Origin: Edaphochlamys debaryana
Lineage: Eukaryota; Chlorophyta; Chlorophyceae; Chlamydomonadales
DNA length: 64,000 bases
Reading direction: 5' to 3'
NCBI GenBank assembly: GCA_016858145.1
Contig: JAEHOE010000080.1
Span: 186,001-250,000 of the forward strand
Shown: positions 1 through 64,000 of the stretch, in pieces
Position numbering within the stretch: position 1 is the first letter of the stretch
Layout: every line of letters begins with the position of its first letter
Made by a program: the position numbers and the translations under genes
The notes under the pieces: model-generated
Databases searched by the model: none
What the model saw: the letters and a program-made list of their open reading frames with translations, nothing else
Told to the model about the DNA's origin: nothing

Positions 1-110
1 TTACAGGGCATCCTGGCCCCTCTCGCCTCCCCTCCCTGATTAGTCCAAACAGCTTCCCAGCCAGACCGGCTCCTCACAGGGCGGTGCCCTTGCCCTGAAA
101 CTCACCACCT

Positions 111-1642
111 ATGCCGCCCCCCTCCCGCCTCGAAAGCACGAAGCTCCGAACAGCACCCACGTCCGGCCTTTCCCCGGCGCAGGCCGCCGGTCTGGACTGG
201 GCCGCGGTGGCGAGCCGGGATAGCCCGGACGAGCCCACGTGGCGGCCCATTGACGACACGAGCGATGCGCTTCTGCGCCACCAGGACGCCACCCAGGAGG
301 AGCTGGGGCAGGCGGCGGCGCAGCTGCAGGAGGCCGCCTTCGGCTTCGACCCCGCGCAGCGTGCCGCCGTCTCGGGGGCCAGGCGGGGAGACGGAGCTGC
401 AGCAGAGTCTGGCCTGGGCGCGTTCAGTGACGATGATGGGGAGAGCGAGGCCGACGACGGGAGCGAGTCTGGGGTCGGCGAGGACGGGAGCGAGTCTGAG
501 GGCAGCGCCGCGAGTGAAGGCCAGGGCGCGGAGGGAGCAGTGTCGGGGCCGCTGACGGAGGAGCAGGAGGAAGGCGAGCGCAGGCGACTAGCTGCCCACC
601 TCATCAGCCGCGCTGCCACCACCCACGGCATCCTCGCCTGGGCCACCGCGTCGCGGCCTCCCAAGAACGGGCCCGGAGGTGGCGCTGAGGGTGCTGAGGG
701 CGCAGCGACGTCGGCCGTCGCCACAAACGCCACGAGCTCACCGGTGCGTTTCGTGTGTGTGTGCGAATCCACACTGTGCTGCACAGAGGTGCATAAGGGG
801 GGACTTTGTCTAGCCCTGTTGATGCTCAAGCACGCTCCCCACTTGAGGCTGTCCCGCTTACCTGCCCCCCAACCCCATGGTGGCGCAGACAAGCCAGCCA
901 GCCTTCGCCCCCGCCGACGATCTGCGCCTGGCGGCTGCCGCCTCCCTGCGCTGGGGCCGGGTGGTGGAGCCGCCCAAGCACAAATCCAACAGCACACATC
1001 TGACCCTGTGCGTGGGCCCGCAGCGGCACAGGCCCGAGCCGCCGCTGCCCTCTTCACCATCCCTCGGCGACGGCTCGGGCCCTGAGGGGAGTGCCTCGGC
1101 CAGTGGCGCGGGTGGTGCTGCTGCCGGCGGGGGCGCTAACGCCGGGTTGCAGTGGGCGGGCGGGCCTGGGGGGGCGGAGGTGCTGACCGAGGAGTCTACG
1201 GCGGGCGAGGGCCGGATTGTGCAACAGGTGCGAGCGTGCAAGCAAGGCCCATTCTGCACATTCCGTCCCGACCAGGCAGCAGCCTGCCTGCCCTGGCTGG
1301 GAGTGTGCAGCGCTGAGCTGCAAGGCATTGTCTCCTTAGTCCTGACTCGTGCTAACGCACCTTCTTGCTTGCTGCTTGTCCGGCCCGCAGGTCATCGGGC
1401 GCAACTCCAGGCGCGGCCGGGTGGGGCTGGCCGGTGCGGTCCTGGCCCGGGGCATGCCTTGGGGCGGCGTTTGGCCGGACTGGTTCATGCGGGACCACAA
1501 CATCAGGCGCGCGCGGCCGGACAGTGAGGAGGCTGCGGAAGGCGAGGCCGAGGAGGCAGCAGGCGGTCAGCGGAAGGGCACGATCGGCGGGAGGAGGCAG
1601 AAGGCCGGCGGGGAGCGCCAGGCTGATCTGTCGAGTGGATGA
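111..1642 (+). CDS. Rsm22/METTL17-like protein, C-terminal part (5' end uncertain or outside window)
   Basis: Three exons fit: up to 743, 889-1227 and 1391-1642, all joined in phase 0, ending in TGA. The second exon encodes LRWGRVVEPPKHKSNSTHL followed by a Leu-Cys, and the last encodes RGMPWGGVWPDWF. This spacing matches the C-terminal signature of the Rsm22/METTL17 family (Trp-x-Arg-Val, basic residues, His-x-x-Leu-x-x-Cys, then a basic stretch and a Trp-Gly-x-x-Trp-Pro end), which acts in mitochondrial small-ribosome-subunit maturation. The first exon encodes a Ser/Asp/Glu-rich disordered stretch and shows no SAM-binding core or Cys cluster, so those would lie upstream. A stop (TGA at 96-98) precedes the ATG at 111 in frame. 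The exon may instead start at an acceptor near 136 or 183. Family assignment rests on the C-terminus only. Confidence 0.5.
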
Positions 1643-3882
1643 TCGGTTCAGGGCACGACTGGGTGCCATGCTGGCCATACCGTATGCCACGCCCATCAGG
1701 CCTTGCTTGTAGAGTTCAACTGTCGTTAATGCGCCAACGTATGGCTCGCCGTCTCGGCCGTCGGGCTTCAGCGCATACAAGAACGGCCTCTACGGCCTTT
1801 GGACAGGGCGTTCCTAAAATCGTCTGTGTGGAAGCAATCGAGCTTCGTGGATTGGAGGACCTGACGTTGCTGCTTGCGCAAGCTTGGGGGTGGAGGTGAC
1901 GACAGCCCTGAGGCGCTGAGATCACGCCCCGGCCGTCGGGTTCAATGCAACGTGCAGCTCGCCGGGTATGGCCCCCCAGACGGGACTGGCCCCGGGCACG
2001 TCGGGTTGTGGGTATGGGTGGGTATAGCTCCTGTACAGTCGCACGTCACTGGTTGCACTTCTACTCTCAAAAGGATGTGCTTTACCTGTGCCTGTTGGAC
2101 TGAGCCTCGCTGCCCGGCAGCCCACACAATCCCCGTTAGTAACCCCGGTCGAGCGGGTCGAAGGAGCGGTGGTGCGAGGCGCCGATGGCGCCCGCAGTTG
2201 GCCCCAAAGCTCGGGTCAGGAAACACTCTTCTCCGGTGTCCATGTTCCGGCCCTCTCGCAGTGCTGACGGTCGCTTCCCTCCGGACATGCCGGCCAGACA
2301 TGCGGCGATTGATTGCACAACGGCCCCGAGCCGCGGACCACAGCTTGCTCCAGGGAAGAGCTAGAGCGTTGCTACATCGATACTATCTGGGTCAGGGCCT
2401 GGGGGCCCCCCATTTGGCAAGCTTCTCTACGGTAGCTGCTCCCGTCGCGCGCTCCCATGAAGCCACCCCAGAAGCCCACACGCGCAGCCCCCCACCCGTC
2501 CACCCAAAATGATATAGCGAGTAGCCCTTGCACTGACGTATTACACTGTGCTTCCTGTAGTCCCATAGGCGCGCAGCTCCTGAAATTGGAGTCGTCGCCT
2601 TGAAACCGAAGCCTGACCCCTTACAGCCAGCGCAGTAGAAGACTAGCCGCACGACTGAAAGCAGGCCTTGCGGCGCCCCAGAGATGGAGCCCCCAGCGGG
2701 ACACCGGACACAGTCGTCCACGGAGGCTCGCCCCCGGCACGAGGCAAGCATAAAGCAGTGCATCCACCTGACACCGCTGTGTGGGGAGGCGCTGCGGCTG
2801 CTGTAGCTCTGTGGAAGCGGGCAATTCGGTGCCCGGTGTCCAGCGAGCGGGCCTGCACCAGCGCGGGCTTAGAATGTCTGGGGTTGAGCAGGCAGAGCCA
2901 GAGCCTGCAGCTGGGGAGGCAGGGTGGAGTCCTGGCATGGGCGTGCTGATGCACCTCGGCGGGGGTGGTGCGCTGAAAGCCTCTCCGCCTCTTGACGTCC
3001 CATACTCTGCGCGCGCCACACCTGCAGGCCAGTGACCACTACCGTTCGTTAAAAGTAAAGACACAACGTGAACGGGACGAAGGAGGCCAGCAACGGACAC
3101 CGCGGAGGTCAGCCGGAGAGCAGCAAGGTAAGGTAGCGCCTGGTCGGAACGCGCCCTGCCTCGCGTTGCGCTCTGAGCGTGACAGGGAGACAGAGGAGAG
3201 CTCCCTGGCGAGGTTGTCGCAACGCTGGCAGTTCAACCGCCTCGCGCGCGCAAAGTTCGGCGTGTTTGGCCGCGTCGGCAGCTGCCTGTCCGTAGCGGCT
3301 TGCTACGACCGGACAGGACGCTGATGCGCTGGGTAACCCTTTCACGGGCGTTCGCAGCGCGGAAGTCACCTTCCCGCCGATTTTGGCGCTTGATTTGGGC
3401 TTCCCGAGTTCGCGCCAACTTGTCGACGCGTGCGCTCGGTTGCTACCTGCTGTTTACAAGCTGATGCCCAGCTCCCCTCCCGTGCGCCCTGGTCTGCGCA
3501 GGAGGCCACCCTGCCCCGCATTGGCTCTGGCGCGGAAGCTTCACCGCCGGGCAACTCGTTTTCCCTGACAGCCCGGTGGGTGCAACGTCGTAATTCTCCA
3601 GCTTGCCGCCACTTCTTGGCGCCTCTGCGCGAGGGTTTGCACGAGTGCTCGCACGGTGCCAGTTCCCGCGCTTCCAGACCAACCCCCCGACGGGCCCGCT
3701 CGGCCACAGTTCGTCGTTCTCCGCTTGTGCCCGTGTGCGTGCTTGCTATATCAACCTTGTTGCGTTAAAGTCTAAGGCAGCACACCATAGCCCTGTTTAT
3801 TTACCCGCTACCGACCGGCCTGCGGGCGCATAACTTCAAACCCGTAAACCCCTGCCTTTGGGCGCTTGTTTGGTCTTCGCAG
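1643..3882. other. Non-coding stretch: 3' UTR of the first gene and upstream region of the next
   Basis: No open frame here has convincing domain content or linked splice sites. The first gene's 3' UTR must end in this stretch, but I see no TGTAA on the + strand before 3 kb. A strong donor-like AAG|GTAAGG lies at 3125-3133 and a good acceptor ends at 3882, so a 5' UTR intron of the next gene could span most of 3128-3882. Short open frames on both strands look random. Confidence 0.5.
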
Positions 3883-3957
3883 AAAGGCTACGGCGGTGCG
3901 TACGGCGGCGGTGGCGTGGAGTCTGCACGCTGCCCCTCCTCGCCCGTGGCAGTTCCC

Positions 3958-6900
3958 ATGACCATGGCTTATCCACCCGGACCTGGCTATGTCATGTTCC
4001 CTGTGATGCTGAGCGGGGCGCCGGACAGCCCCCGAGGAGGCCTCACACCGCTGATGGGCAGCCCCGTCAGCACGCCAACGGGTGGGTGGCCGGGCTTGGG
4101 CATGGATGCGGGTTGTCGAGACGTGGCTGTGTCATTGCGCTTGCGCACTTTGTTGTTCCTGAGTTCATGCTGACCCTTCCGCGGTCGCACCCCTGCCATC
4201 TCCTCCACGCAGCGATGATGTTTCCTCAGACGCCGTTCGCGCAGCACGCGCCTGGCGGCCCCTTCGCGCCTCCTCCACCCGGGGCTGGGCCTGCTGGCCT
4301 GCGGTCAGGATCCATCTCGGGCGCACCTCCGGGCGGGCCCCAGGGGCCCCCCGACCTCAACAACGCCTACTTCCACCCACTCTTCAACGGCTTCAACGCC
4401 TTCGGCGCGCCCATGTCTGGGCCGCATGGGCTATACGGGCCCATGCCGCCCCCGCCCGGCGGCAAGCAGCAGCGTAACAGCGGCCCGGGAGACAAGGGGA
4501 AGACCTACCAGCCGTCCCCGCTCAAGCCCGGACAGCCGCGCAAGTCCTCAGGGAACGGCGGCCACGGGGGAAACGGCGTGATGGGTCCTGTCCCGCCCGT
4601 GGCTTCGCTGCTGGGGACGCGCAGCGGCAGCGTGTCGAGCACTCACACGGTCAGCTCTGTCCCGCTGGCGCCTGCGCCGGCCTCGGCACCAGCGATGCCG
4701 CCGGCAGCCCTCGCTGCGGGCCGTGGCGGCTCTGCCAGGGCACCGGCTATCGATGCGGACGCCGACGGTGCTGAGACCTCACCCGTGGCTGCCGCGTCTG
4801 GCCCGGCGGCACCCGTGTCCCCTGACCCCGCCGTACCGTCGTACTCGGCTGCCGCTTCAGCTGCACGGGCGGCCGCCGCTGCGGCGGCCGCGGCTGTTGC
4901 CGCCGCCTCGTCCTCAGCCCAGCCCCGCGACGTGCTCGACCCCACCACCGCCGCCGCGGCCGCTGCCGTCGTGGCTGCTGCTGCCGCCGCCCTCTCCAAC
5001 GGGCCCACGCCTCGCACCTCGTACAACGGCCTGGGCTCCATGACCCCGCCGCCCCGCACCTCCGTCACTGGCACCGCGCTGCCCAGCGAGAGCCGCTGCC
5101 TCACCGCCCCCGTCTCCAACCGCACCTCGTGCTCCGGCATCGCCTCCGTGGCCGCCGCCGCGGCGCTGGCCAGCGCCGCCGCCAATGCCGCTCCCCTCGC
5201 GGAGGACGTTCACAGCGGACCCACATCGGGCAACCTGGAGGCCGATGGCATGGGCCTGTCAGCCAGTGACGTGGACGGACCAGCGTACAGCGCGTACGGC
5301 AACAACGTCGCCGCTTGGGGTTTGTACGACGCCAACGCTGCAGCGGCCGCCGGCATGGGCTCGCCCCAGATGTGGCCCGCTGGCGCCGTCATGTCCCGCG
5401 TCTACGCGCCCTCGCCCGTCATGGTGCCCGCCGGCTACGGCAACGGCTACACCATGAGCGGCTCGTACGGCAACGGCTCGTACGGCAACGGCTCGTACGG
5501 CATGCAGGCCGGCTCGCAGCAGCAGGCGCAGCAGCTGGGCCTCCTGCAGCAGCTGGCGGCGGCCGCTGGCGCTCAGCACCACGGCGGTGGCATGCCGCAC
5601 GCGATGTACCACGGCATCCCCAACCACATGGCCATGCAGGGCGGCCTGGACGCGTCGTGCGACTACGTTGCCGCCATGGGCGCCGCCGAGCACCTGGCGC
5701 AGCTGCAGGCGCTGCAGGGCACCCTCATCGCTCAGCAGAACCTGCGGGCCGCCGCGGCTGCCGCTGCCGCTGTGGCCGAGTCGCAGCAGCCCTACCCCAT
5801 GATGTCCGCGGCCGCTGGGCTCGGGCCCATGATGAACCCCGCCCTGCTGGGGCACCCCCACTCCGGCAACCCGATGGGACACCCGGGCGCCATGCACGGC
5901 CACCCCGGCCTCGGCATGGGCATGGGGATGAACATGGGCATGGGGATGAACATGGGCGGCATGGGCATGGGCGCCCCGCGCCAGCGCCGCAGCCACGGCA
6001 ACGGCCTGGCCAGCGGCAATGGCAACGGCAACGGCTCGACCGGCGCGGGCTCCAGCGGCGGCGCGTCTGGCGCTGACGGTGCCGTGCGGCTCAACGCTCG
6101 GCAGCGCCGCACGCTGCGCCGTGCCAAGGAGCGGGCCATCCGCGGCCTGCTGGAGGCGGGCAAGCTGCTGGTGCAGCGGACCATCGGCGAGAACGGCGCC
6201 GAGGATGACGGATCGGACTTGCCTTCCGGCGACTACAACGACAGCGACGTGGACCAGGACGACGTGGGCGATGACGAGTCTGGCGCCAGCCCCAGCCCGG
6301 TGCGCCCGGCCGGCAGCGCTGGCGGCTCGGCGTCAGGTGCTGTTATCGTCGAGGCGGCTGCGGCTGCGGAGCCGACGACCCTGGCCGGCCGCGTGGGCCC
6401 CACCGGCGCCACCAGCCGCCGCTCCTCGGCCTCCTCCAACGCCAGCTCGGTCTGCGAGGCCGCCTCTGGCGGCGTTGCGAGCAACGCCAGCTCGGTGACG
6501 GGCCAGGCCACCGCGCTGCTGATGGACGGCCGCGCCGTGACCTCCACGCCGTCCTCGGGCAAGGCGTCGCCGCTGTCCACTGCCGCGGTGGAGGGCGCAG
6601 GCGAGTCGCCCTCGCCCGCCGGCCCCGTTGCCCCGGCGGCAGGTGCTGGCAGCAACGCCGCAACGCCCCTGCCTACTCGCAACGCCAACTCGGCGCCACG
6701 GCCCTCGCCTCCATCGGCGGGCAGCTCCAGCGGCAAGACCTCTGTCGGTGCGCCTGTCAACGCCACCCCCGCTGCGGCGGCCGCCGCGATCCAGGCGGCC
6801 GGCGGCTCCTCGTCGGCGGCTGCCGCTGCGGCGGCCGCGCTGGCGTCGGGTGCGGCCTCGGACGCCGACATCACCGCTCTCATCCAGCAGCTCAACCAGA

Positions 6901-7350
6901 AGAAGGAGGAGGGCCTGGTTGACGATAAGCTCATGCGTGACCTGGAGGTGAGCGACTTGACTGGCAGCGAGGTCCCTCACATGGCTTGACCTGGTACACG
7001 CTGGACCTTCTTCCTCATTTGTCGTTGAGTATGGCCTAACCTGGTGCCCTGCCTTGTCTGCATCTGGCCCACAGATCATCAACAACCTCATCGGCGCCCT
7101 GAAGACGAGCGGCCCCGCCGCCGCGCCCAGCTACAACGCGCAGGGCCGCAAGCCTAGCCACCACGGCGGCAGCTACGGCGGCCAGCACGGCGGTGGCCAC
7201 CTGCACCACGGCCACTCGCACGCTGCGGCCCACCAGATGGCCGCTGCAGCCCAGCAGATGCATGCCGCCGCCATGATGCACATGGGCATGCCGTACATGC
7301 CCGCCGCCGGTATGCCCAAGATGCCGAAGGGCGCCTTCGTGGGCTATTAA
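3958..7350 (+). CDS. Large Ala/Gly/Met-rich low-complexity protein, function unknown
   Basis: Exons 3958-4081, 4213-6947 and 7075-7350 join in frame to give about 1044 residues ending in TAA. I start at the ATG at 3958; the ATG at 3964 has a better ACCATGG context. The frame stays open upstream to an acceptor at 3882 (Lys-Gly-Tyr-Gly-Gly...), so an earlier start in an upstream exon is possible. The protein is mostly disordered: poly-Ala blocks (about 4860-5000 and 6770-6850), a Tyr-Gly-Asn-Gly-Ser repeat (about 5440-5510), Gln-rich and Met-Gly-rich stretches, and Ser/Thr-Pro regions. Two parts look folded: a basic helix LNARQRRTLRRAKERAIRGL (about residues 668-700) and a C-terminal helical stretch near residues 925-965 that spans the last intron. 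I recognise no family. A role in RNA or transcription regulation would be a guess from composition. Confidence 0.8.
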
Positions 7351-8218
7351 TTCGGAGACTCGGAGAAGAGATGGTGGCCAGCGCGGCCTCTGCAAGAGCC
7401 GCTGCCGTAGCCCGGTTGGGGCCCAAGGCGCGTGGCGGTGCAAAACGCCGCTCAGCCGCGCATGCATTCAGGAGAGCATTTAGCCGTCAGGGCGGGGCCG
7501 GGAGAAGGCCTCGCTGAACGCGGTGGCCGTGTGTCTAGGCGACAAGGCGAGCGTGCGTCTATAAGCGCCGTAAGTGTGCGCCGCTGCCGATTAGGCGCCC
7601 CGGATGTATGTTGACGTGGATTTGGCATGCCGGAGGGACAAAGACTGCGTTCGACTTGATCGACTTGAGTTATGTCGGCCCCTGTGGCTGGGCTGTGAGG
7701 TGTGCAGCAGGCCTTGCAAGATTGAGGGCACCCAGCCGGCGATCGGCCATGGCGTTGAACGCTGCGAGCTGCACGAGCGCAGGTTGCCGGGATCAGGCAG
7801 CCGAGGGAGGGCAGGGGCAGGAGGAGAGCTGAGAAGCGGTCAGATGGCCCCTTGATTTGGAAGGGTGCCGGCGAATTTGTACATCGGAGATGCGTAAGGA
7901 AGCTAGAGTCGCTGCCCTTTAGGCATGCGCGCGACGTAGTGATAGCTTAGCAGGGAGCAGGGCCGCTCCTTGGTCTGCAGTGTAGGAGCCCGCGCTTGGG
8001 GGTTCTTTCGACCCGTTGCACGGTGTTCAGGCTCTGCCTCCTCCACAAGTCCTGTGAGTCCGCTCTATCTATCTTCATCACCTAGGATCGTTAATTGTCG
8101 TGTGTTGGGCTTGCGGCGGGCTCTAGTGGCAGGTATGTGTTGGGCAGGGTGAGCGTCTGATAGAGAAGTACTGATGTAGCAGGTGTTGGCGTTCGTGCAG
8201 TCAGGAGTCTAGGGCGAG

Positions 8219-8223
8219 TGTAA
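8219..8223 (+). terminator. TGTAA polyadenylation signal of the 4-7.4 kb gene
   Basis: TGTAA is the usual volvocine polyadenylation signal. This copy lies 869 bases past the stop at 7350 and before the next gene, giving a long but acceptable 3' UTR. Confidence 0.5.
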
Positions 8224-8426
8224 TCCATGCAATGCAATCATCCCACAATTGCGCCGCGCACTCGACCGGGCTGGGAGGCAGCTGCCGCCATTTGCTGCTG
8301 AAATAGGAACAGCCCATACTCTACTGGATGGCACCGAGGGGCAGCCTGCACGTGCCTGCACAGGCAGCACGCTAGCAATGGGAAGAGGTAGGGGAACCGC
8401 CGCATTACCCCTAGGATCCCACGACT

Positions 8427-8461
8427 CCGCGGCACTACGCCCCGTTCTCTATACTGACCCC
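8427..8461 (+). repeat. Short dispersed repeat CCGCGGCACTACGCCCCGTT, copy 1
   Basis: The 20-base core is followed by a TCTATA-like stretch and a run of Cs. Two more copies on the same strand lie at 11394 and 30399. It sits about 200 bp past the TGTAA of the preceding gene. Confidence 0.85.
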
Positions 8462-8694
8462 TGGGATAACCCTAGGAGGAGAACCCTGCTCTGAACAGCC
8501 CTTATCAGCTCTGCCTGGGGGCTTGGTCAGCAGGGAAGCGCGGCGCGCCTGCGTCTTCCCCTCTTGCCTGCCTAGCCTGCCCAGCCGCTGTCGTGCAAGG
8601 GGTACTGCTCGAGTGCACTTCGAAGCCGTGCGACCGGGCAACAGCCGCCCAAAGGCAGGCCAGCCACTGACTTAGCTTGGCCACCCTGCCTCGG

Positions 8695-10395
8695 ATGCGT
8701 GCGCTCTTCGCGCGAGCCAGCCAGGCTAGCGCCATCCGCAACAGTTTAGCGCGCAACTCCTCACCACAGAGCTTCGCCTCAAGACAATTGGCTGCTTCCG
8801 CAAGTACCACGCAGTCAGCGAAATACTTGTTCGCGCTGCCGGTGTCGCCGAGCGGCGCGGCGGTTGCGAGCACATCTGATTGGGACGACTGGGCCCTTTG
8901 GGTGGGCACCTTCGCTGCAAGGGGAGCAGGTTGCTGGGCGCTGACTCAAGAGCGAAATCGCGTTGAGTATGGCCTGGAGTTCCGAGCAGGAGCTGGACAA
9001 TCAGCGTGAGTTTCCCTGCGGTCCACGTTTGCGGCCGCAACCTTGCGCGCTGAGCACCAGGAGTTACGCTTGAGCGCCTGGAGCCGGGGTCTGTGCCGGG
9101 CGTCACACGTGAGGTGTGAGCCGGGTGTATGTGCCACTGCGTGTGCCCCCTTGTGTACCCCACAGGGGCGGCACCGTTTTGGAGCGGTTCGACGAGCCCA
9201 CCCGCTCTGCGTTTCATAACAAGGTGAGCGGCAGGGCAGGTGCGTTCGTCCATACAATCCTGTGGCCCTCCAACTCTTCCCCTTACCCCTCCGGTTGGGT
9301 TCACCCAGGCCCAACAGTCGCCGCAACCCCTGCTGTGTGCTCGCACAGGTCCGCCTCTTCTCCCGCCTCACCGCTGCCCGAGTGCCCTGTGTGCCCCCCA
9401 CGGTATGCTCCCCCGCCGATGCGGCCCGGGCCATGGCGGCGTGCCCTCCTGGCACGGTGTGGTTCTACAAGAAAGCCAAGGCCTCTCGCGGCCGGGGCGT
9501 GTTCCCCATCACCTCCCTGGACCAGCTGCCGCCCGAGGAGCTGGCGGAAGCTGAGGCGGCAGTAGCCGCCAGCGCAGCAGCAGCAGCAGCCACGGACGAT
9601 GGCGCCGCCTCGGTCCCTGCGGCCACGGTCGCGGCTGCGTCGGGCGGGGGCGTGTTCCAGCAGGCCGTCCCCAACATGCTCTTGTGGGAGGGGGGCCGCA
9701 AGTTCGACCTCCGGGTGCTGGTGGTCATGGGGCCGGGCCGCCGTGCGTGGCTCCACCGCACGCTGTACATGCGGGTGGCGACGGAGCCCCTCACGCCAGG
9801 CGACCTGGGCAGAGCCAGCCAGTGCACCAACATCTCCCAGGTGCGGCCGCCCGCGCTCCGCTCGCGATGTTGGGGGGCCTGGGGCCGCGTTACCTCTTTC
9901 ACTGTGGTTGTCCTGTCTTGGCCGCACGGCAGTGCTGGACGGTGGTCTGGCAGCTTTCCAAGGAGTGCTTGCGGTTGCGGTTGCGGTTGCGGTTGCGGTT
10001 GCGGGGGAGGACACCGACACCGACTCAGCGCTCCAACCCTCTTCCCCGCGCCCCTTCAGGGCGGTACCGTGCTCGCCGTGCACGGCTCCGCCGAGCTGAG
10101 CGGGTACGACACCGTGCTCAGCGGGCTGCTGGACGCCGTACGAACGGTCGTATCGGCCATGTACGACGTGCTGCCCGCGGAGGGCGCCATCCACTACTTC
10201 GGCTTTGACTTCATGCTCGACGCGCAGCTCAAGCCCTGGCTGCTGGAGGTCAACTCCACGCCCCGCCTCGTCAACTGCAACCGCACGGGCGCCGTACACG
10301 CGGCGCTGGTGGAGCTGCTGGCGGGCATCGTTGAGCCGTGCCTAGACGGGCGGCCGCTGGGAGCCACGGGCGGCTGGCTGCCGGTGCACCCGTGA
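8695..10395 (+). CDS. Tubulin-tyrosine-ligase (TTL) family ATP-grasp ligase
   Basis: Exons 8695-9005, 9166-9223, 9349-9840 and 10060-10395 join in frame (398 residues if the first ATG is right). TTL enzymes add Tyr, Glu or Gly to tubulin tails or other proteins using ATP. Family hallmarks are visible in order: FYKKAKASRGRGVFPI (ATP-binding Lys and Gly-rich loop), GRKFDLRVLVVM, CTNIS in place of the usual Leu-Thr-Asn, and FGFDFMLD followed by LLEVNSTP, whose acidic residue and Asn bind Mg-ATP. An Ala-rich insert (about 9550-9650) interrupts the fold after the Gly-rich loop. The N-terminal exon is uncertain. It starts with an Arg/Ser/Ala-rich stretch lacking acids, which resembles an organelle presequence, or it could be 5' UTR. 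An ATG at 8969 is out of phase with exon 2. Substrate cannot be read from sequence. Confidence 0.82.
9971..10004 (+). repeat. GCGGTT hexanucleotide microsatellite in a TTL intron
   Basis: Five and a half perfect GCGGTT units lie inside the third intron (9841-10059) of the TTL gene model, so they do not affect the protein. Confidence 0.9.
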
Positions 10396-10979
10396 ACGCG
10401 GGAGTGGCCGCGCTAGCAGCTGGGTAGGAACTGAGGGAGTTGAGCGGGAGGGCGGTACGTTTCGGGGCTTGGGGTTGCGGGAGCGTGAGGGGGTCGAGGT
10501 TGTGGCGTGTGGTTTGATGCGGCGGCTACCTAGATTGGGTCCCCGTGGCGTCTGACAGGCTGGAAGCTTGCAAGGGACGGGGGCGAGGGACGGGGGGAAG
10601 CGTGTTTAGCTCGCCCTTGCAGAGTGACCCACAGACACTTCGTGCGCTTTCCACTGATGGAGACTTGAGGGGGAGGTTGCGGAAGAGCTATTGACCAGCA
10701 ATGACTCGGAAGTTGAAGCACAGGAGCTCGTATAACACCTTGGCGATCCATGAGACCATGACAGCGTTATGCTCAATCTGCTCAAGTTGCGTGTATGGGG
10801 CTCAGTCTCACAGGTCTGTTCCGTGCGGACTGTGCTCCCAGGCGTGGTGTGGTTATACTCAATTGTTGGTTGTCGGTTGTCCCAAGCTGTTGCTCTGTGT
10901 TTGCGCTTGACTGGGCACCAGGCCCTTTTGCCCACGGGCCACGGCCCACACGGGCTTTGGTGGCTGGTATCCTTGTCCG

Positions 10980-10984
10980 TGTAA
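10980..10984 (+). terminator. TGTAA polyadenylation signal of the TTL gene
   Basis: The signal lies 585 bases after the TTL stop codon, on the same strand. Confidence 0.6.
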
Positions 10985-11393
10985 TACCCACAAACAGAGC
11001 CCCTGCCGAGAGACCTGAGTCCAAGGCAACGTGCCTTCCCTTGCCACCCTTCAATTCTACATATGTTTTCTCATAGTGCTTCGTGTGCTGCTAAGTAGCC
11101 TTCCTGCTTGTGTGATGCGGGAAACACGGTGCGTATGCGTCCTCTTCGGGCCGGGCGGGGCACGAGGTTGCACTGCTGCCGACTCTTCCACGGTCCAACT
11201 TCTCCAATGCCCAGAGTGGCTGCCTACACAGCGTCTCGCTGGGTGAGGTTAAAGAGCCAGCCCCTCTCATCCAGGAATCTTTATCCACCCAGCGCCCCTG
11301 CCTTCGCTACACGTCGAACTAAACCCTCCGGCCATCTGGCCCATGCTTCTTCACGAGCATCCCCCGTCGGCCAACATCATGCGACGCCAAACA

Positions 11394-11430
11394 CCGCGGC
11401 ACTACGCCCCGTTGTCCATAATATCCCCCA
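11394..11430 (+). repeat. Short dispersed repeat CCGCGGCACTACGCCCCGTT, copy 2
   Basis: Same 20-base core, followed by GTCCATAATATCCCCC. It lies in the gene-free region after the TTL gene. Confidence 0.85.
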
Positions 11431-12888
11431 GACAACTGCCGGATTGCGGACTACCGTACATAAGAGGAACGCAGCTCCTGAGCCAGTACTCAGATCAAGA
11501 AGACGTAATCCCCGTTAGGAGAGACTGTTATACCCTTGCCCATACGTTCCCCTTAGTACCTTTGCCGAGCCCACTCACTCACGCCCTGAGCAGGGCCTCT
11601 GACACAAGCAACCTCTCTCTAGCAGACACACATGGGATGTGTTGTTAGACTCCGGACAGTCCATGCCAACCTGACGACCACATGATACATGCGCGAGGTC
11701 CAGAGCTGCGTCAAGTTCCTGGCCCTTCCAGCCAAGCCCCTCACTCTGCCTGATCCTTGCCAACCGCCTCTCGGCGGCAGCGATCTGCAAAACGCTTCGT
11801 CTCATTACAGCCTACCTATGCCAAGCCCTTGACTGATAGCTTCAGCAGATGCCACACGTAGCTCCCCAGCAAAGTGCGGCCTCTTTATTAGGGTAGCTTC
11901 TTAGCTGTCCGACCATTTGAGCGCGTCCGCCACCGTGCCACCGGCGTGCCGTGTGACGCCTGTGGCAACGGAAACCGGACAGAGAGCCAAGGACCAAGTC
12001 ATCACACGGTCGGGGCCTCCTTGCTGCCTGCCTCTCAAGCCTCGCGCGCCCCGACGCAACCCACAGTGCCCCGTGCCCGCCCCACCTCCGTTGGCGATGC
12101 GCTCCCGCCGCATCTCCAGGATTGCCACGTTCTTTCGCGTTGTGTCGGCCTGTAAAACAACGGGAAAACCACACGGACAAACTGCTCAGGAAGGGGTTCG
12201 CCGACGCGGGCGGGGATCGCCCTACGCCAGCGGTCTGTTAGATTGCACGCAGCTTGCGAACTGCGTCGCTCCACGTTCAGCCCATAATACGCAGCCTGGG
12301 CAGCCCCTCACCTGCATGCGGGTCGTCTCTGATGCAGCGGAGCGGGGGTCCTACACGACGGCAGAGGAGAGGGGGTGCAGGTGAGGGCTGAAGACATAAG
12401 GGAGCAGAGCGGAGGCCCACCATGCTCTTGTAGGCACCCTCGGCCCCTGCACGCCTGCAGGCAGGCTGCTCGTCCCTCACCTGTGCTCGCACGCCAACCT
12501 TTTGGTGCTGCCAGGGGTCCGAGGCGAGCCGCCATGTCCCATCAGGTTGAAGCTCCTGCGGCCAGACACACGGGAGGGGGCGGCATGCTTTCAGTTGTGG
12601 AAAGCTGCACACGGCTTAAACTTGCCTAAGCCAGACTCCCTGCTTACGAGCGTTCCCCACCCACCTGCTGTGAGATTGGGTTGAACCCTCGCTGGTTGCT
12701 GCGAGGACAAGGGCGGAGGCCTTCAGATGTGCAGCCACACGACAGGGCAGGCCCTCGCAGGGTGGCGGCCTTAACCCACGCCTTGCACCGTCACTGCCTC
12801 GCCTACTTCACGTCCTACCGGTATCGTACTGCGTATTGTATGCCATAATCTGCTAGCTACCCCCGCCAACGCCACCCAAAGTGCAGCC

Positions 12889-13262
12889 TCACAGCTCTGT
12901 TAACCGCTGAGCCCGGATTTCTTGCGTGTGGGCGCTGCGCTGCTCCTTGAAGGCCTCTTCCTGCTTGCGCACGGTGTCCTGCTTGATAACTGCTTGGGGC
13001 CGCTTGGTCTTCCAGCCTGGTTTGAATGCGGTCTCCTTGCCTGCAGAGGGAGGGGGCACAGGAGGGGTGGGAGGACTGCACGATGGCCTCGGGAGGATGG
13101 ACGACGGGGACGTGTTGACGACCTCGCACGACACCCCGCATGCCTCCAGACGGCTCAGACGCTCTCACCAACGTTGCCTGGAGCGAAGTAGTGGTTCGCG
13201 TGCGCCGGACTGTCGACGGGGGGTTTTAGGAAGTCCCAGTCCTTGCCGCTGACGCCAACCAT
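12889..13262 (-). CDS. Small two-exon gene, 81-residue basic protein of unknown function
   Basis: On the minus strand an ATG at 13262 opens exon 1 (13262-13169). A GTGAGA donor follows, then a 128-bp intron ending in a pyrimidine-rich CTCTGCAG, and exon 2 (13040-12889) ends in TGA. The junction keeps frame (phase 1). The product starts MVGVSGKDWDFLKPP, contains NHYFAPGNVGKETAFKPGW, and ends in a Lys/Gln/Glu-rich helix (about residues 50-81) with KQEEAFKEQRSAHTQEIRAQ. It has no signal peptide or membrane segment. Neither exon alone stands out as an open frame with an ATG, so automated callers could miss it. It starts 454 bp from the divergent FYR-domain gene, so the two may share a promoter. 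I do not recognise the family. Confidence 0.6.
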
Positions 13263-13716
13263 CGTAGTTTAGTACTCAGAGGTGAGTGACCGTCACAGAA
13301 GTAGAGTTGAGTTGGGTACGCGCGGCCTGGTAGACTGGGAATGCTTCGAGGAATGCTAAACAAACTTTTGCCCGCTGGGCCAGATACGAGTCTCAGTGAA
13401 TGTGCTGAGTGCGTCTTCAATTGCGCTGTTTGCTCGCGCGCGGAAACGAGCAAGGTTGATGAGCGATCGGCATGGGGCCCCCCGTTCGAAATGGCGCGGC
13501 TGTCAGCGCGAAATCGCTATCCTCGTCTCACCCCGTCCCCTCACGAGCACAAAGCGGTCGCTCCAAATACCTTGAAAGTATCCGACCAGCGCCAGCCGTG
13601 CCTCCCGACAGCCGCGACGACAAACCTGCCAAGCCAGTCGGCCTCCCACAGCCGTCCTTACATGTATCACACATCATAGTCGTGGTATTAAGGCTGCAGT
13701 AGCACGTCGCTGTCCC
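13263..13716. promoter_or_regulatory. Probable shared promoter region of a divergent gene pair
   Basis: These 454 bp separate the start codons of the minus-strand 81-residue gene and the plus-strand FYR-domain gene. The stretch must hold both 5' UTRs and promoters. I cannot point to a specific element, and bidirectional control is inferred from layout only. Confidence 0.4.
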
Positions 13717-16700
13717 ATGGCGGACTCTGCGGGGGAGTCTGCTGCCGCGGGCGCGCCAGTCAACCTGGTCGAGCTGTTTCAGAACGGCGAGAATGCAATC
13801 GAGCGAAGGAGGTGCGGGATGGGCTGGGGGCAGGGGCAAGACGCTCTGGTGGGGAAAGGCGGAACTTTGCGAAGTGCGCTTGTGCCGACGAGCGCCTGTG
13901 CCGGAAGCCCACGCGCGCGCTGAATCAGTTCTGCCGCGTCTAACCTCTGCCGACAGGACTGACAACCTATTCAAGCAGCTCGACGAGCGACAGCTCACCG
14001 AGGATGAGCAGAACATCATTCAGCAGCGGGTGAGGCTTGAGCCCCGCGATGGCTTCCATAGCGAGCGGATCCGCTGTCAACCATACTGCGCTGACCCACG
14101 AACTGCAGGTGGACCTGCAGCGCAAGATGTTCGTGGAGTATGAGCGCCGTGAAAAGGAGCGCAAGGTGGGTCTGCCACGCCCCACATTTCCCCCGCCCTC
14201 GAACGGGACTCCCCCTCATCCCACGCTCTGACCGCTCACTTGCAACTGCTCCGGGTATCACCCCTGCCTGCCGCCGTCTGCCTTGGCTGTACAGGTGCGG
14301 GAGCTCAACGAGGTCTGCCCAGACCTAGACGAGGAGGCTGCCAAGCGGGCCCTCGAGCTGTGCAACTGGAAGTAAGGCGGTTGGGAGGTACAGCAGGCGC
14401 TAGGGCAGAGCATTTCCAAGTGCCCTGCTGTTGTGCTCCTCGGCTGGACTGTTGCGCGCCCAACTGGAGCCTGTCCGACACCTGCTGCCATGCTTCACAA
14501 CCACAGGGAGGAGGAGGCTGCCATGCGCTTGAGCTCAGACCCTGCCTTCCTGCGTCGGGTCACTTCTGGAGTGTGCGAGGAGGTTGCTCCAGGTAGGCCA
14601 GGTCGCCTATGCCTTGCGAGCGCGTAGCAGAGGGGGTTGCACAGTCTGACCATGACACACCCGACGTCGCTTAACCCCACAGCCCCCAAGGTCAACCGCG
14701 CTCGCGCCGGCAGCACCCGGGCACAGGTCGGCCCACGGCCCAAGCTGGTGGACCCCAGCCAGGTGGGCTTGCAAGCGCTGGGGCCGGGCGGCTCAGAGCT
14801 GCGTAACGGCTGCTCTAGTATTCGCAGTCAGGCACAATTGGTACTTGGCAAGTAGCCCCGTTTGGTACGCTGGGCACCGCCTCTTAACGCTCGCGACGCG
14901 TGTCACACCTCCCTGACCCCAGGTTGGCGCTGTGTTCGTTGGCAAATTCAAGGGCCGCCTCGGCCCCCACCAGATCAGCGCCATGGGCCGCCAGCAGGCT
15001 GCCGCAGCCAAGCCCGCCTCAGCACCGGCCGCGGTAAGACCTGCGTCCTGGATTGCTTGCTCGTTATAGCGTGTCAGGCACTGCATGCATGGCGTTCAGC
15101 TCGATAGTGTGGTCCACAGGTCTAACATCTCAGTGAAACCTCCCCTTCCTCTGTCAGGGTCGTCGCGGCGGGGCGTCTCGTGGCGGGGCCAAGACCTCCC
15201 GCCGCAAGCGCGCGTCCGCTGCTGACGAGACGGACGAGGAGGAGGAGGAGGAGCCGGTCGAGGAGAGCGAGGGCGAGGAGCACGCTGAGCCGGCAGCGGC
15301 TGGCGGTGAGGACGCACCCATGGCTGACGCCGCGGCCGCGGTCGCTGACGACGAGGGCGCGCAGCCCATGGAGGAGGGCGAGGAGGCGGTCGCGGATGCT
15401 GAGGAGGAGCCCAACTCGGCGGGTGAGTCGCTGGTCCTTACGGAGGGCCGCAGGTATGCCGATGACCACAATCGCAACTAGAGGTAGTCGGCCGGCAGTA
15501 CTTGGTGATATCACTCTACAGCTGGACCGACTCAGCAAAGACAGCAGAGGGCAACGACACCCCCGACCGTCTCATCCGATCTCCCCATCCCACAGACCTC
15601 TCCGACAACGAGCTGCGGTACGAGGACGACGTGCTGCCGGTCCTGAGCCCCCTGGCGGTGCGCAGGCAGCAGCAGGAGCCGCTGTCCGGTGGCGCCCCGG
15701 CCGTGGTGCCCCTGGGCGCGGGGGCCTGCAAGACCGCCACCACGCCGGTCAAGGCCCAGCCTGTGGCAGGTGACGAGGACGAGGTCAACAGCCCGCGCCT
15801 GCTGCAGCCCAGCAGCGGCAACGAGGCCCCGCCGCCCGAGCCCCTCCTGCAGCCGCCGCCCCACCACCAGACCGCCGAGACGCGCGAGAAGCTGCCCTCT
15901 GGGGCGGACGCCAAGCAGCAGCTGGAGGAGAGCCGCTCGCCCCGGGCCCAGCGGCAACAGCGGCGAGAGGACCGGCGTCGCTGCAGCGGCGGGTTAGCGG
16001 AGGCGGCTGCTGTGGCCTCAGCACCGGCGGCCGGTGAGGCCGAGCCCTCTGTTCCGCCGGCTGAGGGGGGCCGCGGCGGGCGCACCCGCCGGGCGGCAGC
16101 GGCTGTGGCGGTGCTGCGTGCCCGGGAGGCTGCCGGCGCGGAGAGCGAGAAGGAGGAGGGCACGGATGGGGCCTCGTCGGACTTCGAGGAGGAGGCGGCC
16201 GCCAAGGCGGAGGCCTCCTCCAGCGACAGCGGCAGCGACGCGGACGTGGAGACGGAGGACAGCGACTGCGTGGCGGGAGGCCGGGGGCGCAAGCGGCGAG
16301 CGGGTGAGCGGGAAGGAGGGCTAGGGTTGATCAAGGGAAGACTTCTGATGGGATCTTACGGCAAGGAAGCGCGTGACCGGTGCACTTGTCAAGTTCCCTG
16401 CATGCTAATGCCTTCTCCTGACAAAATCACTCCTTGCCATGTTGATAGGCGTGACAGCCAAGGGCAAGCAGGCACGGAAGCGGCCCTCACGCGGCGCACG
16501 AGCTGGCAGCTCAGAGCCGCCGGCGACGGTAGCGGCAGACCCGGCAGCGGCTGGGCCCTCGGGCCGGCAAGCGGCGGACGTGCTGGCAGGCGGCGAGCAG
16601 CAGGACTCGGAGGCAACGGTGACGGAGGACGAGGGGACCAAGAAGCCGGCCAAGGGCAAGGGCGCAGCAAAGGGACGAGGTGCGCGCCTGCCGCTCAGCA

Positions 16701-18973
16701 GATACGCTCCTGCGCTGCTTGTCAGCACTGTTCAATCAGTCATCGCCTTTGTCCAACTAGATTGCCTGCTGTGCGTTGATGCAGGTGGCCGCGGCGGGGG
16801 CGGCGGCGGTCGCGGCCGCGGCGCCATCAGCGCCAGCGGGCACACGTGCCGCGGGCGCGTCAAGCAAAAGGGCGTCAAGCGCGCCGACCTGCTCTCAGTG
16901 GGGCAGCTCATCGCCAGGCCCGGCTGGTTCAACGCTGGTACGTTCCAGGCCTTCCTTTGCTTCTGTGGTACTCTACAGCTTCCGCAGTACTGCCCAATAT
17001 CCTGGTGCACGTCGTGCAAGCCGCGCGTTAGCCTGGGCGGGCCTTGACGATTTGTCTCTCGCTGGCGCCTTCCGCAGGCTACATCTTCCCCGCCGGCTTC
17101 CGCGCCCAGACGCTGTTCCGCTCCTCCGTGGACCTGGACAGCCTCACCATGCACACCTGCGAGATCGTGGGAGAGGTGGGCGGGGAGTCGCAGCCACCGC
17201 GGGGGGCAGCAATCACCGCCCCGGGGTGTTGCTGCCGGGGCAAACTTGGTCCATTGTTACCTTGCTGTTTGCTGTGTCACCAAGGGCTGAGCTCCTACTT
17301 GTCATCCTGGTCGCAGGGCGGCGCCTACTGGCCCGCGCCCACGTACGTGGTGACAGCCGCTGACCGCCCCGACGAGCCGCTCGTGGCCAAGAGCTGCACC
17401 GGCTGCTGGACGGCGGTGAGCCTGCTCGGGAGCTCTACCCCTTACCGATGGGCGGCCTGCGTAGTACAAAACATAGTCTTGCTAAATTGTCTGGTCACTC
17501 ACTTGAACGCATGCTCTCTGCCCGCCAGGTCCTCAAGCGCATCAACGGCGAGATCGAGGGCCGCCGCGCCGCGGGCGAGAACCTGCCGCCGCCGCCCAAG
17601 GTAAGGCGCACCTACCCCCGCCTGTATACCCATCATGATGCGGTCCCCATCCCGCAGCCCGCACGTCAACCCTTTATCCCTCACACCATGCTCTGTTTCG
17701 CCCCGTCCTCGCCCCTCCCCCCAGACCGCCATTGCGGGGCCCGAGTACTTCGGCCTCAATCAGCCGGAGATCTGCGCCGCCATTGAGGCCCTGGACGCCG
17801 ACAAAGCCTGCGCCATCTACTGGTGAGGGAGCGCCAGACACGCATTGCTCTGTGTCGAAAGAGCCCCAAGAGCCAAACATAGTCCTCGTTGTACAGGCGC
17901 GCTTGGCCCGCAGTGTGTTGCGGGGCGGCTTGAGGGCGGCCACTTAGCGCATGTTTCACCTGCATGCTCCTCTCCAGGGATGGCAAGATGGACCGCGAGG
18001 CCATCCGCGGAGGCGCACCGCTGCCCGTGCCCCGCGCGGCGCCGGCGGCGCCCAAGGTTTCCCGCGCGCCCCGCAACAGCACGGGCGGTGGCGGTGGGCG
18101 CAAGCGCGGCGGCAAGGGCCGGGGCAGCGGCGACGACGAGCCCGAGCCCGCCCCTGAGGGCGAGGAGGACCCCGCGGAGACCTACGCCGGGAACAGGTGG
18201 GAGTGGAGGGCCCCTGGAGGAGGGCTGTTGCTGTCTATACAATCGCCTTCGCCGGCATGTCGGGCAGCCTGTCATAAACCCTGCTGCCTGGATTGGGACC
18301 CTAACGCCTCTGCCGATGGTTGGTCCTGCTGGTGTCCCTGTTTGCAGGTGGTCGGCGGTGACCCGTGGCGAGCGCTACCGCAAGCGCTGCGAGGACGCGG
18401 GCGAGGACATGGCAACCATGCTGGAGGTGGGGCGGGCAGGCGGTGCGGCGCTCAGCGGTGTTGGTGGCTGCATGTGGCCAGGTTGCTGCGGCTCACCCAG
18501 CTGCCCAGACCCTGACTTCCAGCACACGGCCCTTTAAAGCCTTCGTTGACACCCGGCCCCCAGGAATCTGCGCGCGACAACCCGCTGCCCGGCTTCCTGG
18601 ACCCCATCACCCTGGAGCCCGTCAGCAACCCGGCCATCTCGCCCTTCGGCCACGTGATGGGCTTCGCCACCTGGAAGGCCGTGCTGGCGGAGCACGTGAG
18701 CAGGGCAATCACGTAGCAGGGGTCCCGCTGCTTTCTCTCGATGCCGTCAGTGGGCTGCGATGCTGCTAGTCCTGCGCCCTCCCCACTCCTCTTCATCCCG
18801 GACGCGTAGCGTGCCGCTTGCGACGGTCACCCTTTCCTTCCACTCCCGCGTCTTTCCCCTCTGGTATCCAGGGCCGCTGCCCGTTCACCAAGCAGCAGCT
18901 CAAGGCGGAGCAGCTGACGGTCCTGACCAAGAACAACATCGAGCGCTACCGCTCCAAGATCATCCAGTCGTAG
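13717..18973 (+). CDS. CUE-like, FYRN/FYRC and U-box-like multidomain protein, probable chromatin or ubiquitin factor
   Basis: Nineteen exons join in frame to 944 residues: 13717-13811, 13957-14029, 14109-14165, 14295-14371, 14507-14592, 14683-14762, 14923-15033, 15158-15422, 15596-16303, 16449-16679, 16785-16937, 17078-17175, 17317-17415, 17529-17600, 17725-17822, 17978-18196, 18348-18426, 18564-18695, 18872-18973. Residues 76-119 (VRELNEVCPDLDEEAAKRAL and after) resemble a CUE/UBA helix bundle. The middle is acidic, Ser-rich and basic-patch disorder. Residues about 646-770 match FYRN then FYRC: GYIFPAGFRAQTLFRS, HTCEIVGE, GPEYFGLNQPEICAAIEALD. FYR modules occur in chromatin proteins such as MLL-type methyltransferases, JmjC demethylases and TBRG1. 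The C-terminus (GFLDPITLEPVSNPAISPFG, then CPFTKQQL) fits a U-box-like E3 fold. No SET or JmjC domain is present. A nuclear role linking ubiquitin to chromatin is inference. Confidence 0.85.
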
Positions 18974-19973
18974 CCAGGAGGGAGCTGACACAGGGGCGGA
19001 GGCAGTCGTGCAGGGCAGAGCATGTTGACGAGCGAGGGCTGCCAAGGCCTGGGGTCCTGCGGAGATAGGTTGAAAGGTCTGGAAGCCGGCTGTCCGCGGT
19101 GGCCCAGCCGGTCCGGCAGGAGGCTGGCATCGCTCGGCGTGAGGCTGACACGAGCATGGGGGCGTGGATGCAGGCGGGGCAGCAAGACAAGAGTGTGAGC
19201 GAGGGCGCTGGACATCCTGAGCCCGGCTGTGGCGTTGGAAACTACGTGAGCTCATGTGCGCACAACGAGCGGCATGAGCTTGACTGCGGGGACGGCGCGC
19301 GACCGAGTTATGGTCGGGTTCCGAGGACCTGCGCGTGCACCTTTGGGCTCCAGCGTGTTAGGGAACGGTGTCATTTGCGCCTGTGTGTAACCGCATGGAC
19401 ATTCCATCACACGCCTTTGTACGCGGAGGCGCAACAGGCTCCCACCCATCTCCCTTGCACATGCGCATGTCAGGTTGGCCCGGTTCTGCCTGCCAGGCGA
19501 GATGGATGAGGCACGACAGCATCCCATCATCCGGTAGTGCAGAGCGTAGTGAGCTGGGGAGAAAAGCAAGTCACCAGGGCGAGAGGAGGCGGAGGGATCG
19601 CCCGGGAGCCAAGATCGGCCAGGTGCTGGAGTCGTGAGTGCGCGGAAACGGGCTGCTGCAGGACGAGCCGTGTATAACCCTCCTAGACCTCCCTGTAACA
19701 GTTAATCTCTCCCGTATGTTGTGTGCACGCAGCTCATACGCTGCGAAGCCCTGGTTTACCGACTGACCACCAACCATGGTGCCGCCTTGTGCTGCCTCTT
19801 CTCAGCCTGTCTGCGCCGCACCGTGACCTAGTTTAGTGAGGTTGGTGCTAGGCCACGCGATAAGTGCAGCTGCAGCCGTCCCGCCCTCTCCCAAGTGCCA
19901 CGAGCGTCTTCTTTGACGCAAACGGCACTTTACAGGTCTTTAAGACCTGTATCTCACACAAACAGCTGTCAGG
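18974..19973. other. 3' UTR and promoter region between two plus-strand genes
   Basis: The first part is the FYR gene 3' UTR, ending near the TGTAA at 19386. The rest (about 580 bp) must contain the promoter and 5' UTR of the 1395-residue gene. No other feature is visible. Confidence 0.5.
19386..19390 (+). terminator. TGTAA polyadenylation signal of the FYR-domain gene
   Basis: It lies 413 bases past the stop codon of the 19-exon gene, on the same strand. Confidence 0.6.
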
Positions 19974-22900
19974 ATGAGCCGCAAGGGCGTTGCAGCTGCG
20001 CGTGGCTTGGCGGATGCTGCAGGCGAGCGGGAGGCGGACGCTGAGGCGCTTGAGGCACTGACCATGCTGCGTGGGCTGCCTATGGGACCCAACGAGCACT
20101 TGGTGCGGGCAGCCAATGGACCAGGCGGTTCCGAGCTTTTGGGCGCCGAGGAGAATGACCAGAACCCGGGCCGTCCAGGCGCGCACCAGCAACGGCCTGG
20201 CGTGCACGCAGCTGTATCGAGAGGTATGGCTACAGGGTCACGACCCAACAGCTTTACCGCTGTTGGCCGTAAGCGGAAGCCTGGCATCGGCGAGGAGGAT
20301 GCCCTGGGGAGCGGCCCATACCGTGCGGGAGACGGTCGCGACTCACAGGGCGCTGCAGCGTGGCAGATGCAGGAAGCAGCACAAGCGTGGGCCCAACATG
20401 GCCTCTTTGCTGAGGGGGCAGCACCCGGCCCCAATGGCTGGTGAGGCTCGGGCGAAGCTGAAACAATCATGAGCGGCCTGGGGGGACGTGTTCACAGTGC
20501 CAGTGAAAGGGAGGAAGGGGTCAGGGGTTACACATCGGCTACACGGTTTCAGAGGGGGGGCAGGACGTACTGGGAACCTCCCGGCGAAAGCTGTGCACCG
20601 TGCCTTCAGTTGACTCTCCGTACGGGCGCTGGTCTCTGAAACGCTCACCACTAACGCACTCCTCATGAACACATACACGGTTTCTTGTACATTCGGCTCA
20701 TATGCCAACACGCCAAACGCCCCTTCTCCACCAGGCGTGTTGCGAGTGACCCCCTGCTCAACGGGGGCCAGCGCCTGAGCGATGCAGTGCTCGCGCGCAT
20801 GGGCCTCGCGGCGGGAGCTCAAGGCGCAGTGGCGGCGGGCATTAACTCTGGGGACGTGGCCGCCCTGGAGCGGTGAGCGCACCAGTCACGGCGATGCGCA
20901 TTTGCTGACAGCAACAACGCCTCTCGAATTACACGACTGCCCTCCGATTTCCTTCTCAAAAAAGAAATCGCCGTCTCCCCCCTTTGCCCTGCCCCGGCTT
21001 CCAGGCTGCGAGCCATGTCTTCCATGGCCTCTGGGGGCAGCGCCGGCGAGGAGAGCCCGCCCTCTGCCAAGCGGGCCCACGTTGGGGGAGGCGGTCGCCA
21101 GGGGCCGGGTCCGGCGGGCAACGCCCCCGCCTCCTCCCTCAGCGCCCAGCAGCAGGCGCTCCTACAGCACAGCCTGGGCCAGGCGGCGCGGGAGGCGCTG
21201 CACGGCATGGTGGCGGCCGCCGCTGCGGGCGCCGGCGGCAGGGGCGACAAGCGGCCCTCGCACGGCGCAGGGAACGGAGTGCGCGCGGGCGGCAACCCAG
21301 ACTGGGACCGCCAGGTGAGGAGGGGTGGGGAGGCATGGACAGGTCGCCAGGCCGACGAGAAGTGGCCAGTACGCGAGAGCATCTCAAACATTCCCGGCCT
21401 TGCTGGGTCACGACAAGGCTGTGAGAAGGGCTGAGCTGCCGTCTTCGCCGTGCAACGTTCGGCGCAGGCTGCTGACCAGCCTCTCCCTCTCCCCCGGCTG
21501 CAGGGAGGCCGGCCCCGCGCTCCGCCCTCTCCTCTCAAGCATCCGGGGGAAGGCGGCGACGGCAGCGACCCCGGCTCCCCGACCTGGGGCGGCTCCGGCC
21601 AGCCCGTGGGCCGCTCGCCCGTTCGCGGGGCGCTGGGAGCCCACGAGGCTGCCGTCGTCCGTGCCGCCGCAGCAGCGGCGGCGGGCGCCGGTGACGGCGC
21701 CGCCGATGCTGACGGCGGCCCGCCGGCCTCCCGCACCGGCTCCGTCATCTCGCTCCTGCACATGCTCGCCATCCGGCAGCAGCAGGAGCAGCAGCAGCAC
21801 GCGCGGGAGCAGGGCCGGGAGGGGCCGCGGGACGCAGATGCGGGGTCGGGCAGGCCCGGCCGGGCCGCGACCCCACCCAGCCAGCACGCCCCGCAGCAGC
21901 ACGCCCAGGCGCAGGCTATGAACGAGGCCCAGCGGCGGCAGGCGCTGCTGGCAGAGCTGGCCAGCCGCGGCGGCTCGGCGGCAGCGGTCGCCGCTGCCGT
22001 CGCCGCCGCTACCGGCGCTGGCGGCGACGCCGACGACCGCTACCTCGCCCCTCCGGCCAGCGCCGGCCCTGTGATCAAGCGAGAGCAGGACTACCGCCGG
22101 GCCAGCCCGCTGCCACACGGCCCCGACGCCCCCTACCAGCCGCCGCAGCGGGGGCCTGGCGCCGGCGGGGGCGCGCGCGGTCCCCCCCCGGAGCGGCAGC
22201 GCTCGCCCCTGCGCCTGGGAGAGTCCGCTGAGGCCCGGGGCCCGGCGGCACCACGCCTCAGCCACGGCGCCGGGCTCGGGGGGCCGGGGGAGAACGGCAT
22301 GGGCGGTCCGGGGGACGGCGCAGCGCGGGCCGGCGGCGGCGGTGGGCTGCACCGGCAGCCGTCCTACACCTCTGACGCCATGCAGGTGAGCGCGGCATCG
22401 GGCCCTCGGGGACCGATCTGGCACCATGGGTATTGGGTATCTGCATGTGGCTAGGTGTCGCCTGCCAGCGGCTAGATACCATGACCAAAGACGCGGCAAG
22501 CTTGAAGGGACGACTTTTACTCCAGGGCTAGGTGTCCCAGCCGCGCCCCCGCCTGGCTTTGACACCTGTGCTCCCACGCGCCCTCCGCCTAGGTCGACGC
22601 CGGGCCGCCGCTCCAGCGGGAGCTGTCCGGGATGGCGGAGGCGCACGCCTACCTGGCGGCGGCACGCGCCGGCGGCGGCTCCTTCGGCCGCACCTCCACG
22701 CCCGAGCGCGACGGCGGCGCCGCCGGCGAGGGAGGCGGAGGCGGAGGCGTGCAGGCCTCCCTGGCTGCCATCGAACGGAAGCTGATGCTGCAAGAGGAGC
22801 GACTCATGTTTGAGCTCAAGCAGGTGGGCACAGCGGCTTGCGGTTGGGGGACTTAGCGAGACGGGCCCGCTGGCGAGTAGCGAGTAGCGGCCAACCGTGA

Positions 22901-25453
22901 GGCCTAGGGCGGGCCCGCTTCGAGTCCAAGCGCCACGCGTTTCCGCCTCCGCGGGCTCCCAGAACTGCGGCCAACGCCCAGCCCCAGGCGCAACCCTGTC
23001 GTCTTGCGGCCATCAGCACATCTCACCTGCGCCGCGTCCCTTCCGCTCTGGCAATCATCTAGTTAGGAATTGAAGGGACCTGAGCCGAACACATGCAGCC
23101 GTGCTGTCAGCGCTTTACCTCTGCGCAGATGACGGGGCTTCTTATTGACGAGGTTGAGGACGTCCAGGCCGAGGACGCCGCTTCGGTGGATGTGCTGAGT
23201 GCGCATGACACATCCAGCCCCAGGCCGCTCTCCAATTCTCATTGCTCCGACCACCCATTCGTTAAACCACCGCCCCGCCCCCTCATCCTGCAGGTCCGGC
23301 TGATGCAGAAGCTGCTGCAGGTGCAGCAGATGAAGGCCATGGTGCGGGAGGCCATGCGGGGCCGGGAGCTGGAGGGCGAGGGCGGGGAGGGCGAGCTGGA
23401 CGAGGACATGCCCTACGACGCAGCCGGCGCGGCAGCGGCAGCCGCGGCGGCGGCTCACAACGGGATGGGCGGGCCAGCCGCCGCCAACGGCGGCGTGCCC
23501 GCCCAGCCGGCGGAGCCTGAGCCGCACCCACACGAGCTGGAGGCGCCGGCACCGTCAGCGCGCCACCAAGCGCCGGCGTCTGGAGCGCCTGCGGAGCCGG
23601 GTTCTGGGCAGGGCGGCGCAGCGGCGGGTGCTGGGGCCATGCCTTCGGCCGGGGACCTGGTGCGGGCGCTGGCGGCGGCTCGGGCGCACACCAAGGCGGC
23701 GGAGGCGGAGGCAGCCGCGGCGGCAGCAGCGGCGGGGCCGATGAGCGCCGTTGAGGAGCTGCTGGCCCGCCGCAACGCCGGTCTGCCCCTGGCGGAGGCG
23801 CTACAGGCGGCGGCGCAGGGCCAGGCCCGACAGCAGCAGCACCTGCTCGCCCAGGCCCAGCAGGCCCAGCAGGCCCAGGCCCAGGCCCACGCGCAAGGGC
23901 AGGCGCAGCACTCGGCGCCGGGCCTGCCAGAGAGCCTGCTGCGCGGAGGCCAACACCAGGGAGAGCGGGACCCCGAGCGTGACGTGCAGCGCTTCCCACG
24001 GCTCGTGTCAGAGCGGGAGCAGGCGCGGGAGCAGGCGCGGGACCGGGAGCAGGCGCGGGAACAGTTGCGGGAGCTGGCGAGGGAGCAGGTGAAGGAGCTG
24101 GCCAGGGAGCAGGCACGCGAGCAGGCGCGGGAGGACGCGCGGGAGCAGCTGTGGGAGGACGCGCGGGAGCAGGCGCGGGAGCAGCTGCGGGATCGGGAGC
24201 AGGCGCGGGAGATCGCTCGCGAGCAGGCTAAGGAGCATCTGGCGAGGGAGCAGACGAGGCAACAGGCTCGGGAGCAAGCGCAGGAGCATGTCATGGAGCA
24301 AGTGAGGGAGCAGGCGAGGGAGCTGGCGAGGGAGCACGCCAAGGAGGCGCACGCGAGGGACCAGCGGGAGCGGGCGGAGGCTCAGCAGGCCGCCGCGTCT
24401 CAGCGCGCGGCCCCCGCTGGGGCGGCACGGGACGTGGACATGGGGGACGCGGACGAGCGGCCCCCTGCTCCACCTGCACCTGCACCTGCGCCCACACCTG
24501 CGCCCGCGCCCGCACCCGCGCCTGCGCCCACACCTGCGCCCGCACCCGCACCCGCGCCTGCGGCGACTGCGCCAGCCGCCGCCAGCGTCTGGCGGGAGGG
24601 CGGCGTGGGCAGCACCGAGCCCGCGCGGTCCTCGGGCGGCGGCGCCGTCAAGCCGCCCGCCGGATCGCCGCAGCCTCCGCTGCCTCAGCAGCAGCGGGAG
24701 CGGGAGCGGGAGCCCCAGAAGGAGCGGGAGTCGGGCGCCCAGACCACCAGCTCTCAGCCCTCCCAACCACACCCGCAGCGCCCCACGCCCGGCGGCCCCA
24801 ACTCGGGCGCCCCGGGCTCAGGCAGCGGCGGCCGGCTCATGTCGTACATGACCTCCCTGACTCAGCACAAGGGCGCCATCTCGGCCGGCCGCACGCAGCC
24901 GCCGCCCAGCCACCTGGCGCCGCCGCTGAGGGTGCCGCACGGGCCGTCGCACCCGCAGCCGGCAGCCGCGGGCGGCAGCGGGCAGCCGCCGCGGAGCCCA
25001 CGTGCTTCCGATGCGGAGAAGTCGCCGCGCCACAACGAGGGCGCAGCACCGTCAGCACACGGCAGGACCGACACCCACCATCGCCCCGCACAAGGTGCAC
25101 CGCACGGCCAGCAGCCGCACGTGCAGGCAACACGAGAGCAGCACGCACGGCCCACGGGCAGCGGGAGCGGCGGTGGTGCGGATCCGGGGCACCGCGCGGC
25201 GCCCTCCCCGCCGCACCGGTCGCCGCTGCGGTCGGGGGGCGGAGAGGACCAGGCACACGGGGCGCAGCAGCAGCAGCAGCAGCAGCCGGCGCGGTCAGCA
25301 CAGGCGCCCTCGGGTACTAGCCAGGACCGGCCTTCACAGCCGCCGCCTGCACGGGAGCCACCAAAGGATGCGGCGGTTGCACCACCGCGGCCGCCCGCTC
25401 AGGGCGCCAGCGGCGCTCGGGCGGACCAGGAGGAGGGCGAGGTGCGGGAGTAG
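19974..25453 (+). CDS. 1395-residue low-complexity protein with a long Arg/Glu/Gln helix, function unknown
   Basis: Six exons fit in frame: 19974-20440, 20735-20872, 21005-21314, 21504-22385, 22593-22823 and 23294-25453, from MSRKGVAAARG to EEGEVRE and TAG. The N-terminal quarter (for example DPLLNGGQRLSDAVLARMGL) may be folded. The rest is mostly disordered: Ala, Gly, Pro, Gln and Arg rich, with Ser-Pro sites. A likely helical stretch spans exons 5-6: LAAIERKLMLQEERLMFELK, continuing into a Met/Gln/Lys-rich segment. DNA 24000-24380 encodes about 125 residues of Arg-Glu-Gln-Ala tetrads, expected to form a single charged helix or coiled coil. It is followed by a Pro-Ala repeat (24470-24575) and poly-Gln (25265-25285). 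Intron 5 contains a 353-bp repeat copy. No TGTAA is seen close downstream. I recognise no family. Confidence 0.8.
22855..23207 (+). repeat. 353-bp dispersed repeat, copy 1 (intronic)
   Basis: It begins AGCGAGACGGGCCCGCTGGC and is almost identical to 32821-33174 (about 98 percent by eye, with scattered substitutions and a 2-base indel). It lies wholly inside intron 5 (22824-23293) of the 1395-residue gene. The 3' part has a short open frame, MTGLLIDEVEDVQAEDAAS, conserved in both copies. The ends are not TG...CA, and I see no clear target-site duplication or inverted termini. Confidence 0.9.
24007..24380 (+). repeat. 12-bp coding minisatellite (Glu-Gln-Ala-Arg tetrad)
   Basis: A degenerate 12-base unit close to GAGCAGGCGCGG is iterated through the last exon of the 1395-residue gene and encodes repeated REQA. 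Variants such as LREL, VKEL and DRE show unit divergence. The repeat keeps frame throughout. Confidence 0.9.
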
Positions 25454-28450
25454 GGTTGCTGTTTGGTGGGGAGTGGGGTGAGTGAAGGGCGTGGCGCCCC
25501 GTGTGCATCCGGGGGATGAGGCCGGCGCTGGTTGACTGGAGGGAGTGCGTCACAGGGCAGGGGGCGGGGAGTATGGAGGAGCTGCTTTCGCTCGAGAGCT
25601 GCTGAAGATGGGGGGGCCTTGCTACGGTATGCGGGTACTGACAGGCGAGCAAACAAGGGCAGCGGGTTGGTAAAGCCATATGCCAACGGGCTTGGAACAA
25701 TGGGTTTAGCGGCACTGATAAAGGATGGTAAGGTAGACGGTAGGAGAACTGCCACGCTCTGCATATGCCATAATGGTCACCTTATCCGACAGGGGGGAAA
25801 TGGTCTGTGAGTCTACGAACTGGTGTGGAACATGACGAACTGAAGGACGTGCTCATGTGTCCGTGGCCCGACGACGTCTGGGTTCTTGCGTCATGCAACT
25901 GCGAAGGCCTGTCACGCCCTGTAGGTCCACAGCCCAGGGGGCATGTGTAGTAACGCTTCCTGCGTGGGCCTGCAGCACACTGCGGTCTTGACTCTGCGGT
26001 GAACGCATTGGAAAGCTGATGGTGGCGGCTGCTGCCCCGATGCCCGGACAACGCCGAACGCCCCCATCTCCGCTGCGCAGGAAGGGGCGTAACGCGTAAG
26101 GCACATGAGGCCGTGCTGTACGCGCAGGGGCCGTGCAGCGTTGCCAGGGTGACACGAGGGAGGCGCATGCTCGGTGAAATGATTGCAGCAGGGCGTGTGC
26201 GCAGCCTAGTGGGTGTGCCACTGGCACAAGAGCACACAGGGCTACATTACAGACAAGTGATTTGTCAGGCCGGCCACGGCAGGCCACAGGCCCCGGGGGC
26301 ATGGGGGGGCCGCCCGTACGGGCTGCTGGGGGCACACACATACCGACCTCCGGGTCGGACCGCTGACGGAAAGCCGCTGGGTCCGGTCCCACACTCCCTC
26401 TGCCGGCCCCCGCTGCCTCCCGGCGTATCGTGGCGTAAGAAGCAAATCCACGCAAGCTGGGTGCCCCTTGTGTGCTGTGACTGCGCACAGGAAAGAAAGC
26501 CCAGTGCGCCAGTCAGGGCCAGTGGGCTGTGCCCGAGGTGCCAGCGTGGCACCTCCACTAGCCACTGACTCATCCACTAAATCGCTCCAGGGGGGGCGTA
26601 CAAACAAAGTTGCCCGATATCATGCCCCAAAGTCCCCCGACCCCCCGGGACCGACGACCGACCGACCCGTACAGTGTACGACACTGTCGTACAAGGCCTG
26701 TACATACTCCATTTCATGCCTTTCGCGTTTCGCTGGACTGCTGACCGTGTGCTCTATCCATGGGCGCGCACAGCACTCCCGGTGGTCCACGTTGGTCGGG
26801 TACCATCAACCATGCCACGGACCCCGACCCGTCAATTGACCAACGGCTCGGCACCGAGGGGCGATATCAGGGCTTTAGTTTGCTAGTACTGTGCGATCTG
26901 AGGCGCGGGAGTGGAAGGCGGGCTCACCTGGGAGACGCCTTTGGGTGGCCGCGTGTGTGCCCGGGGCCCGGCATGCCGACATGTCCAACCTGTCCCGACT
27001 CCCTAACACCGCTGGAAGGGTACCAGTGACTTGCCAGCATAAGTTCTTGCCATGCTGCATGATTAGAGCGTGCGGGATGATGCTGGGCAGTGCTCTACGC
27101 TGCGGTGACAAAGTCCCGCCACACAGCCTCCCATAGTCCCCCCACCCCCCCCGACCGACGATCGCGTCTGCCACGGCGCTTCTCCCTTCACATTCAGGTC
27201 TGTATGATGCTGCTGGGCGGGTCTGGGCCTATAGCGAGCCGCCGGAGACGCTGCGCACTCGACCCGCACACTCAGGTAACCTGCCCCAGGTAACTCGTGG
27301 GTGGGAGGCTTCGGACGGCTTCGGGCGGTTTTGGAGGGCTTCGTTGTGCTGCCTGGTAAGGTGACGCCGCATTAGGCTCGCAAGGGCAGGGCTGCGGATA
27401 GTTGCCGACCAGTGCAATCGTCGCACTTTGCTGGCCTGCTTTTCGCTTTACTCGTCCCCCGTGTCTCCTTTCCCCCGACCGACGACCGACCGAGAACTTT
27501 GGGCCCCCATAACTTTGCAATTACACCTCCGATTTTATTTCTGAAAATGGATTCGGGATCCTCACGGTTGTTCAGATGAGGCATGATGTATGTCTGGGGA
27601 GGACCTACCCCCCCCCTGATCGCTCAGTCAGAAGGTGCCAAGGTGGACACGCTGCAAAATAAGTGGGCCCCAACATGCGTCAGTGGCATGGGGCCCAGGG
27701 CCAAGGGGGCATGGTGTGCCCGCTCTTGACGGCCGACAGCTGTCCACGTAGCACCGTGAACCGAACCACCGTGGAAGTCGTACGGGCGACGGCACGTACC
27801 TGGGTCCACCTGGGTCTGCCAAGCGGAAAGCAACGGCAAGGGCTTTCTCACGCCTGCAGACCCCTGGCTGGTGGCTTGCCGCGTACCGGTCGCCAGGGCT
27901 GCGCTGCCTGACCTTGCGGAGAAGCTACGTCACTTCACCCCTGCGTTGACCCGCCCTACCCGCCTGACCGACCGCAACCCAAGTTCTCAGCTTGAAAGCC
28001 AGGGCGCCCGAGTACGTCGTGCTGCTCGCTCTCTTGTACCCTGCCGTCCGCGCCCGTCCGGGCTGGACGTGCGAGTCTAGTCACGTCGCACAGTCAAGAA
28101 ACGTCCGCCGCACAGACGAACCCGGTTTCAGCCTGTTTCAGCGACCGCACCAGGCGCTTGGCATGTAAGGAAGTAGTGTTTGAGAACGACTACTTGGGCT
28201 CGGCCTGGCAAGGGGAGGTGCAGGTCGGGCGAAGGAGAGAGCAAAAGTACTGCACGGCTTAGAGAGCAGTCACACTACGTATTCACGCTCACTCACTGCA
28301 CAAAGCGTACTCTAAACTTGTGGTCACTGCAAGTCTTGTCGCTACGTGGCCTCAACATACGCACAACGTGACGCCGTGCTACCTCGCGCTACCCTAGCTG
28401 CCCAGGCTTGCAAGTGTCCTGGAAGGGCACACAGTTGCAGCGAAAGCAAA
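25454..28450. other. 3 kb gene-poor region with CCGACCGA tracts and AT-richer repeat fragments
   Basis: No convincing exon is visible. Tracts of the form CCCCCGACCGACGACCGACC recur near 26635, 27150 and 27475. An AT-richer piece around 27490-27560 (AACTTTGGGCCCCCATAACT and onward) resembles, on the opposite strand, the sequence at 30880-30980. The composition suggests decayed mobile-element sequence. No TGTAA for the upstream gene is seen until about 28165. Confidence 0.45.
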
Positions 28451-29743
28451 ATGCAAGCACCAACATTCTACACAGCGTCCCACGGCGGGCGCGGCCTCAA
28501 GCGCACGGCTGTCCCAGACTGTGACGCTCGCGAGTCCCACTTGAAGGCCCGCTGCCAAGAGCCCTCTGACGCGGAATGCTCAGACGTTGACGAACCAGTG
28601 ACGCGCGTACTAAGCGACGTCCCGGTGTCAGCCGTCGACCGGGTCCCCCCAACGTTCTCGTGCACTTCCGACTCCCTCGGCCCGCCAAACAGCGCGCCGG
28701 CAACCACCAACTCTGGAATGGGTAATCTGCAACGGCACACTCTGCTCAACAGCAACCTGGGTCGTCGCGTCACCCTGGACTGCGGCATGCGCCCCATGCC
28801 GACATCGGGCGATGTCCACGCCAGGCGACACTCCACCAGCGCCATCCCTGGGATCACACGAGCGCGGCTGCAGGCACATCTGGCCTCGCTGGAGCAGGCG
28901 GAGCAGGCAATCGTCCGGGAGCTGACGGCGCTGCGGCAGACCTTCGCCTCCACCATCAAGGTCAGGACGGACGAGCTCAGGAGCACCACCACGCCGGCTG
29001 CGCCGGGCCTACGCCGCGCCTCCGCCCCGACTGCCTCCTGCACGCCTAGCGCATTCCCCAGCCCCGCCGTGTCGGCGTCGGCGCACTCGTCCCGCTCGCC
29101 CCAAGCGCAGCCCCGCGCCGTGCCCCAGCTCTACCCCCAGTACTGCCCCAAGCCCCAGCCCCAGCAGCCCCAACAACAGTGGGCTGCAGCGGGCCTGCCC
29201 CGTGCCCCACCCGTGCCGAGCTCTCGCGCGCCGCAGCCGCCACAGCCGCCGCAGCCGGTGAGCGTGTCGCCTCAGCTGGCACATCAGCTCCGGTCGTACA
29301 TCGCTAGCTCGGCCCGCGCTGAGTCCCCCGCTCGGCGCACGGAGCGGCCGCCGGCGCCTCCGGCGCCTTCCCAGTGGCCGGCGCGGCCGCAATCGGAGCC
29401 AATGGACGTGCCTGCGTTTCAGGTGGGGCTTCAGGCAGAAGGACTTCAATATGTGCATGGAATCTCACTAACAGAACCCAACTGCGCTGCACCCATTGCA
29501 CACGTCCTTGGCGTGTGCGCCCCCCTCTTGCATGCTTGTGCCACGGCTGCAACTGACCCACTCCACCCCGCCCCGTCCCGTCCCGTCCCATGCTCCCAGG
29601 CACGGCCAGCCAGTGCATCAGTGCCGCGTGGTTGGGCGTCCCCGGTCGGCCCCAGCCCCGGGCTTCAGCGCCCGCCCTCGGACATGGCGGCACTCACAGG
29701 CCGCCCCAACAGCACGCTGTCCCCAGGGGGTGCCCGCTGGTAG
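28451..29743 (+). CDS. 371-residue disordered protein with short coiled coil, function unknown (similar to 33.5 kb gene)
   Basis: Exons 28451-29422 and 29600-29743 fit. The 177-bp intron is a multiple of three and has no stop, so an intron-retained form would also be open. The protein starts MQAPTFYTASHGGRGLKR, has an acidic Ser/Thr-rich first third, then a helix around 28843-28990 (ARLQAHLASLEQAEQAIVRE), then Ala/Pro/Gln-rich disorder, and ends Ala-Arg-Trp. The gene at 33495 has the same plan: Leu-Lys-Arg near the start, a helix with Ile-Val-x-Glu-Leu, Gln/Pro-rich tail and Arg-Trp end. The two could be diverged duplicates. No known domain is recognised. Confidence 0.6.
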   Translation: MQAPTFYTASHGGRGLKRTAVPDCDARESHLKARCQEPSDAECSDVDEPVTRVLSDVPVSAVDRVPPTFSCTSDSLGPPNSAPATTNSGMGNLQRHTLLNSNLGRRVTLDCGMRPMPTSGDVHARRHSTSAIPGITRARLQAHLASLEQAEQAIVRELTALRQTFASTIKVRTDELRSTTTPAAPGLRRASAPTASCTPSAFPSPAVSASAHSSRSPQAQPRAVPQLYPQYCPKPQPQQPQQQWAAAGLPRAPPVPSSRAPQPPQPPQPVSVSPQLAHQLRSYIASSARAESPARRTERPPAPPAPSQWPARPQSEPMDVPAFQVGLQAEGLQYVHGISLTEPNCAAPIAHVLGVCAPLLHACATAATDPLHPAPSRPVPCSQARPASASVPRGWASPVGPSPGLQRPPSDMAALTGRPNSTLSPGGARW

Positions 29744-30379
29744 GAAGGAGCTCGTGCGCTGACGCACCGTGAGGTGACAGACGTCGCAACCCCCCAGCAG
29801 TGCGTGGCGGGTGCTGCTGTGATGCAGCAGGGGGGATGACTACTAGCATGGGCCGTTTGGCCTGCGCCCTAGATACTGATAGCTTCTTCATTCTTTATGA
29901 CAAGTTTTAGAGTTCGTGGCCGTCTCGATGGCAGCCCTGGCCCAGGGTCTTAGTGGTCACGCAGCAGGATGAGATGGGCAGCACACCTGGCTCAGCGCAT
30001 GCAGGGCACGGAGAGAGCAGGGATGCTACGGATGGCCATGCCGGCATGGTCCACAAACATGATACTGGGCTTTAGCAACAAGAGGGCGAGGGAATGCAAA
30101 TGGTAACAGAGCGTGTGTGGGGGGGGGGAGGGACCGGCAGAATAACTAGAGTTTATCACTGAGGCCATGGATGCGGCCACTTCCTACCAGGGGTGACCCT
30201 GGTTCTGATAGTAGCGAAGCTTGCGTGAGGCTTGATGTCTGTTTGATAAATGGACGTGCTTATTGCTGGCAAAACCGGAAGCGTGATGCCACGTTTTGGA
30301 CACGGAGACGCAAGGCAGGGGTGTACACTTACATCGGGCGTCCGTATTGGCTGGTTATAGACTCGTAAGTACGCACCCC

Positions 30380-30384
30380 TGTAA
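30380..30384 (+). terminator. TGTAA polyadenylation signal of the 28.5 kb gene
   Basis: It lies 637 bases past the stop at 29743. A copy of the CCGCGGCACTACGCCCCGTT repeat begins 15 bases further on. Confidence 0.45.
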
Positions 30385-30398
30385 GCACCAGCCAGTCA

Positions 30399-30434
30399 CC
30401 GCGGCACTACGCCCCGTTGTCTATAATAACCCCT
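30399..30434 (+). repeat. Short dispersed repeat CCGCGGCACTACGCCCCGTT, copy 3
   Basis: Same 20-base core, followed by GTCTATAATAACCCC. It begins just after the putative polyadenylation signal of the 28.5 kb gene. Confidence 0.85.
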
Positions 30435-30976
30435 ATCCATGGCGGCACTTGGCTGCGCTGAAAGGGCTCCACCCGGGCCTTCAAGAGTGTCCATGTGGTC
30501 ATCACCCAGTCGCTTGCGTTACGCACCACCCGTACCTCCCATGCCCAGCCCAGAACGCCCCCGTCCTTGTATGCCCAGCTCTGTCCTGATCAACCCCGAC
30601 GGTACTCGTGCGCTTGTCGTACGCTCCCTGACACTCAGACAGGAACTTATGGTCAGCGAATGGGGCGTGCCCTGCCGAAGGCGCCACGTTGCAAGCGCGA
30701 TCCGGCACGCTCCCCCTGGTACGAAACGGCAGCCCACGGGAAGCCCCGTGTCTCGGTGTGCGGGACCTGGCGGGACGCGCACTTACAGGACGTGTAAGTG
30801 CTGAGTCCTCAGACCACAGAACAGGCGAACCCTCAAGGGCCCGCCCAGGGGGGGGGCAGGAAGTGTAAAAAACTACACCACGCTTTAACTTTGGAGAGCT
30901 CGACAAGAGGAGCCCAAATCCGCTCTCAGAATGAAAATCGAGATTCTAGGAAAAAAAGTTATGAGCCCTTAAAGTT

Positions 30977-31040
30977 GGGGGGGGGGAGGGGGGGGAAGGG
31001 GGGTCCCGAACTTTTGTACAGCTCCCGTCCGAACTTTTTT
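30977..31040 (+). repeat. G-tract followed by GAACTTTT motif, first cluster
   Basis: A G-rich run broken only by single or double A bases (30977-31003) leads into GTCCCGAACTTTTGTAC and then a second GTCCGAACTTTTTT at 31027. The same order, G-run then GTCCGAACTTTTGT, recurs at 31479-31515. Confidence 0.8.
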
Positions 31041-31478
31041 CACAGCGGTCTGACGCAGCCCAAGGGCCCTTTCCTTGCGTAAACGTGTGGTATCAAGGAG
31101 AGGCTGAACCGTGGGTGTGCCTGAGCACCACAGACCATAGGGATGGTGGTCGAAGGGTGGCTGCGGGTGCCACATGTCGGCACGTCCGCGCGTGGGACAC
31201 GTCACGACCGGCACTGCCACCGCTGCTAGACATCCGGGTGTACTATTATGACCGTAGCTCATCATATAGGAGGCCTAGGGCATGAATAGCGCGGATGCAA
31301 GGTACCGGAGAGTGGTCCATGGACGCGGGGATGGTCAACGGACAGGACCCAAGCCTCATCGACGCTTCCGGTTCACGCGCAAGGCAGTAGCGCACACGAA
31401 GCGCAGCCGATTGGCACAAAAGTCGAGGGAAACGGCTGACATTATGGCCATGTACGGCAGTGTGTGCAGTGTACGGCA

Positions 31479-31515
31479 AGGGGGGGGGGGGGGTCGGGGG
31501 GGTCCGAACTTTTGT
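31479..31515 (+). repeat. G-tract followed by GAACTTTT motif, second cluster
   Basis: A G-run interrupted by TC at about 31494 leads into GTCCGAACTTTTGT (31502-31515). A C-run follows at about 31545-31553, giving G-run and C-run flanks of opposite sense around a 30-bp core. Confidence 0.8.
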
Positions 31516-32820
31516 GGGGTGGTGTATGGAACTAATGTTTTTACCCCCCCCCCTGGCCCGCCCGCACCTAAACCGTGCCAACTGCAATGTTGACCACTGT
31601 GCGGCGGCTTCTGGGTACCATGGTGGTGGTCGGGCCCCGCCGTCCCTGGCGTCCCGGAGCACTGGTCCCTGGCTATGTGGGGCACTGCTCCTCGCCCGTG
31701 CCAGACACAACTCGCCCTGCACAGCCTCGACATGAGCTCTACGTGCAGGCTGTGCTTAGCCTGTACGGCTCAGGTACCAGGCACAGCCCTCGAGGGACTC
31801 GAGGACAGCCCTCTGGGATGCAGGGTTGCAGCTCGCAGGCAGTAGACTACCTGAGTGCAGAAGGGGTAACCGCCTCAGACAGCCAGGCCCACGCACGTGC
31901 CGCATTCAGCGCAAGCGTTGCTGCTACACAACGAGTCAGAATGCAGCCACACTCTGACGGCTCGCCGTCTGCCTGCCCCGCCTCCCGCCTCACACGCATC
32001 CCGCCTCCGCACGCTCAACCCGGCCGCCGTGCCCAGCCACCGCATTGGCGGCAGCCTGTCGTGGCCCATCATCCCCCTGTTCTTGTCCTTACACGGGCAG
32101 TGGCATCAGCCTATTGCCCCCATACGGGCCGAGGGCCGAAGGTGCCCTCATCGACCTGGCCCAGGATGTGTACCCCTCAGATACCTGATCCATCAAACCA
32201 CTCATACGCCGGCAGGTCCGCTTAGGGCCTCCACCTAGGGACAGCCTTGGGGGGTGGGAAACGGGGACGAGGTTACGACAGCCTGGGGACAGCCTGGTCA
32301 CGGCCTCGCCCTTGTTACGCACTGGCACACGGCGGGGCCCTGACACAAAGGGGACACAGACAGCAGCGATTGGGACAGGGATAGGTGAAGGGATGAGTGA
32401 GGATGAGTACCGGTAGGGATGAGAAGCAGATGGCTGAGGAAGAAGGGCGTGTGTGGCGGTGACTGTGCTTGAGCTGGGGCCTGAGGGGGCCAGCATGCAG
32501 CGCCTGCGTCACGCTAGACGGTGTGGGTAACCTGGAGGGACTCGGGGGCTCTGGGACTTCGGGGACCCCGGAGACTATGGGGCTAAGCCTGCAGGCTTGG
32601 CGGGCGGAGGCCTCTCCGTTACGCGTAACGGTACGGACATGGTTCTTAGGCCTAGAGCAGCAGAGCTCGGACGAGCCAGGCGCCCAGACTCGTGCGGCGG
32701 GCGCTGGAGGCTGGATAGGAAGGGATCGGAGCGTTCCCGGAGACGGCCGCAAGTGCGGCACCAACCCTGAGTGAGGCGTTTGTGCGGCACTGTAGAGCGG
32801 AAGCTGTGTGGGCCTGTGCC

Positions 32821-33174
32821 AGCGAGACGGGCCCGCTGGCGAGTAGCGAGTAGCGGCCAACCGTGAGGCCTAGGGCGGGCCCGCTTCGAGTCCAAGCGCC
32901 ACGCGTTTCCGCCTCCGCGGGCTCCCAGAACTGCGGCCGACGCCCAGCCCCAGGCGCGCAACCCTGTCGTCTTGCGGCCATCAGCACATCTCACCTGCGC
33001 CGTGTCCCTTCCGCTCTGGCAATCATCTAGTTAGGAATTGAAGGGACCTGAGCCGAACACATCCAGCCCGTGCTGTCAGCGCTTTACCTCTGCGGAGATG
33101 ACGGGGCTTCTTATTGACGAGGTTGAGGACGTCCAGGCCGAGGACGCCGCTTCGGCGGATGTGCCAGTGCGCAT
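32821..33174 (+). repeat. 353-bp dispersed repeat, copy 2 (upstream of the 33.5 kb gene)
   Basis: Near-identical to 22855-23207 and in the same orientation, starting at the same AGCGAG and losing similarity after GTGCGCATG. It ends about 320 bp before the start codon at 33495, so it may contribute promoter sequence. Small differences include a GC insertion and single-base changes. Confidence 0.9.
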
Positions 33175-33494
33175 GCGCACTTTGACCTGGCCCCGTCTAT
33201 CATGCGCGCATGCTGTTGCAGCTATGCCCGTGTCTTATTTCAGGCTGGGGACCTTGCGGGGAGGCGGCGAGCGATTCCACTCGAGCACATGTCATGTCAT
33301 TACGCGCAGTGTCTTGTGTGCGCCGGCGACTGTCCCGCTGCATACTTGCTCCCACCAAAGCCAAGCCACATACATACACCCCCAGCGCCACGCGCCTGCA
33401 CCCGCTCGCCTGGTTACACACGTATATAGTTCGTTTTGAGCAAGACACGTAGAAGGCTGAGCGCTTGGACGCCCGTCAGCCGCGTGTCCACAAG

Positions 33495-34352
33495 ATGGCA
33501 GCTATGCACCCAGTCGCTCCAAATCTCAAGCGGCCCAGGGAGGCGTGCGAGGGCGCTGAGCTCGAGGGCCGCATCGAGGGTCAGCTGCGCCAGCGCCTCG
33601 ACGACTGCAGCACTCGATCCGCGCCCTGCCGCTCGCACGAGGCTTCAAAGACCGTCTCTGAGGACCCACTGGCGCCGGCACGGCGAGACTCCGACGGCGT
33701 GTGCCAGGCGAGGCGTCGACCCAGCGCCGATGGCGAGGTGCCCTCGGCGCCTGCCGCGCTGCCGGTGATGCCAGAGGACTCTCTTCCAGGGCCACGGAAC
33801 GCCTGTGCCGTCCTGGCGTTCCCGTCCGCGCTCTCAGGCGCCAGCATCAAGGACCTCCGCCTCGCTCTGCGGCAACTTGACCTCCAAGGGCGGTCCATCG
33901 TCCTTGAACTGCGGGAGGCTAAGGCTTCGTACGCAGCACGGATGGCGCAGGTGCGGGCGAGCTCAACCCGTGCGGATGTCAGCATGCCGGTACAGCCCGC
34001 TCCGGCCCAGGCCCCCCTCCGGGTCGCGGCCCACACACCCCACCTCCAGCTCCACCAGCTCAACGAGCTTCAAATGCAGCTCGCGCTACGGCTACGGGCG
34101 GAACAGCAGCAAGCCGCTGCTATGCTGCGGCGCGGTGCGGCGCCCGCATGGCTGGGTGCCCACCAAGTCGACGCCATGCCACCCCCGCCACCTCGCCCGC
34201 CCCGCGCCCCCCGGGCGGCGGGGATGGCCCAGCAGCACCCACAGCAGCATCAGGCGCAGCAGGCCGCGATGCTGCACATGCTGTCGCAGCTGCCCCTCGT
34301 CCAGCAGGCGCGCCCGCTCGCGTCCCACGGCTCGGGGCAGCTGCGCTGGTGA
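33495..34352 (+). CDS. 285-residue Gln/Pro-rich protein with short coiled coil, function unknown
   Basis: A single open exon runs from ATG at 33495 (MAAMHPVAPNLKRPREACEG) to TGA. A helix around 33826-33970 (LRLALRQLDLQGRSIVLELR) is followed by a Leu/Gln-rich helix (LNELQMQLALRLRAEQQQAA) and His/Gln/Pro-rich disorder, ending Leu-Arg-Trp. Codon use is typical of real genes here, and a TGTAA lies 392 bases downstream. Its plan resembles the gene at 28451, and I infer a diverged duplicate pair. No known domain is seen; Lys-Arg-Pro-Arg near the N-terminus could be a nuclear signal. Confidence 0.65.
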   Translation: MAAMHPVAPNLKRPREACEGAELEGRIEGQLRQRLDDCSTRSAPCRSHEASKTVSEDPLAPARRDSDGVCQARRRPSADGEVPSAPAALPVMPEDSLPGPRNACAVLAFPSALSGASIKDLRLALRQLDLQGRSIVLELREAKASYAARMAQVRASSTRADVSMPVQPAPAQAPLRVAAHTPHLQLHQLNELQMQLALRLRAEQQQAAAMLRRGAAPAWLGAHQVDAMPPPPPRPPRAPRAAGMAQQHPQQHQAQQAAMLHMLSQLPLVQQARPLASHGSGQLRW

Positions 34353-36510
34353 AGCTGTAGCATCGGCACTGAGGGACCGATGGACCGATGGCCCCCCAGG
34401 TACGAGGTTGGGCCGCGCACGTTAACGGCATTGCTGCTGCTACCTCCGTTTTTTGCGTTGGGCAACGGTCTTGGGCTGATGAGTCCCGGTATGGTGTTCT
34501 GTACTGACCTGGGTCCTTGCCTCCCGTCCCTCTCGGCAGGGGTGTCCAAGCGCCATGGAGGCCGTCAGATTCCGACGGGGTGGACTCAGGGGCAGCACTG
34601 CGGTGACCTGATGTTGGGGAGCCCCGCGGAAGCCCAAGGGCGGCGGCGGATCGCAAGCAAACGGGTGGATTTCTGGCTGCACTGCTAGTACCGGGGGTGG
34701 ATTGATTGCGGTGGACGTGGATGGCAAACAGCCGAAGCTTGGATGTAAATGGGTTATTTTTCCTTGCGGTGGCGCCTGGTGGCGTTTGCAATGGAGGTGG
34801 GAAGTTAGGCACGTGGGGTAAGGGAAAATCAAGGGCATCCAGGGCGAAAGCGGGCGTCAGGGGTAGATCTGTAGAGTACAGCTTCTGCGAGTGCGAGGAG
34901 TACACCAGCTTGGAGCATAGCATTGAGGGCGCACCTCGCGCAGGTGGGGAGGTCAGGGTTTGCCGGGTCGCATGTCAGCCGGCCCGTGCACAGCCTGGCT
35001 AAGGAGGGATTGTACAAATGATACAGCTCACGGCGTGCCGGCCTATCGCGCCAACACTCTATATGCAAGGAGTGTGTGAGCTTATGTGGGTGGGATATGC
35101 TTAAGTCGTTCTTCCCTGACGTTTGACTTCCTACTAGCGGAGCCGGCGGGCGGGGCTGTGCACATATCCTGTCGTATGCGTGGGCTGTTCGTTGGCGCTA
35201 TGAAGCAAGCTGGGGTATGGCTGGGGCTTTGGGGGGGCCCTCCCGCCCACCCAACAAACCGCCCTCTGGGGGTACCAGGTGGACCGTTTTACCGGTGATT
35301 ACACATGATCCGACCTGAGGGCGGGATTCATACGATGTTCTGATCCTCCGAGCCTGGAATGCGGGGTCTTCAAGCGGGTCCAGGGTCTTCAATCAAGTGT
35401 CTGCTATCGTAGGGGCTATTCATGCAGCCTCTGAGGCGCGCACGAAGCACCGCTAGTGCCACATGTTTCGTGAGGGGGGCACACGTGTAAGCTACCCTAA
35501 TGCTGGCTGTCTTGCTTGCCCCGATCACGACGGCCTCCTGGCTTTCGCGGCGTGAGGAGGGTCATTGACTGGCGCTAGCTGGGCAACGCAGGGTTGCAAG
35601 CGGGGCAACACGGACGTCCTGACGTGCTGCTTGCACGACGGCCTTGCCTCCTCGCCTCCCTCGGCTGCCTAGCTGTCCTGCTTGAAGGCTGACAGACGGG
35701 CCGGCTTTCCGCAGCGTAGCACCCTGTCAGGCCTGTCCGATTCGGGCACGGTCGATACAAGGCTAGGCGTCGGGGGGAGCCAGACGCAGCACTCTAGTCC
35801 CTGCAGGACACGGCGAATAGAAGTGCAAGGGCGATGGGTACAAAGCTGCATAGCGGGAACTGCGTGGCCCTGGTATTGCAGGCAGCCCCAGCTTGCTCGT
35901 CCGCTAACCGTGGCCGCACCCGGGATGGGGAGTGCTGTGCAGCTCCTAAAGCGGCTCAAGAAACCCGACTCGGGGAGGTTGCAATTGCGGCCGTACACAT
36001 ATTCCACGTACCGTTTCAGCTATTTCAGCGTCACAGGATACAGAATCCTACCCCCGCAGCAACTTGTATGCAACTTGTATACGAGCACGTCTACCATATC
36101 CGCGTTATCGATGCGGGCGACAGGGTGGATCGGCTCCTTGAGACGAAAGCGCGTGACGACTGCACCCCACGTACGACTGCACCCCAGACGCGGTGCTATG
36201 GCCGCGGGAATTGTTGCTGCGCTCAAGCGTGTGACTCAACCACCCCTTGATCCATTCCCGACTTCGCTGTCCACTGCTTGCGGCTTGCTTCCGTCGCCGC
36301 CTGGCCTGATTGGGCACCGTTTCTGCGCTGGCGCACTGCCGACCTGGGCCGACCTCCGACGCACCACTCACCCCCCGCGCACAGAAACGGCGGCGAACTG
36401 CCGAGCCGCCGCTCTCTCCCTCTCCCAAGGCACCGCCAAGAGCAGACGCTAACACAAGCTCCTGGGTCTAGGCGCGTCCAGGCACCGCACCGCGGCTCCC
36501 CAGTCATGCA
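34353..36510. other. Intergenic region between convergent genes
   Basis: It holds the 3' UTR of the 33.5 kb gene (to about 34760) and that of the minus-strand P-domain gene. A TTACA (minus-strand TGTAA) at 35299-35303 is the nearest candidate signal for the latter, 1.2 kb from its stop. A 256-codon open frame at 35682-36452 has no recognisable content and is not called. Confidence 0.45.
34744..34748 (+). terminator. TGTAA polyadenylation signal of the 33.5 kb gene
   Basis: It lies 392 bases past the stop codon, on the same strand. Confidence 0.6.
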
Positions 36511-39500
36511 TCACACGAGCGCCCGCTTGAATTCCTCCATGCTGCTGCTGAGGCGCTGCAGCGGCGCCCGCAGGTGCTCGCCGTCCGCCCAGCCCTGCAG
36601 CCGCGACTGCAGCCCTCGCACCGCCAGGGTCAGGCGCTCCACGGCCTGGGGTGGGGCGGGGGGTGGGGCGGGGGGTGGAGCGGAGGGGGTGTTGCGTAAG
36701 ACAGTTGGGGATCAAGACGGATTGGCGAGGGCACGCGCACAGCGCGGGTGGGGGTGGGACGGAGGCCGCCCGCGGACAGCGCGCGGGGTAGGGCGGGGCA
36801 GTGTGGCTGAGTCGTCACGCGGCTGCGTGCACCGTGCAGGGGCATCAAGTACCTGTCCTCAGTAGCCCCCGCCTCTGCCAGAGCCCCCCGCCCCGAGGAC
36901 CCCGACAGCCCAGTTTCAGGCCCCAGAAGCCAGAACCCCCAAATTTTGCCCCGTCCCCTACCGCCCCACCTGCGCCGTGACCTTGGGCGCATTGCCCAGC
37001 CCGATGGTGTTGGACAGCTGCATGCGCAGGGCCGCGAAGCCGGCGCTGAGGCGGTCCGCTGCGGCCGAGAAGGCGTCGGAGGAGAGGCCGAAGTGGGCCC
37101 CCGAGGCGTCACGGAACGCCGGGCCCTGGGCGGCAGGGTGCGCGGCGGCGGCGGCGGCGGAGAAGAGGGTGGTGCTGGCGGCGCCGGCTGCGGGGAGCTG
37201 GCTGGAGCCCAGCTGCGGAGGATGTAGGGGGGCGGGGACGGGGAGGGGGTTTGAGAGATGCGCGGGCGAGGCGACCCTGCATGGTCAAGGCCTGGACACC
37301 TGCGCTCGCGTGCATGTATACCGTATTCCCTCACGCCCGCACACCCTCAAAGCCCCAGCCCCACCACGCCGTCCACACGCCCCGGCCCCCATCCACCCAC
37401 CCATCCCGTACTGAGCACCCACCGCGCCCCGGAAGGCGGTCAGCATCTCTCCGTCGCTCACGCCCGCCCGCAGCCCCGCCGCCGCCTCCCGCAGGCCCTG
37501 CACGCCCGAGCCCAGGCCGTCCAGCGCGGAGGCGCCGGAGCCGCGCAGGCCCAGGCCGGGGAGCTGAGGGGTGCAGGGGGCATGAGAAGCTCAGCTGGGA
37601 TCAGGGCCTCATCGGAGGTGCCTAGTTGTGTTGGACCTAAAGACAGCTAGCTTCCCATGTGTCAGTTGCCTCCTGTGCCCCTGCCGCCGTCACGCACCTG
37701 GCTGCGCAGTGCGCCCACGCCCGCCTGCAGCGCGTCCAGCCGCCCCGACACGCGCTCCGCGGCCGCCTGCAGCCGGGAGCTGAGCAGCGCCTGGGCGGCC
37801 TGGGGGGGGGGCAGGCGGGGGGGGGGGGGGGTCGGGGGGTGAGGCGGTGGCGGAGCGGGCGCGTTGCACTGGGTGCTGCCGTCTAGGATTGCAGATTCCG
37901 GCAAGGTGGGTCTTAGCACTGTAGCTAGATACGAGCAAGCAGGAAGCTTGGCGCCTGGGCGGGCATTGGCCCCCACGCGGCCCGCCACGCACCTTGACTG
38001 CCGCCACGTAGGCCTCCGCCTGTGCTGCCGCCAGCTCCGCCTGCAGCGCCACGCCCCCCCGCACGTAGTCCGCACCCGCGGCCGCGGAGGCGCGCAGCAG
38101 GCCGCCCGCCAAGTCAGCGCCGGCGGCCGCGCGGGAGTGCGCCGAGGCGGCGGCGGCGGCGCCCGCTTGCAGCCCTTCGGCTGGGGGGCCGGGGCAGAGC
38201 GGGGTTTGGGGGGTATCGAGGGATAAGTGGGCGGGCTCCTGGGCCAAGAGCTAACAGCCAAGAGGCAAGAGCTGAGAGAAGCGTCGGCTGTGTGGAGAGC
38301 GGCGGGTACAAGGGCTAAACGCTTCCGACATGAGGGGTGTGGGTGCGGCGGGTGGTAGGGCTACAGAGGAGACAGGGAGGAGAGGCCGTGGCCGAGGAGG
38401 TGCATCCGGTGCTCACCGTACGTCTTGATGGCCCCCCGCACTCGGTCGCCCAGGCCCAGGGCGTCAATGGTGTTGCGCGCGCGGTCCAGCCTGAGAGACA
38501 CAGCAGCGGGAGGCACGCGTGGGCGGGTAGGGGTGATGGTCTGCAGATGCATGCATCCCGGCTCCCGAACCCGCCCTCGCACAGCCCTCGAATTGGTCCC
38601 CAACCCCAGCCCGCCTCACACGAAGCCGCCCCCCGCGTGGTCCAGCCCCGGCGCTGCCTCCCGGAACAGCGCCGACTGCGCCATGGCGCTGACGTTGGCG
38701 GCCAGGGCGGCGGCGGCGGCGCTGGCGGCGGTGGCGGCGGGGCCGTCGGCGGCGCGGGCGCCCAAGCCGCCACCGACGGCGGCAGCGGAGGCGTTGGCGT
38801 CTGCCACTGCGTACAGCAGGTCTGACAGGGAGGACAGGAAGGACGACACGAGGCCGTCGCCGTCGGGGCCCAGCGTCAGGTTGCCCAGCCGCCACTCGGC
38901 GCCGCCGGCGCGGGCCAGCGGGCGGGCCGCGGTGGCGTCAGCGGAGGCGGAGGCCAGGGGCCTGCAGGGTTGGAGGATGGGCCAGGAGTGGACGGACGGG
39001 TGAGCAGAGGTTGAAGGCAGGGACATAAGGTGGGGCTAGGCGGGGCCCAGCGCCACGTGTCCCAAGCGGGCCCAGCGCCCCGCGGATGGTGGTGCAGTGT
39101 AGCGGCTGGGTCTGAGCGGAGTTTGCAGGGCCCGGCGCTGTGTGCCGTACCTACCTGGCGGTAGTCACGGCGGTGGCGTTGAGTGCCTCCAGGCGGGACA
39201 GCAGGCCCCGGACCAGGCCCTCGTCGCTGGCGGCGGCGGCGGCGGCGGCGGGGGTGGGGGTGGAGGCAGCAGGGGCGCTGGTGGGGGTGGTCGCGGTGCC
39301 GATGGCGGGGGTGCTGGCGGTGGGGACCAGGCCGGGGCTGGAGGGGAGGGGCAGAGCACAGGGTCATAGCGGTGTTAGCAGCAGGGATAAGCAGCACGCA
39401 GAGAGCCCAGGTAGGAGTTGCTTCTTTCAAAACAGTCACTACTTATACTTCGCCCGTGTGCACCCTCTCACCGGTTGAGGCGGTTGAGCAGCTGCAGGAG

Positions 39501-41208
39501 GGGCCCGCTGCCGCTAACCACACCGGTGGCGTTGGCGGCAGCAGCAGCGGTTGCAGTGGCGTTGGCGGCGGCGGCGGTGGTGATGGTGGCGGAGGGCAGG
39601 CCGGTGCCTACGGCGGCGGCGGCGCCAGCAGGGAGGGTGACGGCCTCGCCCGGCTGGACATTTGCAAAGAGCATGCTGTCGACTGCCGCGGGCCCACTCG
39701 CCGCGTCGGGGACGGGAGCAGAGTCGGCTGCGGTGACGGCAGGGCTAGTGTCGACGGGGGCGACAGGGGCAACGGCGGCGCCAGGAGTGGCAGCCATGGG
39801 CGCTGCCGCCTCTGTCTCGGCCTCGCCGCCATCCTCAGCCTCGGCCCCCGGGTCTGCCTCGGCCTCCTCCTGTGGCTCGCCGTCAGCCTCGGTGCCGTCG
39901 CCGTCGCCAGCCTCCGGTTCGTCAGTGCTGTCATCGACGGAGCACACCACCAGGGTCCAGCCGGTGATGGCCACGGTGCGGCTGAGGGGCCGGGGGTCGG
40001 GGTCGGGGGCAAAAGCGGAGGCGGAGCAAGTCAAGGGGGCGCGGAGGCAGGGCAGACTATTGAGGGGCGCGGAGTGTCGGTTATGTGGGGCGGGGCAGGT
40101 GAGCGCTTGGAGTGGCCTTGGAAGGGAAAGGCATTAGGTGTGGAGCCCGGCTATGGCAGTAAGGGACTAGGCTGTGTGATCACTGGGGGGTCCAGGGCCC
40201 TGCGCCGCTCACTTGTCCCTGCCGGGGGCCAGGTCCTCCGCCTTGAGCGTCCAGCGGCCGGCGGCGGAGGGCAGGGCGGTGAGGGGGTCGGTCATGGGCT
40301 GCGGGGGGCGCCAGGTGCCGGTGAAGGGCGCGGCGGAGGGGTCCTGGGGGAAGGGCAGCGGGGCTGCGGGAGGGCCAGGGGAGATTGGGGTTAAAAATAA
40401 TCCAGGCGGAAACTACTACGACCTGCACACGCACGGAGCGCTGAGATGCATCGACCCGGCGGCACGGCAAGGGCACAGCGCTGTGGCCAGCCCTTCACTC
40501 CCGGCGGCCCCCTGCATCCATTCATCCATGTGCACGCCCCTCCGCTCCCCCCCCCCGGCCCACCCTCGTCGCTGAAGCTGGCGCCGGCGATGTCCGCCCC
40601 CGGGCCCCCCGTGCGGATGTCCTTGAGCAGGACGGACACCACGGGGCCGGGCGCCTCGCCGGCGGTGAGCGTGAGCTGCGGCGCGGGCGGGGGAACACAA
40701 AGCAACGGAAGCAGGGGGTCAGGGGTTTGACGGGTGCCGTAGGGGACTCTTGACACGGTGCTGCCGCTGCAGGGCCTTGCCGCAGCCGCCCGTGCCGTCC
40801 ATGCACCTGCCCCGGCCGCCAACCTCTTTAACTCCACCTTTCCCCGCTCCACGCCCCAGCACGGGTCCCTGCGCCCACCTTGATTGCCCCCACGCGCGCG
40901 GCCCTGAGGCCCAGACCTGTGACGGCCACCGCCCCCACAGAGGGGGCGCCCTCGGGCGGCACTGTGATGGTGGAGGTCAGGGGCGCTGCAGCTGACGCGG
41001 GGCCAGCGGGTGGGCCGGCAAAGGGGCGGCAGGAGCCAGCAGGGGCGTCGGCGGCCGGGGCCACGTCAGCGGCCGTGACACCGGCGGCTGGGGCTGGGGC
41101 GGTGGCTGGGGCGGCGGCGGCCAGGGCGGTCGGGGCTTGAGTGCGGGCGGGGTGGAAGAAGGTTGCTAGGAGGATTGCCGCGAAGACGATTGTGCCGCCG
41201 CTGGCCAT
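36511..41208 (-). CDS. Secreted protein with N-terminal P-domain-like module and Ala-rich helical tail
   Basis: Twelve minus-strand exons join in frame to 836 residues: 41208-40879, 40675-40564, 40363-40213, 39981-39472, 39337-39155, 38961-38620, 38490-38417, 38180-37993, 37799-37698, 37563-37423, 37212-36970, 36645-36511 (exon 6's right edge is certain to about one base). Residues 1-23 are a signal peptide (GGTIVFAAILLATFF core). Residues about 75-211 resemble the P (Homo B) domain of proprotein convertases: SFSDEAPLPFPQDPSAAPF, TGTWRPPQP, GRWTLKAEDLAP and ITGWTLVVC. An acidic then Ala-rich linker follows, and from about residue 430 come Ala-rich amphipathic helices with Asn-x-Ser/Thr sites. 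Only two cysteines are present (Cys60 and Cys211), bracketing the P-like module. No protease domain is present. A cell-wall or extracellular role is inferred. Confidence 0.8.
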
Positions 41209-42333
41209 CCTCGGCGACTGGTACCGGGTCTAGGTCAGGGTCTGGTAGCGATCTTCGGCGTTGAGGCGAGAGGTGAAAGGCTAAGACCTGCTCTGCTAGT
41301 AGATGAGGCGACTATTGTTTAGGTCTCAGGTGAGCGTGCAGACGATAGGAAGGTGGGGGAGGGGGAGGGAAGCAGCACGCTGTGCGGGCCTTGGCCCGTG
41401 TGGATCACCTAGAGTCAAGATCACAAGGGGTTGGGGGGAGGGTCGCAGGGAGCGGCGCGGAGCGCTTGGTGGCTTGCTGCAGCGGCGAGGTATGGTAGGG
41501 CACGCACCGACAGTCCGTGGTTATGTAGGCACCGCTCGAGACCTCGGCCCCTTGGATCAGAGCTCCCCATGACAGCACGTGACAGCCGGCCCTCCGGGTC
41601 CTTCCGCGCGGCATGTCAGCTGTCGCCGAGCTCAATACTAAGCGGCAGTCGGCGCGCAACTTCCCTCTGCGGACGCACTGCTGAAGTGCTGGTCTCGCAG
41701 GTGCGCGCCGCAAGGGGCCGGTTGTTTGCTACCCGCGCGTCCAAATGCGCATCCGCGACAGTTGTGTACCAGAAAGGCTGTCGACCATGGTCCAGCTCTG
41801 TCGCCAGCATCCCCATTCATGCAACCTTGAATTACTATACTTTCGAGGGGGAGGTCCAGGGGGCAGAAGGGGGAGAGGAGGGGGTGCTCTGGGGGCCCGG
41901 GGGCTGAAGGTGGAAAGCGGGGGGAAACGCGACAAACCCGCCGTGCGTGCCAACAACCCTGAAGCGTGCAACCCTATCCCTTCTGCGTCGGACAGCAATC
42001 CGACACAGCGTGCACATCAAGGTAAAAACGTCGGGCAAGCCCAGAGCCCGCTTACCGGCTTGCTTCGTTGACTGCGTGAGGAAATGCTCCAAACGCGGGG
42101 CGGCCCGCAACGGGCGACAGCCTCTCACTCGCATCAGGTGTGAAGATCGACGACTTGCCAGATCACTCCCCAGGCCCGCTGCTCGCAATCGGCATGCCGG
42201 CGCGCAACACCTGGCGTGCGCCCATTTATTGCAGGCGTGCCCGCGGGCAGCAGTACTATGTCGTCGTGTGCGGAATGGAGCAACTCGCGTGCTCTGCTCG
42301 GCCGCGCCTGAGGCCTCGTTTGCGACACGGTCA
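41209..42333. promoter_or_regulatory. Intergenic region of a divergent gene pair
   Basis: These 1.1 kb lie between the start of the minus-strand P-domain gene and the plus-strand phosphatase gene and must hold both promoters and 5' UTRs. No defined element or extra exon is recognisable. Confidence 0.4.
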
Positions 42334-45300
42334 ATGGACGCGACCGCCCCGCCCAGCGTCAGGGTCTTCTACCGCACCGGATGGGACAAGGCCGTGGTGC
42401 ACGGCTCGCTGGCCGGCGCCAAGTGGTCGGACTTCCCCTGACAAAGGCAAGCACGGGCTTCCCTCCCCTCTGCCCCCTCCCCTTCAATCGTCAGGGCCCG
42501 CAACCCCCCGTCCCCCTCGCGGAACCTCCCCCCTCCCCTCCCGCCGGAGTCCCGCACCCGCCGCGGTACCCATGCTCACCCGCTCCCCGTCCGCTCGCCG
42601 CCCGCTCCTCCCGACCCGGTGCAGGCCCCCGGCACGCCCGACCGCTGGCTGGTGGCGGACATCCCCCTGCCCTCCCCCGCGGCGCCCCCGGGGGTGCCGC
42701 TGCTGGAGTTCGTTGTGGCGGACGCGGGCAAGGGGCAGTGGGACAAGCCCGCAGCGGGTGAGGGGAGGGTGGGGTGGGGTGGGGCTGGGGGAGGGGGTGG
42801 AGGTGTGCAGGCGAGGTGTTCAGGGGAGGCGGGACCAGGGGATTTGGGGAGGGGCGCGGGATGGGGTCAGGCTCCTGCCCGGGCCTTGCAGCGGGAGCGG
42901 TGCGGGCGCTGGGGCGTGGTGCAGCTCAGGACAGCTGCTGTACCGGGATGGGCGTACGGGCAGCGGTCTGCGTGAGCCCGGGACCAATTACGGTGCCAGG
43001 CCAGAGCTATGGCCTCTCAGTTAGCGGCACCTTGGAGGTTCCCCCCGCGCCTTTCCCCCCCATCACGCGCTGGTCCCAACCCCCCGCACGACCCCCCGTC
43101 CCCCTTACCCCCCAACCCCCCACCCCAAGGCGGCAACTACCGTGTGGATGGCCCGGGCACCTACTCCCTGCGCGGGGGGGCGCTGCGGAAGGTCGGGGGG
43201 CGGCCCGTCATGGTGGTGAGCGGCGGCACGCGGGGGGTGGGGGGTGGGCTGGGGCTGGGGGTGTGTGTGGCAGGGGGGATCAATGATGAGCCTGGGGCGC
43301 TAGGGCGCGCAAGGCATCACCGTAGGGAAGGGTTAGGAAGAGCCAATGAGGGCCACGCCAATTCCTCGGGCCCCTGCAAGTCCAGAGCCCTTCTCCAGCC
43401 CCAAACCCCTTTCCCCCCCCCTCATCCGCCCCTCCCCCCCAGGTGAGCGACCTGGACGGCACCATGGTGGGGGACGATGCCGCCACCGCCGCCTTCCGCT
43501 CCTACTGGGAGGACGGGGGGGCGCTGAGGGGCGGAGTGCTGGTCTACAACACGGGAAGGTGTGTATCGAGATGGAGGGCGGTGTGGCAGGGGGCGGGACG
43601 CGAGCGGGCTCGAGGAGACCGTCCCGTGACGCTGGGCCCGGCCCCTGGATGTCCCTCCCTCCCTCCCTCCCGCCCCCCCCCCCCCAGGTCCCTCGAGTCG
43701 TTCCTGGAGCTGCTCAAGGCCAAGGCCCCCCACATGGCGGTGCCGGACGCCCTCATCCTGGCAGTGGGTGCGTGGGGGTGGTGGTGGCGGGGCGGGGTCC
43801 GAGGGGGCGAGGGGCCGGGTGCAGGGATGCCGTGGTCCCTGGGCCCCTGGGCCCTTGCTGTCCCGGGGGCGGCACTCGGGTCCCAGGCACAGGCTCGGTG
43901 GGGCTCGCCACCGGGGGGCTGGTAGTGTGGGCCCATACGCCTCCGCCAGGGGGCTGCCGTGCGGGGGCTCGTGCAGGGGCTCGTGCGCTGTGGCGCTTGC
44001 CTTCATGAGCTCCGCTGGCGACCGGCCCCCGCAGGCACGCTGGTGTACCTGCGCAACCCCTCGGGGGGCCCCCCCGACAGCCCCGCGGGCTGGCGCCAGG
44101 ACCGGGACTGGTCCGCCACGCTGGACGAGCGCTGGAACCTCAAGGTGGGGTCGATGAACGCGAACTTATGTTGAAAAGGACAATTGCCGCGCGTTTAGGG
44201 TGGTGTTGGGGGCTGCAAGTGTAGGGCGAGAGATCATCGGCGCGGCAGGAGGGCGCGGGAGGCTGCTGAAGGTATTGTGTCAGCCGACTTGGGCTAGTGC
44301 CCGCGAACCCATGATGGCGGGGCGAACCGGGGTTGTGTTGGGAGGAGTAGTGGTGCAGTGGTTGGAGTGCACCGACGTAAGAATGCAGGTGCGCTCCACG
44401 AGTCGCCTGAATCCCCACGTGCCTGCGCCCTGATCCCTTCCTTGACCCCTGCCATTGAGCAGGTGGCGAGGGATGCGTGCTACAAGGCGCTCGCTCAGGT
44501 GGGGCCGGGGACGAGGGAGGGTACGGAGGCGGGGGCGAGGGCGGAGGCTTGGGTTCAGGCAGGGTACAGCAGCGGGCTTGTAAGCGGGACCTGAGTCCCC
44601 TGCCCCCGGTCTCCCGTTGTGAGCCGCTGGCCGGGTGCTCGGGCGCTCCTGCGCTGCGTTGGCCCCGCCTCGCGCGGGGCCCCCTGACTGCTGGCGGCCA
44701 CGTGACGGGGGGCGGGGGGCGGGTGATGCTCGGGGCATCGTCGCACGACCGCCCCCCAACCGGCCACCCCCCAACCGGGCTGCAGGCGGGCAAGGACTCG
44801 ATGCACTTCCGCCCACCCGAGGAGCAGAACGACCACAAGGTGGGGCGGGGCCTGCCAGGGGGGTGGGGGCGGGGCAGGCAAGCGTTCAAGAAAGCGGGCA
44901 ACTGACGTGGTTTATTGAGGAGTTGGTAGCGTTGCCGAGGTGCAGTACACCGTTGTGCTGGTGGATGGCTGCGCAGTGCAGCTTCGTAGCATACCTCGCA
45001 CCGCTCTGTGTCACTTGAGCTCACTTGCCCGCCCGCGGCAGCAGGTCACGTGCGGTGTGGCCGACGCCTCCGCCTCCGCGGCCGTGGCCACGGTGAATGC
45101 GGAGCTGGCGGCGGCGGGGTGCGCTGCCAACGTCATCACCAGCGGGCACGGGGGCTGGAAGTGAGCTCACGGTTGGGGGGACCATTTCGGGCTGGGACTG
45201 GGGAACTGGGTGGAGGGCGCCCAGGCCGGGCGGCGCACGGGGCAGTGGCGCACGGGACCGCACAGGCCCCGCGCTCTGTGGTCCATCCCTCCTAGACCAG

Positions 45301-46309
45301 CTCCCCTACCCCCCCCCCTCCATCCACCTCCTGCTCGCCTCACTTGCCTCCCCCCCCCTCCCCCCCCCTGTCAGGTACATGGACGTGGTCCCCCTCCGCG
45401 CCGGCAAGCTGGAGGCGCTCAACCACGTGCGCCGCCACTTCGGCTTCTCGGTGGCTTCCACGGTGGCGTGCGGGGACAGCGGCAACGACATACTCATGCT
45501 CAGCGGTGGGGCGCCGGGGGATCGAGGGGAGGGGGAGGGTGCTCAACGGGTGGGGGTGGGTGGGTGGGGGAGCATCAAAGGGGGTGGCGGGCAGCAGGTG
45601 AAGGTGTGGGCTACCCCGTGATCGATGGACTCCTTGGCCCCTTCTCACAATCCCCTCCGATCACACCTCAACTGCAGGCGTGAGTCTAGCCCTCCTATCG
45701 TCCCCCTCCCAGCCAGATCCTTATCTACCCCGCCCCCCCCAGTCCCCTCACACACCTTCCCCCAAGCGCCCCCAACACCACAACAGGCTGCACGCACTCA
45801 GGCGCGACCCGGCCTTCGTAACCTTCCTTCACGCTCCCGTCCCTGCCAGCTCCCACCTCACACCATCCCGCCACACACCAACCCACATCGACCCACATCG
45901 ACCCACACCGACCCACATCGACCCACTTCGACCCACATCACCCCCCAGGCGAGAACCTGGCCATCGTGGTGGGCAACGCCCAGCCCGACCTGCGCACCTG
46001 GGCGCAGCAGCGCCAGGCCTCGGAGCCGCCGCTGCCCAGCGGCAAGCACCGCCTGCTCATGGTGGGGCCGGGGGGGGGGGGGGGCGAAGGGCCGGAGGAA
46101 GCGCGCGGCTAAGAGCGGGGAGTGGTGTGGGGTTGATGCCGGGTTTGGGGGTGGGGATATGCTAGGGGGGCGGGGGGAGTCCGGCACAGGCCGTGCCCTG
46201 GTACCGACACCTTGACACACCCATCCCTACCCCTTCCCTCCGCCCGCAGGCCACCAAGAAGGAGGCGCTGGGCATCCTGGAGGGCCTGGAGCACTTTGGC
46301 TTCAAGTGA
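42334..46309 (+). CDS. Sucrose-phosphatase-family HAD hydrolase with N-terminal CBM25-like domain (apparent frameshift in exon 1)
   Basis: Exons: 42334-42446, 42625-42757, 43130-43215, 43443-43558, 43688-43767, 44035-44144, 44463-44498, 44786-44839, 45045-45160, 45375-45505, 45949-46061, 46250-46309 (about 382 residues). The HAD motifs are intact: VSDLDGTMVGDD (Asp nucleophile), YNTGRS, HFRPPEEQNDHK and CGDSGNDILML, in the order of the sucrose-6-phosphate phosphatase family. That enzyme frees sucrose from sucrose-6-phosphate; other sugar phosphates are possible. Residues 1-120 (VRVFYRTGWDKAVVHG, FVVADAGKGQWDKPA, GGNY) resemble a CBM25/53 starch-binding fold, suggesting attachment to starch. 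In exon 1 the frame meets TGA right after KWSDFP. One extra base there would give Leu-Thr-Lys and a phase-0 junction at a GC donor (AAG|GCAAGC). Either an assembly error or a real lesion is possible. It converges with the METTL gene. Confidence 0.8.
45881..45940 (+). repeat. 10-bp tandem repeat ACCCACATCG, six units
   Basis: Six head-to-tail units, two with one substitution, sit in the intron before exon 11 of the phosphatase gene and end just before its acceptor, forming part of the pyrimidine-rich 3' end of the intron. Confidence 0.95.
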
Positions 46310-47107
46310 GGGCGCATGGGCGGTGGACACACCGAGGCGCTCCTACCGTAGTGAGGACCTACCGTGGAGGCAAGGAGGCGCAGGGCTGCGTTGTGCGGTG
46401 GTGGCGTGCAGGCGAGGAGTGAGGGCGTTCCAGAAGTCGAGGCGCGCGGAAGGGGCGGGAAGGTGTGGAGGTGGACCTCGGGGCCTGCGGCCCAGCGTTG
46501 GTGCGGAGAGCGTAAGGGGGCGGGGGGCGGTTGCGGGCGCCAAGGCTCTGTGATTGTGGCCGGCAGTCGAGTTAAGCGTGGGCTCGGACGTTCGGCTGTG
46601 GTGCGAGGTCGAGCGGTGGTGCGAGAAGGAGGACACAGCCTCGAGTGACGGTCGCACTTGAGGTCTCGCTCGGTGGTCGGGCGGGCTGGGCGCAAACAGG
46701 GAGAGTGGCAACGGTGATGCCCCATGCGGCAGTGTTACAGGTCGGCAGCGCACCGCTCACTGCTGCAGCCGATGGTTCGACTTGTCCTTGCGTTTGCGAA
46801 AGGCAGGGGCCAACGACGCTTAGCCCAGCGATTACGTTTGTCCGATGCTGCTTGGGTGAGCTGCAAGCCCAGACACAGAGACACTATCACAGCTGTCAGC
46901 CGCAGCTCAGCGGCCCCAACCGCCCAGCCCTCCGCACCCCTCTCGCGCTCTCTCAGACACTCCACACCTCCTCAGCAGTCATCAACACCCCCCCGCGCGG
47001 AGCGGTCAGCCGGTCCATAAGCCGACAGCGCAGAGGCTTGTGACTATTGCGGCGTGGATAGTTTCACGCCAGCGGAGGGCATAGTTGCCCGCTACACCCA
47101 GCCATAC
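46310..47107. other. Overlapping 3' UTR region of convergent genes
   Basis: This lies between the stops of the plus-strand phosphatase and the minus-strand methyltransferase. The minus-strand signal is at 46735-46739. I see no plus-strand TGTAA, so the phosphatase 3' end is undefined. Confidence 0.5.
46735..46739 (-). terminator. TGTAA polyadenylation signal of the METTL fusion gene
   Basis: TTACA on the plus strand reads TGTAA on the minus strand, 369 bases past the stop of the minus-strand gene. Confidence 0.6.
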
Positions 47108-48466
47108 TCAGCCGCCGGCACAGCGAACATCCAGCAGCACGTGCTGCGGCCCGACACCCGGCCGCCGCCTGAAGACCATGGCGGCGCACCCCACCGCCGC
47201 CGCCGCCGCCGCGTCCACCCCGTGTGCCTCCTCCAGCTGCTCCGGCGCCAGCAGCTCCCAGCCACACATACCCGCCAGCGCCGCCAGCCCCAGCCCATGC
47301 GCCGCCGCCCACTCCCCCGGGAACGCCAGCAGCAGCAGCCGCCCCGCCTGAGGCCCCGCGCAAGCCGCCACGTGATCGCCGCCGCTGCCGGCGGCTGCGG
47401 CCCTGGAGGCGGGTCCCCCGGCGCTCGGGTGGAGGAGCTGTGCGGCCACGTCGAAGAGAGCGCGGGCGGCCTGCACGGGCGCATCCGCCGACGCACCGGG
47501 CGCACCAGCCGACGTCGTGACGCCCGCGAGCGGATCGACGCCGTAAACGATGTCGTACCCGCCGGGGTGCATCTGCAGCACGTCTCGGAGCTGCCGCACA
47601 GGCCCGGACACGTACGTGTACCCCGCGGCGCCGGTGGCGGCGCCCGCCGCCGCCGCCGAGGCGGCGCCCATGCCCAGCCAGTCCAACGGCGCGAGCCGAA
47701 GGCGCTCGATCACGATACGGCTGGAGTTGCGGCGGAGGTCCGCCGCCGCCGCCGCCAGCCCGTCGCGGCCGCCGTCCGTAACCACGATGCGTCGGGCGGC
47801 GGCGCGTACGGCAACCATGGCGGGCAGCACGCCGGCGGCGGCTGTGGTGATGGGTGCGGAGGTGGAGGGGGTGGCGGGTCCGAGCTGGAGCGCACAACGG
47901 CCCGCGAGCAACCGTGGGGACGCCAGGAAGAGGCGAGCCAGGGCAAGGGAAGCCGCGGGCAGGTGGGGGGAGCCTGCGCGGAGGGAAAGGTTGGGGACTC
48001 GATGAGGCACAGACAGGTTGGAAGGCGAGACGAGGCGGTGGCAAAGCTGGGACCCTGGTGCCGGCCTCACCTGTTTCAGGCGAAAGCCCGCACAGGCACC
48101 GGAAGCTGACGCTAGGGCCCACGGGCACCTCCACCTCAACGGTCGATGCCGTACCAACCGCCACGGTTGGCGCCGCCGCCACTGCTGCGGGTGCAGGCGC
48201 CGGCTTGGCCGCCGCCGCTCCGAACGCCGCCGGCACCGCCGCCAGCCGCGCCGCCGCCACCTCAGCCACGTCCGCCAGGCGCACACGGGACAGCGCCGCG
48301 CCCGTTGCCGCCACCTCGGCCGCCACCTGCGACCGGGGAAGCACGCGGCCCAGTCTGACTTGCGCTTGCGCTTACGGTCGCATCCACACAAGCAATTACC
48401 CATGTTTGACAGATGCCGCTCTGTTCTCCAGCCCACACCCTCCTCCCCCACCCGGTCCAGGGTCCT

Positions 48467-48501
<35 letters not shown>

Positions 48502-51500
48502 TGCACGCACCTCGGAGCTGTCCCGGCCGATGGTGGCAAAGAACTCCGCCTGGGGCCGGGAGCAAGCCAGCAGTTCTCAATGCGACGCCCCTCTCCTCTG
48601 CCCTCCACTACAGCAAGACACCGCAAGTAGCTCCCATGCAGACGCGGAAGGGCCTGAGTCGCACGGCTGCGCCCCGGCCTCCAGCCTGAGCTTGCACCGG
48701 CCCCCACACCTGCCCGCCCGCCCGACCCACCTCCAGCTCCTGCTCCAGCGACCTCAGCGCCCCAGCGGCCGCGACCTCTGCGGCGGCGGCAGCCGCGTCC
48801 ACCGCGCCAGCGTCACCGCCCTCGGCGCCCGGTGACCGCTGCCTCCGCCGGCCCTGACCGCTTCCTGCCCCGCTGCCGCCACCGCCACCGCCGCCGCCGC
48901 TGGCCTCCCAGTCCATGCCGGCCTCGCCTCCGTCACCGCCGCCCGTGCTCGCCGCCGCCAGCCGCGAGGCGTGCAGCGGACCCGAGTGGTGGCCCCCGCT
49001 CGATGGCGCGTGGGCGCTGCCGAAGGGTGCGTGCCCGCCGTGGCCCCCCGAGTGGGCGTGCGGTGCGTGCGATGCGTGACGTGGCGACGGCGACAGCTCC
49101 GCCGCCAGGTCGTCCGCGGAGTCCAGGGTGTCGGGCAGCAGCGCTCGGCCGCTGGGCAGACCTGGCAATCGGGACAGACAGAGGCACGTACACAGTTAAT
49201 CTCCAACGGGGAGAGCGGGAATATGAGCAAGAGGGGCAGTGGAGCCCGGCCCTGGGCCTGCGGTGCAGCCGGTTGGACCCACCTGGGCCTGCCGCGAGGT
49301 GCGATGCCAACCGCCCCGCCGCCCCCGTGAGCCACGTGCTACCGCCGCCCAGCAGCCCGGGCGACCCCGTCAGCTCAGCGGCGGGCCCTGCACCCGTCGC
49401 CGGCTGCGGGGGAGAGGTGCGCACGCGGGGGGGCGGCGGCGTGCCAAAGCCAGGCAGGGGAGCCGCAGCTGGGGCCGGCGCGCCGGGCTGCGGCTGCGGC
49501 GGGGCTAGGTCGTGGGGTAAGGGCAGCGACTCCCGCAGCACAGCCTCCGCCGCGTCCATGTCAACGTCGCCGCTAACTGTCGCGGAACAGCTGGCGGCGG
49601 TTGGCGGTTGGGCGGTGTACGACGGCGCGTGGCTGGCGTCGTGCACGGGCGGCGGCTGGGCCAGCAGCTCCCGCAGGGGCAGGGGCGGCGGCCGGGGCTC
49701 CTTGAGCGTGAAGGTCGCCTGCAAGTACACCAGGCAAGGACGACACAGCCCGTTACTGCCGAGGCCGCAAGCTTTGGTGCGCATGTGGCCTCTTTTGGCG
49801 CGCGGCCCTGACCCGAAACCGACACTCCTAACCTCAGCACTGCTCCCTCCCTGCCCACGGCCCAACATCGCCCGCAGCTCCGCTCCCCATCCCTTCCCCG
49901 CTGCCTCCCGCCACTCCCCTCCCCCCCACCTCCCCCCCCCATCCCGGCCCCCTGCCCGCCTGCAGCCAGCGCCGGTCCATGGCGATGTCCCGCTTGTGGT
50001 TGACCACGGTGCGCTCGTGCAGCGCCAGGGAGTCACAGACGAAGCCCGCGGACGCAAACAGGGCCACCACCTCGTCCTGCAGGGGGGGCGGCGGGGGGTG
50101 GGGGGGGCGGGGGGCGGAGCAACGGGTCTCGTGCGGCGGGGCGTGGTGGCACAAGGTCAAGGCCAGGCGCGCAGGAGGGACAGCCCCGGCTGGCGGGCAG
50201 CAGCGGCAGCCGCTGCCCAAGCTTGTCCCAAGATGCCCCTCGAGGCAGCTGGCTCCAACGTGCTGCCACCCCCGGTACCCTCCCTGCTCTCCCGCTTCCG
50301 CCGGCTGCTCGCCCCCTCCCTTCACTCGCTCACCTGCCCAAAGTAGTAGCAGCGCGTGCCGTCCCCCCGCACGTAGAAGTTGGGGCCCAGCCGCTTAGGC
50401 CGGTCCCCACCTGCCAGGCGCTCCTGCACGAGATTGCCATCAACGCCAGCCACGTCGTAAGCGCGGCGCGGACATCAAGACACCCTTGCGAACTCTCAGG
50501 CCTCGGCATCCTCATTTCCGGCCTCTACCTTCCTAGTTGATCGCCGCTCTACCCTCCGCCCGCGCACATCAAGCACCCGTGTGGATACCCAGGCCTCGGC
50601 GTTTGCACTTCGACTGTCCTCCGCGCGCGTTGCGCAGATCCCCCCCCTTTACGCTTCCCCATGTCCCTTCAGCTACCCCCCGGCCGCACCTGCGCCAGGT
50701 CCCCCTCCGCGTAGTCCCTGAACAGCAGCCGGCCGCTGCCGGGGCGCAGGCAGCGAGCCACGTTGTGGACGGCCTGCGGGGTAGAACCGGCGGAGGAGCT
50801 GGGTCAGCTCGGTTTCTCAGCGATACCCGCGTCCGCAGACCTTCCCTCTAGTCCGATCCGCCGCGAGAGTTTCAACACCCCTGCTCACCGCCGCCATGCG
50901 CTGGGGGTGGATGGCCGACAGCACGAACACCATGGTCGCCAGATCGCAGCTGTGGGCCGGACCCGCGGTGGTGATGGGGCAAGTGGTGGGCGAGCGCCGC
51001 CGGGTGCGGTGGCTTCTGTTGCAACAGCAGCATGTCTGACCAGCGGCAGCAACTCCCGGAGCTCACCCGCCCTCAGGCACGCCGCAGCCGCCCTCCTCGG
51101 ATGGCGCCGCCAGGAGGTCCTTAGTGATGTCTGCCACGAAGGCCTGTACGGCGCCCCCTGCGGCGCCGTACGCAGGGTTCTGCCGTACAAGCTCGATGGC
51201 GGACGGCGCAAAGTCGCAGCAGAAGATGCGGAGGGACGGGTTGGTCTGCAGGAGGGGAAGCGATGCAACCGGGTGCCTCAACACGGTACACATTTGAAGG
51301 CCGCAGCCCCCACCGTTCAGCATTCATCGCTGGTGCCAGAAGAATGCTATGCCGGGAGAGCCTGTCTGGCCCAAAGCGCGGCCCGCATGACTCGGCCCAG
51401 AACCTACCCCTTCCCCTGCCCTCTGCCCCCCTGGCCGTCACGTGCATGTACACACCTCGTACAAAGGGAAGACCGTGTTGCCCACTCCGCAGCCGACCTC

Positions 51501-51939
51501 CAGCAGCGTGGCTGGGCCCGCGGCCACATCCGGGAACTCTGCAGGTGCAAGCCGAAGGGATGCAATTGCGTGAAGCCAATCCAGGGCAAGCACAACAGCA
51601 CCAGGACCCAGGCACGCATGACCCTTGCCCTGCCCCGGTGTGCCCCGCCACACCCTTGTGCAGGTAGTGGCGGTCCTTGAAGAACTTGTTGGTGTTGCGC
51701 CTGTAGAAGAGGTCCCAGTAGCGGCCTGCCTGGGCCTCGTATCGGTCTGGTGAGCGCCGGGGGTGAGCGGGGGCAGGGTGGGTGGGCGCCGGGGACAAAA
51801 AGCAGTGCTGCGGGCCCCCCATCCCCCTACGCTAACTGTTTGCAGCCGCTCCCGACCACGTCCATGGCTGTATATACGGCTCACCACGCACAGCGGCGGG
51901 CACATCGGCCAATTCCTCGGGAAGCAGCTTCAGCGCCAT
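47108..51939 (-). CDS. METTL2/6/8-type tRNA m3C methyltransferase fused to a second methyltransferase-like domain
   Basis: Thirteen minus-strand exons join in frame to 929 residues: 51939-51885, 51746-51654, 51538-51456, 51245-51067, 50949-50889, 50773-50690, 50423-50334, 50076-49960 (or 49930), 49718-49283, 49161-48731, 48549-48511, 48326-48071, 47973-47108. Residues 17-254 are a METTL2/6/8 (Trm140) domain: YWDLFYRRNTNKFFKDRHYL, LLEVGCGVGNT (SAM motif I), FVLSAIHP, LLFRDYAEGDLAQ, YVRGDGTRCYYF. This family makes 3-methylcytidine in tRNA anticodon loops. A disordered linker (255-555) precedes a C-terminal methyltransferase-16-like domain (556-929) with IVVTDGG and YDIVYGVDPLAG, but its motif I reads LQLGPATPSTS with no Gly-x-Gly. 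The same order is known in plant homologues such as Arabidopsis At2g26200. The start ATG follows a 5' UTR divergent from the 52.5 kb gene. Confidence 0.88.
48466..48510 (+). repeat. GCAC tetranucleotide microsatellite at a splice donor
   Basis: About eleven GCAC units (one GCAT variant) abut exon 11 of the minus-strand METTL gene. Read on the minus strand, the GTGC run supplies the GT donor at 48510 and many further GTs. Confidence 0.9.
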
Positions 51940-52511
51940 CTTCTTTGTGATTGACGGGTAGACGTCGACTTGTTGCGGGTTGAAGGGGCTACTAACGCGG
52001 TCTGGTCGCGGGGCGCCGCCCGGGCAACATCCGTATCGTTGACTTGCAGTCGAGCCCAAGTCGCTGTCCGTGTTGCGATATATGACGAAGTCACGTTAAA
52101 GCATGTATGTGTGAGCGACGAGGGCGACACCGACCTGCATGTAGTCCCGCCCCCTCGGACCCCGCCGATTCCCCGCCGACCCCCGCCGGCCTAGGAACGT
52201 TTTCCGGGGCAGGCTACCAACCCCTCGCTACCCCGCTGCTCTCTCCCGGCTATTTGCGTGATTGTGGAGTCTTGATGGGTGTATGGGACCAAGTTCCGCA
52301 GCGCAACGGGGCCATGCGGTCAATCTCGCTACATCGCGGGCCTCAACACCGGCCGCACGTAACTTAGCGCAAACATCAAGCGTGCGTTTGCTAATCACGC
52401 TTACTAGGCCGCCGCGGACGTGGCCGCGCGCGCGAGGTTCACTCCTCAAAATGCGTAGTTTCGAGGCAGGCGGGTCGCTAGGAGGACGAAGACGCTAGTA
52501 GCATTTCACTT
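51940..52511. promoter_or_regulatory. Divergent promoter region between METTL gene and SANT-like gene
   Basis: These 572 bp separate two start codons on opposite strands, so both 5' UTRs and promoters lie here. Individual elements cannot be named. Sharing of control is inferred from spacing. Confidence 0.4.
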
Positions 52512-55500
52512 ATGGCTCAGCCAGCGCAGATGCCGAGGCTGCCGCTTCCAGGGCAGGGCACCTGCGCAGCAGAGCCTCCCGCTTACCAAGACCTCGCGGG
52601 CCTCTTCCTGTCTGCTGCTACGGCGCTGGGCCCGGGAGTCCTCGGTGCTGGAGACGTGGCTCAGGGCGCTGCTCTGCCCGGGCTGCCCCTGCCGACTCAC
52701 CTTCTACACGCCCCCGGCCATGGCGTGCTGCCAGCGACCATGCTCCCGGCGCCGGGCCTGCCCCTACCAGGGACCTCGCGGGCGGGGAAAGCCGGCAAAG
52801 GAGCGGCTGGGAAAGCCAAGGCTGGAGGGCTGCCACCTGTCACGGACCCGGCCGCGTTCGCTCTGCTACCGGCGCAAGCCTTCGAGGCCTTTGCCGCCGC
52901 GGGCATCCCGACAGACCCCGTCGCTGCCGCGGCCCTAGCAGCTGCCGCTGCGGCCGCAGCGGCAGCCGCTGCTGCCCAGCATCAGGGCCCGGGCCAGGCC
53001 AACCTGGCGCAGGCGCTGGAGCTCGCTGGGGGCGGCTCTGCTGCTGCCGCGGCCGCCGCAGCGGCGGCCGCGGCTGCGGCCGCAGCCGCCAGCTGCAGCG
53101 CTGCGGCGCAGGGGGGTGATGGGTCGCCCTCAAACTCCCGGAAACGGCGGCGGGAGACGGTCGCGCAGAACGAGGTGGCGGGGCTGGTGTGGACGGAGTC
53201 GAGGGTGCAGGTGGTGTTCGAGACGGTGAGGGCCAACCTCAACGCCAACCGGAAGCCCGACTACCCGGCCCTCATCCGCGCGCTCGGTAGGTCCTTGGCC
53301 GTCAGGGCTACCAGCTCCCTGTGCAAACCACAACGCACCCCTCGGCTAAGAACGTCGGATTGATGTGGGTCGCGGCTGCCTCCTGTGCCCTTGTCGCCTG
53401 CCGGCCCTCACCCGTTGCCGGTGGCGCTCCCACCCACCCCCCGTCGCCCCGCCCCGCCCCTTGCCGGTCCCCTCCGCCCAGGCTGGTCCCACGTGCCCGA
53501 CCAGCAGCGGGTGGTGCTCAAGCTGCGGAACAAGTACAGCGCCATGCGCCGCATCGTGGAGAGCGGGGCGTCCTACGAGGAGCGCATCGCGCCCAAGGTC
53601 GGGGGCGGGAGCAGGGGCTGGGGCAGGGGAGGAGCCGCGGGGGCAGCGGCGGGTGCTTGGCGCCACTGGGTGGTGTCGTGGGCGGATGACAAGGCTGGAG
53701 AGGCGAAGGGGCTTGCGGGGAGGATGCGGGGGCTTGCCGGGAAGGATCAATGGCAGGAGGTGCAGGAACAGTCGCTGAGCGGCTCGCGGTGTATCATCAC
53801 CGGTGTGCCCCGCAGGTGGACTACCCCTACCCCCTGGTGCGCAAAGTTAAGGAGGTGCTCAAGTGCTTCCCGGACTGCGCGGTGGGTAAAGCGCAGCTGG
53901 TGCCCGCGTTTCTCACACCGGCAGTGCACCCGCATCGTGCAACTCCCTGCAGCCTTCAGCATCGCACCCCCTGCGCCCCTGACGACCGCGCGCCTGCCGT
54001 TCCGCCTGCAACCGTGGCGCCCGCAGGCTACGATCAAGGAGGTGTGGGAGGCCATGGAGGCGGACCCCTTCTACGGCCCCTACCTGGACCGCCGCCCGCA
54101 GACCACGGACGGCAGGCGCCTCACGCGCTGGCAGAAGCAGGTGGGGGCCGCAGCCATGTCCCTGCGCGCGGGTCCCTCGAGTCCGTTTGAGGTGTTTCTG
54201 TTGCCATTGAGGTTGATGCCGTGTTGGGATGGCCCGTGGAAACCCTGCTGTGTCATGCCCGCCTGCCCCCAGGTGAGCCGCATCCTGACCTCCCGCGTGC
54301 GCTTCGGCTTCATCAACACCAACGCCAAGAAGGACGGGCACTTTGTGTACAAGTACGACGCGAGCCAGGACCAGACCAGCAAGAAGGTACGCCGCCGAGG
54401 CAAAAGGCTCGGTGGTGCTTTTTCAAACTAGGCTGGCTTTGAAGCCGATGCCTTGGGACGGTGCCGTGGCAATAGACTTGGGGAAAAGCGCTCAAGCTGC
54501 TGGGCGGCTTAGCCTCTCCGGGTTCAATGTCTGTGCATAACCAGGCTCACTAGACAAGAAGCCAGAACTAATCTCCGTATGCGCCCGCAGGCCCGACTCA
54601 AGTTCGACCTAGCGCCCGGGCAGGCATTGCCGCTGGCTGGTGGAGGCGCGGGTGAAGATGGCATGGGCGACGACGAGGAGGACGAGGAGGAGGACGACGG
54701 GGGCGAGGAGGACGACGGGGACGCTGACGGAGACGACGGCGGGGGCGCAGCAGCTGGAGCGGGAGGAGGGGGCGGTGGCGCCGTGCGAGGCGACATGGGC
54801 CAGGCGTTGGCGGCAGCAGCGGGCGGGGCAGGGGGTGGGGCCGCCGGCGGGAAACGCGGCGGCGGAAAGCGCGGCGGCAGCAATGCAGGGATCCGTGCGG
54901 TCACGCTACCGCCCGGAGCGCTGGAGGTGGGGGTCGACCCCAACAAAACCGCGAAAGCCCGCCCTCACCGGCCCTTCCGGCCCGCCCCAGCAGTGCTGCA
55001 GGGCGGCTCTGGCATACATCCGTACGGCCCACAGCATGCGCACCACGCTGCCGCCGCGGCGGCGGCTGCAGCTGCCGCCGCCGCGACCGGCCACGCCATG
55101 CCGCCCAACCTCCATCTCATGGTGGGGCAGGCGCTGGCGGCGGCGGCTGCAAGCCAGATCGGCGGGCTGTCCATGCACGGCATGATGCCCTTCACGCAGC
55201 CCCTGACCGACGGCGCCGCGGCGGCGGGCTCCCTGCCGCTGCCCCTTCCGGGCACCGCGCAGGCGGCCGAGGGCGGCGCAGCGATGCCCCTCAACGACGC
55301 AGCCTTCCTGGCGGCCCTCGCGCTCAACCCGCAGCTGGCGGCGACCCTGGCGGCGGCGTTCGCCGCGGACCCCAGCGGGGTGGCGAACCAAATGGCGGCG
55401 GCGGCGGCGGCAGCGGCGGCCGCCGCGGTTTCGGAGGAGGACAAGCGGCGGAATGAGGGCAGCGGCGCTGTTGCGCCAGGCCCGCAGGCCCCGGACACGC

Positions 55501-57119
55501 TGGCCGCGCAGCCACAGGCGGCGCCGGCGGCGCCCCCTGCGCCTACGATGCCGCAGGCCGGTGACGCAGAGGACCCCGCAGTGGCAGCTGCCGCCGCCGC
55601 TGCGGCGGCTGCCGCCGCCGGCCAGGCAGAGCTGGAGGCAGAGAACGTCGCGGCCGCCGCCGCCGCCGCTGCGGCAGCGGCCATGGCTGCGGTGGGGCTG
55701 CCCTGCACGCCCGGTCTGCTCGAGGCGCTCAGCAGCGGCGGCCCGCTCTCGGCGGCAGCGTTCCACGAGGCTGCCATGCACTTTGCGGCGCTGGAGGCTC
55801 AGCACACACCGCAGCAGGAGGACGCCGCGCAGCACGCAGCGCACACCCATCTTGCGCCAAACATGCCCCCGGGCATGGAGCCCGGCCTGGCACCGCCGCC
55901 ACCCGCCGCCGCTGCCGGGCCACTGCTTGACGGCGCCGGCCTGCCGACGAGGCCCGGGCCGGCGGCCGCCCCGCCGGCGGCAGCGGCAGCTCCCTACGGG
56001 CTGAGCAGCAGCCATATGCAGCCCCGCCCGCAGCCGCTCCCGATGCCTCACACCCACGCCCACCCTGCCGGCGGCCACCCGCCGCCGCACTCGCACCCGC
56101 ACCCGCACGCACAGCTGCCAAGCGACCACCTCCAGCCCCGGGTCCAGCAGGGCCCTCCGGGCCACACAACCGAGCCCCACGGCCACCATCCCTCCCACGC
56201 GCCTCAGCACCACCACCCGCCTCACCCTGGGGAAGCAGGGCATACCCTGCCACCGCCGCAGCCCCAGTACGGACCTCCGGTGCACAGCATGCCGCATCCA
56301 ATGCAGCCGCTGCCCCAGCCCTTGCCAAGCAGCAGGGGCGCCGCTGGGCCCGGCATGAGCGACGGTGGCGCGGCGGCGGCAGCCGCCGCGGCAGCGGCCG
56401 CCGTCGCAGCAGCGTCTCACAGCGTCGGCGGACCGACCACGGCAGCGGAGGCGGGCCAGGCGGGGCCGGACGTTGGCGGCGGCGAGGGCGACGACGGCAT
56501 GGCTGCGGCGGCCGCGGCCGCGGCGGCAGCAGCGGCGGAGCAGCTCTTGCACCTGCAGACTCTGGGGCTTGACGCATACCTGGCAGCTTCCCAGCAGCTT
56601 CTCCATCAGTACGCGATGCACCACCACTTGCCTAACGGGCAACCCGGGGAGCTGCCCGCATACGCCACAGCGCCGGCCCACGCTGCTCATGTCCAGCCGC
56701 ATGGGGCCGAGACCGGGGCAGCGACCTACATGCCTACCTCTGCGGAGCCTGCACCCCATGGCCTGCCTCCTCCACACCAAGCCCACCCGCACCCTGGAGC
56801 CCACCAGGGCTTGCCGCCGCCTGCGGTGCCCGCCCACACCGCCCACGCGATGCCTCACGGCTTGCAGCCCCACCTCCCGCCGCAGCACCACCATCACCAC
56901 CACCACCACCACCCGCACCACCATGCCCATCAACCTCAGCAGCAACAGCAGCAGCCGGTGATGGCAGGGCCTGACCCGTGCGGTGCAGCGGTTGACTCTG
57001 GAGCGCTGGGGAGCGGGCTCCTGGGGCCGCTGCTGAGTCTTGGGCCCCTGCTGGGGCTGGGATCGCTGGGGCCACACGTGTATGCGGCCTCTGGTGGGTT
57101 GGAGGATGCAGGCGCGTAG
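52512..57119 (+). CDS. Ala/His/Gln-rich putative DNA-binding regulator with SANT/trihelix-like core
   Basis: Exons 52512-53286, 53482-53597, 53816-53881, 54027-54140, 54273-54386 and 54591-57119 join in frame to 1237 residues. After an Ala-rich N-terminus comes a basic Arg-Lys-Arg-Arg-Arg patch (nuclear-signal-like). A conserved-looking core of about 180 residues follows: VWTESRVQVVFETVRANLNA, GGWSHVPDQQRVVLKLRNKY, then VWEAMEADPFYGPY and VRFGFINTNAKKDGHFVYKY. The Trp-Thr-Glu start and Asn-Lys-Tyr end of the first helices recall Myb/SANT or trihelix DNA-binding folds, and the second block could be a winged helix. The last exon is one 2.5-kb low-complexity stretch of acidic, poly-Ala, Pro/His and Gln-rich sequence with a nine-His run (about 56886). 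A nuclear transcription role is inferred; the family is not certain. Confidence 0.78.
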
Positions 57120-59232
57120 GGTGCATGGAAGGGGCGGCATGCATGCATTGCGGGCGCAAGCAGCTAGTCATCTCCGGGTGCATGAGTACTGGAGGAGATG
57201 CAGAAGAACTGTGTGGTGGATACGGTACAAAGTATGTGTGGATACTGACAGTGGCGGAGACCGGGGTGGGAACTGCTTGGAAGTTCAAGGGGCTGAGCAG
57301 CTAGGTTGGTGGGGGGTACCGGGAATGCAGAACGAATTGCAGGCCAGCGACCGGCTGGTGTATAGGCGTATAGGTCCCGCGGAGTCAGACACGTCCGCAG
57401 GATAGTTGACCCATAGTTAGGGCTGACCCCTGGGATAGGTCTGTTCGCTGCTTCCAGGCAGGAGTGTGGAGGAGTCTGAAGGAGTACAAAGAGTGGGGCG
57501 GGCTTTCGGGCGGACCGGGGGCAGGTGGATGGATTCGAGGAGAGCAGTTGAGGCCTGGTGTAAGCGGCTACTCCTTTGATCAACTGAATATCCCTCAACC
57601 CACCGCGTTCTAACAACGGGTAGAGCCTGGCTGTTGCGAAGTGGCCATCCGCTTGCAACGGAGGGCAGAGGATGGAGCACACATGTCATCGTCGCGTTAC
57701 TAGCAGGGCAGCACAACCGGCGTCCAGGGAGCATGGGCAGGGGGCACCAATCTGGCGGTTGGCTGACCAGATTCCCGTGATGGGTTACTGCGTTGCCCTG
57801 GGCCGCCTGGCATGGCCAGGGCTCAGCCTGGGCACTGTGGGGAGCCGGACTGCGCACGGAAGCCTCACCCCCATAGCACGACACACCACTCAGCACGCCA
57901 CATCACCGCTGAGCCTGGGGACTGCGGGAACAGCAGCCTGGGGTAATCTGTCGATTCCATCACCCGCGGCCGTCATCCCGTCACACAGTACTCATCCTGC
58001 GCCGCCATCCGCAGTAGCTGAGCGTGCCTTCGTGCAGTGCGTTTGCACCCCGCAGTACCCTGCAGTGCGCCGAGCTGCCCCATGCGCCCGTCACCAACGT
58101 GTCATCGGTGCGCAGGATTGCTGCCCATGCGTGCATAGCCTGTCGGACGTCCCCGAGTTTCCGTGTCTTCCCGCGCCTGGTACATTAGCGAGGAGCATGA
58201 GCAAAATAACACACGCAGCAGGTTGACGATATGCAAGGTGTGCTGGGGGGTGCACGACAAGCGTTCGCCGCTACCTGGCGAGCTACGCGCGCGCGCGGAC
58301 ATGACTGAGCATACAATGTGATATGGCATGACAAGAACCTGTTGGGAGCCCACAGCGTCTGAGCGACCGTCGCCAGATGAGTCGCAACATGTCGGGCACG
58401 TCGGGCACGTTTAGGCCCGAGCAATGTGTGCACCTCGAGGGGGTTCTCTTGAGAACAGCCTTGGTGGAGTGCTGCTGGCCGTGTCATCACAGGAGGGCCC
58501 TTGAGTAACACGGCCCTGCCCTTGCAGTACGGCTCCAGACTGCCTGTGTTGCTAATGCTTCTAATGAGCTTACTTCCCGAGCACGCCGCGCCCCACTGCT
58601 TTCTGTTGCTTCGACTGTAGCAGTCAGCACTTACATTTAGCGGGGACGCCGACGACTGCACTCGGCCCCGCCGTGACGCTACCCGCTACACGACGCGACG
58701 ACAGCGGCACGGACGGAAACTTCGTTTAAGCTTGTCATACTCTGCATAGTTGCAGACGTCTTTTGCGAACACCTTCAGGTGCATCGCCGCGCTCGACGAC
58801 TTGCCTTTAATTACGCACTTGGACGCCGTCAACTCTCTCGCCTAACTGCTCAAGATGCCATACGTATAGCATAGTGCTTCAAGTGCGCGGAGAGAGCCTC
58901 GACAGCCTGACGAGCGATTGAAACCAGCAGTGTTTACTTGCGTGTGCCAGAGATCTGATGACGGAGAGTGTAGCTAGTAGTGGAACCGGCTTCGTTGACG
59001 TGCCCTCCAAGTGAGTTGAGCTCGAGGTGGTCACCCAAGGATGTGCCCGTCCGGCATGCGCGTCGCGCCGACGCGCGTCCCCGCGGGCCAAGGCTGGATG
59101 GAGAGCTTGGCTGCAATGGGGCTGCGACAAGTACTGCGCTTGACGTCTACGGCCAGTGCTCTAAACCCCATGTCGTTGAGTCGTGGGTTGGGCGGGCGGC
59201 CTCAACTTGGCCGTCGGTGCTGGACCTCGCAG
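57120..59232. other. 3' UTR and 1.6 kb intergenic region
   Basis: After the 3' UTR (to about 57580) no exon is supported. The last few hundred bases should contain the promoter, 5' UTR and first exon of the TmcB/PAS gene. An ATG at 59041 opens a short frame that could belong to that exon, but no donor of the required phase (2) is convincing apart from a weak GTTGGG near 59185. Confidence 0.4.
57559..57563 (+). terminator. TGTAA polyadenylation signal of the SANT-like gene
   Basis: It lies 440 bases past the stop codon, on the same strand. Confidence 0.6.
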
Positions 59233-62200
59233 GGATGCTATTGACGTGGAGGAGCAGTCAGAACGTGACGAAGTGCTCCAGGTGCGGACAAAAAGAACAG
59301 CCTCCTCTGGCTCGGCCTCAAAACTGCTTACCGTAGGCGCACAGTCACCCCTGTACCGGTTCTAGTGCCCAAGGGACAAATCGCTGTGATAGAGGACTCG
59401 TGCACCTCCTGCGCGCATCACTTCGTTGGGGGTAGTGGGGCCTAGCGGAGATAAGATTTTCGAGACAACCCTGCTTCCCCATCCACGCAGGGCTCCGGTT
59501 TCGAGGCGGGTATCTTCGGGGTGCTTTTCACATTATCCCAGGAGAAAAGCCATAACCACATCGTGTATCGATGGATTCTGCTAAAGGCGAGCAGGGCTAA
59601 ACAGCCGAAGTCTGTGCGGGCGGTGCTTTGGGTTAGGGCGGGAGGGCGTAAACGATGGGTCAGGCATGGGGCGGAGCTGATGAGGGGCGTTGAGCAGGTA
59701 TGCATGCATCGCCCACTGGGCGTGGACAGCCCGCACTGCTGAACCTGTCACACGTGATTGCTTTACTGACCGTTCCGTGGGTCGCCCTGGTACAACGGCC
59801 GTATTCCCCAATACCACAGATCCTGCTGGACGCGTGGCAGCTGTTCACGACCGTGCTCAACCCTGAGATGGGTTGGGACATTGACCCCGACAGCACGCTG
59901 TGGAAGTGTGTCTCGGTGCTTAGCTTCGGCTGGCTGAAGGACCTGGTGCGTGGGCAGGGACAGGGTACAGGGAGGGTGTCAATACACTGTCCCCGTGCAC
60001 CTCAAGCAACAAACCTATTCCGTCATGCGTCGACTAGACTGGGGAAACCCGCCTGGACCACAGTTCCCGCAATTCCCTTCCTGCGTTCGGGCCTCTTGGC
60101 TACCACGGGGTGACTGTATTCTAAACGGCCTGCCCTCCCCCACCCGTCCCAGGGCTACACGTGGTACCTGGTCATCCTGTACACCATTGCGGGTCTGCTG
60201 GCTCTGAACCTCATGCTCTGCGTGTGGGTGGCCTGGAGCTTCAAGGAGCAGAAGGCGAGCGGGGAGGGGCGCTCTGCGCCAAACTAACTACGGCACTGGA
60301 TGGGTGCTGGAGTATATATATGCACACCGAATCTTGTCCCTTCACTCGCTGCATTATTCTCTGCTGCCACCGCGCAGTTCGACTATGTGTGGCCCATCAA
60401 GGTGGGGCCCGCGGCTGGCAGCGAGCTGTGTCCTAGGGTGCTTGCTTTGCGTCCGGCGTTCTGCCTTTCTGCACCCTGCCCCACGAGGCTCCTCCTGATG
60501 TGCCCGCCACAGGTGGTTCGAGGCTTCTCGTATGTATTCATTCAGGTCTTCGACATCACCAGCCTCAACTTCCTGCAGGTGTGGGGGTGGTGCGGTAGCA
60601 GGAATGAGCCATTAGAAGAAGATGACCGCATCTCAACAAGTCCCTTGCGTGTCCCCCCACCACCCACAGCTGGGCCTGAGCTGCAACTACATGGGCCCTG
60701 CGGAGCCCCACATGCACATGGCCCTCTTCCCCCAGTACAGTGAGACGGGTCTCGGGAACTGAGCCTGTCATCTGTCCCCTCCCTTACCAGTGGTCCCCTC
60801 CTCTCCCTCCCCCAGGCTGCTCGTCCCTGCCCCACATCGTCCAGGTCATTGTGTCGGGCGTGCTGCTGGGTGTGTTCGTGGTGGTGGCCATGCTGGTCAA
60901 CATGAGCGAGGTGGGGGCGGGGTGGAAGAGGACGGAGCTGCGGCCGTGATCTTCCTAGGACTGGGTCCTTGGACTGACCGCTTGTTCCGTACCCGCATTG
61001 CAGATTGAGGTCAACCCCATGAGCAGGAACCCTCAAGCCCTGGGCCACAGCGGTGCTGAGGTGGTAGCGTTTGGCATCAAGGTCCGTGCGTGGGTGCAGT
61101 CAGAGCCTCCATGGGTGCGGGCCCTGCCTTCCTCCTGCCTCACGCGACCAACGGCCCCACGCTCTCCCCTCCTTCCCCTCTCTCCAGGCCCTGATGACGC
61201 TGACGGGCGTATTCTTCGGCTATCCCAAGCTGGCGGCGGCCTTCTACCTGGTGCTCACCCTGTGGCTGGCGTGGACGTACCTGCGATGGGTGAGCAGCCG
61301 GTGGTCCGTGCCCTCAGGGCATCGACCCTACATTTGTAACTCCTGCATACCTCCCTGGAGGCATCGTTCGTAGCTCACCCTCCCATGTCCCATCCCTGCG
61401 TGCCGCCCCCAGGTGCCCCACCTGGTTTCGTGGGTCAACTACCTCAAGGCCGGTGTGGCGGTGGCGATTGTGGGCGTGGCGGCAGTGCAGGTGGCCATCG
61501 TGGCGCTGCCAGCGGGTTCGGCTGACGCAGCCCACACGCTGACCCTGGTGATGGCGATCGGCCTGGTGCCCCTCTTCCTACTGGGAGGCCTGGCCACGTG
61601 GCTGCGCATCCGCCTCTTCACGCGGGCCGTGCTCAAGGCGTTCAGGTGAGACGATGTTAAGGCCCTCTGCGCGCAGGCCGAGACACGCCAAGCAGCTAGC
61701 AAAGGCAGCAGGGGCTTAGAAAGCACAAGCAGGGGGTAGCACGGGGCACCCGAGGGTTACCATACAGACCTGTGCCCTTTCGTGCGACTGCAACCACCAC
61801 ATACACAAGTAACACAACTCATCGCAGGGAGAAGAACCCTGAGGAGATCAAGCCCGAGGACATTTACCACTTTGCCCATCCCCGCGACATCGAGGTTGCG
61901 GCCCGATCCGCCCGCATGTGGGCCGACCTATACACTCTTCAGAAGGCGGCCATGCACCAGGGGCACACCATCATCAAGGTGAGAGCCCTCGGCGTGCTGC
62001 GGGGTGGGCGGGTCCGTGTCATTTGGTGGAGGTCGCAGCGGGGTCGCCGGGGCTGTTGTTGGCGCTGTCGGGATCTGTCGCGACCCGCTTTTGCAGATTG
62101 CAAGCCACAGCCGTGTCGCGAGCTGCTCCTGCACAGTATAGCTACTTGCTTTGCTTAGTTACCGTTCTAGCTCCCTGAGCCGGCATAGTCAACTCGTTGC

Positions 62201-63929
62201 AAGCCCCGGTCCGTTGCATGTCGCTTCCTCGGAACACCTTGACCTTCTAGTCTCCATCGGCTTTTGACCAACCTGTTAAGGCATATCTAGCTGGCGTTGC
62301 AGCCATGGCCATAGCAACATCTGTGCTCAGGAGAAGCATCCTCGCGAGTTCGCGCCCGCTGCGGCTTCCGCTTGTGCTAGCGTCCAGAGCGATAATGGTG
62401 GAGTACTCACGCCAGTTCATGGCTTGCGGTGCGGCGGGAGCGGGACCTGCCGGCGGTGCCCCGAAACATTGCCCCCCTCGGTGCTTCCTCACAGCGCGCC
62501 CTCCCACCCTCGATCGTTCCGGGCAACCCTCCCCGCGGTCCCTGTAGTGCCTTACAGAGTCAACCCTCTGCTGACATGCCTACGCTCCTCCCTTTGCAGT
62601 CGGGCGTCGCACTGTACTCCGACAGCGCCTACGCCACGCTACTCCATGCCAACTACATGATCGACGTGCTCGAGTTCACCCAGACGGGCGCCAAGCAGCT
62701 CGAGGTAGGCGTGGATAGGGGGCGAGGACAGGGTTCTCTAGGAAGGTATTGGGCCAAAGAGAGGCGTACGGGCAGCTTTGCTCCCCTGACCGCCCTTTCC
62801 CCCTCGCCCTTGCCGTTGCAGGCCGCACGCAAGCTCAACCCCAGCCTGATGTGCCGCTTCATGCTCTTCATCCGTCAGCAGCAGGCCACACAGAAGGCCG
62901 CCAGCAGCACCGTCGGACAGGGAGGCAGCATGGACCTGCTGGGGTGAGCGGCGAGGAAGGCAGGCTGCAGGGCATAGGGTAAACTGCGCGCAGGGATCGG
63001 GTACGTGATGTCGAGTACGCCGTCACCGTCTTGCCTTCCCTTGAGCGTCGAGCCCCTCTTGAACCCCCCTTCCCCCGATCCCAGCTACGTTGAGTACCAG
63101 CGCAAGCAGCGGATGGTGGTACGGCACCACAAGGACGCGCTTCTGGCAATGGCCAAGTTCTGGTAAGATACCTGCTCAATTCAGGCTCGAAGGCTCATCA
63201 GGGGCAGCGCTCGAGCACGAAGCGGGCTGTGGTTTCCACGAGACCCATCTGTGCACCACCCTTTTCGCCCCGCAGGCGCATCCTGGGAGGCTCTTCCGTG
63301 TCCTTCTCCTCTCTCAGCAAGTCGCTCGAGGACATCGACACCTCCGTCCGACAGGTGGGGCCGTGAAGCAGTGCCCGTTTCGGTCAAGCCGCGCTTATGC
63401 GCTCAGCTGCCCCCCACCTCTGTCACACCCTCTCACGCCCCTCGACCTACCGCCCGCAGGCTGAGCTGGCGTACCGCCTGGGCCTGGAGGTTTACGGCAA
63501 CTCCCCCAAGCTGGTGCGGCTGTACGCCAAGTTCCTGGAGACGATCAAGCAGGACCCCTGGGCCGCAGCAGCGTGAGACCGGGGCGTTGGCTAGAGCAAA
63601 GGTGTCGCCAGATGGCTCTCGAGCTCAAGCACGGGTTGCCCTGTCCACAGGTACAACGCCCAAGCCGACAAGCTGGAGCAAAACAAGGACGAGGACGGAC
63701 AGGGGCCGACGCTGCCAGACGGTGGGCAACGCACCTGCTGGGATTCCCTCTGCCAAGCCCTTCAGCCATCCTGATTCGTGTCAAATCCTCCCGACCTTTC
63801 CTCGCCTCCCCTCAGGCACCCCGATGTCGCGCATGGACGATGTCGACAAGGCCGTTGTGGTGGTCAACGCTTTTGGAGACATCCAGGTCGCCAACAAGAA
63901 GCTTTACAGCATGTTCGGCTACAAGAAGG
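59233..63929 (+). CDS. TmcB/PAS-type multi-pass membrane sensor protein, truncated at both annotated ends
   Basis: Nineteen exons join in frame: 59233-59281, 59491-59586, 59820-59945, 60153-60254, 60378-60401, 60513-60578, 60670-60739, 60816-60910, 61004-61081, 61188-61289, 61413-61645, 61828-61978, 62600-62704, 62822-62943, 63085-63162, 63276-63354, 63460-63572, 63651-63721, 63816-63929. The first exon is not resolved, and the gene runs past the right edge. The start IFGVLFTLSQEKSHNHIVYR with DAWQLFTTVLNPEMGW matches the N-terminus of the TmcB-like PAS membrane proteins common in volvocine algae and ciliates. Membrane segments include YLVILYTIAGLLALNLMLCV, IVQVIVSGVLLGVFVVVAML and three more up to 61640. 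A helical TPR-like region (LVRLYAKFLETIKQDPWAA) leads to a PAS domain start (AVVVVNAFGDIQVANKKLYS). Two introns use GC donors (59587 and 60255). Ligand and signalling output are unknown. Confidence 0.85.
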
Positions 63930-64000
63930 GTGAGCTGCACCTAGCGTCAAGTCGACAGTAGCACACGACTTGGGACCGAGGCTGCGGCTTACTGAACTCA

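What the first reader, a model, noticed from the sequence alone, without database searches (positions are those of the whole stretch)
13717..18973. CUE-like, FYRN/FYRC and U-box-like domains in one protein
The exon model joins an N-terminal CUE/UBA-like helix bundle, long acidic and basic disordered regions, a tandem FYRN-FYRC module and a C-terminal U-box-like domain. In the FYR proteins I know, the module is paired with SET, JmjC or PHD domains, or stands nearly alone as in TBRG1. A link to a ubiquitin ligase fold plus a ubiquitin-binding-type bundle would make a new kind of chromatin reader-ligase. The domain calls come from motif reading; the combined function is inference.
Basis: partly seen in the sequence, partly recalled or inferred. 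Interest (0 to 1): 0.75.

Follow-up and report, generated by a model that had tools for sequence, protein, structure and literature searches.

The report
Algal nuclear protein: predicted ubiquitin ligase
A gene in a green alga encodes a predicted ubiquitin-attaching enzyme built around a domain known from chromatin proteins, and fungal relatives keep both ends of the protein but carry a DNA-binding-type domain in the middle.

Summary
A 19-exon GT-AG model at 13717-18973 (+) gives 944 residues, letter for letter the annotated Edaphochlamys debaryana protein HYH03_012719. FYRN, FYRC and U-box pass Pfam cut-offs. The AlphaFold model is confident over the three folded parts; its FYR and U-box parts match solved FYR (2wzo) and U-box (Prp19, E4B) folds. 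The N-terminal bundle is UBA/CUE-like only below cut-off. The architecture is conserved: of 235 proteins fetched, 85 hold all three modules, in green algae from Chlamydomonas relatives to Picocystis and Cymbomonas. Fungal proteins picked by the U-box alone carry the same N-module (116 of 120, profile without them; 0 of 600 shuffles) but no FYR; 7 of 8 scanned show a Myb-like domain instead. So this is a two-ended scaffold whose middle targeting module differs between lineages. Best reading: a chromatin-recruited U-box ubiquitin ligase. Ligase activity, ubiquitin binding and substrate are inferred. Three paper searches pairing FYR terms with U-box returned nothing.

The parts
13717..18973 (+). 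whole coding gene, 19 exons, 944 aa (HYH03_012719)
   Evidence: GT-AG model, identical to P0001
14000..14567 (+). N-module, aa 47-121: 36-residue helix 47-82 running into a UBA/CUE-like bundle (helices 88-97, 102-111, 113-121); exons 2-5
   Evidence: AlphaFold block pLDDT 88-96 for 41-120; PDB profile hits YBL047C 2g3q E 0.0046, TNK1 0.0078, Tollip 0.011 (that these are UBA, UBA and CUE domains is recalled); Pfam UBA/CUE below cut-off; shared with fungi
14998..16816 (+). long acidic, then basic disordered linker, aa 182-605, with NLS-like basic clusters (NLS call is by eye)
   Evidence: pLDDT mostly under 50; sequence
16853..16882 (+). conserved basic motif before FYRN, aa 618-627 (GRVKQKGVKR)
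   Evidence: G618, R619, V620, K626 in 90% or more of the 60 rows of A1; regex GR[VI]xxKxxK in 75 of 102 FYR+U-box proteins and 0 of 120 Myb type
16883..17169 (+). FYRN domain, aa 628-676, exons 11-12
   Evidence: Pfam 35.3 bits, cut-off 24
17338..17987 (+). FYRC domain, aa 686-771, exons 13-16
18349..18396 (+). W-S-x-V-x-R-x-x-R-x-x-x-R segment before the U-box, aa 842-857; helix 847-857 modelled at low to moderate confidence
   Evidence: W842, R847, R850, R854 in 100 of 100 FYR-type rows with letters there; regex in 101 of 102 FYR+U-box proteins, 0 of 120 Myb type, 0 of 13 FYR proteins without U-box (regex written after seeing the alignment); block pLDDT 51-67
18594..18949 (+). U-box domain, aa 878-937, exons 18-19

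Best explanation
It is a nuclear U-box ubiquitin ligase with a recruitment module in the middle. The FYRN-FYRC module docks the protein on a chromatin-bound partner, most likely a remodeller or transcription-regulator complex. The C-terminal U-box binds a charged E2 and passes ubiquitin to a nearby chromatin protein. The N-terminal long helix plus UBA/CUE-like bundle holds the substrate complex or ubiquitin already attached, which would favour chain extension. The invariant Arg segment next to the U-box may hold DNA or a nucleosome surface. In early-diverging fungi the same two ends carry a Myb-like domain, so the same ligase logic would be aimed by DNA binding. Shown: gene structure, FYR and U-box folds (predicted model against solved folds), conservation, shared ends with the fungal family. 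Inferred: ligase activity, ubiquitin binding, nuclear place, substrate, role of the Arg segment.
Confidence: 0.55

Rival explanations
1. A TBRG1-like adaptor of a chromatin remodeller in which the U-box is a structural or oligomerising part and no ubiquitin is transferred.
For: The FYR match to TBRG1 2wzo is the strongest fold and sequence match. TBRG1 co-purifies with INO80 at substoichiometric level (PMC10954555 passages). The best U-box match, 2bay, is titled a Prp19 U-box dimer.
Against: Residues at the recalled E2-contact places (I882, P915, K918) are conserved in both lineages, which a merely structural use would not need.
Confidence: 0.25
2. A ligase for soluble or cytoplasmic targets, with FYR as a plain protein-protein interaction module and no chromatin link.
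For: FYR is not shown to bind chromatin by itself; the Niam CT piece lacked chromatin association (PMC5557939 passages).
Against: Long basic clusters, FYR proteins in remodeller complexes, Myb-like domain in the middle of the fungal counterparts.
Confidence: 0.15
3. Gene-model artefact: neighbouring genes fused by annotation.
For: No RNA-seq was available here, and the evidence behind the public gene model was not seen. One relative (P0052) carries foreign domains in front, which may be a fused model.
Against: Same order of modules in 85 of 235 fetched proteins, some with the coding length nearly filling a 2-3.3 kb contig; N-module and U-box also joined in 116 fungal-type proteins.
Confidence: 0.02

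Closest known systems
TBRG1 / NIAM (animals)
   Same: tandem FYRN-FYRC (fold match 2wzo); [quoted passage not shown]
   Different: TBRG1 as known has no U-box and no UBA/CUE-like bundle (recalled, not tested here)
U-box E3/E4 ligases (CHIP, UFD2/UBE4B, Prp19, plant PUBs)
   Same: U-box fold without a zinc-ligand set, residues at recalled E2-contact places
   Different: own signature DPITLxxVxxPAISxxGHVMG...W...CP[FL]TK; joined to FYR or Myb rather than TPR, ARM, WD40 or the Ufd2 core (those partners recalled)
FYR-containing chromatin enzymes (KMT2/MLL, KDM5/JMJ demethylases)
   Same: FYRN-FYRC module
   Different: no SET, JmjC or PHD match here; a U-box instead
Myb + U-box proteins of early-diverging fungi (Rhizophagus, Coemansia, Mortierella, Mucor, chytrids)
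   Same: same N-module and same U-box subfamily
   Different: Myb-like domain in the middle in 7 of 8 scanned, 4 over cut-off; FYR match in 0 of 120; no W-S-x-V Arg segment, 0 of 120

Membership tests
FYRN/FYRC proteins | both Pfam models over curated cut-off, adjacent | tested here: met
   FYRN 35.3 of 24, FYRC 60.1 of 21, aa 628-676 and 686-771
FYRN/FYRC proteins | FYR fold | tested here: met
U-box proteins | Pfam U-box over cut-off | tested here: met
   23.2 of 21.4 bits whole protein, 27.9 for the C-terminal piece; some relatives fall below, e.g. P0072 20.5, P0234 15.7
U-box proteins | U-box/RING fold without zinc ligands | tested here: met
U-box E3 ligases | E2 binding and ubiquitin transfer | not testable with these tools
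   residues at recalled contact places conserved; activity needs an assay
RING ligases | eight zinc ligands | tested here: not met
   one Cys and one His conserved in both groups within the domain
CUE/UBA ubiquitin-binding domains | Pfam CUE, UBA or UBA_4 over cut-off | tested here: not met
   window protein: UBA_4 15.8 of 21.8, UBA 15.0 of 22.4 (member 1); across 20 members at E up to 1: UBA 8, GIP1_N 6, CEP15-like 6, CUE 4, cut-offs not printed for the others
CUE/UBA ubiquitin-binding domains | three-helix bundle fold | tested here: inconclusive
   short helices at pLDDT 94-96; fold search did not reach this part; PDB sequence profile hits at E 0.005-0.01, mixed with designed helical proteins
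CUE domains | MFP and di-leucine motifs | tested here: not met
   positions 82-84 are V-C-P type in the FYR type and M/V-Y/F-D/G type in fungi; single Leu-type position at 109; motif definition recalled
TBRG1 family | FYR module as the only chromatin- or ubiquitin-type domain (recalled) | tested here: not met
   an additional U-box is present

The most novel reading that the evidence does not exclude
A family of two-ended ubiquitin-ligase scaffolds (helix plus UBA-like N-module, and a distinct U-box) in which the central chromatin-targeting module differs between lineages: FYRN-FYRC in green algae and one unidentified further lineage, Myb in early-diverging fungi. Conserved ends with an exchanged middle would mean that one ubiquitylation job is kept while the way of finding chromatin was replaced.
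Probability: 0.5. Interest if true: 0.75.

Novelty: new variant of a known kind. Interest (0 to 1): 0.6.

Why it matters
No paper in the held library joins FYRN+FYRC+U-box, FY-rich+U-box or FYRC+U-box (that library lacks most subscription journals). If it is a ligase, green algae have a chromatin-associated ubiquitin writer not described there, kept even in Prototheca (that this alga is colourless is recalled), and testable in laboratory algae. The fungal counterparts give a natural comparison: whatever both share should lie in the two ends, so substrates common to both would name the scaffold's job. It may also bear on what FYR modules bind, which matters for MLL and TBRG1.

Tried and rejected

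Papers: FYRN+Chlamydomonas 8 papers, TBRG1 or FYR domain 105, 25 listed, U-box+Myb+CUE domain+fungi 2, INO80+FYR+Arabidopsis 3, FYRN+ubiquitin ligase 18, JMJ14+FYR+NAC050 7: seen as listings, apart from passages of PMC10954555, PMC5557939, PMC7233268, PMC8418433 and PMC12713088. The last two did not say what FYR binds and are not used. The 18 were not opened, so one of them could mention a link that I missed.

Selections: A1 holds 60 of the 120 proteins (three of them fungal type); A2 46 of the 120 fungal-type; A3 20 of the 22 N-pieces printed (P0062 and P0227 left out); the tree 49 of 235, quick method, 21 of 46 inner branches open. The profiles were drawn from the same 120 proteins; searches use N-module and U-box profiles built from P0001-P0113 only. 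The Arg-segment regex was written after seeing the alignment. The Lys count by regex missed 33 of 120 fungal and 7 of 102 FYR-type proteins; the alignment counts are used instead. The 14 short contigs were picked by hand; 4 of them lacked the N-module.

Full report
Gene. The window lies in contig C80 of a 141.9 Mb, 502-contig assembly. By protein identity it is Edaphochlamys debaryana, a volvocine alga (recalled). The exon model at 13717-18973 has 19 exons, all introns GT-AG, and gives 944 residues, identical to HYH03_012719 (P0001). The U-box piece finds only this locus in the genome.

N-module. A 36-residue helix (47-82) leads into short helices 88-97, 102-111 and 113-121. A profile of 20 N-modules finds in the PDB, best first, yeast YBL047C 2g3q (0.0046) and TNK1 (0.0078), then two designed proteins, then Tollip (0.011), 26 sequences in all at E up to 10; that the natural ones are UBA, UBA and CUE domains is recalled. 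Pfam matches across the 20 members at E up to 1: UBA 8, GIP1_N 6, CEP15-like 6, CUE 4; none over cut-off in member 1. Eight whole fungal relatives gave no UBA or CUE row. One source names the Volvox carteri relative 'CUE domain-containing'. I call it UBA/CUE-like; ubiquitin binding is open.

Family. One search gave 128 relatives, 120 listed. In those, profile matches: N-module 96, FYR 113, U-box 107. Over all 235 proteins fetched: all three modules 85; FYR+U-box without N-module 17; FYR+N without U-box 4; FYR only 9; N+U-box without FYR 116; the remaining 4, by subtraction, have only the U-box. Named holders of all three include Pleodorina, Volvox, Gonium, Chlamydomonas, Raphidocelis, Chlorella, Trebouxia, Coccomyxa, Picochlorum, Prototheca, Ostreobium, Bryopsis, Picocystis and Cymbomonas. 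Three second copies (Myrmecia, Coccomyxa, Apatococcus) form one branch, SH-aLRT 98.

What is conserved. Between FYR type and Myb type the C-terminal domain shares N873, P874, P876, D880, P881, I882, T883, L884, V887, P890-S893, G896-G900, W904, L908, C914, P915, T917, K918, L921, L929, T930, N933 and I941 as the same commonest residue at over 85% on both sides; in the N-module the same holds for I53, R56, Q60, E68, R70, E71, K75 and L95, seven of eight in the long helix. So the helix, more than the ubiquitin-binding-type loop, is what both lineages keep. Within the FYR type W842, R847, R850 and R854 are invariant in 100 of 100 rows with letters there; the pattern is in 101 of 102 FYR+U-box proteins and in none of 120 Myb-type and 13 U-box-free FYR proteins. 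I have no proven role for it; a DNA or nucleosome contact is a guess.

Function. Human TBRG1 co-purifies with INO80 and follows its nucleosome-binding pattern (PMC10954555, passages). All reported INO80 subunits were found with mouse Niam, while the C-terminal Niam piece with the FY domains lacked chromatin association and did not bind Myst2 (PMC5557939, passages). A kinetoplastid FY-rich protein sits in the ISWI complex (PMC7233268, passages). These make recruitment to a chromatin complex plausible for the FYR part without showing that it reads histones. With a U-box that keeps I882, P915 and K918 (roles of the matching CHIP residues recalled), a chromatin-recruited ligase is the best reading at 0.55.

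Novelty. The parts are known, the combination conserved and, in the held library under the terms searched, unreported. Databases already label some members as U-box or CUE proteins. I rate it a new variant of a known kind.

Noticed in passing
proteins P0103-P0108: FYRN-FYRC joined to a homeodomain and a CAF1A dimerisation domain (P0104: CAF1A_dimeriz 44.6 bits, Homeodomain 24.9, both over cut-off), no U-box match: another FYR chromatin architecture, resembling a CAF-1 large subunit with FYR.
   Followed up: partly
P0110: Ankyrin repeats joined to FYRN-FYRC; no relative in viral contigs.
   Followed up: partly
P0109, P0234, P0235: A deep third branch (length 1.17, support 99) with N-module, FYR, Arg segment and U-box, source organisms unnamed.
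   Followed up: partly
P0052 (Elliptochloris): The family protein is preceded by about 550 residues with PF19036/PF19037 domains, a real fusion or a fused gene model.
   Followed up: no
window 9262-10395 (+): Open frame with tubulin-tyrosine ligase family match, 63.4 bits.
   Followed up: no
window 48205-48277 (-): tRNA-Ala (GGC) called by ARAGORN.
   Followed up: no
window 24013-24336: Degenerate 12-base tandem repeat, about 27 copies, inside the open frame 23093-25453, which has no Pfam match at E up to 0.001.
   Followed up: no
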